Positions 1 through 53,341 of a stretch of 53,341 bases of DNA are shown in pieces. Numbering within the stretch: the first letter of the stretch is position 1; each line of letters opens with the position of its first letter. The stretch comes from Ferrimicrobium sp. (GTDB taxonomy: Bacteria; Actinomycetota; Acidimicrobiia; Acidimicrobiales; Acidimicrobiaceae). The stretch covers positions 1 through 53,341 of the forward strand of contig JALCZJ010000016.1 of the NCBI GenBank assembly GCA_022690815.1, in the 5' to 3' direction. The translations under genes and the position numbers were made by a program. The notes under the pieces are model-generated. The model did not search any database. It was not told where the DNA came from and saw only the letters and a list, made by a program, of their open reading frames with translations.

Positions 1-366
1 GGCTGCCGCTCACGGCAGGACTCCAGGCATACCACGACAACGCAAGTTGGACCTAGGAGGTGGTCAAGCATCGACTTGGGCTCGTTCTGTCCCTGTGGAG
101 AGGGCAGAACACTCACAGGCGGCTGGAAAGCGAACACAGAGGTGCAGATAAATGTAGATGTCTTTTGGAGCGGAACGCGCAGGTCCCTGAGCTACAACCA
201 GTGAGTCAGTCAGGTTAATCGACCCATCGCCGGATCAGACGGGCATCCTGGCCGGGTGGACGGCTCCTGGCCCCTAACAGGCTCAACATCAACAACGAGC
301 CCCACGTTCCGACAGTGTCTCAGTCCCGAGACAACGTTTGACCTCGTTGGACTACGCTATCGAGAC
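1..366. other. Left-edge stretch without a recognised gene
   Basis: One plus-strand frame is open from the window edge to a TGA near 201, so the tail of a gene starting outside the window is possible. The translation shows no motif I recognise. The open frame continuing into the next gene has a GTG at 256, but the residues it encodes before 367 do not resemble the lyase family. Confidence 0.3.
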
Positions 367-1167
367 ATGGCCAACAATGCCCCAACCCCATCAACATACC
401 CGGATAATCCGCTGTTTTCCGGCATCGGCGTCGCGCTTGTCACCCTCTTCGATGACGATGGCGAGCTCCTCATTGGAGCCACCGTCGAGCACGCTCTCGC
501 GCTCGTTGAGCTTGGCGTCACCGGCGTGTTGGTCGCTGGCTCAACGGGCGAGGCGAGTGCCCTCGACGATGATGAACGGGCGGGTCTCATCGAAGCCATA
601 CGCCGTGCGTTGCCATCGACCGTCCCCGTGTTTGCGGGCACTGGCCAGCCGTCCGCTCGGGCCGCGGTCGCCACGTCCATCCGCGCCATCGGCAGTGGTG
701 CTGACGCCCTGTTGGTACTCTCACCTCCCCGCTCGCTGGATCCGAGACCCTATTACGACGCGGTCTGCAAGGCCTGCCCAACCACGCCCGTCCTGGCCTA
801 TCACTTCCCAAGCGTCTCCGCGCCTGGCCTTGATGTCGATACCTTGTGCGAACTCGACGTGGTCGGATGCAAGGACTCGAGCGGCGATGCTGGCCGACTG
901 CTTGCAGAGGCCGAGCGATTCACCGGGGCTCTCTACGTCGGCAACCCTGTGCTCCTTGCCCTTGCTGGCCTCCTCAACATCCAGGGAGCCATCTTGGCGG
1001 TCGCAAACATCGACCCTCTGCTATGCCAACGAGCCCTCAACGGCGACCCACAGGCCCAGATCGAGGTGGCTCGGCTCCAGCGAAGCACCTCACGAGACTT
1101 CCCTCACGCCATCAAGCAAGAGCTACACATCCGTTTTGGAACACCGACGTCATCGAGGCTTGGCTGA
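367..1167 (+). CDS. Dihydrodipicolinate synthase / N-acetylneuraminate lyase family protein
   Basis: This is a class I, Schiff-base aldolase of the DapA/NAL superfamily, which cleaves or forms C-C bonds with pyruvate-type keto acids. Visible hallmarks are the GSTGEAS loop (the family GTTGE motif), a YHFP segment with the conserved tyrosine, and VGCKDSSGD, whose lysine (residue 169 from the ATG at 367) should form the Schiff base. From 367 the protein has 266 residues, somewhat short for the family (about 290). A GTG at 256 would add 37 residues without family similarity, so the ATG is preferred, although no strong Shine-Dalgarno precedes it. It converges on the hydantoinase operon. Its C-terminus lacks part of the last helical region. 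True lysine biosynthesis is unlikely in this catabolic context; the substrate is not predictable. Confidence 0.8.
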   Translation: MANNAPTPSTYPDNPLFSGIGVALVTLFDDDGELLIGATVEHALALVELGVTGVLVAGSTGEASALDDDERAGLIEAIRRALPSTVPVFAGTGQPSARAAVATSIRAIGSGADALLVLSPPRSLDPRPYYDAVCKACPTTPVLAYHFPSVSAPGLDVDTLCELDVVGCKDSSGDAGRLLAEAERFTGALYVGNPVLLALAGLLNIQGAILAVANIDPLLCQRALNGDPQAQIEVARLQRSTSRDFPHAIKQELHIRFGTPTSSRLG

Positions 1168-1226
1168 GTTGGTAGCCACAAGACACACGACGTTCATTCA
1201 CTCGCCATTCGCACTCCACTGCCCAC

Positions 1227-1874
1227 TCATGCGTGACCGACCCCGAGATCGCTCCGGCCGAGGTAGGAGCCTACCTCGGCCAAGGAACAGACGTCAGCGT
1301 ACTTCGCCTCGAGATCGAATAGGTTGGCGTCGTTGATGGCATCATCGCGATCCCCCACCGCCTCACGAACCACGTTCGGGCGGAACCCCCACTGCAAGGC
1401 GTCAACAGCCGTGGCTCGTACACAGCCCGAGGTCGAGACCCCCGTGACGATCAACGTATCGATGGCGAGCGCGTTGAGGGTCGAGACCAGCGAGGTCCCA
1501 AAGAACGCCGAGGCATACTGCTTGGTAACGACCACATCGTGATCCACTGGGCGAAGACGTTCGTCGAACTCGGCCAACGGCGATCCAGCCTCGAAGATGG
1601 CAAGCGAGGGCACCTTTCGCCAGAAGTAGCCCCCGTCGAGACCGCCTTTTGCGTAGCTGACCTGGGTGAAGATCACCGGATGTCGAAAGGAATGTGCCGT
1701 GTCGACGATCTCGATCACGGCCGAAAGCACCTGTTCATATCGAGGAGAGAACAGCGGCGAAGTCGGATCGAGATACCCTCGAACCAGGTCGACAACGATC
1801 ACCGCTGGTCTCCACCCAAAACCGACCGAGCCAGCAAAGCCGGCTTGCTGATAGTCATCTCGTAGCTGCACCAC
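1227..1874 (-). CDS. Isochorismatase-family amidohydrolase, N-carbamoylsarcosine amidase-like
   Basis: This is a cysteine hydrolase of the isochorismatase superfamily. The triad is visible as Asp in VIVVDLV (about residue 29), Lys in VVTKQYASAF (about 118) and Cys in GVSTSGCVRATA. The pairing of TKxYASAFFGTSL with TGxSTSGCVRATA is typical of N-carbamoylsarcosine amidase, which hydrolyses N-carbamoylsarcosine to sarcosine, CO2 and ammonia. It is the last gene of the hyu operon, starting at tandem GTG codons only 5 bases after the hyuB stop. An N-carbamoyl amino acid produced by the upstream hydantoinase would be its logical substrate. The exact substrate is inference; other ureido acids or nicotinamide-like amides are alternatives. 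Confidence 0.82.
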   Translation of the reverse strand: MVQLRDDYQQAGFAGSVGFGWRPAVIVVDLVRGYLDPTSPLFSPRYEQVLSAVIEIVDTAHSFRHPVIFTQVSYAKGGLDGGYFWRKVPSLAIFEAGSPLAEFDERLRPVDHDVVVTKQYASAFFGTSLVSTLNALAIDTLIVTGVSTSGCVRATAVDALQWGFRPNVVREAVGDRDDAINDANLFDLEAKYADVCSLAEVGSYLGRSDLGVGHA

Positions 1875-1879
1875 CTCGA

Positions 1880-3739
1880 TTACCGACCGCCAAACACCGG
1901 GTCTCGTGGTGGCTCCAGCCCCGTCTCGGCGAGCGAGCGCGCCTTCAGCTCGGCCAATGGAGCTCCGTAGTCGAAGACGGATAACGCAGGCCGCTGCTCA
2001 CGCATCGTAGAACGCAACACCTCGGTCGCCCCAACATCGAGTACACCTTGGTCATCGACGACCACACCATAGCGGCGGGCACCCTCTCGGCTCACCAAAC
2101 CACGGGTCACCTCAAGGGCAACGAGATCGGCCGAGCGATCGAGCGGATCGCCCCAGCCCCCACCTCCCCAGGTGATGTAGTGGAGGATATCACCGACCCC
2201 CACCTTGACGTGATCGCACTTGGAGGGGAGGATCTCGGTCGAGCCGTTGGTCCGAACGAGGTACTTAGTGCTTCGTGAACCCGGCAGTCCGCCGTTCACC
2301 CCCCACGGATAGGTGAGCCAGCGATCATCGTGGATCGATATCGTCCCGGGCTCGAGGAACCGATAGGCGATGTCGATGCCGTTACCTCCCCTAAAGAAGC
2401 CAGGGCCACCGGAGTCGGCCACCGTCTCGTACTTCTCGATCACCAGCGGGAAGTAGGCCTCTAAGAACTCGTTGGGAACGTTGGTAAAGGACGGCCACAG
2501 CGAATGACCATCGGGTCCGTCACCAAAGGGGCGGCCGGGGATACCGCCAAAGCCGATCTGATAGAGCTGGAACCACTCCCCTGCTTGATCGGTCCCTGAG
2601 TACATGAGGTGCGGCGACGACGAGAAGCCAGCGGCACACAGAAACTCTGGTTGACGCTGACCCAGCAGACCGCCCAGAATATCAAAGATCCGGCCAAGCG
2701 CGTGGGTCCGACACGACAATGCCGCTGGATAGGCAGGTCGAAGCAGGGAGCGCTCCGGAATATGGACCTCCACTAGGGGATAGAAGCCGTCGTTCCAAAG
2801 GATTTGCGGATCGAAGACCATGATCATATAGATCCCGAAGAACATCTTAAACATGTTGACGTTCAAGAAGAAGTTGATCGGACCCTCAGACTGTGGGTCG
2901 GTTCCATCAAAGTCGAGATGTACCTTGTTGCCCTCACGCCACATCGTACAGTGGATCCGATACGGGCCGTTCCCGAGCCCATCATCGTCGATGTAGTCGG
3001 TGAACGAAAGTCGCTCCTCTGAGACCGTCTGGAGGATCAGCTGCTCCATCGCCCGATAGTTGCGATCCAACAGGAGCTCCAACGTCGAGATATAGACATC
3101 AGTGCCAAATCGACCACAGAGCTCAACCACCCGACGACCTGCAGTCCTACAGGCCGCGACGATGGCGTTGAGATCGCTGCGGTTCCACTGCTTCATCCGC
3201 ACCTGGTTCAAGATCAGCTCCAACGCCTCACGATTGAGCTCGCCACGACGATAGATCTTGGTCGGGGGAATCACCACCCCCTCCTCGTAGATGCTCTCGG
3301 CATCGGTCGGTAGGGATCCAGGCACCTTGCCACCGACATCGGTCATGTGTCCAAACATCGCCGACCAGCCCACGATGCGCCCCTCGAGATAGATCGGCAT
3401 GAGCACCAGCCAGTCGTTGGCGTGGCTGATGGCACCATCACAGCTGTAGGGATCAGACGTCAAGAAGACGTCGCCATCCTCGACCGTCCCTTGATAGTTA
3501 TCCAAGAAACCACCGATGAAGGAGCCGAACTGACCGACCACCATTCGTCCTTTGTGATCGGCGATGAGAGGGAACTCATCGTGCTGCTCGCGAATACCCG
3601 GACTCATAGCCGTACGAAAGAGTACGGCATCCATTTCGTAGCGCGCATTTCTGAGCGCATTTTCAATAATATCGACGGTCACGAGGTCGACATCGACCGA
3701 CGCAAACGGCTCCGTCGATGTCTCGATAATCTGGGCCAC
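1880..3739 (-). CDS. hyuB: Hydantoinase B / oxoprolinase subunit
   Basis: HyuB-family subunit of ATP-dependent hydantoinase/5-oxoprolinase/acetone-carboxylase-like enzymes, about 619 residues. Family features visible are the N-terminal DIIENALRNARYEMDAVLFRTAMSPGIREQHDEF type segment, the Gly/Asp-rich DPYSCDGAISHANDW region and the C-terminal ADSGGPGFFRGGNGI and WGGGGWGDPLDR motifs. The open frame extends to a TTG at 3757, but a strong AAAGGAG lies just upstream of GTG at 3739, so the GTG is chosen. It partners HyuA encoded immediately upstream (78-base gap). Together they would open a lactam or hydantoin ring using ATP in the cytoplasm. Substrate specificity cannot be read from sequence. Confidence 0.9.
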   Translation of the reverse strand: MAQIIETSTEPFASVDVDLVTVDIIENALRNARYEMDAVLFRTAMSPGIREQHDEFPLIADHKGRMVVGQFGSFIGGFLDNYQGTVEDGDVFLTSDPYSCDGAISHANDWLVLMPIYLEGRIVGWSAMFGHMTDVGGKVPGSLPTDAESIYEEGVVIPPTKIYRRGELNREALELILNQVRMKQWNRSDLNAIVAACRTAGRRVVELCGRFGTDVYISTLELLLDRNYRAMEQLILQTVSEERLSFTDYIDDDGLGNGPYRIHCTMWREGNKVHLDFDGTDPQSEGPINFFLNVNMFKMFFGIYMIMVFDPQILWNDGFYPLVEVHIPERSLLRPAYPAALSCRTHALGRIFDILGGLLGQRQPEFLCAAGFSSSPHLMYSGTDQAGEWFQLYQIGFGGIPGRPFGDGPDGHSLWPSFTNVPNEFLEAYFPLVIEKYETVADSGGPGFFRGGNGIDIAYRFLEPGTISIHDDRWLTYPWGVNGGLPGSRSTKYLVRTNGSTEILPSKCDHVKVGVGDILHYITWGGGGWGDPLDRSADLVALEVTRGLVSREGARRYGVVVDDQGVLDVGATEVLRSTMREQRPALSVFDYGAPLAELKARSLAETGLEPPRDPVFGGR

Positions 3740-3817
3740 AATAACTCCTTTGCTCAATCAAACAGGAACAGACAACAACAGACACAAACCCGGCTGAGGA
3801 ACGGGTGCTAGATCAGC

Positions 3818-5869
3818 TCAGCCAAGGGGGTTGATCACCAGGTTGCCGAACGCATCGACGACGGCCACGTGCCCGGGAAGCACCAGCGTGGTCGAGTCCA
3901 TCTCGGAGACGATGGCCGGCCCTTCGATCCGATCATCAGCCCTAAGACGCGAACGGGCATAGATCTTGGCCGGAACCCGCTCTCCGTCGACATAGATCTC
4001 CTTCGCGGCGATCATGGCCCCACCAGGGTCGCCGTCACCTGACTCGATCCGCAGCGCTTCGACCTTGGGGCGAGCACCCTGGGCGATGGCACGCAGATGA
4101 ACCAGCTCGCATTCTTGATCGAGGGCGAAGGTAAAGAGTCGCTCGTGTTCTGCCTCGAACTTCGCGCGGGTCGCCCCCAGGAGATCTTCATCCAACATCG
4201 TCTCGTCGACGTCGACGGTGACCTCAAAGCCTTGCCCGTGGTAGCGCACATCGATCGAGTAACCGATCTCGTGTTCGGATGCAGTGACACCCTGGCGGGC
4301 GAGTTCATCGGCGGCATCGGCGCGCAGGGTCGCAAGCTCGGCGACCACCTCGGCGCTGGTGATCTCCGAGAAGCGACGAATATAGGTATGCGAGGACTCA
4401 GAGCGCAGCCTCGTGGTGGCGTCGCCAAAGGCACACAAAACACCTGGTGATGGGGGCACAATGACCGGCCACGAGCCCATGAGGCGTCCAAGCGCGTTGG
4501 CATGGAGCGGGCCAGCACCACCAAAGGCGACAAGGGCGAAATCTCTGGGGTCATAACCCTGCTGCACAGACACCAGCCGCAGAGCCCCAAACATGTTCTC
4601 GTTCACGATATCGATGACCCCGGCAGCTGCACGCTCGATCTCGATCCCGAGGGTCTCGGCCAACGGTTGCAGCGCCCGACGGGCCGCCTCCTCGTCGAGC
4701 GACATCTCCCCATCGAGGAGGCCGGCAGGCAGGTAGCCAAGCACCAGGTTGGCATCGGTCACCGTTGGCTCGGTCCCACCTCGCCCATAGGCCGCCGGCC
4801 CGGGGTCGGCGCCAGCCGACTGAGGACCCACCCGCAACGCTTTGGTCAAGGCTGGGACGTGGGCGATGGATCCTCCTCCAGCTCCCACCGTGCGCACATC
4901 GATCGAGGAGGCCCGAATGGTCAGGTCGCCAACCGAAGTCTCCCGTCCAACCTTTGGGACCGCCTGTTGCACGAGTGCGACATCGGTGCTCGTTCCACCC
5001 ATGTCGAAGGTCAAGAGATCCTGGTAGCCTGCCTGTGCAGCAATCCACACCGCACCCGAAACGCCCCCTGCCGGTCCACTCATCAACATGTTGACTGGTG
5101 CGGCGGAGGCTACCTCCATCCCCATCAAACCACCGTCGGAGCGAAGGATGTGCAGTCGCGCGTCAGGGGTTCGTTTCCCCAGTTCGCTGGCGAGATTGGA
5201 AAGGTATTGTGCTGCTCGTGGCCGAACATAGGAGTTGGCCACGGTCGTCAAAGTCCGCTCGTACTCCTTGATCTCCGGCAGGATCTTGGACGACAGCGAG
5301 ATCGGGATATCCCCAAAGATCTCCTCCGCCAACGCGGCAACGGCGAGCTCGTGTTCGTCATTGGTGAACGAGTTCATCAATGAGATCGTCAACGCCTCGA
5401 TGTGATGGGTGGCCAGCCGTTCGAGTTCGTTACGGAGTGCCCCAAGATCGACGGGACGCAGAACGTTGCCGCGAGCGTCGATTCGCTCCTTGACCTCGAT
5501 GGTGTCCTCAAGGCGCGCAAGCGGCTCCGGCTTTGGCCACACGATCCACCCCGCGAGTCCACCGGGAACGAACGAGCGTGCGACCTGGAGGATCTGACGA
5601 TATCCTTCGGTCACGACCAACCCAACTCTGGCACCCTTGCCCTCTAACACGGCGTTCGTCGCCACCGTCGTGCCATGCATCAACTGACGTACCTCGTTCG
5701 GATCCACCGATGCTCGCCGGGTGATCAAGTCGATCCCCTCCAACACCGCAATCGATGGATCTTGGGGCGTCGTCGGCACCTTTGCTCGGTGCGTCACCCC
5801 TGAGTCCTCATCGATGAGCAACAAATCCGTGAAGGTTCCCCCCACATCCACACCCAATCGATATCCCAC
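3818..5869 (-). CDS. hyuA: Hydantoinase A / oxoprolinase ATP-binding subunit
   Basis: HyuA-type subunit with an ASKHA (actin/Hsp70/hexokinase) ATPase fold, 683 residues and full length for the family. It opens with YRLGVDVGGTFTDLLL, the first phosphate-binding loop, and contains MHGTTVATNAVLEGKGAR near residue 65, DMGGTSTDVALV (second phosphate motif, about 290) and VAFGGAGPLHA (about 450). The start is GTG at 5869, with AAAGGAG upstream. With HyuB it forms an ATP-dependent amidohydrolase: N-methylhydantoinase, 5-oxoprolinase or a related cyclic-amide hydrolase. The neighbouring N-carbamoylsarcosine-amidase-like gene favours hydantoin-like substrates, but this is inference from context. Confidence 0.92.
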   Translation of the reverse strand: MGYRLGVDVGGTFTDLLLIDEDSGVTHRAKVPTTPQDPSIAVLEGIDLITRRASVDPNEVRQLMHGTTVATNAVLEGKGARVGLVVTEGYRQILQVARSFVPGGLAGWIVWPKPEPLARLEDTIEVKERIDARGNVLRPVDLGALRNELERLATHHIEALTISLMNSFTNDEHELAVAALAEEIFGDIPISLSSKILPEIKEYERTLTTVANSYVRPRAAQYLSNLASELGKRTPDARLHILRSDGGLMGMEVASAAPVNMLMSGPAGGVSGAVWIAAQAGYQDLLTFDMGGTSTDVALVQQAVPKVGRETSVGDLTIRASSIDVRTVGAGGGSIAHVPALTKALRVGPQSAGADPGPAAYGRGGTEPTVTDANLVLGYLPAGLLDGEMSLDEEAARRALQPLAETLGIEIERAAAGVIDIVNENMFGALRLVSVQQGYDPRDFALVAFGGAGPLHANALGRLMGSWPVIVPPSPGVLCAFGDATTRLRSESSHTYIRRFSEITSAEVVAELATLRADAADELARQGVTASEHEIGYSIDVRYHGQGFEVTVDVDETMLDEDLLGATRAKFEAEHERLFTFALDQECELVHLRAIAQGARPKVEALRIESGDGDPGGAMIAAKEIYVDGERVPAKIYARSRLRADDRIEGPAIVSEMDSTTLVLPGHVAVVDAFGNLVINPLG

Positions 5870-5991
5870 GTTTAGCTCCTTTCAAACCTGAACCCCGAGG
5901 GCTCCTTCGCTGCATTCTCCACGACCTGGTCTTTATCCTGATGACGACGCCGATCACGCGTCTCTCGATACCACTATTCACGATCGGTGAC

Positions 5992-7215
5992 CTAGACGAC
6001 CCCCTGTTCCCGCAGGGAGGCGACCTCGTCCGCCGAGAGACCAAGGAGCCCCGTGAGCACCTCGTCGTTGTGTTCACCTAATGCTGGGCCAACCCAACGA
6101 ACCCGTCCTGGCGTTCCCAACAGCCGAGGGGCAACGTTGTGCATCTGAAAACCACCAAACTGCGGATGATCCAGGGTGATGATGTCCTCACGCGCCTGGA
6201 AATGTGGATCAGCCAGCATCTCAGGCGCGCGATAGATCTTGCCCTCGGGCACCCCGTGTGCCTGGAGGAGCTCCTCGAGTTCGTCGGTCGTCAGCGTTAC
6301 CGTCCAGGCTGCGATGATCTCGTCGAGCAACTCCTGATTCGCTCCTCGCACACTGTGGCTAAAGAACCGTGGGTCATCCGCGAGTTCGGGACGCCCCATC
6401 GCCAGACAGAGACGGGTAAAGACTGAGTCCTGGTTTGCGGCGATCAGCAACAGGAGGCCATCCTTGGTGGGATAGATGTTCGAGGGCGCGACGTTGGGCA
6501 AGATGGCTCCGGTGCGCTCGCGGATGTAATTACCAAGCGTGTATTCAGGGATAAGAGACTCCATCATCGCCAGGACCGCCTCGTAGATAGCAGCATCAAC
6601 GACCTGCCCTCGGCCGGTAACCGTGCGGTTATGCACCGCCACCAACGTACCAAGCGCTGCGAAGGTTGCAGCCAGCGAGTCGCCGATCGAGATGCCAGCT
6701 CGCGAGGGTGGCGAGTTCGGATCGCCGGTAACGTAGCGGATACCACCCATGGCTTCGCCGATCGAACCAAAACCAGCCCGAGATGCGTAGGGGCCGGTCT
6801 GACCATAGCCGGTCACACGCACCAGGATAAGCCCTGGGTTGATCTCTGCAAGCGTCGAATAATCGAGCCCCCAGCGCTCCAAGGTGCCGGGGCGAAAATT
6901 CTCGACGAGAATGTCGGCCTTGGCCACCAGGGATCGAACCAGCTCCTGACCCTTCTCGGTACGCAGGTTCAAGGTCACCGATCGCTTCCCACGCGCTACC
7001 ACCGGCCACCATAACGAGAGACCATGCGGCTTCTCACGACCCCATTGGCGCATCGGATCCCCACGGTTGGGATCCTCGAGCTTAATGACGTCGGCGCCAA
7101 AATCGGCGAGCAGCTGACCGCAGAACGGGCCCGCAAGCAGCTGTCCCATCTCGATGACGCGAAGATCCTCCAGAGGAAGTCGTGCGTCTTGGTCGTGTAC
7201 TTGTGTCGCGTCCAT
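5992..7215 (-). CDS. Family III CoA transferase (CaiB/BaiF)
   Basis: CoA transferase of the L-carnitine CoA-transferase/formyl-CoA transferase family, 407 residues and typical length. Diagnostic stretches are LEDLRVIEMGQLLAGPFCGQ at the N-terminus, GADVIKLEDPNRGDPMR, LNLRTEKGQ, DILVENFRPGTLERWGLDY and ARAGFGSIGEAMGGI. The ATG at 7215 has a strong AAAGGAGG 7 bases upstream. The enzyme moves CoA between carboxylic acids, so a carboxylate intermediate of this pathway is probably activated as its CoA thioester. It lies between the regulator and hyuA, all in one direction with short gaps. A 122-base gap to hyuA could hold a second promoter. Confidence 0.92.
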   Translation of the reverse strand: MDATQVHDQDARLPLEDLRVIEMGQLLAGPFCGQLLADFGADVIKLEDPNRGDPMRQWGREKPHGLSLWWPVVARGKRSVTLNLRTEKGQELVRSLVAKADILVENFRPGTLERWGLDYSTLAEINPGLILVRVTGYGQTGPYASRAGFGSIGEAMGGIRYVTGDPNSPPSRAGISIGDSLAATFAALGTLVAVHNRTVTGRGQVVDAAIYEAVLAMMESLIPEYTLGNYIRERTGAILPNVAPSNIYPTKDGLLLLIAANQDSVFTRLCLAMGRPELADDPRFFSHSVRGANQELLDEIIAAWTVTLTTDELEELLQAHGVPEGKIYRAPEMLADPHFQAREDIITLDHPQFGGFQMHNVAPRLLGTPGRVRWVGPALGEHNDEVLTGLLGLSADEVASLREQGVV

Positions 7216-7240
7216 CAGCCTCCTTTACAAACCATGCGCA

Positions 7241-7870
7241 TCATCGGTAGACCGAACGCGCCGCGTAGATATGACATTTCATCACCGCCTCAGCCCAGTC
7301 GGGGTCATGGGCAGCGAGGGCCTCCAGTAGTTCACGATGATGCGACATTGAACGGGCGAGCTCGTGGGGGCTGTAGCGCTGAAAGGTCGCGCGAACCCGC
7401 GCCAGTTCCATGATCGACTGAAGCTGTTCGAGCAGCCGATAGTTACCGGATCCGCGCACGATCAAGGTGTGAAACTGGTTGTTGAGACGTGAGATTTGGT
7501 CATCGAAACCAGCTGGTTGTTGCGCAGCGAGGATGTCCATCTCGTTGGCGAGCTTGTCCGCAACCGCCAGATCTTCATCAGCAAGTCGCGCTGCAGCCTG
7601 TCGGGCTGCGTGAGGCTCAAGCACTCCTCGAAGCGAAAACACCTCCTCGATATCCTCGTTACGCCAACCAAGCACCCGAGCGCCACGGTGAGCAATAATC
7701 TCGACAAACCCCTCGACCTGTAACCGCCGCAGCGCCTCGCGTACCGGCGTTCGAGACACGCCGAAGCGCTGCGCTAACGACTCCTCGCGCAGCGACGTAC
7801 CGGCCACCAGGTCACCAATGACGAGCTCCTCTTTGAGCATCTTGTATACATTTGCACTAGCTTCCCCCAA
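7241..7870 (-). CDS. GntR-family (FadR/FCD) transcriptional regulator
   Basis: Regulator with an N-terminal winged helix (SLAQRFGVSRTPVREALRRLQVEGFVEI, about residues 29-56) and an all-alpha FCD ligand-binding domain after it. The FCD domain carries His/Asp residues typical of metal-assisted carboxylate sensing, for example FHTLIVRGSGN and MSHHRELLEAL. The frame opens at TTG 7870; an in-frame ATG ten codons later (7840) is possible. It is the first gene of the catabolic operon, and the start region carries two CCAATATTG palindromes, so it probably represses its own operon and perhaps the divergent lyase gene in response to a carboxylate from the pathway. Confidence 0.9.
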   Translation of the reverse strand: MGEASANVYKMLKEELVIGDLVAGTSLREESLAQRFGVSRTPVREALRRLQVEGFVEIIAHRGARVLGWRNEDIEEVFSLRGVLEPHAARQAAARLADEDLAVADKLANEMDILAAQQPAGFDDQISRLNNQFHTLIVRGSGNYRLLEQLQSIMELARVRATFQRYSPHELARSMSHHRELLEALAAHDPDWAEAVMKCHIYAARSVYR

Positions 7871-7908
7871 TATTGCCCCCTATGTCTGGCAAGATACGCC
7901 AATATTGG
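7867..7908. promoter_or_regulatory. Paired palindromes, probable GntR operators
   Basis: CCAATATTG occurs at 7867-7875 and the perfect palindrome CCAATATTGG at 7899-7908, 32 bases apart (about three helical turns). They sit at the start codon of the GntR gene and between it and the divergent HMG-CoA-lyase-like gene. A further half-like TACAATAT follows at 7910-7917. Spacing and position fit cooperative binding of a dimeric autoregulator. Operator function is inferred. Confidence 0.6.
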
Positions 7909-8078
7909 ATACAATATCACAGGAAAGCGACAATGGTGGAAAACTTTTAAAGAAAGTTAAATTGCGCCTAGAGTGGTGACTACCACGTGTTTGAAGAGAG
8001 CGCAACCTTGCTGAGCAACGCCGATAAGCAAACGAGAGCACGTCATGAGGATCTGGAACAGTCGAGGGAGAAGTTGTC

Positions 8079-8993
8079 ATGCATCAGCCAGCCATTGAGA
8101 TCGTCGAGGTATCGCCGCGCGATGGCCTCCAGAACGAAGCCACGCCCTTTACCACCGAGGAAAAGGTTGCCCTCATAGAGGGGTGCTTGGCCGCTGGCCT
8201 TCGGCGAATCGAGGTCTGCAGCTTTGTCAATCCCAAACGTGTCCCACAGATGGCTGACGCCGAGGCTGTTCTGGCTCGTCTAGATCCCACCGCGTTCGGC
8301 GGAGCCATCGGACTGGTGTTGAACGAACGAGGTCTCGACCGTGCCCTTGCGACCCCCTTGGAAGAGATCAACTACGTGGTGGTCGTCACGGAAACCTTCT
8401 CACAGAAGAATCAGGGAATCTCGGTTCAGGATAATCTTGCCATGGCTAAGGCCGTCGTGGACCGCGCCAAGGCTGCGGGGTTGCGCACCTCGATTACCAT
8501 TTCTGCCGCCTTTGGCTGCCCCTACGAGGGCGAAGTCAGTGCTGAGAAGCTCTATGCCATCGTCAAGACGGTCGCCGACATGGAACCTTTTGAGATCGCA
8601 ATCGCCGATACCATCGGTGTGGCCGTGCCAAGGGATGTCCATGAGCGCATCCAAGGTGTTCAGCGCATAATCGAGGGTCGGTCAATTCAACTACGATGCC
8701 ACTTCCACAACACCCGCAATACCGGCCTTGCGAACGCGATGGCCGCCGTTGAGGAGGGGGTGACGGTGCTCGACGCCTCTCTCGGTGGAATCGGAGGCTG
8801 CCCGTTTGCGCCAAACGCCACCGGCAATATCCCCACCGAAGACCTTGCCTACATGCTTATGCGATCCGGCTATGAGCTCAATTGCGACCTTGCGAGCCTC
8901 TTCCCGGTCGTCGACCTGCTCAGTCACAAACTTGCAAAACCGGTACCAGGACTCCTCACTCGAGCTGGCCTCTTCCCGCCACTGGCGAGTTAA
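8079..8993 (+). CDS. Hydroxymethylglutaryl-CoA lyase-like protein
   Basis: DRE-TIM metallolyase, 304 residues. The N-terminal EVSPRDGLQNEA carries the catalytic Arg/Asp pair, CHFHNTRNTGLANA holds the metal-binding His-x-His, and GGIGGCPFAPNATGN is the cysteine-containing signature of HMG-CoA lyase. HMG-CoA lyase splits HMG-CoA to acetoacetate and acetyl-CoA in leucine breakdown; homologues cleave other 3-hydroxyacyl-CoAs. A GAGGGAG sequence precedes the ATG. The gene is divergent from the CoA-transferase operon and shares its palindrome-bearing control region, so it may cleave a CoA thioester formed by that transferase. Substrate is not determined. Confidence 0.88.
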   Translation: MHQPAIEIVEVSPRDGLQNEATPFTTEEKVALIEGCLAAGLRRIEVCSFVNPKRVPQMADAEAVLARLDPTAFGGAIGLVLNERGLDRALATPLEEINYVVVVTETFSQKNQGISVQDNLAMAKAVVDRAKAAGLRTSITISAAFGCPYEGEVSAEKLYAIVKTVADMEPFEIAIADTIGVAVPRDVHERIQGVQRIIEGRSIQLRCHFHNTRNTGLANAMAAVEEGVTVLDASLGGIGGCPFAPNATGNIPTEDLAYMLMRSGYELNCDLASLFPVVDLLSHKLAKPVPGLLTRAGLFPPLAS

Positions 8994-9097
8994 CTCCCTC
9001 AACCCATCATACGGCTGTCCCGTCCTTGATCGCTGGCCGACTCGGTCCAAGCTAAAGTCACAACCTCAAGACCGGTCGAGCACGATCGACGTCAAGC

Positions 9098-10036
9098 TCA
9101 GTGAGCGCTGTCCACAAGATCTGAGGGGTCAGAGTTCGCACCACAGAAGATGATTCCCACGCGCTCGGTCCGCGAGAGGGCGACCTTGTCCGCCAAGTAG
9201 GCGGCCAACGCAGCCACACCTCCATACTCCCCAACGAGTCGGAACTCGTCCCACAAGCGGCGACGAGCCGTCACCATCTCCTCCTCGCTCACCAGAACTG
9301 ACTCCACGCCGAGCTTTGAGAGAATCTCGAAGGCGACATCGCCACAGCGGCGAGCGCCGAGCGAATCGGCGGCAACACCGGCGACATCCACATCAACTGG
9401 ACCTCCATGCTCGAGGGCTCGCCGGATCGTCGGTGCAAGCTCGGGCTCCACCGCAATCACCCGCGTCTCGGGTGGCACCGCCAATCGGACCCCCGCCACA
9501 AGGCCTCCACCGCCAGCAGCGACCATCACGACATCGATCTCGCCGACCTGCTCAAGGAACTCGACACCGGCCGTACCCTGACCGGCCACGACCTCCGCCT
9601 GATCATAGGCATGAACAAAAAGAGCACCGCTCTCAGCTTGTCGAGCGATTGCCCAGTCGTAGGCATCGCCATAACGCTGCCCTTGGACGACGACAGTCGC
9701 CCCTAACGTGCGTAAGCGTTCGAGCTTGACGGGGCTTGAGGTCTTTGGAACCACGATCTCCGCTGGGATGCCAAGTCGGTTGCTAGCATACGCGAGGGCG
9801 AGGCCAGCATTGCCCCCGGAGGCACCGATGACGCCAGCGGCACCGATGTCACCTGCCTCGCGAGCAGCCAGCACGCGGTTGAAGGCTCCCCGTGCCTTAA
9901 AGGACCCCGTCACCTGCAGAGCCTCGAGCTTGAGGATTGGCTTTCGGGGATGATCATCCCACACGATCACTGGAGTTTCGCGTACCCAGGGGCTGATCCT
10001 GCGTCGTGCATCGATAACGTCATCGGGGGTCATCAT
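9098..10036 (-). CDS. PLP-dependent serine/threonine dehydratase family protein
   Basis: Fold-type II PLP enzyme, 312 residues. The cofactor lysine is in TGSFKARGAFNR (about residue 47), the phosphate cradle in GASGGNAGLALAYA, and a Gly-rich loop VAAGGGGLVAGV follows. Length and domain content match catabolic threonine/serine dehydratases and serine racemases without the regulatory ACT domain. It would deaminate serine or threonine to a 2-keto acid, or act on a hydroxy-amino acid such as 3-hydroxyaspartate. Two adjacent ATG codons occur at the start (10036 and 10033). It converges on the lyase gene. Confidence 0.87.
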   Translation of the reverse strand: MMTPDDVIDARRRISPWVRETPVIVWDDHPRKPILKLEALQVTGSFKARGAFNRVLAAREAGDIGAAGVIGASGGNAGLALAYASNRLGIPAEIVVPKTSSPVKLERLRTLGATVVVQGQRYGDAYDWAIARQAESGALFVHAYDQAEVVAGQGTAGVEFLEQVGEIDVVMVAAGGGGLVAGVRLAVPPETRVIAVEPELAPTIRRALEHGGPVDVDVAGVAADSLGARRCGDVAFEILSKLGVESVLVSEEEMVTARRRLWDEFRLVGEYGGVAALAAYLADKVALSRTERVGIIFCGANSDPSDLVDSAH

Positions 10037-10381
10037 GCCTTCAGGCTAATGCTCCTCACCTACGGCGATTACCACGCGGCGCAATTACGTCACTTGACCA
10101 CCCGTTGAGTCTGTGAGAACGCCGAACTCCCTGTCAAAGCGTCTAGCCACACGGTGATCGTGACCACGTGCCCACAGAGTGAACGCCAATACGAGCCAGA
10201 TGCGAAGACCGACCAACAAGGGTCCGATGCCTTGGCATCTGCTGACTCGACCCGTGGGCTGGCTACCTCGAAGCATCGACCATCTCGGTTGTACCTCTCA
10301 CCATCACCAAACCAAAGCACCCTGGATACTTGAGACCAACGCGACCTCATCGGCACCGACTGCGTTGCTCGAACCAATACG
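10037..10381. other. Intergenic stretch, no gene seen
   Basis: About 345 bases between the dehydratase (upstream end) and the MFS gene stop. Open frames here run antisense or across other genes and show no family motif. It presumably contains the dehydratase promoter. Confidence 0.4.
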
Positions 10382-11653
10382 CTAACCGGTCGCCTCGTCC
10401 AACTGTGGGTGGTCGATTGCCGCAGGAAGAACGCGTCGTAAGTTAAATCCGATGAGCCCCGCCAGCATTGAGCCAACGACCACGAGGATAACCCACGACA
10501 GCGGGAAGGCGCTCGCGAGGAGAACCCCGGCAATTGGCGGGCCAATGATCGTGCCCGCCGCCCACACGGTGGAGCTGAGTGCGTTGTAGCGAGCACGCAG
10601 ATGCTCGGGCGCCAAGTCATTTGGCAACGCACCTGCCACTGGGCTTAACAATGTCTCACCCAAACCGAAGATGCCAAGTGAGAGCACTAAGGCCACATCA
10701 ACCTCGAGGCGTCCAAGCCCCGGGAGATCGGCTAGTCCCACCATCAACCAAGCCACGAACCAGAGTGCGCCCACTCCGGCCAACATGGTGCTCCTACGCC
10801 AGCGCCGAGTCAAGTGGACGACCCCAAGCTGAGCAACGACAATCACGCCGGTGTTGACGGCGAACCCAATCCCGACAATCTGGGGACTCGCGTGCACGAT
10901 CACGGTCGCATACGCAGCCCATGCCCCATCCACCATGGCGTAACCGAAGACCACGAAGAGTGCCGAGACGACGAGCCAGGCAAGAAAACCTCGATCCATT
11001 AACACCACTCGATAACCGCCCTTGGACTCTGACGAGGAGCGTGCATCGTGGGCTCGAAAACCTGGACGATTACGCAAACCGAGGCCTACGATTAGGCCAA
11101 AAACCAGCGTCGTGAGGCCATCGACGACATAGATCAGCTCAAAGCTGATCGGGTGGTGCAACGAGACGACGGAGCCGGCGATGACGGCGCCGACCCCCAA
11201 CCCGCCGTTCATGACACCAAAGCGCAAGGCGTAGCCTCTTGAACGATTACGACTCGCGAGCTGGCTTGCCACCAGGGCATTAAGCGTTGGCCATGTGACG
11301 GACTCACCCACTCCAACACTGCCCACAACGACTACCCCAAGGAGCGGCGTGTGAACCTCAGCCAAGGCGATGGTCGCAAGCCCAGAGACGATAAGGCCCC
11401 CAAATAGAAGACGACCGACCCCAAGGCGATCACCGATGCTCCCCCCAATAGCACCAGTGGCGAGCCCAGCAATCCCGGATGCTGCTACAACCAGCCCAGC
11501 AATTGGGAGGCTCATGTGCCGAATGCTGTGCAGATAGACGACGAGAAATGGGAGCGTGAGACCACTCCCAACCGATGAGACCAGCGTTCCGATGAGGACG
11601 AGGCGCCAACCGCGTCGATCCTCGAGGCCTCCGGCATCGGAGTCTGCTACCAC
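10382..11653 (-). CDS. Major facilitator superfamily transporter
   Basis: MFS permease of 423 residues with about twelve hydrophobic segments. The first half carries the family signature after TM2 (GGSIGDRLGVGRLLFGGLIVSG), and the second half begins after a charged central loop (RNRPGFRAHDARSSSESKGG). Sequence style resembles drug or sugar efflux MFS proteins. The start is a GTG at 11653. Neighbouring genes give no firm clue to the substrate. Confidence 0.85.
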   Translation of the reverse strand: MVADSDAGGLEDRRGWRLVLIGTLVSSVGSGLTLPFLVVYLHSIRHMSLPIAGLVVAASGIAGLATGAIGGSIGDRLGVGRLLFGGLIVSGLATIALAEVHTPLLGVVVVGSVGVGESVTWPTLNALVASQLASRNRSRGYALRFGVMNGGLGVGAVIAGSVVSLHHPISFELIYVVDGLTTLVFGLIVGLGLRNRPGFRAHDARSSSESKGGYRVVLMDRGFLAWLVVSALFVVFGYAMVDGAWAAYATVIVHASPQIVGIGFAVNTGVIVVAQLGVVHLTRRWRRSTMLAGVGALWFVAWLMVGLADLPGLGRLEVDVALVLSLGIFGLGETLLSPVAGALPNDLAPEHLRARYNALSSTVWAAGTIIGPPIAGVLLASAFPLSWVILVVVGSMLAGLIGFNLRRVLPAAIDHPQLDEATG

Positions 11654-12171
11654 GTCATCAGCTCACCCATCATCCACCCAAAACTCGTAGCATCTCAAAA
11701 GGCTGGCTCCGCTGTCGAACCACGATGTCCTCTGATCACAGTGTGGATCACCGCCAGCCAATGAGGCCTCTCTCAACAAAGGTTCTCGACCAAGATCCCA
11801 TCCTGGGGTCCTTGAGACCGTTCCAAACGGACATCGGTTCCATGAGGGCATCACCTCTAGCCAGTGATGCACATTCCCGCCACAACATCGTAGCGAATCT
11901 TGCCCAGCGCGACAAACATGCGCGCCATGAACTTGACATCTTTCGCTTGTACGCCACGAGGGATAGAGAAGGATAACGCATGAACGCGCCGGTAGCCTTC
12001 CTGGGCCAACCGACGATGTAATAGCCGTGTCGCGGTCAGCGCCCATCGATTCTGCCGATACCCACACAGAGACGGTGAGGCCGAGGAACCTGTTCCTAGC
12101 CCCAGTGGAACGCGATCAATGCCACCAATGAGTATGCTTACCGGTCATAGGTCTTACGAGAGGAGTGCACG
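11654..12171. other. Intergenic stretch between divergent genes
   Basis: About 518 bases between the MFS gene and the cupin gene, which diverge. It should contain both promoters. Frames that are open here have no recognisable domain, and I see no clear palindrome. Confidence 0.4.
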
Positions 12172-12456
12172 GTGCCCGACGCTGAACCAGTCGAATACAT
12201 CAACGACTCGCATACTCGGACCACCTGTTGGCACTTCGCAGACGGAGCCCAAACCCAACAACACATTCACGCCTATGACTACGTCGTCATCCCAATTACC
12301 GGGGGGACATTTCATGTTATTGATGCCTCAGGCTCATCCCATGACATGTCACAAGAGGCGGGTGTCCCGTATCAAGGGGTCAAAGGGACGGCCCACAACG
12401 TCATCAACACGAGTGGTCGTCCGGTCAGCTTTGTCGAGGTAGAGCTAAAGGATTGA
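12172..12456 (+). CDS. Small cupin-domain protein
   Basis: Single-domain cupin of 94 residues. The first conserved cupin motif appears as HIHAYDYVVIPITGG and the second as GTAHNVINTSGRPVSFVEVEL. The start is GTG with AGAGGAG a few bases upstream. Such small cupins bind metal or small ligands, and some act on nitriles or polyketides; no specific role can be given. It is monocistronic and followed by a strong hairpin. Confidence 0.7.
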   Translation: MPDAEPVEYINDSHTRTTCWHFADGAQTQQHIHAYDYVVIPITGGTFHVIDASGSSHDMSQEAGVPYQGVKGTAHNVINTSGRPVSFVEVELKD

Positions 12457-12483
12457 ACTCCGGTCAAAGAAAGCTTGTCGCAC

Positions 12484-12525
12484 GCGAGCCTGGTCCGTCC
12501 ACTTGCAGTGGGACCCTTGGCTCGC
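12484..12525. terminator. Bidirectional hairpin between convergent genes
   Basis: A nested stem: GCGAGCC (12484-12490) pairs with GGCTCGC (12519-12525), with inner pairs GGTCC/GGACC and CCACT/AGTGG around a TGC loop. It sits between the converging cupin and DUF47 genes. No T-tract follows, as is common in GC-rich actinobacteria. Confidence 0.65.
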
Positions 12526-12633
12526 CTGTCGGCGGCCATCAGCATCAGAGCATCCATGTCGCTACGGGTCAAGTGTCGCCTTTAAACAGAATGGTCTCGA
12601 CGATCAGTGACAGAGCGTCGCCAGTGACAGAGC

Positions 12634-13299
12634 TCACTCACCGCGCTTCACGAAGCTATCAGCAATCGTATTGAGTCCTTGCACCAAGTGGAGCCCAACA
12701 GCATCGAGACGATGGAGGAGTTCGCGCTCTCGCAAAAGCTCCATGGAGACCTCGCCGTCGCCGGCAAAGAGCGCCGTGATTTCATCCTCATGGATACGAC
12801 GTACCTGGTTGGCGGACCGCAGAGCTTGCCTGAGCTGTGATGACTCGGTTCCGGTGGGTTCTCCTATGGTGTTGACAACGACCTTGGCGTCGGCAATTGC
12901 CGCGCCGAGTGCCGTCACAACATGCACCAATGGTTCGGGGTCAACACCTTGGAGCAGGTCCCACTCTCGCACGAAGTCTCGGAGTTCGTCCAAGAGGTCG
13001 TCAATCGATCGTGAGAACCTATAGATATCCTCGCGATCGAGCGGTGTCACCAGCGTACGTGCAAGGGTTGTCACCAGCTCAGTCCGCAGTTGATCGCCTC
13101 GATGTTCGATGCCGGACATCGAGACCACGGCCGTTTGGTAATCGATTCGCCCCTGGAGCATCTCGAGTACCAGTGCCACGCCATCGGCATCGGCCCCAAG
13201 GTGTGCCACGAGGTTGCCAACGAGCTCCTTGGACGCCCTTGGTCCAAAGCTCTGAAGAAAGGCAATAAACCGTCGCCAAAGAGATCGCTCGGCACTCAT
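12634..13299 (-). CDS. DUF47 (PhoU-like) phosphate transport partner
   Basis: An all-helical DUF47/PhoU-like cytoplasmic protein of about 221 residues, usually encoded beside PiT phosphate transporters and thought to regulate them. The open frame reaches 13368, but ATG at 13299 (MSAERSLWRRF) is chosen because it overlaps the PiT stop by four bases (ATGA), a typical translational-coupling arrangement. Acidic helices such as LDREDIYRFSRSIDDLLDELRDF resemble the metal-binding E/D-x-x-x-D motifs of PhoU. Confidence 0.85.
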   Translation of the reverse strand: MSAERSLWRRFIAFLQSFGPRASKELVGNLVAHLGADADGVALVLEMLQGRIDYQTAVVSMSGIEHRGDQLRTELVTTLARTLVTPLDREDIYRFSRSIDDLLDELRDFVREWDLLQGVDPEPLVHVVTALGAAIADAKVVVNTIGEPTGTESSQLRQALRSANQVRRIHEDEITALFAGDGEVSMELLRERELLHRLDAVGLHLVQGLNTIADSFVKRGE

Positions 13300-14264
13300 C
13301 GAACGAATCTCACAACGAGTCCCACCATCGCCGCCGTCGCAATTGCGAGCGGCAACGTGACCAACCAAGCGACTCCAATCCTACCGATCTGTGGCCATTG
13401 GACTTGACGTGGGGCAGTTCGCACACCCACCCCCACTAACGCGGCGGTCGCCGCCTGTGTCGAAGAGATTGGATACCCCAACAACGATGAGAGTAGAACG
13501 ACGCCCGCAGCGCAGACGGTCACCGCGATGGCAGTATCTGATCGGACATGGGTGATGCGCTCTGCAACCCGGGCCGCCACCTGTCTCACAGAGAGAAGTA
13601 TCCCCGGGATAAACAGTATCGCTACTCCAATCTGACCGGCGATCGAGATTCGAACACCGTGAGCGATTCCCAAGGCGAGCGCCAGAATCGCCACCAGCTT
13701 CTCAGCATCATTGGTCCCGTAAGCGAATGACTGAAGAAGGAAACCGAACCACTCCGCCGCCTTTCGGAAGCGACGCGGCAGTTCAGGGGGACGTAACCGT
13801 TGTTCGATATCGGTCACGACATAGGCAACCAACGCCGCGGACAGTGGTGCGACAACGCCAGCCAACAGGACCGCAACCACCACGCCCCAGTGAACCGGTA
13901 AGGCGAAGCCGATGCCAGCACCTACGATCGAGCCAGTGATTGCCAAGGTGACACTGGTGGGGAGTCCACGATGGCTCAGCCCGAACACGATGATCAACGC
14001 ACAGGCAATTGCGACAATAAAGGCCAGCTCACCGCCGGCCTTCTCGAAAGCTACGAGGCCGCGGGCTACGGTCGAGGCGACAGCCGTCCCAACGATCATC
14101 GGACCAACGGCGACAAAGAAGGCCAGTACGATCACCGCTCGAAGTGGTGCGATGGTCGTCGTTCTTGTGTTCAACGCGACGAGTGTGGCTCCGTCGTTAG
14201 AACCACTGACCAACGCTGTGGCTAAGGCGAGGGCGACCAGCACTATCACCGCCACTACGCCCAT
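13296..14264 (-). CDS. pit: Low-affinity inorganic phosphate transporter (PiT family)
   Basis: Membrane transporter of 322 residues with about ten hydrophobic segments. The PiT duplicated motif is visible as GSNDGATLVA near the N-terminus and AYGTNDAEKLVAILALALG in the second half. It imports phosphate, probably as a metal-phosphate complex or with H+ or Na+. It is translationally coupled to the DUF47 gene. The start has AGAGGTGG upstream. Confidence 0.92.
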   Translation of the reverse strand: MGVVAVIVLVALALATALVSGSNDGATLVALNTRTTTIAPLRAVIVLAFFVAVGPMIVGTAVASTVARGLVAFEKAGGELAFIVAIACALIIVFGLSHRGLPTSVTLAITGSIVGAGIGFALPVHWGVVVAVLLAGVVAPLSAALVAYVVTDIEQRLRPPELPRRFRKAAEWFGFLLQSFAYGTNDAEKLVAILALALGIAHGVRISIAGQIGVAILFIPGILLSVRQVAARVAERITHVRSDTAIAVTVCAAGVVLLSSLLGYPISSTQAATAALVGVGVRTAPRQVQWPQIGRIGVAWLVTLPLAIATAAMVGLVVRFVR

Positions 14265-14648
14265 CGGCCACCTCTCAATCGGGCCAGTCCGCTACTGCAC
14301 ATGCGGGGGCTGGCTACAACAATCTTAGGTATCCTTGTGAAGCTCCCCAACCACGCCAAGACATGCCACGACAAGGAGGTCCAAGCTCCCCTGGTGCCAA
14401 TCACAACCTACGACGCCAAAGAACCCATATCGACAGTCAACGGATTCTGACTCATGATGCTGTCACCGATCATGTGGCCTCACCACAAGTCCCTAGACCC
14501 GACGCACCCAACAATACCCGATCAGGAATTCCTACCACCCCGACATGTGACCGCCCACTGACCAGGGCTCACCGGAACTGACCCAAGACCAGGCCACTCA
14601 AGACCAGGCCACCCAACATCGGTGTGCACCAAGGTGCTTCCTCACAGT
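14265..14648. other. Intergenic stretch with a short tandem repeat
   Basis: No gene seen. A 15-base unit CAAGACCAGGCCACY is tandemly duplicated at 14584-14613. The region should hold the PiT promoter. Confidence 0.45.
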
Positions 14649-15587
14649 CTATGACGACGCTATCGGCCGTTCACTTTTAAGATCGGACATGTAGGTCGAC
14701 AGCGAAATCACACCGGTCGATGGCGCACTCACCGGCGCAAACGACGCACCGTAGTGCCCAAAGTCAAGATGAAGCACCAATGTAAACGCGACGTTGGGCG
14801 GCGTCCCCTGGGTAGTTATCGAAAGATCGACGCTAAATGAGACCTGTCGAACGTGCCCGTGCGAGCCTATCCATATCTTTGCAATCGCTGGACTATCGAC
14901 GTTGAGCGCAGCCAAGTTACGGAGAAGAGCCTTATCTGAGCTGTGCGCACTCAGGCCAGCGAGCTCTTTTTCGATGTTGACGCTGCCCTGGTACTCCGTG
15001 GTCTCGTGCCCACCGATCATCGCAGTACCAACAGATTGCACACCAGCGACACCCTTGCCAAGCAGGAGTTGCAGCATGGCCGTCGGATTGGCCGTCTGGG
15101 CGGTCGTAGACGATGTAATCGACGAGCTACTAGACGCCACTGCCGGATACTGGACCCAGCTGGCATTTCCCAGCGTCGTAAACCCGCGTTCGTTGGCTGG
15201 AATCTGTTGATACATTGTTCCGTCAATAATTCGATATCGAAGAACCTCCGGTGTAGCGACACCTGGAACCGATGTGCGTTCCACCAACACGCCACTCGGC
15301 TTCGTGTTCGGGTTTTGCAGATAGCTATACCCCGAGAGCGTCGCGGTCGTCGACTCCCCGTTCGCCTGGGCCTGCACATAACCTGTGAGCGATAGCGACT
15401 TTTGCTTCTGAGCCAGGTGATATGCGGTCAACAACACCGATCTGGAGTTGGACTGCGACGCAGAGGATACCCGTGAGGACGACTGCACCTTGGAGGAGCT
15501 CGATTGAGATCCACACGCAGCTAATATCGCACCCGAGATCGAAAGCGCGAGTACAACCCGCCCGGTCTGCATGGCGTACTTTTTCAT
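14649..15587 (-). CDS. Secreted lipoprotein, LppX/LprG-like
   Basis: A lipoprotein precursor of 312 residues with signal peptide and lipobox ILAAC, the acylated cysteine being residue 25, followed by a Ser/Gln-rich linker. The mature part has the pattern of the LppX/LprAFG or DUF6612-type beta-sheet lipoproteins (repeated edge strands such as GYSYLQNPNTKPSGVLVERT, and HGHVRQVSFSVDLSI). Members bind or shuttle lipids at the cell surface, but this assignment is by overall pattern only. It is monocistronic. Confidence 0.65.
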   Translation of the reverse strand: MKKYAMQTGRVVLALSISGAILAACGSQSSSSKVQSSSRVSSASQSNSRSVLLTAYHLAQKQKSLSLTGYVQAQANGESTTATLSGYSYLQNPNTKPSGVLVERTSVPGVATPEVLRYRIIDGTMYQQIPANERGFTTLGNASWVQYPAVASSSSSITSSTTAQTANPTAMLQLLLGKGVAGVQSVGTAMIGGHETTEYQGSVNIEKELAGLSAHSSDKALLRNLAALNVDSPAIAKIWIGSHGHVRQVSFSVDLSITTQGTPPNVAFTLVLHLDFGHYGASFAPVSAPSTGVISLSTYMSDLKSERPIASS

Positions 15588-16205
15588 GATGAGCCCCTTT
15601 GTCCGCTACGTCAAGTCTAGATCATCTATGTAAAATGTCAAGTCTCCTTGTCGCGATCTAGAAAACTCACCAACAATCACAACTTCACGGGTTCTCACCC
15701 TGGCAACCTGCGAGCATCTATCGATAGCGCAGCTAGCTCGATCAACGGCCTCAGGATGGCTGCACGCTCGGGAGGGACCAGGACAATGCGTTCACACCCA
15801 AATACCTCCACTTACGTGATCGGCCGATCGGTGGGCGACCAGCCCAACACGACGTGGAGCCAACTGATGGATCTCGCGCTCCCAGGTCGTGACCTGACGG
15901 CTACGTGACGCCACCGGTCGAGATCGGCACTCCAAGATCTCTCTGGCGCGCCAACAACAGGTCATCGCCCAAGGGACCCGCCATCAACGCCGTAGACTCG
16001 ACATACACGTACCCACTCTGTTGGTTGACGCATCCATAACACAGGCCCTGCATCGTCGTAGCGATACGAGGGACAGTTCTCCTGACCACTTGCAATCGTC
16101 CATCAGAAATTGAGCACCAACGGCCATCGAGACCAACCGCCGCCAATGCGTGTCACAAACCAGCCAGCCAGCCAGCCAGCCATCCGACAAGCATGGTAGC
16201 TCGAG
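15588..16205. other. Intergenic stretch with CAGC microsatellite
   Basis: About 618 bases without a convincing gene. A CAGC tetranucleotide is repeated five times at about 16161-16180. Open frames lack family motifs. Confidence 0.45.
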
Positions 16206-17048
16206 TTAGGCCTGCGGAGGCGCTGAGCGCGGGGTCAACACATAGACATCCTCACGACGATCGGCAAGGAGGTCGTTGTTCTCGTTTATCAACTTCGCCC
16301 GTGAGCGCAGCGGGTCAATCTCGGCGATTACCACACCGGGTCTGCTCGGCTCCAATGGTGGCACCACCGGGAAACCCTCTGGGCCGAGGATCGTCGAAAA
16401 CCCCACCCAATCGACCCCACGCTCCTCGCCACAGCGGTCGGCAAGTGCGATCCAGATTCCATTGGTTGCGGCGTTCGCCTGGGCCTTGACGAACTCAATC
16501 GGACGTTCACCTTCTGGGATAGCGCTCGCCGGCCAGTTCGTGGGTACCACAAGCAGGTCGACACCGTCTAGCGCCAGCAGCCGAATCAGCTCTGGGAATT
16601 CTAGGTCGTAGCAGATGGCGAGGCCGATCCGCACTCCACTGATCTCAATCACCGGGGAGCGCTGATCACCGGGGAGAAATACCTCACGTTCGCGATCCCA
16701 CAGGTGTAGTTTTCGGTACACGACACGAAGACCATCGGGTCCGACGAGAGCAGCTGAGTTATAGAGCATTCCATTGGCGCCGAGCTCACACCATCCACCC
16801 ACGATGACCACGTCTCGCTCATTGGCCAACGACACCCAAGCAGCAATCGTTGGACTCCCGGAGAGCGTACTCGCCAGTGAACGCGCCTCTGCACGCGAGG
16901 CAAAGACATAGCCGCTGTCGCTCAGCTCTGGCAGCACCACAAGATCGGCACCCTCGTCACAGGCCCTGCTCACCGCGTCGATGCCCGCGGCCCGGTTGGC
17001 TTCGAGGTCACCAACCGTCACCTCCACTTGACAGACTGCCACTCGCAT
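16206..17048 (-). CDS. Nitrilase-superfamily carbon-nitrogen hydrolase
   Basis: Cytoplasmic C-N hydrolase of 280 residues. The Glu-Lys-Cys triad is visible as LVVLPELSDSGYVF (Glu), YRKLHLWDRE (Lys) and LAICYDLEFPEL (Cys). The frame extends upstream to 17198, but ATG at 17048 (MRVAVCQVEV) is the family start and has an AGGTG sequence upstream. It belongs to the amidase/N-carbamoylase-like branch rather than the true nitrilases. The substrate is unknown, but omega-amides or N-carbamoyl compounds are plausible. Confidence 0.88.
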   Translation of the reverse strand: MRVAVCQVEVTVGDLEANRAAGIDAVSRACDEGADLVVLPELSDSGYVFASRAEARSLASTLSGSPTIAAWVSLANERDVVIVGGWCELGANGMLYNSAALVGPDGLRVVYRKLHLWDREREVFLPGDQRSPVIEISGVRIGLAICYDLEFPELIRLLALDGVDLLVVPTNWPASAIPEGERPIEFVKAQANAATNGIWIALADRCGEERGVDWVGFSTILGPEGFPVVPPLEPSRPGVVIAEIDPLRSRAKLINENNDLLADRREDVYVLTPRSAPPQA

Positions 17049-18209
17049 GATCTTCACCTCGATTACGACATTTGCTAGCGAGAAAGGGGCGATCGAGTAC
17101 AGTGATCCCCCCTTGAACTGGAGCCTAGACCACCATGGTTGCCACACCAACAGGCCGTGCTGGTTCGCCATAAGCCACCGTATCACCAAACGCGACACGT
17201 GAACCGGTACCTCACGTCGTACCTCTTGGCCATCTACGCCAACTACAACGAATCAGTCTGGAGGAGGCCCCTGTCGTCAGCTCGCTGGCGATCCCGCACA
17301 CATCACAGAGCGCTGCCAGTCCAAAGAAGACGGTACGAAACCCACAAAGATTGCGATGGACCTGATCGACCCGCTGCCATTCTCAGGTATCACAATCACA
17401 AGGTCATGGACGAACTCAACAAAGCGCGGCCAGGCATCTTGTCGACGGGCAGTGATGGTGGTACAAGCACTGTTGTAGTCGAATTCAAGTGCTCCGGTGC
17501 GCGCCAGACTCTTCATCATGCATCCTGCCAATGCTGACGCCAAGAGGTCAACAGCCCCAAGAAGCGGTCCGCCAAGGGGACCTCTGAAGAACCGGCATCC
17601 CATGATTCACGGAAGTCAAGGTAGGTGTTGGCAAACGCGACGCGATCACGACCACGATGGTCAGCCTTGGATTGGACGACAGGGGCTTGGACGACAGGAG
17701 CTATCGCATCATTGGCCACAGCTACTGCCCATACCGTTCATCACAACAGTCCGAGCCACCCTCGATCCTGCCATCACCCACGCAGTCGTGATTCGGCCTG
17801 TCCGCTCTCGGGCGAACTCGATCCATAACGCCATAGCTTCCTCTCAAGAAGAGAGGGGCCAAAGGGATTGGGAGGAGCATAATCCGAGCCATCGACGCGA
17901 ATCCTCCTGCTCTGTGCGCCCCAACGAGCGACCTCAACGATCCTCAACACCTCGGCCTCTGCGCGACATGCGGCCACTCTCGGAATCTTTAGCCTGAACC
18001 TTCAGGTTGATGATGTCCACTTAAGCGGCCCCAGGTCGTCCACGCCGCTCGGGCGAGTTTCGGTCCTGTTGGTCAATGCCTATCTGACAGCCTGCCTACA
18101 CGAGACCCCCTCACCCATCACACCCGAACACTGGACAAGATGCAGACAATCACGAGTTTTCTACCGCCACTGGGCCCTGCCCGGGTGTCGAGTCCACCCC
18201 ACACAACTG
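17049..18209. other. Long stretch without recognisable genes
   Basis: About 1.16 kb. Several frames are open for 60-170 codons on both strands, but none has a recognisable domain, a clear ribosome binding site or a consistent coding pattern. A short direct repeat TTGGACGACAGG occurs near 17671-17698. It may be eroded genes. Confidence 0.4.
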
Positions 18210-18959
18210 TTACTGCATCGATTCCCAGAGGTCCGGATGAGCAATCGACGAGTTCAGCCGACGCTGGCGCGCACGCCAGTCTGGCATTGCACCATCGAGA
18301 ATTTGTTTAAATCTGGGGCCGTGACCATGCTCAATCAGATGGGCGAGCTCGTGGACGATAACGTGTTCAAGACTTTCAGGATCCTTCTTTGCAAGCTCAA
18401 GGCTTAACCAGATTTTCCCGGTGGTGGTGTTGCACGAACCCCACCGAGTCTTCATGCGCCGCACCCCCCACGCCGTGGGACAAGCACCAACAATCGGGTG
18501 CCAGATGTTGATGATCGGCGGGATCGCTCGAACTAGTTCGCGTCGATACCAACTCTCGAGCAAGCCGCGAGTGCGTTCGGGGCTTGTCTTCATGGGCACC
18601 TGCAGGATCAGCCGGTCTCCTTCGAGTCTGATCTTCGCAGGACCAATGCCGTCGAGGACAACGAGTTCGTGCCGTTTACCCCAGACATAGTGTGGCTCGC
18701 CCGTCACCATGTCGGCCTTCGCGAGAACGGCAATCTCGTGCAACCGGTTCTGATGGGCGCGAATCCAATCAAGACGTTCATAAACCCGACCGATGACGAA
18801 CTCGAGATCGACTCCGAGTGGGACGGAGACCCGAACGTGGCCCTCAGGTGGGCTTACGGTAAGACGAATTCGTTTGATCGGTTTGAAGACAAGCTCGACG
18901 TCGATGCCATCGACGTCGACGATCAGTCCCCTGACAGTCTCCCTCGTTGCTCTGTCCAC
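18210..18959 (-). CDS. YgjP-type zinc metallopeptidase (DUF45)
   Basis: Putative metal-dependent hydrolase of 249 residues, YgjP/WLM family. The zinc motif HELAHLIEHGHGPRF (about residues 208-222) and upstream TRWGSCNTTTGKIWLS are the two signature segments. The start is GTG at 18959; its upstream context is weak, so a later start is possible. Family members are uncharacterised proteases or hydrolases sometimes associated with restriction systems, but no such partner is present here. Confidence 0.88.
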   Translation of the reverse strand: MDRATRETVRGLIVDVDGIDVELVFKPIKRIRLTVSPPEGHVRVSVPLGVDLEFVIGRVYERLDWIRAHQNRLHEIAVLAKADMVTGEPHYVWGKRHELVVLDGIGPAKIRLEGDRLILQVPMKTSPERTRGLLESWYRRELVRAIPPIINIWHPIVGACPTAWGVRRMKTRWGSCNTTTGKIWLSLELAKKDPESLEHVIVHELAHLIEHGHGPRFKQILDGAMPDWRARQRRLNSSIAHPDLWESMQ

Positions 18960-20085
18960 CCGACATCCTCACGCCCTCGATCTCGTTGCACTGCTCAAAT
19001 GCCAGTACAACCCGCGACCGATCAACCAATAGAAACATCACCGCTCCAGCAATGACCCAGCTGTCAATTTAAACCGAAGTAACCTAGAGCAACGCACCTC
19101 ATTTGACTCCGACGAAGTCCCCGCCAACCGCTACCGACCATGAAAGCCATCAATGGAGTTCCTCATCAAATGCGACGTACAACTCTGCTTAGCCATGCGG
19201 CGCCATGCCAAAGGTTGGCCCATGTTCTCTCAGCCGCTGAGCCAAGACACGCCAGCGAGGGCTGTAATGGTGTTCATGTGTTCATGAATCCAAGGGAGTG
19301 GTCGTGGCGATGGGCGCTAATGGGCCGTGGCGATCTTGTCGCCTTTCGTGGGTCTTTGGAGCCTCCAGATCTTGGAGCATCCAAGTGTGTCTTTACCCCA
19401 GACAACGAGAACCGTCGCCTCCACCTATCTCCTGTTTGCGTTAGATAGAGAGCGTGTTGTCACAATCGCGTTGGTCCTTGTCCCTACATCTACCGACCAC
19501 GTGGTCATCCAAGGTAATCGTGCTCAGCCAGAGCCTGGCCCTGTCAGGCGATGTGCGAGGGATACGGGCTCATAGGTTTTCTGACCCCAGTCCTAGAGAG
19601 CGTCACCTCAGAGAAGATGCGACGCCCACTGACCTTCGATAACGGCTCCTCTGTTGTGGGTGCTCTTCCTCATCTCTGATCACCGAGCATCTCCCTAAAG
19701 TAGACACCAACTGGGATCGCCAGTCGTGCCGGTTGACAACTCCACGCTAAAGGAAATTCTGCCAAGGGAGACTACGGTGCAAACCAGTTTTCCCACCGAG
19801 CTCATAGCCAACCCGTCTTCAAAAACGTTCCCACAATCACGTCGGAATCTCCGATGACACGTTGCCCGAACAATGAGAGCAACCATTCGCGTGCTGAACT
19901 CCTACTCAACAAGCACACATTATCACTTGAGTCACCACTCAAAACGAAACTCGATACCAGAAGTATTGGCTCAGAACTTGACCTCGCGCCTTGTTCTGTG
20001 TCAAAAACATCTACTTAATTAGGTGTATGGGCAATCAGCTAACTCTCTGTTTGCCCCCGTTCTTTCCATGGAGATGGACCAACGG
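18960..20085. other. Long stretch without recognisable genes
   Basis: About 1.1 kb of sequence with only short, unconvincing frames. It precedes the broken permease and peptidase genes and may be the debris of further genes. No repeat ends or RNA gene found. Confidence 0.4.
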
Positions 20086-21508
20086 TCACTCGTCCGCAAC
20101 CACACTTCCAACACGCTTAGCAAGATCTGGCATCTGCTTCACCCTGATCACAGCGTATATGGCGGCGAGTACCAAGAACACAAGGACCATGTAGGGAAAG
20201 ATATTGAAGGGATAAGGTTGTCCCGGCTTGACCAGCCCCCAAAGCGGCAGCACTAAGGCCAATATCCCCAGGATCGGAATAACGAGATGCCTGAAGGGCT
20301 TGCATTGCTCGCGCTTGAACCGCAAGAAGTAGACAGGAAGTGCGCAATTGAGCGCCAGGTAGATCAGTATGACCGGTATGGTTCCAAGAGTTGCAATATC
20401 GCCTGCAATGTCCAACGGGTTGCCGCGGCTCGCCCAGATCGGCGTGATTGCCCCTGCCACTATCGAGTAAAGCGCCAGCGACCCAACCAGGGTAGCGTGG
20501 CGCTTGTTGAGCGTCGCTAGCGGCGCAGGCAACGGGCCCTCTCGGCCAGCACTGAGAATAATGCGCATTTGAGCGGTAGTGGCGCCGAGAAGGGAAGAGA
20601 ACGTGCTTACCAAGCCTGCGAGGTAGACGAGAATAGCAACGGGGCCAAGAGCCGACACCGCAGCCGTAATGAAGGGGGCATTGAGCCCACCGATCTTCTC
20701 ATAGTTGTTGTGGAAGGCTATGGACGTGGTGAGAGCCATCAACACGTAGAGGACCGCCGCGATGATCGTCGCAGAATCGATGGATCTCGGAACATTCTTC
20801 CTGGCATTCTTGGTCACTTCTACCATCGCGCCGGGATTGCCAACTCCGATAAATAGAAGCATTGCCAATGGGAACCCCAAACCGAGGCCCGCAATCCCAC
20901 GGTGAATGTTCAACGGGCTGAGGCTAGCAAAGGTCAGATGATTCAGGTAGGTTGGGATGATAGCTATCATGCTGACCAGGATTAACAACACCCCGAACGC
21001 GAAGGAAAACGTGGCCCAACGAGCGCTGATCTTGACACCACGATAGACCAAAAAGTTAACGAAGAGCACAAACACAACAGTGATCGGCTCCTAGGGGATG
21101 CTCACGTGCGCGTACTCTTTGAGTATCTCCGAAGTGAGTCCGCCAACCACAGCCATTACGTAGCCAACAGCTACGATGTACCCTCCGGTCAATGCCCACG
21201 AAGCAACCACCCCGGTAACAGCGCCAAAACTCTTCCCGATGTAGGAGATGTGAGACCCAGAACTCGGTGTCGCCTTGGTAAACTCGGTCACGCTGTTGAG
21301 CTTGAGAAGAATCGCAGCGGCAGCCACAATGATGGCCCAAGGGCTCGCTATCCCTGCCGCAAGAGCAATGCCAGCAAAGGAGAAGTAGAAGCTCATCGCA
21401 GGCGCGGTATCAGCCAAGGAGACACCGAGAATATCAGTCGTTGAAAGTGAGTTCCTCCTCAGTCTGTTCGAGTGGATCTCTGGCGTCTCGCTCAGTCACC
21501 TCAGCCAT
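20086..21508 (-). pseudogene. APC-family amino acid permease, broken by stop and frameshift
   Basis: An amino acid/polyamine permease of about 470 residues when reconstructed. It starts at ATG 21508 with GGGGAG upstream (MAEVTE...). A one-base shift before about 21430 moves the frame to RRNSLSTTDILGVSLADTAPAMSFYF, the typical APC first helix. An in-frame TAG at 21091-21093 then interrupts TM segments: upstream ends in EYAHVSIP and the same frame continues EPITVVFVLFVNFLVYRG to the natural stop at 20086. The downstream segment still looks fully conserved, so the lesions are recent, or are sequencing errors. Confidence 0.8.
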
Positions 21509-21566
21509 AACTCCCCTTCCCTATAGCCACTAAGTGCTTAGATATGTCCTAAAACCAATAAGAGCT

Positions 21567-22072
21567 TCATCCCACCGCCTGGAGCGCCAATGGGTACAAC
21601 AAAAACTGAGGCGTTTCAGTGCTAATCGCCTGGAGAGCTAGGTTTGCGGTGGCAATTTCACCCTTCAAGTCATCGGCGCCACGACCGTAGAGTCGGTCCC
21701 CAACCCTGCCTGGCTCGAACGGCTCTCGCTCTTGTGCTGGACCCTCTGCAGGAACCACATCGATATGGCCGTTAATAAGTAGGCTTGGGAACTCGTCATT
21801 CACAATTCCAGCTAAAAGGTTGGAACGTCCAACGTAGCTGCCCTGAGGGACTCCAGCAAGGTCGTCATCAGCAATGCTAGGGTCAATCGGTAGCCTCTGA
21901 ACTTTCATGCCGATGTCGCTCAGCCGCTCGCCAAGGATCTTCAGCGAGTCGTCCTCGTTGCCGACAGTAGAGTCCTTGCTGACAATTCTGACAGGAACTC
22001 GAACTCTGCCTCGGCATGAACTTCAACGGCAGCTTCAAGTCGGTCAACAAGCAGTTGTGGCAGATACCGCAT
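21567..22072 (-). pseudogene. M20-family peptidase remnant
   Basis: N-terminal half of an ArgE/DapE/CPG2-type metallopeptidase. From ATG 22072 the frame reads MRYLPQLLVDRLEAAVE, then a frameshift near 21985 leads to VSKDSTVGNEDDSLKILGERL. Catalytic-domain motifs LLINGHIDVVP (metal His and catalytic Asp) and LYGRGADDLKGEIA (bridging Asp) are intact. The reading frame then ends in PLALQAVG at 21567, without the dimerisation domain and the rest of the metal site, so more than half of a normal 400-residue protein is missing. It lies directly upstream of the broken permease, and the pair was probably a peptide or amino-acid-derivative uptake and cleavage unit. Confidence 0.78.
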
Positions 22073-22714
22073 CGAAAACCCCCAACGTTTGAACGATAGG
22101 ACCAACAATACATTGAATATTGAATGATGCAACCCATCCAACAATTGGCTAATAATTCAATGAAATCCTTTGTCGCATCGGTGCCCGCCCAGCTCTCTTC
22201 AGTTGGTAGTACGAAGAACTCGGCTGGCGTGCGAACCGTTCTGATTGGTTGCCCGACAGGTACCACCTCCATCAGAGCGCTATCCACCAGGGCAGAGGCA
22301 TCGAGTTACGTGTGCCGCGTTGGGCCGTGATGGCCCCCACGACGCTTCGCTGATTCAACCCAACACCTCGCGAGACGCTGAGATTCAATCTCCTCAGATG
22401 TCCTTCGGACTTGGCACTCCGATGATCGTGTGGTGCTGGCGTACCTTCCAAAGCTGGAGCTCACTGCACGTCCAGACAGCCCAACGCTGTGCCCTTAAAC
22501 CGCAAGTAGTCGCCGAGAGCCTCGGCTACGTGAGGGCAGAACTCAAACCATCAGCCCCAGCTCGATCATGTTAGTGCTTGCCGTGGTTGGGCGAACTTCG
22601 AGCGAGCGGTGAGATGAGTTCCTTGTTGGTAATCGACAGCGTGACGAGGCAACCAGCTAACCCGATCTCGATGGGCGAATCTATGGCAAAGGAGTTTTTG
22701 GAAAAATCTACACG
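22073..22714. other. Intergenic stretch, debris upstream of broken peptidase
   Basis: About 640 bases with no intact gene. A minus frame around 22150-22287 gives PVGQPIRTVRTPAEFFVLPTE-like sequence that could be a gene fragment, but I cannot assign it. Confidence 0.35.
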
Positions 22715-22750
22715 AGACATCTCTCGAGAGTGTACTATCGAGAGATGTCT
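22715..22750. promoter_or_regulatory. 13-bp perfect inverted repeat over a start codon
   Basis: AGACATCTCTCGA (22715-22727) and TCGAGAGATGTCT (22738-22750) are perfect inverted copies around a 10-base spacer. The right arm contains the ATG (22745) of the regulator gene. A TACTAT sequence at 22733-22738, six bases before the ATG, could be a -10 element of a leaderless transcript. This is a likely operator for autoregulation. Confidence 0.6.
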
Positions 22751-23374
22751 AGTGATAAGAAGACGGTTAATTCCGAGACCAAGCGACTGACTGAACCCCA
22801 AGCAATGAGGGCGCTTACTCACCCTGTCAGGATTGCCCTCCTCGAGGTGCTTGCTCTGCACGAGTCCCTGACGGCCACCCAGGCGGGTGAGTTGATCCAG
22901 GAGAGTCCTACAACGTGTTCCTTTCACCTTAGGCAACTTGCCAAATATGGCTATGTCGAGGAGGCTGCCCATGGGAAGGGGCGCAAGCGACCTTGGAAGC
23001 TCGTGAACATAGGTTTCACAATCGAGGAAGAGGAACTCGATGGCGAGGGACGTATCGCCGCAGACAGCCTCATGCAGGTCTATTTTCGCAGAGCACTGGA
23101 ACGGTTCGAACGATGGCAACGCACGCACGGATCCTACCCCAAGGAGTGGGAGCAAGTGGGTGCCGTAGATCAAAATTTTCTGTTCGTGACAACAACAGAG
23201 CTCGACGAGATCAATACCAAAGTCCGCGAGATACTTGGGACTTACCGAAACCGTCTGATCGATCCAAGCCTAAGGCCCGATGATGCTCACCTCGTTGAGG
23301 TTCTCTACCTTGCGTATCCCGTCGACCTCGATAGGGCCTTTGCAGCCACGAGCGACGAAGCAAAGGAGCGATGA
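22745..23374 (+). CDS. ArsR-like winged-helix transcriptional regulator
   Basis: DNA-binding regulator of about 209 residues. The N-terminal ArsR-type winged helix spans AMRALTHPVRIALLEVLALHESLTATQAGELIQESPTTCSFHLRQLAKYGYVEEA (roughly residues 17-75). A C-terminal acidic helical region of unknown ligand follows, with no cysteine metal site seen. The frame begins at 22730 but ATG 22745 lies inside a perfect inverted repeat and fits the family start better. The stop overlaps the MFS start (ATGA), so the pair is co-expressed; the regulator probably controls export by the transporter. Confidence 0.85.
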   Translation: MSSDKKTVNSETKRLTEPQAMRALTHPVRIALLEVLALHESLTATQAGELIQESPTTCSFHLRQLAKYGYVEEAAHGKGRKRPWKLVNIGFTIEEEELDGEGRIAADSLMQVYFRRALERFERWQRTHGSYPKEWEQVGAVDQNFLFVTTTELDEINTKVREILGTYRNRLIDPSLRPDDAHLVEVLYLAYPVDLDRAFAATSDEAKER

Positions 23375-24579
23375 TGCACTCACGCAACGCCATTTCCTAC
23401 ATCCTTGGGACCTTGTTGACGGGCTTTGGTGACAAGGTCCTCTTTATCGCAGCCGGCATTTGGGTTCGTGAACTCACTGGTTCCAACGCCGCCGGCGGGC
23501 TCACGTACTTCTTCTACGTTGCTCCTACCATACTTGTAGGACCCCTGGCCGGTCTCATCGTCGATCGCTTTCCTCGGCGTCGGGTATTGATCACCGCAAA
23601 CGCACTCAGTGCGCTTTGCCTGCTCGGGTTGATTGGAGTCCGCGGAGCCACAGATATCTGGCGCATCTATCTCGTCATGGTCCTCTACGGAGCGCTAGCG
23701 GCCATCAGCAGCGCCGCTGACGTCGGTCTACGCACGACGGTCTTTGACCAAGAACAGTTTGGTTCTGTCAATGGTCTGTTGTCAACGGTATCGGAGGGAC
23801 TCCGCCTGATCGTGCCTCTCATTGGGGCCGGATTGTTTGTAGTCGCTGGCGCAATGGCGGTTATCGGGGTCGATTTCGGAGCCTACGTGCTGGCGATCGG
23901 GCTGCTGCTACTCGTTCGGGTGCAGGAACAACACGAAAGGACAGCACCGCAGCACTGGCGAGCGGAGGCCCTTGCAGGCGTTCGCCATATCCTGGCCACA
24001 CCAGTTCTTCGTCGGCTAGCCTGGGCTGTGACGGTGTTGCTGTGCACGGTCGGCTTCTTCCAAACCGCAATGTTCGCCGTCGCGACGACCGGTCTTGGGC
24101 GTTCGGCGGCCTTTGTGGGCGTATTTGTCACCTTCCAAGGGGTTGGGGCGATCGTCGGCGGTGTCACATCGGCCCCATGGATGCGCAAGATCGGCGAATT
24201 CAAGACAATGGCACTCGGGATGGTGACCATCGCGATTGGATCGGTCGTCGTTTTGGCAGGAGCTCGACTTCACTCGCTGACCGCCTTAGCGATCGTCTGC
24301 GCCGGCATCATAGCGCTTGGAGTTGGTTTGACGTGGCTTCTGGTTGGGGCCAATACCGCCATCCAACGCGCTACTCCGCATCGGCTTATGGGGAGGGTTG
24401 ACGCCGCCTTCAATGTCATCTTCAGTGGAGTCCAAAGCATCTCGATCGCTCTCGGCGCTGGGCTGGTCGCACTTGTCGGTTTTAGACTCCCTCTCGTGCT
24501 CATCGCGCTCAGTGCCTTGATTGGCACAGCGATGCTTGGCTACCGCACACCAACAATGGAGCCAGAGAGCACTAAGTGA
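23371..24579 (+). CDS. MFS transporter, putative efflux pump
   Basis: Twelve-TM MFS permease of 402 residues, similar in style to the MFS_3/enterobactin-exporter-like or macrolide-efflux proteins. Segments include GDKVLFIAAGIWVRELTGSNAAGG (TM1), VDRFPRRRVLITANALSALCLLG (loop 2-3 signature) and TGLGRSAAFVGVFVTFQGVGAIVGG in the second half. It overlaps the upstream regulator by four bases. Export of a toxic compound sensed by that regulator is the simplest reading; the substrate is not known. Confidence 0.87.
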   Translation: MMHSRNAISYILGTLLTGFGDKVLFIAAGIWVRELTGSNAAGGLTYFFYVAPTILVGPLAGLIVDRFPRRRVLITANALSALCLLGLIGVRGATDIWRIYLVMVLYGALAAISSAADVGLRTTVFDQEQFGSVNGLLSTVSEGLRLIVPLIGAGLFVVAGAMAVIGVDFGAYVLAIGLLLLVRVQEQHERTAPQHWRAEALAGVRHILATPVLRRLAWAVTVLLCTVGFFQTAMFAVATTGLGRSAAFVGVFVTFQGVGAIVGGVTSAPWMRKIGEFKTMALGMVTIAIGSVVVLAGARLHSLTALAIVCAGIIALGVGLTWLLVGANTAIQRATPHRLMGRVDAAFNVIFSGVQSISIALGAGLVALVGFRLPLVLIALSALIGTAMLGYRTPTMEPESTK

Positions 24580-24854
24580 GGTACCGACAGTCTTTGACCT
24601 TACAACAAGTGGGTAGCCAGACTCGCATCCAAGGCTGGCGGTCGGTCTCAGGCAGGGCCTCGCAACTTTTACGTTGTTGGGAGGCAACCAGGTTGCCGGG
24701 AAAGACAGCCGACATGCATTCTTGAGACTTTGGATTCAAGTGGAGAATCCGACCAGGTGTAGCTTCGTGCCAGGATGTGAGCTAGCGCGAAGTGCAGGGG
24801 GCGTTGCCAGAAGGGTGTCAGTTACAACGTAAAGCTGAGCTAAAAACAAATGCT

Positions 24855-24920
24855 GTGTATGAAATACTGCAAAACCATGACCAGAACCAGTTCCAGAACC
24901 AGTTAGGGTGCGGTGGATTA
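24855..24920. repeat. Dispersed repeat, copy 1
   Basis: The segment begins GTGTATGAA, continues to an AACC and then a tandem CCAGAACCAGTT CCAGAACCAGTT, and ends in AGGGTGCGGTGGAT. A diverged copy lies at 37801-37855. It is the only structure I recognise in the 24580-25222 gap between the MFS gene and cbbX. A tRNA-like T-arm at 25009-25021 is discussed under rejected items. Confidence 0.5.
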
Positions 24921-25222
24921 TCGGATGGACCAAGCTCGTGAGACTACTACAACTATGTCCACAACAAAGCAGGGAGTGCTGCCCCAAGCTGTTGGGAGAT
25001 GACATGAGGGATTCGAACCCGGCTTGGTCGGCATTCGTGTGGATGCCCATACCCCTACAGAACTCAGTTGATCTACTCTCTGTCGTACACCCTGCACCCT
25101 CGACAGACGTAGCGATCAATGGACCGTCAGTCCGCTAACCAGTCGCTGTAGGATCGGACGTCGGCGCTGTGTCATGAACAAAGAGCACGATATCTGGTTG
25201 GTGATCGCATCTGGCCATACGA

Positions 25223-26122
25223 TCAAGAATCGAGCGGCGGCTCCTCTAGGCGATCGGCATCAAAGACGCGGCTGACAGCGATATCCTCCGGCTCAATCGT
25301 CATCAGATCGAGTTTGGTTATCGACGAGCCACGCCGTTCAAAGAGGCGATTCGCCTGACGTAGGCGCGCCCGGTCCAAGGCGTTACGGACACTTCTAGCG
25401 TTCGCGAAGTTCGGCTGGATCATGCGCAGCTCGAGATAGCGACGAAATACCTGCTCCGCCTCGTCCGAGAACCGATAGTGTTGTGCCGCAAGCATGAGCT
25501 TGGCGATGGCGAGGAGCTCATCTTGTGAATAGTCCGGGAAATCCACGTGGTGGGCGATCCTCGAGGACATACCAGGGTTAGACCGAAAGAAGGTGTCCAT
25601 CCGATCCTTATAGCCGGCCAAGATCACTACCAGATCTTCACGCTGATTCTCCATGACCTGGAGCAGGATCTCAATCGATTCTGCACCATAGTCACGCTCG
25701 TTCTCCGGCTTAAAGAGGTAATATGCCTCATCAATGAAGAGCACCCCACCCATCGCCCGCTTAAGAACCTCTTTAGTCTTCGGTGCGGTATGCCCGATAT
25801 ATTGACCCACAAGGTCATCCCTGGTCACCGCCACCACATGGCCTTGTCGGACATAACCCAGCCGCGCCAAAAGTTCGGCCATTCGAAGCGCGACAGTCGT
25901 CTTACCAGTGCCGGGGTTACCAGTGAAGCTCATATGGAGACTCGGGTGACCACCTACTAGGTCGAGCGCTGCCCGGGCCCGATCTACAAGCAGCAACGCC
26001 GCGATCTCGCGGATGCGAGTCTTGACTGGTCGCAACCCGACGAGCTCTTGGTCGAGCTCATCAAGCGTCTCCTGCATTTTGGCCGCGACAAAGAGTCCCT
26101 GAAGATCCACCTCTTCACTCAC
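25223..26122 (-). CDS. cbbX: RuBisCO activase CbbX (red type)
   Basis: AAA+ ATPase of 299 residues that removes inhibitory sugar phosphates from red-type RuBisCO by pulling on the CbbL C-terminus. Walker A is [11 protein letters not shown] (about 67-76), Walker [13 protein letters not shown] (about 125-136), followed by the sensor/arginine-finger region [17 protein letters not shown]. Length and motifs match proteobacterial and red-algal CbbX. It is the third gene of cbbLSX and starts 54 bases after cbbS. RuBP-dependent activation is known for the family. Confidence 0.95.
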
Positions 26123-26176
26123 GTTTCGTCCTCCTCAAGCGCAGCAATGAGCCAGTAGTGATCGAACGTAGACACC

Positions 26177-26593
26177 TCAATAGCGCTCCCCCGGTGGCTG
26201 TGTGGCCGCGTAGCTAGACGTAGAGTACACAATGTGGCGCCCCTCTAGCTCTTGACGCTCGGTCGCAAAGCCAGGCTCGTCATCGGGCCGGTTCACCAGA
26301 AACGACATCCGGGGTGCCTCCCAGCCTCGGGTGGAGTCAAACGCCGTGACTCGAATGTAGCGTTTTGGGTACGCACGTCGACATTCGTTGATTTCATAGA
26401 GGATCGCCGCATGGTCGTGGAGGTCGAACATCGGCAGACCCCACATATCCCAATACGTGTTCCGAGGGTGTGGGTCGTCGGTGAACTCCACGCCGATCGC
26501 CCAATCATGGGCAAGTGCCCAGCGGATCTGGGCCACAATCTGCTCGTCAGTCAATGGAGGTAGAAATGAAAACTGGCCTTGGGTAAGGTGCAT
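26177..26593 (-). CDS. cbbS: RuBisCO small subunit (form I, red type)
   Basis: Small subunit of 138 residues. The N-terminal TQGQFSFLPPLTDEQIVAQI and the core NTYWDMWGLPMFDL and CRRAYPKRYIRVTAFDSTRG are characteristic of form IC/ID. The C-terminal extension after about residue 115 is the beta-hairpin that fills the central channel in red-type enzymes, which need no RbcX-like chaperone. An AAAGGAC sequence precedes the ATG. It lies 48 bases downstream of cbbL. Confidence 0.95.
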   Translation of the reverse strand: MHLTQGQFSFLPPLTDEQIVAQIRWALAHDWAIGVEFTDDPHPRNTYWDMWGLPMFDLHDHAAILYEINECRRAYPKRYIRVTAFDSTRGWEAPRMSFLVNRPDDEPGFATERQELEGRHIVYSTSSYAATQPPGERY

Positions 26594-26619
26594 TGTCGTA
26601 TTGTCCTTTCACTTTTCAC

Positions 26620-28093
<1,474 letters not shown>

Positions 28094-28186
28094 TCACTCC
28101 TTTTGCCCTGCCTGTGGGCACAAGGTAACGATAGCCAGCTTGTTCTTTCAATACATCATTTAATACCTATGAATTTACCTCTGATT

Positions 28187-28204
28187 GTTAACTATAATAT
28201 TAAC
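28187..28204 (+). promoter_or_regulatory. cbbR -10 element inside a LysR-type palindrome
   Basis: GTTAA-N8-TTAAC forms an inverted repeat at 28187-28204. Its centre contains a perfect TATAAT (28193-28198), and the cbbR ATG (28206) begins seven bases after it. This is the geometry of a leaderless transcript, with the operator over the promoter. LysR regulators bind T-N11-A-type palindromes between their own gene and the divergent target, here cbbLSX. Confidence 0.65.
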
Positions 28205-28205
28205 T

Positions 28206-29111
28206 ATGACCACAACTCAACTCAAAACCCTGCTAGCAGTAGCCGAGACTGGCTCCATCGTCGCGGCAAGTCGACGACTCTTCGTGACGTCGGCGGCTGT
28301 CTCATCGGCGATGGCTGCCCTGGCTCGCGAGGTCGGCGTCGATCTCACGCAGCGAGCTGGACGAGGTCTTGTCCTTACCCCTCCTGGAGAGGTGCTGGCT
28401 GGGTATGCCTCGACCCTGTTGGGGTCCATGGACGAAGCACTGCTTCGAGCCAGGGAGGCGTGCAACTCCGACGCCTTCGTCCTTCGCATCGGTGCGGTCG
28501 CGACCGTCGGCGAAGAACTCCTTCCTCGTTGGCTCCAGGGTTATCTTGCACTTCGTCCAACCGCCACGGTGAGTCTTGAGGTCGCGAACAAGACGACACT
28601 CGTCGAACTTCTTGACCAGCATCGCGTCGACCTAGTAATCTCTGGGCGACCTAGGAACAACGACCCTGTGAGGGTAATCGCCACCAGAGGGCACGAACTC
28701 GCCCTGATCGCCAACGAGCGACAGGCCTACCAATGGTTCGGCCCCGCTCAGACACCCACCCCAGAACAGGTGGGAGCTTTGACTTGGCTGGTGCGAGAGC
28801 CTGGATCTGGAACCCGAGCTTCTGCAGAGGAGCTCATCGGTGAACTCCAGATTACGCCACCTACGTTGACGGTTGGCTCTAATCTAGCCATCAAGCGCCT
28901 TGTGGAACTTGGGCTCGGCATCGCGGTCATCTCTACTGAGTCGGTAGCCCAAGAGCTCGGGGCTGGCGAGCTGATCTCCTTGCGGGTACCACCGCTACCC
29001 CAAGAAAGAACCTGGTGCCTTGGTGTCCGAAGCGAAGAGTCACCCACCAGTGCGATCCTCGATTTCGTCAACCATCTAGATGCCTCGGGTGAGGTCAAGT
29101 TCACCCCCTAG
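28206..29111 (+). CDS. cbbR: LysR-family regulator of the Calvin cluster
   Basis: CbbR-type activator of 301 residues. The N-terminal winged HTH is TTQLKTLLAVAETGSIVAASRRLFVTSAAVSSAMAALAREVG (residues 2-45), followed by the periplasmic-binding-protein-like LysR substrate domain (about 90-295). The frame can be opened at a TTG at 28185, but ATG 28206 matches the family start and follows a -10 box directly, without a Shine-Dalgarno. It is divergent from cbbL by 115 bases, the classic arrangement. CbbR proteins sense Calvin-cycle metabolites or NADPH; the ligand here is unknown. Confidence 0.9.
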   Translation: MTTTQLKTLLAVAETGSIVAASRRLFVTSAAVSSAMAALAREVGVDLTQRAGRGLVLTPPGEVLAGYASTLLGSMDEALLRAREACNSDAFVLRIGAVATVGEELLPRWLQGYLALRPTATVSLEVANKTTLVELLDQHRVDLVISGRPRNNDPVRVIATRGHELALIANERQAYQWFGPAQTPTPEQVGALTWLVREPGSGTRASAEELIGELQITPPTLTVGSNLAIKRLVELGLGIAVISTESVAQELGAGELISLRVPPLPQERTWCLGVRSEESPTSAILDFVNHLDASGEVKFTP

Positions 29112-29183
29112 CCCAACCCTTTGGGTGAGACACCATCGGAGAGATCAACCTAGGTTAGACAAAAACCCAAACCAGGAGGACCA

Positions 29184-30203
29184 ATGGCCAACCAATCGAC
29201 GAGCTACGTAGAGATGGTCAACACCGCTTATATGATGGTCGCCTACCCGAAGGGGATCCTTGCGGCCGATGAGAGCAGCCCAACACTGACGAAGCGTTTC
29301 GAGGCTCTCGGACTCAGTTCGACTGAGGACTCACGACGCGACTGGCGAGAAACGCTCTTCGATACCCCAGGACTAGCCGAGTTCGTCTCCGGTGTCATCC
29401 TTTACGATGAAACCTTTAATCAAGCTACGTCGACAGAAGAACCCTTTTGCGACTTTCTCAACCGCCGGGGCATGTTATGCGGCATCAAAGTCGACACGGG
29501 TGCAAAGCCGCTTGCTGGTTATGACGGCGAGCTCGTCACCGAGGGGCTTGACAACTTGGGGGCACGCCTGGAGCGCTACCACCAGGGCGGTGCCCGATTT
29601 GCCAAATGGCGCGCCGTCTTTGGCATCAAAGACGCCAAGCCAAGTGCTGCCTGCATCGCCAGTAATGCGCATGCTCTCGCACGGTACGCCAAGCTCTGTC
29701 AGACATTCGGCCTGGTTCCGATCGTTGAGCCAGAGATCCTCATGGAAGGGCAACATGATCTGGCGGTCGCTAAGAAGGTTGCCACAACTGTACTCGTAGC
29801 CGTCTTCGACCAGCTGCGTCTCTTTGAGGTTGCTATGGAGGCCATCGTACTCAAGCCATCGATGGTAACCCCAGGCGTAGCTGGGCCATCAGCTCGACCA
29901 GATGCCATAGCACAGGCCACCATCGATTGTTATCTCGATGCTGTGCCAGCCTCGGTCGCTGGGATCGCCCTGCTCTCAGGGGGCCAGTCAGATCACGATG
30001 CGACCGAGAACCTGGCTGCGATCAATGCGAAAGGATCGCTACCGTGGCCGATTACCTTTTCGTTTGGTCGCGCACTCCAAGATGCCCCGCTGCGGGTGTG
30101 GGCAAGCTCCAAACAGGATCGCCAGCTGACCCAGGCGAGTCTGATGACAAGGGTCCGGGCAGCGGCAAACACCCGCAAACCCCAAGAGCTGATCTCAGTC
30201 TGA
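29184..30203 (+). CDS. Class I fructose-bisphosphate aldolase
   Basis: Schiff-base aldolase of 339 residues, closer to the animal/plant type than to the DhnA type. It reads AYPKGILAADESSPTLTKRF near the N-terminus, RRGMLCGIKVDTG and FAKWRAVF in the middle, and Lys224 in AIVLKPSMVTPG is the Schiff-base residue; IALLSGGQSDHDATENL is the phosphate loop. In the Calvin cycle it condenses triose phosphates to FBP and, with erythrose-4-phosphate, SBP, which are substrates of the phosphatase domain encoded downstream. AGGAGG lies just before the ATG. It is the first of the plus-strand metabolic genes after cbbR (72-base gap). Confidence 0.95.
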   Translation: MANQSTSYVEMVNTAYMMVAYPKGILAADESSPTLTKRFEALGLSSTEDSRRDWRETLFDTPGLAEFVSGVILYDETFNQATSTEEPFCDFLNRRGMLCGIKVDTGAKPLAGYDGELVTEGLDNLGARLERYHQGGARFAKWRAVFGIKDAKPSAACIASNAHALARYAKLCQTFGLVPIVEPEILMEGQHDLAVAKKVATTVLVAVFDQLRLFEVAMEAIVLKPSMVTPGVAGPSARPDAIAQATIDCYLDAVPASVAGIALLSGGQSDHDATENLAAINAKGSLPWPITFSFGRALQDAPLRVWASSKQDRQLTQASLMTRVRAAANTRKPQELISV

Positions 30204-30646
30204 CAACCATGGAACCAGATGCCCTGCACATGCACACAAGTAGCGACAATCTCCCACCCCGTCACGACACCCTGTCCACTTGGGTGAGCTTCGTTCGGGT
30301 TAGATCATCCAACACCGCTTTGCGCCTTTGCACACAGCGGTCGCAGTACCCAACGTCGACGGCGTCTAAGCTTTGGCCACCCTAGAACCCGGAGGGTCCA
30401 AACATGGCAGAATGTCTCCTGACCACCAGCAGTTCAAGGCATACGATGATTGTTCCTCAACGGTCCACAACGACAAGGCCAACCGTGACGATCGTCGTCG
30501 GTCGAAGGACTCTCCCGATCACATTAATCGCTGGGATGTCGATCGAGGCTCTCGCTCTCCGCCACCAGAGCCAGGGCTGTGCCTTGTTACCGTGAAACGC
30601 CAACCCAAGTACGCAGGCGGCGATTACATCACCAGGAGGGGGACTA
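30204..30646. other. Intergenic stretch upstream of the two-component genes
   Basis: About 440 bases without a gene. A small hairpin ACCCT/AGGGT occurs near 30378-30396. It may hold a promoter for the regulator operon. Confidence 0.4.
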
Positions 30647-31300
30647 ATGCACCCGATTCAACTGCTCCTCGTCGATGACCACGAGGTCATCATTGATGGT
30701 GTTCGTGCCATGCTTCGCAACTACGCCGACGAGGTGGTGGTCCTAGCGGCCGTGAAGACGACTGGGGAGGCAATGGATTACCTCGGCAACCAGTCACCTG
30801 ATCTGATTCTCACCGACGCCCGGCTCAAAGGTGGCTCAGGTTTCGAGCTTTTAGAGCAGGTCGTATCGGCAGGCATTGAGGCTCCCGTCGTCTTTTACAC
30901 CGCCTATGACGACGAGGCCTATCTGTTCCGGGCACTTCGTGGCGGCGCCCGTGGCTACATCCTCAAACAGGCCACTGGCGCCGAACTCGTCGGGCTCCTC
31001 ACCCGTGTCATGGCGGGTGAGATCACGATTGATCCATCTATTGCCGGCCGGGTCGCCCTGCTCGCGGCGAGGCTACAGTTTGGCGAGTTTTGGCCCGGCG
31101 CACATCTGGGTCTCACGCAACGCGAGAGCGAAATTCTTGAGCTCATCGTCAAAGGAATGTCAACAAAGATGATTGCACAGAGCCTTTTTCTGGGTGAAGA
31201 GACGGTAAAAAGTCATCTATCTTCGATCTATCGGAAGCTCAAGGTAAAGTCACGCGCTGAGGCGGTCGCAGTCGCCTTGAAAGATGTAACCTTTCGATGA
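30647..31300 (+). CDS. NarL/FixJ-type response regulator
   Basis: Response regulator of 217 residues. The receiver domain (1-120) has acidic residues Asp10/Asp11, the phospho-acceptor Asp57 in DLILTDARL, a conserved Thr in FYTAYDD and the Lys in GYILKQAT. The LuxR-type HTH (about 148-210) reads LTQRESEILELIVKGMSTKMIAQSLFLGEETVKSHLSSIYRKL. AGGAGGGGG lies upstream. The stop overlaps the kinase start by four bases. Its position inside the Calvin cluster suggests it adjusts expression of the carbon-fixation genes; that is inference. Confidence 0.93.
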   Translation: MHPIQLLLVDDHEVIIDGVRAMLRNYADEVVVLAAVKTTGEAMDYLGNQSPDLILTDARLKGGSGFELLEQVVSAGIEAPVVFYTAYDDEAYLFRALRGGARGYILKQATGAELVGLLTRVMAGEITIDPSIAGRVALLAARLQFGEFWPGAHLGLTQRESEILELIVKGMSTKMIAQSLFLGEETVKSHLSSIYRKLKVKSRAEAVAVALKDVTFR

Positions 31301-32499
31301 TTCTCGAACCCGACGAACTCACCCTCTATCGCAAGCTCGCGCTCGTGCTCGCGCAGAACCTCACGCTCGACCAGCTCGCTACCCAATCGGCTCAGCTCGT
31401 GGTTGAGGCAGTTGGTGCCAGTGTTTGCTTCGTGCACCTCGTCAACCAGGAGTTGACTCGCATCGAGTTGGTTGGTGCTACCCCGCCCTTTGACACCTAT
31501 CGTCGTCGCGTATCGCTCGGCCTTGGCGACGGCATCGCCGGCTGGGTCGCCCAGACCGGACAGGTTGCCGTTGTTCCTGACAAGTGGAGTGATCACCGTT
31601 ATCGCTATCTTCCCGAGCTGCAAGGAGAGCGCTTTCGCGCGCTGATCTCCGTGCCGATGCTCAACGTCAACGCAACGGTGGTCGGCGTCCTCAACGTCCA
31701 CTGGCAACGCGACGATGTCGATCTCGATCACCATCTAGAGGTACTCACCAGCGTGGCCAGCTTCCTCGCTGGCGCCTTCGATCACGCGCTCCTCGTGGAA
31801 CAGCTGGCAGCACACGAACGCACCTTAGAAGGGTTCACCCAACAGCTGATCGACGCCCAAGAGGCTGAACGACGCCGCATCCAGCTTGACCTCCACGATG
31901 GCGTCCTTCAGCAGGTTCACGCTGCTTACTATCGTCTTGAGGCGATCAAGGCCGCTCGCGGGCTCGACGAGAATGAAGTCAGAGATGTCCGAATTGCCTC
32001 AGAACTGCTTCGATCCAGTGCCGAAGCGATTCGTCACATTACTGGAGACTCAGCTCGGCAAGTCCTCGACGAACTTGGCTTTCCAGAGGCCGTTCACACC
32101 TTGGCAACCTCATATCCGGACTTCTCCGTCGTCGTCACGGATCGAACCGATCAGCTCGAAGGGACCCTTGAACCCACACGAGCGCTTGCAACCCTGCGCA
32201 TTCTTCAGGAGGCCCTCAACAACGCCTGGAAACACTCCGGTGTCCATCAATGCGAACTCCGCCTCACGACGATCGGTGGAGACCTCGTGATTGTTGTCCG
32301 CGATCGTGGCAATGGTTTCGATCTTGAACAGACGACGTTGGCGACCAGCCTCGGAGTCCGAGGCATGCGTGAGCGTACTCGTATGATCGGCGGTCACCTC
32401 GAACTCTACTCAACTATGGGAGAGGGCACGCTGGTGCGTCTGCGTCTGCCGCTTGTCGCCCATGCAGTCGAAGGCACTGGTTTGCCCAGGCGTCGATGA
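31297..32499 (+). CDS. Soluble GAF-domain sensor histidine kinase (HisKA_3)
   Basis: Cytoplasmic kinase of 400 residues with no transmembrane segment. A GAF domain spans about 15-165. The dimerisation/phospho-acceptor helix EAERRRIQLDLHDGVLQQVHAA has His200 as phosphorylation site. The ATPase domain follows, with LRILQEALNNAWKHSG (N box), VRDRGNGFDL (G1) and GVRGMRERTRMIGGHLEL (G2). Partners the response regulator. A GAF input with no haem or Fe-S cysteine cluster evident suggests small-molecule or redox sensing, signal unknown. Confidence 0.93.
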   Translation: MILEPDELTLYRKLALVLAQNLTLDQLATQSAQLVVEAVGASVCFVHLVNQELTRIELVGATPPFDTYRRRVSLGLGDGIAGWVAQTGQVAVVPDKWSDHRYRYLPELQGERFRALISVPMLNVNATVVGVLNVHWQRDDVDLDHHLEVLTSVASFLAGAFDHALLVEQLAAHERTLEGFTQQLIDAQEAERRRIQLDLHDGVLQQVHAAYYRLEAIKAARGLDENEVRDVRIASELLRSSAEAIRHITGDSARQVLDELGFPEAVHTLATSYPDFSVVVTDRTDQLEGTLEPTRALATLRILQEALNNAWKHSGVHQCELRLTTIGGDLVIVVRDRGNGFDLEQTTLATSLGVRGMRERTRMIGGHLELYSTMGEGTLVRLRLPLVAHAVEGTGLPRRR

Positions 32500-33210
32500 A
32501 TAGTTGACGCCAAACGGGCACACAGACGCCACGTCGCTCGCGGAGTTTCGGCACATGGCATCGCCACTGGCCTCACCCCAACCATCACCCATCTTGGGGA
32601 GGAGAGAGCCGACACGTATCCGCTAGGTTGGGATGACATTGATGAGCCAAGGGGTGATGGCAAAGATGAACGCACAGCAGCCGCTCGATTACACACATGA
32701 AGAGCGCGCTCCTCATCAGGGTGACGATTTACCAGTCATCGGAGATAATGCCACGACTCAAGCGCCATGCCGGCACGCACAGGCCTCGTCCACACGACCC
32801 CCATCCCAGCACCGAGACACGCAACATCAAGGCGCTGGGCATCAAGCAGATCACAACATGGCTGAACTCCAGTGGCCGCCGACACACGGGGTTCAGGTGG
32901 CCCCATCAAGGTACACGTATCGTCACACGGGATACCCGGGCACAGTGACCACCACTCTTGAGATCTTGGGTCGTGTAGCGTTAGCTCGACGCAAGTCATA
33001 TCCAGGGGTGCTCGCTCAGGCTCTCGCTCACCCGTGCAACGTTACTTCTCCGAAGCTTCCTACATCTGCGACAGCTCCAGGCCAGCGTCACATGCCGCCC
33101 ACGGCCACCATCGCGCAGGCCTCATCACCAACCACCATCACGAGGCGGGAACGATGCTCAACCTGGTGCCAGCACGCAGAGGAGCATCCCCACGTACAAG
33201 GAGTTCGCAC
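32500..33210. other. Long leader upstream of the fusion gene
   Basis: About 710 bases before the transketolase start. Frames are open, including one of 193 codons at 32633 and the upstream extension of the transketolase frame, but their residues look non-coding. A promoter for the fusion gene and prkB-like genes is expected here; no clear -35/-10 or riboswitch was recognised. Confidence 0.4.
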
Positions 33211-36072
33211 ATGAAGGCACTCGACCAGCGCGCCATCACTACCGTCCGCATGCTCGCCATCGATCAGGTCGAGGCGGCCCAATCTGGACACCCGGGGATA
33301 GCGCTTGGCCTCGCACCCATTGCCTACACCCTCTTTTCACGCATCATGAACTTTGATCCCCTGGACCCCACCTGGCCTAACCGTGATAGGTTCGTCCTCT
33401 CCCCTGGTCATGGGTCCGCGCTCCTCTATGCCCTCTTGCACCTGTTTGGCTATGATCTTCCCATCGACGAGCTGAGGCGCTTTCGCCAGCTCGGATCCAA
33501 GACCCCCGGGCACCCGGAGTATGGTGTAACACCCGGGGTCGAGACTACCACCGGCCCGCTCGGTCAGGGACTGGCAACCGCCGTCGGGATGGCGATCGCC
33601 GAGGCGAAGCAACGCGCAATGAGCGATGGCGTCATCGACCACCACACCTTCGTCTTGGTCTCTGACGGTGATCTCATGGAGGGAATCAGTCACGAGGCCG
33701 CCTCCCTCGCTGGTCACCTGCGCCTCGGTCGCCTCATCGTTGGCTATGACTCCAATGACATCACCATCGATGGTCCACGGCACCAGTCGTGCACCGATGA
33801 TGTGGTCATGCGGTTTGTGTCCTATGGCTGGCAGGTACTCACGATTGCAGACACTGAGGATGTCGAGGAGATCGAACGGGTCTACCGCGAGGCCATGGCC
33901 GACGAACGTCCCACCCTGATCGTGGCCCCAACCATCATCGGACGTGGCGCACCCACCAAAGAGAACACCGCAAAGGCCCACGGGGCACCCCTTGGTGCCA
34001 GCGAGCTTGGCGCCACCAAGGCTGGCTATGGTTGGCCTGATGAGCCGACGTTCCTCGTCCCTGACGAGGTGAGGACCTACGTTGACCAACAGATCGCGGC
34101 CAAACGGGTAATCCATGAGAGCTGGGAAGAGGCCAATCCAACTGGGGGTGTCACAGCTAGCACAACCGTTGATGCCAGTGACATCACCGTGACAACCGAG
34201 CCCGTGGCGACTCGAGTGGCATCTGCGACCTATCTGGCTCGTGTCGCCGCTCATGACCCAACGCTCATCGGGGGTTCGGCTGACCTCGCCGAGTCGACTG
34301 GGCTCAACGTCGGTCTTGTGGCGATCACTGCTCGGGACTTCTCCGGGTCAGTGATCCACTTTGGCATCCGCGAACACGCGATGGCTGCTATTGCCAACGG
34401 GCTTGCGCTCTCGGGCTATTGCCCATACGTCTCGACGTTTCTGGTCTTTTCCGACTATCTGCGTCCAGCACTTCGTCTCAGTGCCCTCATGGGCCTCGGG
34501 GTCATCTACCTCTTCTCCCATGACTCCTTCGCCGTTGGCGAGGACGGGCCAACCCATCAGCCCATCGAACAGCTCGAAGCACTGAGGATCATCCCAAATA
34601 CTCAGGTGTTGCGCCCAGCCGATGCCTTTGAGACCTACGCCTGTTGGGAGCTTGCACGAAGCGAACGCTCCCGACCCACCATCTTGGTCCTGACGCGCCA
34701 ACCACTCCCTCAGCTTCCAAGCTCCGAGTCGCCCACTTGGCTCGTAGACACCGGTGCGAGGGTGGTCCACGATACTGAGAACAACCCAGAAGTCGTCCTG
34801 GTGGCTTCGGGATCGGAGGTAGCGCTCGCAATCGCGGCTGCCAAGATTTTGAAAGACGAGGATGACATCGACGCCCGGGTCATCTCCGTGCCCCATCGTG
34901 AGCGCTTCTTGGGTATCGATCCAAGAGAGCGCGATCTTCTCGCCCCGACTGGGATCCCTCGCCTCGTCGTTGAGGCCTCGGTCGGTACCGGCTGGCATGA
35001 GTTCCTAAGTCCCGGCGACCGACTCTATGGCATCAACCGGTTCGGCGCCTCCGCCCCGATTGACGACGTGGCCGCCTATCTTGGCTTTACCCCTGACAAG
35101 ATCGCCGAGGCAGCTCTTGATCTCGTCGTCGAGGCCTATCGGCTTGGCCAGCCCTCGCATCTGGTAGCTGACCTACTCAGAGCCACGGAGGCGGCGGCCT
35201 GTGCAACCCTTGACGAGGTGGGGCTTGGCGACAAGAACCGAGCTGATCAAGCGGCGGTGTCAGCGATGCGCGAAGAGCTTGGGCGCCTCCCGGTCTTGGC
35301 CACCGTTATCGTCGGTGAGGGTGAGAAGGATCATGCACCCATGCTCTTTGTTGGCGAGCGACTCGGTACCGGTACGATCGACATCGATCTTGCCATCGAC
35401 CCGCTCGAGGGGACCAACTTTGCCGCCTCCGGCAGGGAGGGGGCAATTTCGGTGATCGCCGCTGCCCCATCGGGGGGACTACGAGCTCTACCGGGATACT
35501 ACCTTGAGAAGCTCATCGTCGGGGAACGAGCCGCTGGGGTCATCGACCTCGATCGCCCACTCCTGGAAAACGTCAAGCGGGTCGCGAGTCGCCTCGGACT
35601 CGGCGTCGGGGAGACCACCGTTGTGGTTCTTGCAAAGCCTCGACACGCAACTCAAATCGCAGATCTTCGCGCTCATGGGGTACCGGTACTTGAGATCTCC
35701 GATGGCGACGTCATGGCCAGCCTGAGGGTCTTGAGCGGAGATCCCAATACCGCGATGCTCTGGGGGATCGGTGGAACACCTGAAGGCGTGATCTCAGCGG
35801 CAGCGACACTCGCACTCTCGGGTCAGATGCAGGCCAGGTGCGCTCCCCAAAGTGAGCAAGAGGCTACGACCGTGGCAGGCGTCTACCCTGACTACGCGAC
35901 CCGGTGCTTCGAAGCTAGTGAGTTAGCACATCCGAGCTCGATCGTGGTCGCGACCTCGGTGAGTGGCGCCTACCCGTTGGCACCACCTCGAAGCGTCGGT
36001 GAGTTTACTTACCTCGAGAGCCTGTGGATTGGGGAGGGGCGATATGGGATCATTCGGCGCCTTGTTCCATAG
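33211..36072 (+). CDS. Transketolase - class II fructose-1,6-bisphosphatase (GlpX) fusion
   Basis: One 953-residue frame joins two Calvin enzymes. Residues 1-640 are a complete transketolase: thiamine-diphosphate domain (SGHPGIALGLAP, HGSALLYALLHL, LVSDGDLMEGISHEA, YDSNDITIDG), pyrimidine domain with catalytic Glu388 in GIREHAMAAIANG and HDSFAVGEDGPTHQP, and C-terminal domain to about 635. Residues 651-953 are a GlpX-type FBPase: GLGDKNRADQAAVSAMR (Asp674), IVGEGEKDHAPMLFVGE, and AIDPLEGT (Asp730, Glu733, Thr735, matching E. coli GlpX Asp85/Glu88/Thr90). The frame is open from 33034, but AAGGAG lies 8 bases before ATG 33211, so that start is used. No stop or shift at the junction. The phosphatase makes F6P (and perhaps S7P), which is the substrate of the transketolase half. 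GlpX is slightly short (303 versus about 336). Confidence 0.93.
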   Translation: MKALDQRAITTVRMLAIDQVEAAQSGHPGIALGLAPIAYTLFSRIMNFDPLDPTWPNRDRFVLSPGHGSALLYALLHLFGYDLPIDELRRFRQLGSKTPGHPEYGVTPGVETTTGPLGQGLATAVGMAIAEAKQRAMSDGVIDHHTFVLVSDGDLMEGISHEAASLAGHLRLGRLIVGYDSNDITIDGPRHQSCTDDVVMRFVSYGWQVLTIADTEDVEEIERVYREAMADERPTLIVAPTIIGRGAPTKENTAKAHGAPLGASELGATKAGYGWPDEPTFLVPDEVRTYVDQQIAAKRVIHESWEEANPTGGVTASTTVDASDITVTTEPVATRVASATYLARVAAHDPTLIGGSADLAESTGLNVGLVAITARDFSGSVIHFGIREHAMAAIANGLALSGYCPYVSTFLVFSDYLRPALRLSALMGLGVIYLFSHDSFAVGEDGPTHQPIEQLEALRIIPNTQVLRPADAFETYACWELARSERSRPTILVLTRQPLPQLPSSESPTWLVDTGARVVHDTENNPEVVLVASGSEVALAIAAAKILKDEDDIDARVISVPHRERFLGIDPRERDLLAPTGIPRLVVEASVGTGWHEFLSPGDRLYGINRFGASAPIDDVAAYLGFTPDKIAEAALDLVVEAYRLGQPSHLVADLLRATEAAACATLDEVGLGDKNRADQAAVSAMREELGRLPVLATVIVGEGEKDHAPMLFVGERLGTGTIDIDLAIDPLEGTNFAASGREGAISVIAAAPSGGLRALPGYYLEKLIVGERAAGVIDLDRPLLENVKRVASRLGLGVGETTVVVLAKPRHATQIADLRAHGVPVLEISDGDVMASLRVLSGDPNTAMLWGIGGTPEGVISAAATLALSGQMQARCAPQSEQEATTVAGVYPDYATRCFEASELAHPSSIVVATSVSGAYPLAPPRSVGEFTYLESLWIGEGRYGIIRRLVP

Positions 36073-36161
36073 CGCATCCGCGACCCACACGGCAACCGAG
36101 AAGACCGCGCTGCCCAGCGGCACCAAAGATCATTAGCAGCCCACGTCATCAAGGAGACCTC

Positions 36162-37088
36162 ATGCCCCATCGAATAGCAGCGATCCAAAAACTACTCGCC
36201 ACCGAGCCTCATCCGCCGAGGGTCGCCATGTTGGCAATCGGTGGGGACTCGGCTTCTGGCAAAACGACCCTCACCAAAGGATTGGTGCAGGCGCTCGGCA
36301 AGGACCGTATCACCTCATTTTGCACGGACGACTATCATCGCTACGACCGCCAGGAACGCAAGGCCCTCCCCTTCACCCCACTCAATCCCGAATGTAACTA
36401 TCTGAAAATCATGGAGCAACACCTCCAGCTCCTAACACTCGGACAACCAATCCTCAAGCCCAAATACCACCACGCTGATGGGACTCTCGGGCGGCCCGAG
36501 CTGTTTACACCAAGCGAGATTGTGATTGCGGAGGGACTATTCCCTCTATGGTCAAAACTCTCACGAGCCGCCTTTGACGTCACGGCCTACCTTGACCCAC
36601 CCGAGCCAATCCGTCGCGAGTGGAAGATCGCCAGGGACACCAGCAAACGAGGCTATACCAAGGAGCAGGTCCTTGCGGACCTCGAAAAACGTGAATCCGA
36701 GTCCGAAAAATATATCCGTCCACAGCGTGCCCATGCAGACCTAGTCATCTCGTTTGCTCCAGTCGAGGGCCGCGATCGTTTGAGCGCGACGATCTTGCTG
36801 CGGCCGACGGCGCCGCACCCCGATCTTCACGACATCCTCACTCCCTCCACTCGAGAGGCCGCTCACATCAAGCTCATTCGAGACCAAGATGGCAAGCCAG
36901 TTGATGCGCTGCACGTCCATGGGCACGCACCGGAGTCGGTCACTCGCATCGTCGAGGAGAAGCTGTGGGAGCACATCGGCCTCCCAGGCGAGATCCCCGA
37001 GAGTCTTGGGCGTATCAGCACGAGCGAGCGATCCGCCCCACTGGCGGTAGCTCAGCTCATCCTCTTGCACCATATGATCCAGGTATAG
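36162..37088 (+). CDS. prk: Phosphoribulokinase
   Basis: Kinase of 308 residues that makes RuBP from ribulose-5-phosphate. P-loop AIGGDSASGKTT (residues 25-36), FCTDDYHRYDRQERK with the catalytic Asp, PKYHHADGTLG, and IVIAEGLFPLWSK are typical. It resembles the longer cyanobacterial/plant class more than the proteobacterial one (inferred from the IRREWKIARDTSKRGYTKEQVL segment). The frame is open from 36024, overlapping the fusion gene, but ATG 36162 follows AAGGAG by five bases. It lies 89 bases downstream of the fusion gene and is the last Calvin gene. Confidence 0.94.
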   Translation: MPHRIAAIQKLLATEPHPPRVAMLAIGGDSASGKTTLTKGLVQALGKDRITSFCTDDYHRYDRQERKALPFTPLNPECNYLKIMEQHLQLLTLGQPILKPKYHHADGTLGRPELFTPSEIVIAEGLFPLWSKLSRAAFDVTAYLDPPEPIRREWKIARDTSKRGYTKEQVLADLEKRESESEKYIRPQRAHADLVISFAPVEGRDRLSATILLRPTAPHPDLHDILTPSTREAAHIKLIRDQDGKPVDALHVHGHAPESVTRIVEEKLWEHIGLPGEIPESLGRISTSERSAPLAVAQLILLHHMIQV

Positions 37089-37189
37089 ATGATCGGAGCG
37101 GGGATCCTCAGGCTCGAGACGCAAAGTGTCGATAGGCGAACCAACGACAAAGCCGCGATAACCTGTCTGCCACGCTGCTAGCTGCCCCG

Positions 37190-37410
37190 GGACCATTTGC
37201 ATTGGGTGTGACTCCCGCAGCGGAACATTATGCGGCCAACAGGATTGCCTTATGGACGTATGGAACCTCGTGCACTTGGTACCGTAACTGTCGAGATGGT
37301 ATCTCCAGCGCTCGTCGAAGTCGCTGTTGCGTAAGGCGCGCAGCTTTAAGATCGCATCTTCCTCACACTCCCATTGGCGAGAACGTGCAATGCCAGCAGC
37401 CGCCATACCG
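37190..37410 (-). pseudogene. Degenerate transposase C-terminus (ISKra4-like)
   Basis: Minus-strand translation around 37290-37400 gives WECEEDAILKLRALRNSDFDERWRYHL, and a one-base shift gives QLRYQVHEVPYVHKAILLAA. Together these resemble the C-terminal tail of ISKra4-type transposases (RALRxNxDFxxYWxxHxxxExxRxHxxRY). No catalytic region, terminal repeats or full frame remain. Family assignment from memory of motifs, so low confidence. Confidence 0.4.
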
Positions 37411-37800
37411 GCTTTCCCTTGCCAATACATAGTGTGAATTCTCACTATGGAGCTTCTCGTTCTCCGAAGCCTCGGGGCTCCGGTACGGGACGGCCCTCTG
37501 CGTAGGCCTCCAAATTGATGGCTATCACGACGGCACCAGCTGCCAAGTGAGCGATAAGTTCGCGGACTCTCCATTGTACGCATGCGGTCAACGCCCAAGC
37601 TAGCGAAGCGTCCAGGGACTCAAGGAAGGCTGAGGCTTCGATGTCAAAGTTCCGGCAGGTGAGAAGGTGCGATTATTGATACTCATGGATTAGACGATGA
37701 CTGACAGAGCGTTCGGGCTTCCCCGAAGTGTTGTGACTTTCCACAGATTGACAGCGTCAACCGGGTCTAGTGCTATCGATCGTGAGGCATGGAATATGTT

Positions 37801-37855
37801 CGTGTATGAACCACTTTTCAACCGCAACCGGAACTAGTTTGGGTGCGGTTGATAA
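37801..37855. repeat. Dispersed repeat, copy 2
   Basis: Diverged copy of the 24855-24920 segment: GTGTATGAA, then AACC, ACCGGAACTAGTT and TGGGTGCGGTTGAT in the same order. It lies in the 37411-37939 gap before the sortase gene, where no gene is seen. The copy lacks the 12-base tandem duplication of copy 1. Confidence 0.5.
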
Positions 37856-37939
37856 CAGCTTCACCGACTCCCTGGCCAAATTGAGAGCTTCCGCCATGAC
37901 GGCAAAGCCGGACCTCATTCGCATTCCCCACCGTCAACC

Positions 37940-38992
37940 TTAGCTGACGTGCAGACCATCGAGTTCCACAGACCTACCGGTCACCTTAAACTCCTCGATG
38001 ACTGTGACTGGACCATGAGCAGTGTCAAGTGCCACCGTAGCACTTCCCGCAATCGCCCGAATGCCAATAGCATTTTCAGTCAGATCAGCGAGTGAGGCGA
38101 ATCCGGAGTATCCATCAGCCAGCGGGCGAACGGCACTGGCCGGTTGGTGAGTCAAAGCTGTTAGCTCGCTCACGCCACCTGCACGTGATGCATGCAACAA
38201 GGCTATCAGCCACGTTACCTCCGCACTTGCTAGAGAATATGGGCTACTTGAGGCGGTGAATGACGGAGAGGGATTACCAACAATAGCGAACGAACCCATT
38301 GGGAGATCATTGGCGACGAGGGACAGATTCTCATCGGCGATGGACTTCACAATTCCGACGGCTGTGAACCGTTGCTGCGCAGGGATAGCTGGCGTTCGCT
38401 CAATCCGAACCGATGAGACTAGCGTTGCACCAACAAGGTATCGATGAGGTGTCAAATACAAGGCATTGAGTGGCCAACAGGCCTCCAAGACGATGCTCGG
38501 GGAATGAGTATTCAACACCGGCGCGCCCACCTTTACCACTTCATGCCACGCAACCCGATACACCTGCTGGGCTGTCGGTGTATCTACTTCGACGAGATCC
38601 CCCCGACGCACACCGCCAAGTCCGGAAAACCAGCTGACATTGTGGGCGGCCAAGATCGAGGTTCCCGCCTGGCCAGGCATCACGCTCGTAGCAAGGTGAC
38701 CCACGGCCACATCGAGAACTGAGTCATTCGTACCCTGCTCAACTGGGGCAGCCAAACCAAGACTGGGAATTCTGAGTAAGGCTAAAACCCCGGAGGGCCA
38801 CGGCTTCGCCACACCTGCCGCAACGACCGCACGAACCTTACCGCCGCCAACGACAGCGGTGCGGGTGTAGAAGAATGCAATGCGTCCAGCCAAGAACAGA
38901 CCACCCAGAATGGCCAAAACGCCTAGTGAGATGAGGACCCGACGCGACGCACTTAGCCGAGCCGAGCTATGCCTGCCGCGGCGTGCACTCAT
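37940..38992 (-). CDS. Sortase with long C-terminal extension
   Basis: Membrane-anchored sortase of 350 residues (ATG at 38992, two codons after a TTG). TM helix about 20-42. The catalytic core (about 65-190) carries His117 in SILAAHNVSW, Cys172 in IVLEACWPL and Arg184 in YLTPHRYLVG, the His-Cys-Arg triad of sortases, most like class E/D. A further 150 residues beyond the core, rich in Ser/Ala, are not typical. It is the last gene of the surface operon, whose first gene encodes a likely sortase substrate. It attaches proteins bearing a sorting signal to the cell wall. Confidence 0.85.
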   Translation of the reverse strand: MSARRGRHSSARLSASRRVLISLGVLAILGGLFLAGRIAFFYTRTAVVGGGKVRAVVAAGVAKPWPSGVLALLRIPSLGLAAPVEQGTNDSVLDVAVGHLATSVMPGQAGTSILAAHNVSWFSGLGGVRRGDLVEVDTPTAQQVYRVAWHEVVKVGAPVLNTHSPSIVLEACWPLNALYLTPHRYLVGATLVSSVRIERTPAIPAQQRFTAVGIVKSIADENLSLVANDLPMGSFAIVGNPSPSFTASSSPYSLASAEVTWLIALLHASRAGGVSELTALTHQPASAVRPLADGYSGFASLADLTENAIGIRAIAGSATVALDTAHGPVTVIEEFKVTGRSVELDGLHVS

Positions 38993-39144
38993 TCCCAATT
39001 CACCGTCGACACTTCACAAACTCCAATAGAGTGACACTAGCATACGCGCTCCGTACCGGTAGGCTAATGGCCTCACGATCGTTCTTTGAGTCACAGTGCA
39101 GCAATCGTCCATAGACTCCTCTCTTGACAGGGAACACCTCCACA

Positions 39145-39933
39145 CTACTTCGACGCTGCCTTTACTAACAATGAAGATGGAGTCCGCAATTCACCAATAG
39201 CAGTGAAGACCCCACGAGGCCGACCATGCAGCGCACGATGCCCAGCCAACGAGACGCCGAGGACACCAAGTCCATAACGTATCGAGCGCCAAAAATTGAT
39301 TGACGATGCATCGCTCATATATCGCGTTGGACAGGACACTTCGCCAATCGCCGCTTGCGCAACAATCGCCAGCGCAAGCGTCTGGCTGTCGAATACAAAG
39401 TCGTCTGAAAGATCATTCAATGGCAGCATGGTCAGCACCTCTCGCGACCACGCACGCAAACCCGTGTGATACTCAGAAATTTTCTGCCCTAGAAGCAGGT
39501 TCTCGATTGCGGTTAATACTCGATTGGCGCCATAACGCCACCAGGGCATCCCACCCTCTTTGGCACCACCACCCAGGATCCGTGAGCCAAGGGCTACGTC
39601 GTAGTGTCCGGACGCAACAAGTCCAGCAAGCGCTGGAATCAGGCGAGGAGAGTACTGGTAGTCCGCGTGTACCATTACAATGATTTCGCCGCCTAGTCGT
39701 AATGCCTCCGTGTAGCAAGTCTTTTGATTTGCACCATACCCAGCGTTGGCTTTATGTCTAACAACAGATACGCCGCAAGCATTCGCCAGCTCAGCCGTCG
39801 CGTCACCACTAGCATCGTCCACGACAATGATCTCGTCCACGACCGAACGATCAATCTCGGTGAGGGTACGCTCGATCGTACGCTCAGCCCGATACGCTGG
39901 AACCACGACGATCACCCTCTTGCCACTCAACAT
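39145..39933 (-). CDS. Family 2 glycosyltransferase
   Basis: GT-A fold glycosyltransferase of 262 residues, similar to dolichol-phosphate mannosyltransferase-like enzymes but without the C-terminal TM pair. RVIVVVPAYRAERTIERTL, EIIVVDDASGDATAE (nucleotide-binding DxD region), HADYQYSPRLIP (DXD-like) and SRILGGGAKEGGMPWWRYGANR are visible. The frame opens at 39999, but GGGAGGTGG lies ahead of ATG 39933. It would transfer a sugar from a nucleotide or make a polyprenyl-phosphate sugar for the GT-C proteins encoded upstream. Confidence 0.88.
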   Translation of the reverse strand: MLSGKRVIVVVPAYRAERTIERTLTEIDRSVVDEIIVVDDASGDATAELANACGVSVVRHKANAGYGANQKTCYTEALRLGGEIIVMVHADYQYSPRLIPALAGLVASGHYDVALGSRILGGGAKEGGMPWWRYGANRVLTAIENLLLGQKISEYHTGLRAWSREVLTMLPLNDLSDDFVFDSQTLALAIVAQAAIGEVSCPTRYMSDASSINFWRSIRYGLGVLGVSLAGHRALHGRPRGVFTAIGELRTPSSLLVKAASK

Positions 39934-40008
39934 TTCACCACCTCCCAAACCAATATCTTTTCTCAAGTCGTATTCCATCTTGGCTCGCGCGGCCAGCAAC
40001 CATGATTC

Positions 40009-42102
40009 CTAATTAACGCTCTGAACACCTTCGAACATGGCGGTGTGGAGAACCGACTGGGCTTCCTGTTGACTCCCCAACCAAACCCCAGATGACGTTA
40101 CCGTTGAGCCTGGGTCCACAGCAACTCGTAACTCGAAGGCATCCAGCGGAACCGGGGGCACAAAACGTGTCACAAATGGCGCACTGCCGTCACTGAAAAT
40201 TTTGGTGGAAGGCGTAAGCCTTGGGGTCCTAAATGGAACCACCACGGTCTCGTTGCCAGAGGTCGAGCCCAAATAGCGCTGAGCAACAAGCTGACCAGCT
40301 GGATCATCCCATACCTGGATCGATGCAGCGCCCCGGATAGAAAGTTCTACAATCGCCTCACCGTTACTTCGTGGCGGTAAGTCGACTGTATAGCCCTTGA
40401 CCAGTAGTCCAGGGGTACGTGATGTGAGTGAACAGCTCGATATCGACCCACCAGCTTGGGACCTCGGGCTGGTAGAACCATCAGGATTCCTTGCACTAGA
40501 AAACAGGTCAGGACAGACACCGGTCGCGCTGGAATCAATGGTGAGTCGCTGCTCCCCAGGTCCCGGCATCCACTGCACCCAATACACTGGTCCAGGGAAT
40601 ACCCTCAACCTCGCGCCGGGCAGCTCCGCTACCTCACTCGCCGCCTCTGTCAGCGAACCAGGCGCACAGGAGTTGACGCCCGTCTTGGGCGCCACCACGA
40701 AGTTGACGGTTCGTCCAACGGTCGGGATGGTGCCAGTGCCTCCACACGGAAAGAACTGTAGCAGTTGGTGTCGGACCGCAAAATCGCCGATGGTCCCATT
40801 CGGCACCACCAACTCTTGTCCCACTGGTATGCTCGCCTCGATCGCCGCCAGTGAGCTGCCCGTCGGACCCATCGGCGCGATTGCCCTCACCGAGGCCACA
40901 AGTTGTGGGGCGAACACCAGCGCCCAGCCGAGCGACCACGCAACAACCGCCCCACTCATGAGCCCTACAACCAGGAAACGACGATGGCGAGTCACCCACA
41001 ACAAGCCACCCACCGAGCCCAGCAACACCATATCCGAGACAGGGACCGTCTGAAACAAGCCAGCATACGCGAACAACGATGGCGCCAACCAAGCAGCTAG
41101 CCCCACCGATACCAGCGCACCAATACCTTCGGGGGTCAACGCCCCAATCAACCCGGCGGCGCCGAGCAATGCCCAGGCATCGGGCAAGTGCTTCCCTAGT
41201 CGCACCAACACTGGAGCGGGATGTCTAAGGACACCGACAACGAGACCAACGATGCTATGCGCGCCAGGGGCGAGTGCTCCATACAGACCTAGTGCCCCAC
41301 CCCAAGCGTCTGGTGGTAGCAGCGTGCCTGGCGCAGTTGCGACAACTAGCCCAACGACGAATAGGACAACCGCCACCTGCCAACGCCGACGCAACAGGGC
41401 TACGGCCGCCAAGCCAATCACCACTAGGCCGCCGGTATCTCCGGTCATGACTAGTACAGTTACGATGACCATAAGCCAGCCGGAACGACGTCGTTCAAGC
41501 GCGATCGCACCGAGCACCATCAGCAGACCCTGAAGCGCTTTATCGTGATAATCAAACTGAGCAGACCAGTACAACCAGATGTCGAGGCAGGCCAACGAGG
41601 CGGGGACCACCACCACCAGGATGCGGGTGGGTCCAGCCAGGCCCGCTTCGCGAGCACGGACCGCCGCGTAGGTGGCGACTATTGGCCCAATCAGGGCAAG
41701 AGGCAACGCCTGGAGCCCGATGAGTAACAACCACTTCACCGGCAAATGCGCGATGCCGACAAGTAAATACGCTAGTGGCCAGGTTAACACGTCGTAGTGA
41801 TTGTGGAGAAAGGGCGCTAGATTAGTTCCGATAACAAACGTCGGATGATAGTCACCGCGAGCGATTGCGCCATAGGCGCCCGCATCCACCGAGTAGTCCC
41901 AGCTCAATGCACCCTGTGATCCGATACGGACCTCTTCGAGGGTCAATACAAGGAACTGGAGCGCTCCAAGCCCCCAAGCAGAACGAACGACTGCATCCTG
42001 TTGGTGGAGCCAGGCATTCAACCTGCCACAGAACCTCTGCCTTGCGAGGTTAAACGAGTCACCTAGCTTTATCCGGTCGTGTCGTTGTTGGAGATCCGTC
42101 AT
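40009..42102 (-). CDS. DUF2079-type polytopic membrane protein
   Basis: Large membrane protein of 697 residues: about twelve TM helices in the N-terminal 420, then a soluble 270-residue C-terminal domain. The early luminal stretch QGALSWDYSVDAGAYGAIARGDYHPTF and HNHYDVLTWPLAYLL resembles the DUF2079/GT-C glycosyltransferase-like family. Its ATG overlaps the upstream gene's stop (ATGA), so the two are coupled. A lipid-linked sugar transferase acting outside the membrane is plausible; activity unproven. Confidence 0.75.
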   Translation of the reverse strand: MTDLQQRHDRIKLGDSFNLARQRFCGRLNAWLHQQDAVVRSAWGLGALQFLVLTLEEVRIGSQGALSWDYSVDAGAYGAIARGDYHPTFVIGTNLAPFLHNHYDVLTWPLAYLLVGIAHLPVKWLLLIGLQALPLALIGPIVATYAAVRAREAGLAGPTRILVVVVPASLACLDIWLYWSAQFDYHDKALQGLLMVLGAIALERRRSGWLMVIVTVLVMTGDTGGLVVIGLAAVALLRRRWQVAVVLFVVGLVVATAPGTLLPPDAWGGALGLYGALAPGAHSIVGLVVGVLRHPAPVLVRLGKHLPDAWALLGAAGLIGALTPEGIGALVSVGLAAWLAPSLFAYAGLFQTVPVSDMVLLGSVGGLLWVTRHRRFLVVGLMSGAVVAWSLGWALVFAPQLVASVRAIAPMGPTGSSLAAIEASIPVGQELVVPNGTIGDFAVRHQLLQFFPCGGTGTIPTVGRTVNFVVAPKTGVNSCAPGSLTEAASEVAELPGARLRVFPGPVYWVQWMPGPGEQRLTIDSSATGVCPDLFSSARNPDGSTSPRSQAGGSISSCSLTSRTPGLLVKGYTVDLPPRSNGEAIVELSIRGAASIQVWDDPAGQLVAQRYLGSTSGNETVVVPFRTPRLTPSTKIFSDGSAPFVTRFVPPVPLDAFELRVAVDPGSTVTSSGVWLGSQQEAQSVLHTAMFEGVQSVN

Positions 42103-44186
42103 CGTAGGTGACCCTTTACACCGAAGCGAATGGGGACCACCTGAGAATAGCCATACGGGTAGAAACCATCGGTTGAGACCAGATTAGCCTCGTAGCTGAT
42201 CGGGTCAACTTCTCGCGCATCATCAACGACGCGAAACGTTGCGACGCCATTGGGGCCCGTCAATTCCTCTACCGGGGTGGCTCCAGGCGCCGACTGATTG
42301 ATGGACGAGCTCCCATACAGCAGACCCCGCTGGGCATAGACAACCTGACCAAGGTACACCGGGACACCGGCTTGGTGTACCCGTTGATCGAATCTGTTCA
42401 GCAACTCAGCCCTCAACAGTACTGGCTGGCCAAAGCGCACCGGTTGATTGACCGCGGAGGGCACCAGCGCAACATGTAAAAGTCCGGGCTGATACAGCGG
42501 ACTTGGTGCCATCGTCCCTTGCGTCAGCGCAACAACCTGGAATCCCCCGACAATCGAGGGCTGTGAGGGGAAGTTTGGCGCCGCTATCACCACTGTCCCA
42601 ACGGAGTGAGGTGCGATGCGAGCCGGCCCTGACAGCTGAACCCATGGAACGCTAAACGAGCCTGCGAGCACGGCAACATACCGGGGTCGCAAACTGGCTC
42701 CCGATCGGTTGTCGACCGAAAGCTTGACCTGATCGACCGTCGCCAGTTGGCCGGATGTATGCACTCCTGTGATCTGCACCGACAAGGGAGCCGGCGAGAG
42801 CGCCCATCGCGCGAGGAGCACAACGACAAGAGCTGCGAAGCCACCGAGTACCAGACGCAACCGCGACCACGCTGGGACGTATGGACCATTCGGCCATCGT
42901 CCTAAGGCGACAAGCGCAGGTGGAATAAGGTTGACAAAATACGATCCAAACGAGCGCGTCGCAAAGAACAGCGCAACCACCGGGACAAGAAATGCCAACC
43001 AGGCGGTCCGAGGCCAAGTGAGCCATGCCACGACAAGCCCACCGGCAAGAATCACGAAGGACAACACACTCAGCCAACCCAGTCCACCGCCACCTATGCC
43101 GAGCGACAGGGTTAGTGCGACCAGCCCTTGGCCGGCCGGCACGACCGACGAGTTAAATGGTGTCAGCACTCCGGCGAGCCAGGCCCGACTATCCCACAGA
43201 ATAAATGGGATTTGCCAGACGAAAAACAGGATCGCCGTTACTAGGACGAACCACAACAAGCGGCGCCAAGCCACCGTCCATCCTTCCCGATCGGCAACCG
43301 CGCGTAAGACAATGATGGCGAGAAAGGGAGCCACCAGCCACGGTGTCTGCTTGACCGCCATGGCGCAGCCCAGAAGCATAGGTGCGAGCCAGCCAAAGCG
43401 TCGATGCTCAACGAATCTTCCAAGGAGTGCGGCAACGCCCACCAGCATGGGGACAAAGACAGCGTCCGTGACGCCACCTACAGCGTATGCGATATAAGCC
43501 GACAACGAAACCAGGACCAATACGAGCGGTCGCCAACTCCTCGGCACTGCCAACCACATCAAGACGATGGTCACCGCCCAAGCAATTACGTCGACAATTT
43601 CACCAGCTTGAGCGTGTATTCCAGCTAACAATAGGGGAACGTAGGCCAGAAAAGCAAGAGCGGGGTAAGACAGCGTCGTTACCGGCAAACCGTTGTAGCG
43701 AAGCGTGTAGGCATCTGGTGATACCTGGTAACGGGCGAACGCAGCGCCCAGAGACACCTTATAGGGATCAACCCCGGCCAGCAAGAGATGGGCAGCGTAT
43801 TGATCGAACGCAAGTTCATCAGTCGCATAGGCTGGCGCGATCAATATCTGCTGCCAAGCCCAGGCCAAGAATGCGATGACCACCAGTCCGACCACCACGA
43901 GACGTGCCCACCTCGCAACGGAATGTGAACTGGCCAACCATGGCGCACTTACCATGACCGCAATGCCTGCTGCTATCAATAATGGCTCAGCTAGCGCAAA
44001 CCAAGCATTTTCCTGAAGGCCAGTGCCGAAACGGAGCCCCCAAAGCACCAGCACCGCTCCCAACAGCACCCACGCACCAAACCCATCGAGGGCAACCTTG
44101 CGCACGAGCGTTGATCTTGGAACTGGCGGATCAGAGCTTTCTTCCGATCCTTTGGGCGCCACGAGCGTCGTCACGACAGTGGCCAT
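42099..44186 (-). CDS. GT-C-like polytopic membrane glycosyltransferase
   Basis: Membrane protein of 695 residues with about thirteen TM helices and a C-terminal extracytoplasmic beta-type domain from about residue 460. The loop after TM4 (ATDELAFDQYAAHLLLAGVDPYKVSL) carries the acidic residues expected at a GT-C catalytic site, and CAMAVKQTPWLVAPFLAI is a typical GT87/DUF2029-like segment. The start overlaps the lipoprotein stop by 16 bases. It probably mannosylates or otherwise glycosylates exported proteins or polymers. Confidence 0.72.
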   Translation of the reverse strand: MATVVTTLVAPKGSEESSDPPVPRSTLVRKVALDGFGAWVLLGAVLVLWGLRFGTGLQENAWFALAEPLLIAAGIAVMVSAPWLASSHSVARWARLVVVGLVVIAFLAWAWQQILIAPAYATDELAFDQYAAHLLLAGVDPYKVSLGAAFARYQVSPDAYTLRYNGLPVTTLSYPALAFLAYVPLLLAGIHAQAGEIVDVIAWAVTIVLMWLAVPRSWRPLVLVLVSLSAYIAYAVGGVTDAVFVPMLVGVAALLGRFVEHRRFGWLAPMLLGCAMAVKQTPWLVAPFLAIIVLRAVADREGWTVAWRRLLWFVLVTAILFFVWQIPFILWDSRAWLAGVLTPFNSSVVPAGQGLVALTLSLGIGGGGLGWLSVLSFVILAGGLVVAWLTWPRTAWLAFLVPVVALFFATRSFGSYFVNLIPPALVALGRWPNGPYVPAWSRLRLVLGGFAALVVVLLARWALSPAPLSVQITGVHTSGQLATVDQVKLSVDNRSGASLRPRYVAVLAGSFSVPWVQLSGPARIAPHSVGTVVIAAPNFPSQPSIVGGFQVVALTQGTMAPSPLYQPGLLHVALVPSAVNQPVRFGQPVLLRAELLNRFDQRVHQAGVPVYLGQVVYAQRGLLYGSSSINQSAPGATPVEELTGPNGVATFRVVDDAREVDPISYEANLVSTDGFYPYGYSQVVPIRFGVKGHLR

Positions 44187-45058
44187 TCCTGTACGTTCGA
44201 TGAGGCCGCGACACTAGCAAGCTCCAGTAGATGTTGGCCACCGAGGCTGGGTTGCAACGTTACCGCTCCGGCCGGTGCCGGTAGCGCACGTAAGTCTCGC
44301 TGTGTGTTCAGATCAACCACAGCCACGTTACGCACATCACGCCTCCCTTTAAGGACATATAGTTGCGTGCCGTTAGGAGCTAACGTTAGACTGGATCCAG
44401 AGTGACCGACAGGAAATCCTCCAATCTCCTGGCCAGTCGCCGAAGCGTAGACGCTCACCGTCCCACTGGAACCAAGACCATAGAGTTCGTGTCCATGGGC
44501 TGAATCCACGACCGCTACCGTGTTACTAGCAACCGGAATTGTCGTGGTCGCAACCCGTGTGGTGGTGTCAAGGATCGCGACGGCTCGCGAACTTTGCGTC
44601 CCTTCTAGCACAAGGATGCCGTTCCCATTTGTCGCAAGTGCTAACGAGATGACAGGCCCAGCCACCGGAACTGATGCGACAACATTCCTCGAATTGCTAT
44701 AGAGATCAACCGCACCAACGCCTTGTCCACTAAGGCCAACCGCAATGATTCCATCCGGGAGCTCTGTAACCGAGTCAGCGAGCGCCGAGACGGAGTAACT
44801 TCCAACCTCATGATGCGTGGCAAGATCGTATATGAAGACTCCCTTCGTCGATGGCGTGCCAGCCAGAATCGCGAAGGTGCCATTCGCTTGAAGTGGGCCT
44901 AACGAGACTGCCCCCGAGGACACCGGAACTATTGCCGTGGGTTGTGGATGCGTATCAGAGACACGCTGTGTCGCCGTACTTTTTGCCGACGACCCACAGG
45001 CGGACGCAACGAGTCCAAGACCCACAACGATCGCACCAACCCTCCCGAAAAGCTTCAC
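44171..45058 (-). CDS. YVTN-type beta-propeller lipoprotein
   Basis: Lipoprotein precursor of 295 residues, lipobox LVASAC with Cys21. The mature protein consists of repeats such as GVFIYDLATHHEVGSYSV, RAVAILDTTTRVATTTIPV and NVAVVDLNTQRDLRALP, which fit a seven-bladed YVTN/40-residue beta-propeller. The GTG start overlaps the previous stop (GTGA). Such proteins bind extracellular ligands or act as scaffolds; partner unknown. Confidence 0.8.
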   Translation of the reverse strand: MKLFGRVGAIVVGLGLVASACGSSAKSTATQRVSDTHPQPTAIVPVSSGAVSLGPLQANGTFAILAGTPSTKGVFIYDLATHHEVGSYSVSALADSVTELPDGIIAVGLSGQGVGAVDLYSNSRNVVASVPVAGPVISLALATNGNGILVLEGTQSSRAVAILDTTTRVATTTIPVASNTVAVVDSAHGHELYGLGSSGTVSVYASATGQEIGGFPVGHSGSSLTLAPNGTQLYVLKGRRDVRNVAVVDLNTQRDLRALPAPAGAVTLQPSLGGQHLLELASVAASSNVQEWPLS

Positions 45059-45765
45059 GCGTGTCGTCGTGCCACCAGAACAACGGATGAGCCAGCAACG
45101 ATCAAAAATGCCGCGAGAAGTCCTTCAGACAAGAAATTCTTCCCAGTAACTGGAGTGGTGGCCCCGGGAACTACCGCAGTCGAGGTCGGAGATGCAATTG
45201 CAAACCCAGGATCACTGGTGATGGAGACCACCGCCTTCCCGCTCGTGACTGAGGCATTGGAAACAACAAAAGGGCTCCCGGTGGAAGGGAACTCAATCAC
45301 TTTAGAACTCGATGTAATCGAACTTGACGTGATGGACACCAAGATTGGAGCAGCGAACGTTGCCGTCAACGGTTGTCCAGTCGACGGATTGACCACCTCA
45401 ACCCCGACACCCGCACCTAACGAGTAACTCGCCAAGCCCAAAGAACTCAGGGAGCCTGTCAAGTCAGAGAGCTTAGGCTCGGTGATCACGAGCTCAACAT
45501 TCTCATTGCCAAAGGCGCCAGGCGGAACGGACGCAGTCACATTTGATCCATTCGAGGTTGCAGAAAACACCTGAGTTTTCGTCGAAGGACTAACCTGCTG
45601 ACTCAAGACCGTCGTTTGGAATCCAGCCGCAGGAGTCGGGGCAGCAGGGGCAGTTGGTGATGGGCTACCACTAGCCCAAGCAACCGATCCCGCACTCAGA
45701 ACAAGCACGCATGCACCACCTATCAACACCAATGGGCTAACCGCCAACCAATGCGACTTCTTCAT
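45055..45765 (-). CDS. Secreted cell-wall protein with sorting-like C-terminus
   Basis: Exported protein of about 236 residues. ATG at 45765 has GGGAGGTG seven bases upstream; an earlier start would add eight residues. Signal peptide LVLIGGACVLVLSAGSVAWAS, then a Pro/Ala linker, and a beta-rich body (about 60-180). The end is ATTPVTGKN followed by a hydrophobic helix and the basic tail ARRHA, the organisation of a sortase signal (here VTG in place of LPxTG). A sortase is encoded at the other end of the operon. Confidence 0.75.
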   Translation of the reverse strand: MKKSHWLAVSPLVLIGGACVLVLSAGSVAWASGSPSPTAPAAPTPAAGFQTTVLSQQVSPSTKTQVFSATSNGSNVTASVPPGAFGNENVELVITEPKLSDLTGSLSSLGLASYSLGAGVGVEVVNPSTGQPLTATFAAPILVSITSSSITSSSKVIEFPSTGSPFVVSNASVTSGKAVVSITSDPGFAIASPTSTAVVPGATTPVTGKNFLSEGLLAAFLIVAGSSVVLVARRHA

Positions 45766-46109
45766 TACACCTCCCAACGCCGAACGCAAACCAACGATAT
45801 AAAAGTCGTCAAAACTTGAAATCAGCCAACCCTACTAATCAACAACCACGGCACAGTATGGTCCGCCTCTACTCATTTCCGCGTCATCAATGACACGATA
45901 GGTCGTCATCGACACTTGACACACCGGTATTGTCGGTTGACAGAGCACCAAACTTTAACGGTTAATCAGTATTCTCGCTGAACGGCCCCTTGTTATCGCT
46001 GAACTTTGGTGCAGTCGACTTCCGTCCGATTACGGGCTCTATTGACATTCATGTGGATGCCCAGACCCCATCGAGGTTTCATAGCCCCAGTTCAGTGAGG
46101 GTATTTGGG
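45766..46109. other. Promoter region of the surface operon and left flank of scarred region
   Basis: About 340 AT-richer bases with no gene. Two TTGACA sequences occur on the plus strand (about 45914 and 45938) without an obvious downstream gene. The surface-operon promoter should lie near 45790-45860. Confidence 0.4.
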
Positions 46110-46199
46110 GCGGAAATAGCCGCACATGTTAGCGGACATCTAAAACTGCACAGTGGCGGACAAATAATTGCACGGTGACGGACACCAAAACTGCACGCA
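46110..46199. repeat. Four tandem 21-24 bp repeats, IS21-like end
   Basis: Four degenerate units, starting at 46110, 46132, 46156 and 46177, share GCGGACA followed by an A/T-rich core and TGCAC. Such arrays of about 20 bp are characteristic of the ends of IS21-family elements. No istA/istB gene is intact nearby, so this is a remnant. Confidence 0.5.
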
Positions 46200-46512
46200 C
46201 ATCTGGGCCCTGGTTCAAGGTGGACTACGAGTACATCGTCGAGGCGCGACAGCGAGAACATCGGGTTTGCCAATGGCATCCCGGGAGCGCGCCCAAGCAT
46301 CCAGCATCTTGAGCAATGCACAACCCTAAGAATTGGAGTATCACCATGTCCAGTGCCAATGCGAATAGCAAAGTTCACCCGAGTGTGGGGTCAAATCCCC
46401 GTTGCCCTACGATAGCGTGCCAAGTCTGTCAGAGTAGCTTTGGCCCCTCCGGGAGGAGAACCTAGGCTCAGATGCTTGTCAGGCCAATGCCTATCGACGA
46501 CGTCGCAGTGGA

Positions 46513-46728
46513 ATGACTTGGCAAGTCAGGGTCCCCAAGTTACAACCACGTCGGGAGATCGCCGTCTATGTGTGCGATACCTGTGGTGAGCGCTCTCTTG
46601 GAGAACAACGCTGCACACAGTGTCACACCTTCATGCGACGAGTCGGAATCGGTGGGCATTGCCCCTCGTTTGAGGAGAGCATCACAATCAGCGAACTCGT
46701 CGGCACTGGGTTTATCGTCGAACCCTAG
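46513..46728 (+). CDS. Small zinc-ribbon protein
   Basis: Protein of 71 residues with two CxxC knuckles (YVCDTCGERSLGEQRCTQCHTF, residues about 19-40) forming a likely zinc ribbon, and a third Cys further on. The ribosome site is weak. It sits between two IS21-like repeat arrays, which suggests it is passenger or accessory DNA. Function unknown. Confidence 0.55.
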   Translation: MTWQVRVPKLQPRREIAVYVCDTCGERSLGEQRCTQCHTFMRRVGIGGHCPSFEESITISELVGTGFIVEP

Positions 46729-46742
46729 CCACGAACGTTGAG

Positions 46743-46885
46743 ATGGTCCCCAAACCTGTGCCTAATGTCGCTCTGGCTACTACAGCGGTTGGTGGCATTT
46801 GTGCAGCAATCATACCCGATTGGTCAACCGGCTAGCAACTGGGTCCGAAGACAATTTTGAAGTGGTCCGTACACAACTTTGCAGC
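46743..46885. repeat. Second tandem repeat array, IS-end-like
   Basis: Units beginning GGTCCGAAGACAATTTTGAAG (46841-46863) and GGTCCGTACACAACTTTGCA (46864-46885) are adjacent 22-23 bp copies. A related GGTCCCCAAACCTGTG starts at 46744. Not clearly the mirror of the 46110 array, so it may be from a different element. Confidence 0.45.
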
Positions 46886-47503
46886 ATATCTCAACGAGCT
46901 AACGCACATCCTCACTGACATCGCTGGAAGTTGCAAGGAGGAGACATGCTAGAAGCTGTTGTTGACACCGCGACAATCAGGGACGCATCTCGACGGGTCC
47001 GCGTGATATCCAGAGGCTGTCGCCTTACTTTTTGGGTGGACGGGACGCCCAAGTGGCGCAACGATGAGCTTCGCCGAGGGGTATGAGAGCGCAAACACCG
47101 ATCGCTTGATACCCAATTCTTACCGCCAACCTGGTGGGGCCAGATTAGTCAAGCGTTTCCAATCGCGAGTGGAACCAGTGGAAGGAGCGTCGCGCCGAGT
47201 AGCCGCTTGAAGCGCAGCGGTTGCGAGACGGGGTGTGGTCACTGCTGATGCACGACGGTTACCGCATGCGCCTCAAGTCGTACTGAAATATGTTTAATTG
47301 TGGTGAGAGAACTGCGCCAGCGGCTTTACGCATCGGCGAGAGAACCCAGCCTTGCTTGGGTTTTGGAGTTTCGCCGTGTCATCCAAACGGATTACACGTC
47401 CCGACGAATCTTGGTGATTACGACACAAGCTTTGTTGAGATCGACTAGAGCTGTAATCATCTGTTGGTGGCCATGTTGCGGTAGTGCCGAATGGGAGGGG
47501 ACT
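46886..47503. other. Accessory remnant without intact gene
   Basis: A 46-codon plus frame from 46946 has GGAGGAG upstream and reads MLEAVVDTATIRDASRR, then stops at 47084. Further short frames follow in other registers. This could be the debris of mobile genes. Unassigned. Confidence 0.35.
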
Positions 47504-48379
47504 ATGAAACTTAAAACCATCGCTTGGGGGGTACCAGCAGCATCCTTGAGTCTGGGGATCACGGGATTAGCTGACGGCAGTGCATTGGCTTGGGACCACG
47601 GAGTTTTTTCAAGCACCCTCACGGCCTCCAAACCATACTCTTCTGCGGCGGGTCAAGCTGGAAGTTCCGCGCCCAACTGGTGGTAGGTTCCGGCGGTCCT
47701 AACCCTGCTACGTTTGACACGTGTTCGCATCTCGGTGAATCGCAAATGTCTGAATTGTGGTCTACTGGGAGTTACGGCTGGGTGGGCGTCTACGCAGGAG
47801 GGTAGGATGCCTATTGCCAGAACTTCCCCTCTGCTAGCTGGTTCAATGCCAATGAAAGTCAGGGGTGGTTCGTTGAGCCCCTATGGGCTGGCCCACAGTC
47901 ACAGTGCAGTGGATATTCCGCATTCTCAAACAACCCCTCCACTGCCTACTCACAAGGCGAACAGCAGGCACACCTCGCCTACACTGCCCTACAGGATGAG
48001 GGCTTCGATGTCAGTGGAGGTGGTGTCCCGATTGTCTACGATCTAGAAAAATTCACCCCCAATGGGACAGGATACAAGGTGGCAGCTGAACAATTTATCT
48101 AAGGTTGGGATGCCACGTTGCCTCGTCAGTTGCCCCACGCGTGTACGGGTCTCAGCCGGAGGTTCTTTCATAGCCAACCTCGCCGGTGCTCCGGCTCCCG
48201 CATTCATTTGGGGATCTGACTGGGGCACCGGTTCGAATCCAGCCTACCTTCCTCCCATCCCGAATGGGGATTGGAACAACAACCAGCGTCTCAAGCAATA
48301 CCAGGGTAACGTGTCGATACCGGTGGGTGGTGGCTCGGCTGTAGTCGACCTTGACGAGGCCGACGGGCCTCTCTGTTAG
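47504..48379 (+). pseudogene. DUF1906 (Rv2525c-like) secreted protein with multiple frameshifts
   Basis: Starts at ATG 47504 with GGGAGGGG upstream and a signal peptide (SLSLGITGLADGSALA). The DUF1906 glycoside-hydrolase-like domain is spread over different frames: FDTCSHLGESQMSELW and YGWVGVYAGG to 47805, then CQNFPSASWFNANESQGWFVEP through IVYDLEKFTPNGTGYKVA to 48102, then GSFIANLAGAPAPAFIWG to AVVDLDEADGPLC at 48379. At least three shifts are needed. Rv2525c-type proteins are Tat-exported and act at the cell envelope. Sequencing error is possible but the number of shifts argues for decay. Confidence 0.75.
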
Positions 48380-48398
48380 AGTTATTGGGGAAGTGCTA

Positions 48399-49709
48399 AT
48401 GTCAAAGCCCTTAAATCGCAAACTACTCTTATCTGGCGCTGCCGGGGTCTTGGTGATTGCAGGACTCACAGCGTTTGTCCTCAACAATGGCCATGATCGT
48501 CCTACCACATCCCACTCGGTCGCGCACGAGCCAAAGGGGACCAGGGGCAATCGAGCGAGCGCCAAGTTGAGTGCGGCGGCCACCAACCCCGCTTCATCGG
48601 CGACACCTCCGCAGTTCGCAGCCCTCGGTCATGACTGGCGAATAACTCCCTCAGGCAAGCTTTACATCTCTACAAATGGTCAGACGTACTATCCGGTAGA
48701 TCCGCCCAATCTGGTCCCCCAAGCGGCCTCGGCGGCGACCGTCGTGGTGACAGGTTCGACCGTCATGGTGTACCCCATGCCACCCCAATCTCAGGTCAAC
48801 CCACAGTTAAGCGTCGATGTCTCTCATGATGGCGGATCGACGTGGAGTGAAGTCCAGCTGCCAGCTGCGTTCACTTCTGGTCCTGCAGACGGGCAGTTCG
48901 TGGTGTCTCACGGATCAGTCGTCGGCTTGTTGGTCAACGACGAGACAATGCCGGATTTCCTGCAAGGGCAATGGTACCCGACGAGTAACGATGGCACCTC
49001 ATGGACGGAGTACCACACGCTACATAATATCGGTGGGAGCCAGATCACCCAAGTGGGATCTACGCTGTGGCTTCTCGCTGGCGCGGCACAACAACAACTA
49101 GATGAAAGCACTAATGGTGGTGTCTCCTGGAGCGCTGTCCACTTTCCGGGTGAGTCACTCGATGAGAAAACCGGATCTGGTTGCCTCTACCAGGTGTATC
49201 CGTCCATCGCCGGTGAACTGCCTTCTGGGCAGACCGTTATGGTTACCTCCAAGGGACCAGATGGTGGGTGCAACGGCAACCTGCCGGTGACAACCGCAGC
49301 TTACGAGAGCGCCAATAACGGCGCCACCTGGCAGGAGATCGCGTCCTTCACCGGGATAGGGCAGGCTATCGAAGGTCCACCTTTAGTAGCCTTAGTAGGA
49401 GGCGACTCGATCTGGGTGACACCAGACCTTAACGGCCAGCCTCAATTGGTACGTTTCCAATCAAATGGCTCCTACAGCTTGGTCTCCGATCCTCCTGGGC
49501 CGTCAGGTGCGAAGTACTTTGGACCATCTTCGCTCTTCGTGAACGCTCAAGGTCAACTTCAAGTTACGCTGGCAGGGCAGGTCGACATTCCATCACCGAC
49601 CGCTCCGAGAGTCACCGCGACCTACGTCTCCTCAGACCAGGGTAAGACTTGGCGGAGGCTCCCCGTCCGATTCCTAGCCAGTGGCTCCCCCATCCCAAAG
49701 CAGCCTTAA
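48399..49709 (+). CDS. Secreted Asp-box (BNR) repeat protein
   Basis: Protein of 436 residues. ATG 48399 follows GGGGAAG; the frame extends to 48351 but lies over the previous gene's end. N-terminal TM/signal anchor (LLLSGAAGVLVIAGLTAFVLNN). Five Asp-box motifs are seen: SHDGGSTWSEV, SNDGTSWTEY, STNGGVSWSAV, SANNGATWQEI and SSDQGKTWRRL. These form a beta-propeller as in sialidases and Ycf48, but no sialidase catalytic residues are evident. It starts 20 bases after the broken DUF1906 gene. Confidence 0.78.
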   Translation: MSKPLNRKLLLSGAAGVLVIAGLTAFVLNNGHDRPTTSHSVAHEPKGTRGNRASAKLSAAATNPASSATPPQFAALGHDWRITPSGKLYISTNGQTYYPVDPPNLVPQAASAATVVVTGSTVMVYPMPPQSQVNPQLSVDVSHDGGSTWSEVQLPAAFTSGPADGQFVVSHGSVVGLLVNDETMPDFLQGQWYPTSNDGTSWTEYHTLHNIGGSQITQVGSTLWLLAGAAQQQLDESTNGGVSWSAVHFPGESLDEKTGSGCLYQVYPSIAGELPSGQTVMVTSKGPDGGCNGNLPVTTAAYESANNGATWQEIASFTGIGQAIEGPPLVALVGGDSIWVTPDLNGQPQLVRFQSNGSYSLVSDPPGPSGAKYFGPSSLFVNAQGQLQVTLAGQVDIPSPTAPRVTATYVSSDQGKTWRRLPVRFLASGSPIPKQP

Positions 49710-49993
49710 CGCACCTCGGCAACCGAGAGCGTACCGTGCGAGGCAGAACTGAACCGGCGAGATTGCCATTACACGATCTTGCTGCCCGAGTGCAGTCAGA
49801 CGGCACGAGAGTCTATCTTCTGGTCAGCATCCGCAGTTTGGTAGCGCCGGGGTGGATGAGACCTAGGGCTGCTTCCTGAGACGAATCGATCCTGCCATAA
49901 CCACCCCTTGTGACGAATGTTGGGTTTTATGTTGGGTCAATGGGGATCGTAGCAGTGATAAGATTCAGATTAGGCCTCTGAACTGGTAGAATG

Positions 49994-50040
49994 TGGCTGG
50001 CGGGCCAGGGCTCGAACCTGGAACCTCCTGATCCAAAGTC
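49994..50040 (-). other. 3' fragment of tRNA-Gln(TTG), probable attachment site
   Basis: On the minus strand the sequence holds an anticodon loop CTTTGGA (TTG anticodon, 50032-50038), variable region AGGTT, T-arm CCAGG-TTCGAGC-CCTGG (50005-50021), acceptor strand CCCGCCA, discriminator G and encoded CCA (49994-49996). The 5' half (D-arm, 5' acceptor strand) is missing. A partial 3' tRNA copy is the usual scar of integration at a tRNA gene. Confidence 0.7.
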
Positions 50041-50141
50041 GGCTTATAAGTGACTCAGTTCTGGCCACCAGTTTGCATCAGTGCAGTTCAGAGAGGGTGA
50101 GATTGTCATGGCTTGTCGGGATTAGTCACGACTGCGCAGGA

Positions 50142-50167
50142 TTTCGTGACATTTTTCGTGACACGAA
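50142..50167. repeat. Direct repeats and palindrome TTCGTG-A-CACGAA
   Basis: TTTCGTGACA occurs at 50142-50151 and 50154-50163, and the second copy is part of the palindrome TTCGTGACACGAA (50155-50167). A related TTTCGTGGA is at 50221-50229. Lying 100 bases from the tRNA fragment, they could be arm-type or operator sites. The 50168-50735 stretch holds no convincing gene. Confidence 0.5.
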
Positions 50168-50735
50168 GCGGGTCTGTGATTGAGTCGCAGGCAACGGCTA
50201 CACCGCTGGCCCAAGGCCCATTTCGTGGATAGAGCATTCTTAGCGATCATCTTATAACCAGTGAGTGGACGATTGCTTCAAGCGAAGACGGCTGGCTCCA
50301 TCGCTACTGTGAACCTATGCTCTACAAACCACACTGGTCGTTACCAGACTGCGGACTTGAGAGCCAAGGTGCTTTCGTCCAGTAGCTCGACCTACAGCTT
50401 GGGCCTTGAGTCAGCAGCGCTGCAGGCTCCCGATGCTCTTATCGGGGAGTTTGCGGCGGGCACCGCTCAGCATTCTCTTGGGCTTGTGGATCTCACTGAG
50501 GCACACCTGATGGAATTCGCACACACTGATACTGAGACCTAGGGCGGGATGGTTGTCTTGAGCGACCCAGGGAGATATATCAATACTGCACTCAAAGAAC
50601 ACCTAGCAACAAATGTCGAGGACGCGGGTTCGATTCTAGCTGCGTGCACCATCAATCCCAAAGTATGTGTAATCACAGGATCCAAGAGACATCTCTCTGA
50701 AAGGACCTGTATTCAACAAAGTAAAGGAGTAACAG

Positions 50736-51875
50736 ATGACTAAGCGACTGATCAAGGCCATAGCTCTCACCCTCGGTGCCGGCATTCTGTTGACGGGCTG
50801 TGGCCTCGTTGGTGCCAAGCCAACGACTGGAGCCTCCGTCGTTGTGGTTGGTGCCAATGAGTCCAATGCTGCCCCCATTAATGATGCCCTCGCCGCCGAT
50901 GGCGAACTTACCGGTCTCGTAGCAGCTGACGCAATTATCCACTTCGTGGTTCCAGATGGGACTCCAACAGTGGCCCCAATGTCATTCAACCTCGCCCCAC
51001 AGGGAAATAACAGCCTCATCAGGAAGGAGACGACAGCCCTTGAGCAATCAAAACTTGCAAAGTACCTTGGTACCCTCGATGCCACTACCCCGCAGAACAA
51101 CCCTCTCTATGCGTTGAACCTAGCCGCTGACTTGTTGCATGGAAAATCAGGAGCGGGACCGCGTGAGATAATCGTGATCAACTCTGGACTTAGTTCGGTG
51201 GCCCCACTAGGGTTTCAAAACGGCATCCTTTCGGACACTCCATCCCAGGTGGTGAGTCAACTACGGTCAGCAGATGAGCTACCGGACCTATCGGGAATTT
51301 CAATCGACTGGTTAGGTCTCGGCGATGTAACTGGGCAACAAAGCCAGCTCACAATCGCTGACCAGGGTGACCTCAAGGCAATCTGGATGGCTATCTTGAC
51401 GGCGAGCGGAGCCAAGACCACGAGCTTTAACACCTCCCCTCTCCCCGGTGTCGCATCCTCAACTCTGCCACCAGTCACGCCAACTCCCGTGGGTGGGCTT
51501 GGATCGATCTCTGGGCAGATGGTGAGTGACCTTGGAAGCACTAGCGTCCATTTTGTCCCCGGCGAGGCGACTTACCTCAATCCAGCTCGAGCAGGTGGCG
51601 TGTTGTTAAATCTCGCTACACAGATCACCTCAGGAGGCTATACCAAGATCACAATCACTGGTACAGCAGCGCTACCAGGTTATCGAGCACTTTCTCTAGC
51701 CCGAGCTCAGTCAGTCGCAACCACCCTAGAACACGATGGCGTACCAAGTACAGATGTCACCATTGCAGGAGTTGGAACTCATTTTGACGGGTTTGTTCCT
51801 GATGTGATCAACGGCGAGTTCGACAATACCCTAGCCGAGCTTGATCGCCTTGTCATCGTCAAGGCCTCCAAGTAA
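50736..51875 (+). CDS. OmpA-like lipoprotein
   Basis: Lipoprotein precursor of 379 residues, lipobox ILLTGC with Cys22. A middle part (about 30-230) with VVVVGANESNA and IIVINSGLSSVAP has the look of a von Willebrand A-like fold. The C-terminal 110 residues resemble OmpA: PARAGGVLLNLATQI, ITITGTAALPGYRALSLARAQSVATTLEHDGVPSTDVTIAGVG. It would bind peptidoglycan from the outer face of the membrane. AAAGGAG lies upstream. It is followed by a tiny gene 86 bases later. Confidence 0.8.
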   Translation: MTKRLIKAIALTLGAGILLTGCGLVGAKPTTGASVVVVGANESNAAPINDALAADGELTGLVAADAIIHFVVPDGTPTVAPMSFNLAPQGNNSLIRKETTALEQSKLAKYLGTLDATTPQNNPLYALNLAADLLHGKSGAGPREIIVINSGLSSVAPLGFQNGILSDTPSQVVSQLRSADELPDLSGISIDWLGLGDVTGQQSQLTIADQGDLKAIWMAILTASGAKTTSFNTSPLPGVASSTLPPVTPTPVGGLGSISGQMVSDLGSTSVHFVPGEATYLNPARAGGVLLNLATQITSGGYTKITITGTAALPGYRALSLARAQSVATTLEHDGVPSTDVTIAGVGTHFDGFVPDVINGEFDNTLAELDRLVIVKASK

Positions 51876-51961
51876 ATCTCTGCAATCGGTAATATCGCAC
51901 CCTGCGACAGCTCTAGTAACTGTATCACTCACACAGACAAGGCGAGAGGAGGTGAGAAAGT

Positions 51962-52081
51962 ATGTACAACCCAGAGAAGGACCCGCCAAACATCCGCAAA
52001 GAGACCAAGCCGCATGAGTCTCGGAAGGTAGATGCCAAGACGGCAAAGTTTGCCGGCAAGGTTGCCCTAAGAGGTAAGTAA
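51962..52081 (+). CDS. Short basic peptide, unknown function
   Basis: A 39-residue frame, MYNPEKDPPNIRKETKPHES followed by RKVDAKTAKFAGKVALRGK, rich in Lys/Arg. A perfect AGGAGG lies upstream of the ATG with a suitable gap (GTGAGAAAGT). No family recognised. A hairpin follows 14 bases after the stop. Translation is likely given the ribosome site and the terminator, but not proven. Confidence 0.6.
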   Translation: MYNPEKDPPNIRKETKPHESRKVDAKTAKFAGKVALRGK

Positions 52082-52095
52082 AAGACCAGGAGAAG

Positions 52096-52144
52096 GGGCT
52101 CGAGGATCTCAAACCAGATAGAAAGCTTTTGGATCTTCGAGCCC
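52096..52144 (+). terminator. Hairpin after the small gene
   Basis: GGGCTCGAGGATC (52096-52108) pairs with GATCTTCGAGCCC (52132-52144) with one mismatch, loop of 23 bases. No T-tract. May end the lipoprotein/small-peptide transcript. Confidence 0.5.
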
Positions 52145-52244
52145 ATCTACAGAAAATCTCCCCAAAACCTGTAAGAAGACCCCGCTGTAGGACTCTCCCT
52201 CTTGGAATCCAAGAATGGGATCGATAAGAAAGTAGGCAAAACAG

Positions 52245-52733
52245 ATGTCAGAAGCAAAGCTCACGACAGAACGCATCACCAAAGTCCTCAAGGACCTCGA
52301 CTTGCACTATTTGGTTGATGAGGATGGCGACGTAGTGGCCCCCTTTAGTGCCGAGGCAGAGGTGTACAAGATCTGGTTCATAGTTAGCCTCCAGGGTGAC
52401 CTCGATTGCCGGGTCACGCTCGATAGGACGATCGAGTCCGATCAGTGCCCGAGGGTCTTGAGCATGCTCAATGCCTGGAACCTGAAGTGTCGTATGCCAA
52501 AGGCCTTTCTGCGCTGCGATGACAACGGCCGTGGGAGGATCATTTTACAACACTTCTCTCTGCTGGAGCCAGGAGTCGACGACGAGTTGCTTCTCCATCT
52601 GCTGGAAGTAACCATAATGGCGATCGGACAGTCTGTTACCTGGATCGCAGGTGAGTTCGCCTCCCTTCCCAAGGAGCTCGGTGACTCGCTTGGTTTCGAT
52701 GACCTAGAGAGAATGTTTCACGAGCGTGCTTGA
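52245..52733 (+). CDS. YbjN-domain protein
   Basis: Cytoplasmic protein of 162 residues. The pattern VLKDLDLHYLVDEDGDVVAPF, YKIWFIVSLQGD, RVLSMLNAWNLKCRMPKAFLRCDDNGRGRIILQHFSLLEPGVDDELLLHLL is that of the YbjN/T3SS-chaperone-like family (DUF1790). These proteins have chaperone-like or regulatory roles in stress; function here unknown. Confidence 0.75.
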   Translation: MSEAKLTTERITKVLKDLDLHYLVDEDGDVVAPFSAEAEVYKIWFIVSLQGDLDCRVTLDRTIESDQCPRVLSMLNAWNLKCRMPKAFLRCDDNGRGRIILQHFSLLEPGVDDELLLHLLEVTIMAIGQSVTWIAGEFASLPKELGDSLGFDDLERMFHERA

Positions 52734-52790
52734 GACCCCCCCTAAAACCTTGGTGTAATATGGCCGTACAACACGTCTGAGGGAGGGACG

Positions 52791-53341
52791 ATGGACCAGG
52801 ACCACGGGTGGGAGACGTTTTTCGCCGCGGACAAGAGAGTGCTTGAGCGCTATTGCCATATTAAATTTCGTTCTTGGGGTACTGCGAACGTCGATGACGC
52901 TATCCAAAATGCATGGATTAGTGTTAGTCAAAGACTTTCGCGTTCCTGTCCTGACTATCAGATTGAGCAGGTTGGGGGCGTATGGCGCACCGGTGATATC
53001 ATTAACCTGACCAGCTTTTTCCTCCGAGCTGTGCACAACGCATTGACAGGTGCATATAAGAAGGCCTTTCCGGGGAGATCAACTGACTTTGGGGAGGAGG
53101 ATGTCAAACAGTCAGACAGCGATGACGTTGACAAATTCCTAGCCGCCGAGTCGCTGGTGATCTTGAGGGAGAATTTGCAACGTCACCTCGAATACCTAGC
53201 TTCGGGGAGAGCAATCGCCAATGGTGACCCTTACGATCACAAGAATGCAGCGAAGGTGGTGCTCCATCGGATACTCACCGAGATTGTGAATTCACCTGAT
53301 GGAGAGATACCAGACTACTTCGCCAACAATAGAACCTTCCA
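52791..53341 (+). CDS. Sigma-factor-like protein, cut by window end
   Basis: An open frame from ATG 52791, with GGGAGGG upstream, runs off the window after 183 codons. The segment NVDDAIQNAWISVSQRL and LTSFFLRAVHNALTGAYKK resembles region 2 of ECF sigma factors (DDxxQExxxxxxxxL and WLxxIARNxxxDxxRR). No region 4 helix-turn-helix is seen before the edge. An unusually long linker of Asp/Glu follows. A TAATAT at 52756-52761 may be the -10 element. Could also be an uncharacterised DNA-binding protein. Confidence 0.5.
   Translation, partial: MDQDHGWETFFAADKRVLERYCHIKFRSWGTANVDDAIQNAWISVSQRLSRSCPDYQIEQVGGVWRTGDIINLTSFFLRAVHNALTGAYKKAFPGRSTDFGEEDVKQSDSDDVDKFLAAESLVILRENLQRHLEYLASGRAIANGDPYDHKNAAKVVLHRILTEIVNSPDGEIPDYFANNRTF

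Follow-up and report, generated by a model that had tools for sequence, protein, structure and literature searches.

A predicted bifunctional transketolase-fructose-1,6-bisphosphatase encoded by a single frame in a Calvin-cycle gene cluster of Acidimicrobiaceae

The phosphatase step that turns fructose-1,6-bisphosphate (FBP) into fructose-6-phosphate (F6P) is irreversible, and transketolase (TK), a dimer, takes two carbons from F6P and also uses sedoheptulose-7-phosphate (S7P) as a substrate. In cyanobacteria, the Calvin-cycle phosphatase is an FBP/SBPase of the GlpX family (PDB 3roj, 5a5l) with a known dual activity. Enzymes of one pathway are known to occur as fusions, transaldolase-phosphoglucose isomerase among them. 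The bacterial TKs (TIGR00232; PDB 2e6k), in contrast, stand alone without a phosphatase domain, the GlpX-type class II fructose-1,6-bisphosphatases (FBPases; PDB 1ni9, 3d1r, 7js3, 6ayy) are stand-alone homotetramers, and the cyanobacterial FBP/SBPase is unfused as well. The excerpt of PMC5892879 that deals with their assembly describes class II FBPases as 222 homotetramers, and in excerpts of the Thermaceae and Hydrogenisulfobacillus papers TK and class II FBPase appear under separate gene numbers. A description of a TK-FBPase fusion was not found among the titles and abstract openings listed in literature searches, which lay outside subscription journals and domain-architecture databases, where one may be recorded. 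The main text of the A. ferrooxidans genome paper (PMC3035218) contains no word starting with transketolase, bisphosphatase, fusion or Calvin, and a Ferrimicrobium genome note reported RuBisCO and eleven Calvin enzymes, with CO2 fixation undetected.

Here, we analyzed a 53,341-nt stretch of Ferrimicrobium sp. DNA (the window), in which one open frame of 953 codons runs from an ATG at 33211 to a stop at 36070-36072 and joins both enzymes. The earlier note on this DNA had read the frame as a complete TK plus a complete class II FBPase within a Calvin cluster; the Pfam domains, the lack of an internal stop and the catalytic residues agree with the first part, and the gene order below, from the CbbX-type AAA protein to phosphoribulokinase (PRK), bears out the second.

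25223..26122, minus strand: AAA protein (AAA by Pfam) of the CbbX (RuBisCO activase) type, a name that we assume from its position
26177..26593, minus strand: RuBisCO small subunit, RbcS
26642..28090, minus strand: RuBisCO large subunit, RbcL (open reading frame, RuBisCO search)
28185..29111, plus strand: LysR-type regulator, CbbR-like by position
29184..30203, plus strand: class I fructose-bisphosphate aldolase
30647..31300, plus strand: LuxR-type response regulator
31297..32499, plus strand: GAF-domain histidine kinase, upstream of the fusion
33198..33203, plus strand: Shine-Dalgarno-like AAGGAG, 7 nt 5' of the ATG (sequence read)
33211..36072, plus strand: fused gene, TK plus class II FBPase, 953 aa plus stop (open reading frame, Pfam)
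33211..35124, plus strand: TK half, residues 1-638, with Glu388 in GIREHAM (Pfam, TIGR00232, PDB match, alignment)
35125..35157, plus strand: junction, residues 639-649 (sequence, codon comparison, structure model)
35158..36069, plus strand: GlpX-type FBPase half, residues 650-953 (Pfam, PDB match, aligned catalytic residues)
36162..37088, plus strand: PRK, directly downstream of the fusion (start at MPHRIA inferred from the open reading frame 36024-37088)

Four Pfam domains score above their cut-offs along the protein: Transketolase_N at residues 5-307, Transket_pyr at 331-500, the TK C-terminal domain at 515-627 and FBPase_glpX at 650-950. The TK half exceeds the TIGR00232 equivalog cut-off (707.6 versus 682.25 bits, residues 7-636), and its closest solved relative over residues 1-640 is 2e6k, presumably the Thermus thermophilus TK, to which the whole half aligns end to end (E 8e-186). 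In an alignment of 32 rows, H27, H67, H101, D152, H257, E388, H437, H449 and R496 are all invariant columns. We take Glu388 of the GIREHAM motif, which had been pointed out as the active-site residue and is confirmed here as an invariant position, to be the catalytic Glu and assume conserved His/Glu and cofactor-motif roles for the other eight. In the complete A. ferrooxidans genome (G012; a single contig of 2,158,157 bases), no TK match other than the fusion is full-length; the one further Transketolase_N match is weak and lies in a 926-aa frame.

The phosphatase half matches FBPase_glpX (PF03320) nearly end to end (299.4 bits versus a gathering cut-off of 27, profile positions 2-302 of 307). 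It misses the cut-off of the GlpX equivalog TIGR00330 slightly (251.7 versus 259.3 bits, with the best stretch covering profile positions 5-239 of 334); we therefore regard it as a divergent GlpX, whose substrate preference could differ from FBP. Its closest solved relatives over residues 641-953 are E. coli GlpX structures (1ni9/3d1r, E ~1e-58), while the match to the cyanobacterial FBP/SBPase is weaker (2e-49), and in phylogeny the fused half branches apart from the canonical GlpX also encoded by the genomes that carry it. The active site of E. coli GlpX comprises Asp33, Glu57, Asp85, Glu88, Thr90, Tyr119, Lys164, Arg166, Asp188 and Glu213 according to the residue list in the excerpt of PMC5892879, and all ten residues on that list are identical in the window protein, as D679, E703, D730, E733, T735, Y764, K809, R811, D833 and E858, respectively. 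T735 corresponds to the Thr proposed as the attacking nucleophile in the excerpt of PMC10289334. Asp730, Glu733 and Thr735, which the earlier note had named as active-site residues, are thus the equivalents of Asp85, Glu88 and Thr90; Asp674, also named there, is the Asp of a GDK motif and not the metal ligand, which is Asp679, the residue equivalent to Asp33. The ten residues are identical in all fused rows that reach them (at each site 20 to 22 of the 22 rows, with gaps in the remainder) and in all three rows in which the phosphatase is a separate gene. Judged by the conserved residues of each, both halves look active.

The two halves are connected by a linker of about 10 residues. In an AlphaFold model of the fusion (mean pLDDT 78.6), helices 628-646 and 650-669 are separated by a break of only three residues (647-649); therefore, the link is predicted to be short. 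The TK half of the model is good and the FBPase half, which was covered by just two other rows of the input, one of them partially, is poor, with values mostly near or below 70. No in-frame ATG, GTG or TTG that could start the phosphatase alone was found in codons 621-669. The nearest candidate start, GTG620, lies within the TK C-terminus and has no clear Shine-Dalgarno sequence ahead of it. A 1:1 expression of the two activities, as suggested before, follows from the single frame, which would fix the ratio.

In three congener pairs, the dN/dS of the TK half is 0.075-0.134 and that of the FBPase half is lower, 0.033-0.096. Across 20 codons at the junction (633-652), dN is 0 in all three pairs at dS values of 0.21, 0.82 and 1.31, and the junction dN measured against the window sequence (0.098-0.124) falls inside the range of the halves (0.091-0.207). 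We read this as purifying selection on the junction as protein, with a constraint about equal to that on the folded parts.

A frame across the junction is present in 27 of 42 Acidimicrobiaceae genomes and in six of the eight genera of the family. These 27 comprise 22 genomes with long matches and two whose pieces are truncated by a contig end (G018, G020) among 36 family genomes, together with G436, G437 and G438. Three genomes (G028, G030 and G034) carry the two genes adjacent but separate. G016 is cut at a contig end ahead of the junction and G435 has no TK match. No junction-crossing frame was found in the nine genomes of genus g6 and one genome of genus g2, where G439 and G440 were judged by the lengths of their TK frames and G035 is without a full TK match. 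A RuBisCO match is present in 23 of the 27 fused genomes, in all three split genomes and in none of the ten g6 and g2 genomes; the fused genomes without a RuBisCO match are G006, G019, G023 and G026, three of which belong to one genus.

Beyond the family, 396 sampled genomes of the phylum were searched, two of which are family members (the window genome and G012). Only these two cover both halves among the matches listed (weakest listed E 2e-144, with at most two candidates scored per genome), and the other listed matches extending beyond residue 660 do so through a stop codon. A scan of contig collections listed at least 594 stretches, of which 80 loci were kept; among these, both halves occur only in L033 and L034, and a contig end truncates L035. 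We took these three as the same records as contigs of G014, G027 and G020, respectively. A 395-genome class sample was searched with the FBPase model alone, among the matches listed, which gives no test for fusions, and for other phyla the genomes behind ten loci were searched with the phosphatase half as the query. No relative of the phosphatase half was found on viral contigs. Plasmids gave 51 records with a relative (the best 15 of 51 listed), and in the one plasmid context examined, that of Allomeiothermus silvanus, tkt and glpX are separate.

Of the 20 fused loci whose sequence extends far enough, 18 have PRK directly downstream of the fusion, the surroundings of the G436-G438 fusions not being part of this search. 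The two loci lacking PRK belong to congeners. One is the sole fused gene found in G006 (L008), a draft of 83% completeness in which RuBisCO gave no match, and the other is the second fused copy in G002. The two share 92% identity, compared with 76-83% to the cluster copies of the genus, have neighboring frames in common and lack PRK and the regulator pair. The fused enzyme is therefore kept away from the Calvin cluster too, and from these two copies it may serve outside the Calvin cycle as well. Elsewhere, the window genome (60 contigs, 2.54 Mb in total) encodes another GlpX, a canonical one (C7), and another TK (C5), the latter adjoining a transaldolase. In addition, class I FBPase (PF00316), which was searched for beside GlpX, was found in none of the 42 family genomes. 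A transaldolase-phosphoglucose isomerase fusion, which also places two sugar-phosphate enzymes on one chain, is present in the family (G015: TAL_FSA at residues 17-354 and PGI at 445-655), although it is made of other enzymes and has no Calvin-cycle phosphatase.

The gene order of a relative in the phylum, G704 (L134), resembles what may have preceded the fusion. Here, tkt, glpX and prk lie side by side in the order of the fusion locus, with a regulator pair and an aldolase nearby too, but tkt and glpX are separate genes in different frames. Such a state could become a fusion if the stop were lost and the two frames came into register. In a TK tree of 41 rows, the family proteins except the second TK form one clade (99/97), in which the TK-only genus g6 stands next to the fused rows as a whole, with the three split genomes nested among fused members of genus g4 (100/99). 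In an FBPase tree of 47 rows (midpoint root), the three split rows are sister to the five g4 rows that are fused (100/100 for all eight together), and the eight lie within the group of all fused rows (94/90). The exact placement of the split rows differs between the two trees. The tree inputs were without L002, L033-L035, L138-L140 and L142 (duplicates or context loci), L043-L112 (distant TKs), L113-L115 (duplicates), the second copy of G002, G016, G018, the second piece of G020 and G435-G440; the second TKs of the family were represented by that of the window genome only, and TKs below 450 aa and FBPases below 150 aa were removed. A topology in which the fused rows form one clade excluding the split rows was rejected (p-AU 2.4e-8 for TK and 2.5e-4 for FBPase), the cut row L027, labelled as cut in the TK tree, being counted as fused in this test. 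What then remains is either a single fusion followed by a single fission or more than one fusion. The simplest history, favored by the trees and preferred because it needs fewer changes, is one fusion within the family and one later fission: a stop was most likely lost once, between the first two genes of an adjacent tkt-glpX-prk operon, and one lineage would have been split again. In the split genomes, a single TAG parts the two frames of G028 and a TGA and a TAA part those of G030, in both cases within the same reading frame, and in G034 the phosphatase is in another frame than TK.

Among the three split genomes, the phosphatases differ by 0.32-0.36 and the TKs by 0.08-0.10, a ratio of 3.5-3.9, as compared with ratios of 0.39-1.29 (median 1.11) in 229 fused pairs, from which pairs with a TK distance of 0.03 or less were left out. 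Only pN and pS were used for the split genomes, dS being saturated in most of their comparisons. Their pS is high and alike in both genes (0.73-0.81 for TK and 0.75-0.77 for FBPase); therefore, mutation rate does not explain the faster change of the phosphatase. Separate genes thus appear to go with a relaxed constraint on the phosphatase, although its catalytic residues are kept; with a single clade to judge from, something other than the split may be the cause.

From the frame, its residues and its gene neighborhood, we conclude that the fusion is probably a genuine bifunctional phosphatase-transketolase that works chiefly in the Calvin cycle. Weighing against this reading are the TIGR00330 score of the phosphatase half, the further GlpX and TK of the window genome, the split genes of three genomes, the four fused genomes without a RuBisCO match, the copies lacking PRK and the poor model of the FBPase half. 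The frame would yield one polypeptide, whose C-terminal class II FBPase half would dephosphorylate FBP and perhaps sedoheptulose-1,7-bisphosphate (SBP) too. The N-terminal TK half would combine the ketose phosphate (F6P, perhaps S7P) with glyceraldehyde-3-phosphate to form xylulose-5-phosphate (Xu5P), which is on the route to ribulose-5-phosphate, the compound that the adjoining PRK would use. The most likely benefit would be a fixed dosage together with the co-localization of an irreversible step with the next reversible step. A farther-reaching version, a tethered enzyme of RuBP regeneration in which a dual F/SBPase and TK perform up to four steps in a fixed assembly and hand ketose phosphates from the phosphatase to the transketolase, strikes us as rather unlikely. 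The four steps would run from FBP to F6P to Xu5P plus erythrose-4-phosphate, and from SBP to S7P to Xu5P plus ribose-5-phosphate. Since the FBPase is expected to be a 222 tetramer and TK a dimer, a closed complex would consist of two TK dimers on an FBPase tetramer. Both channelling and the SBPase activity are speculative.

The reading that competes most closely with a beneficial fusion is a neutral one, in which a stop was lost, both activities work and the joining is of no advantage for kinetics or regulation. With ancestral genes that were probably neighbors, one stop loss was enough, and three genomes tolerate separate genes; on the other hand, the fusion has been kept across six genera, and the phosphatase/TK ratios of the fused pairs, below those of the split genomes, go with a stronger constraint in the joined state, although the contrast comes from a single split clade and may have another cause. 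We regard neutrality as quite possible, if short of probable.

The remaining alternatives question whether the frame acts as a two-enzyme protein at all. The long frame could be real and yet give two ordinary enzymes that work separately, either because the protein is cleaved or because the phosphatase is additionally translated by itself. A linked 222 homotetramer (in the excerpt of PMC5892879) and TK dimer must satisfy two symmetries, the short link at 639-649 could be cleaved and GTG620 offers a start inside the TK C-terminus, but the start codons missing downstream of it, the lack of a clear Shine-Dalgarno sequence before it and a junction about as conserved as the folded halves make this improbable. 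That the phosphatase half has become an oligomerization or regulatory domain of TK and is an enzyme no longer would fit its divergent C-terminal part and the missed TIGR00330 cut-off; with every listed catalytic and metal-binding residue present and an FBPase dN/dS below that of TK in the three congener pairs, we consider it highly improbable. An error of sequencing or assembly that joins two genes, for which the 60-contig draft state of the window genome might speak, is refuted by the junction frame in the 27 family genomes, one of them a single contig.

The separate genes of one lineage inside the fused clade and the copies away from the cluster show that the fusion can be dispensed with and is not bound to the Calvin cluster. 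Engineers wishing to accelerate RuBP regeneration might try to join a Calvin phosphatase to TK; evolution has kept such a fusion across six genera, placed copies of it outside the Calvin cluster and seemingly reversed it on one occasion. Together, the fused and split forms and the ancestral-like form of G704 provide a natural comparison for asking whether joining the two enzymes changes flux, dosage or evolution.

The fused transketolase-phosphatase gene was also found away from the Calvin cluster in two genomes of the family, G002 and G006:

L150:4408-7311, second fused copy of G002, outside the Calvin cluster
L151:2346-5249, fused gene of G006, outside the Calvin cluster

The two loci have neighbouring frames in common, and neither the phosphoribulokinase (PRK) gene nor the regulator pair was present among the neighbouring frames read. 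The two copies, which come from congeners, are 92% identical to each other. The L151 copy is the sole fused gene detected in G006, and RuBisCO had zero matches in that genome. The fusion is likewise carried by three drafts of genus g8 (L017 of G019, L020 of G023 and L022 of G026), with PRK adjoining it in L017 and L020, while RuBisCO had zero matches in these three genomes, one of which is 96% complete. In G021, a stop codon falls within the phosphatase:

L146:13-15, TAG at query residue 888, at the contig end

The phosphatase may be truncated here, or the stop may be an error at the edge of the assembly. A further fusion was observed elsewhere in the family:

L144:2184-5039, transaldolase-phosphoglucose isomerase fusion, directly after a second transketolase

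Several further family genomes also have long transaldolase frames.

In Acidimicrobium ferrooxidans, ~40 kb separates RuBisCO from the fusion-PRK block:

L139:5687-7480, RuBisCO locus

Its large subunit is 61% identical to that of the window, whereas those of L033, L034, L135 and L140 are 74-82% identical, and PMC12999727 assigns Acidimicrobium RuBisCO to form IA. A. ferrooxidans may have swapped its RuBisCO while retaining the transketolase-FBPase-PRK block.

The Calvin cluster of the window also includes two further genes:

window 30647-32499, response regulator and GAF-domain histidine kinase

Relatives adjoin the Calvin genes in the phylum relatives G704, G589 and G628, and the pair is possibly a regulator of the Calvin cycle.
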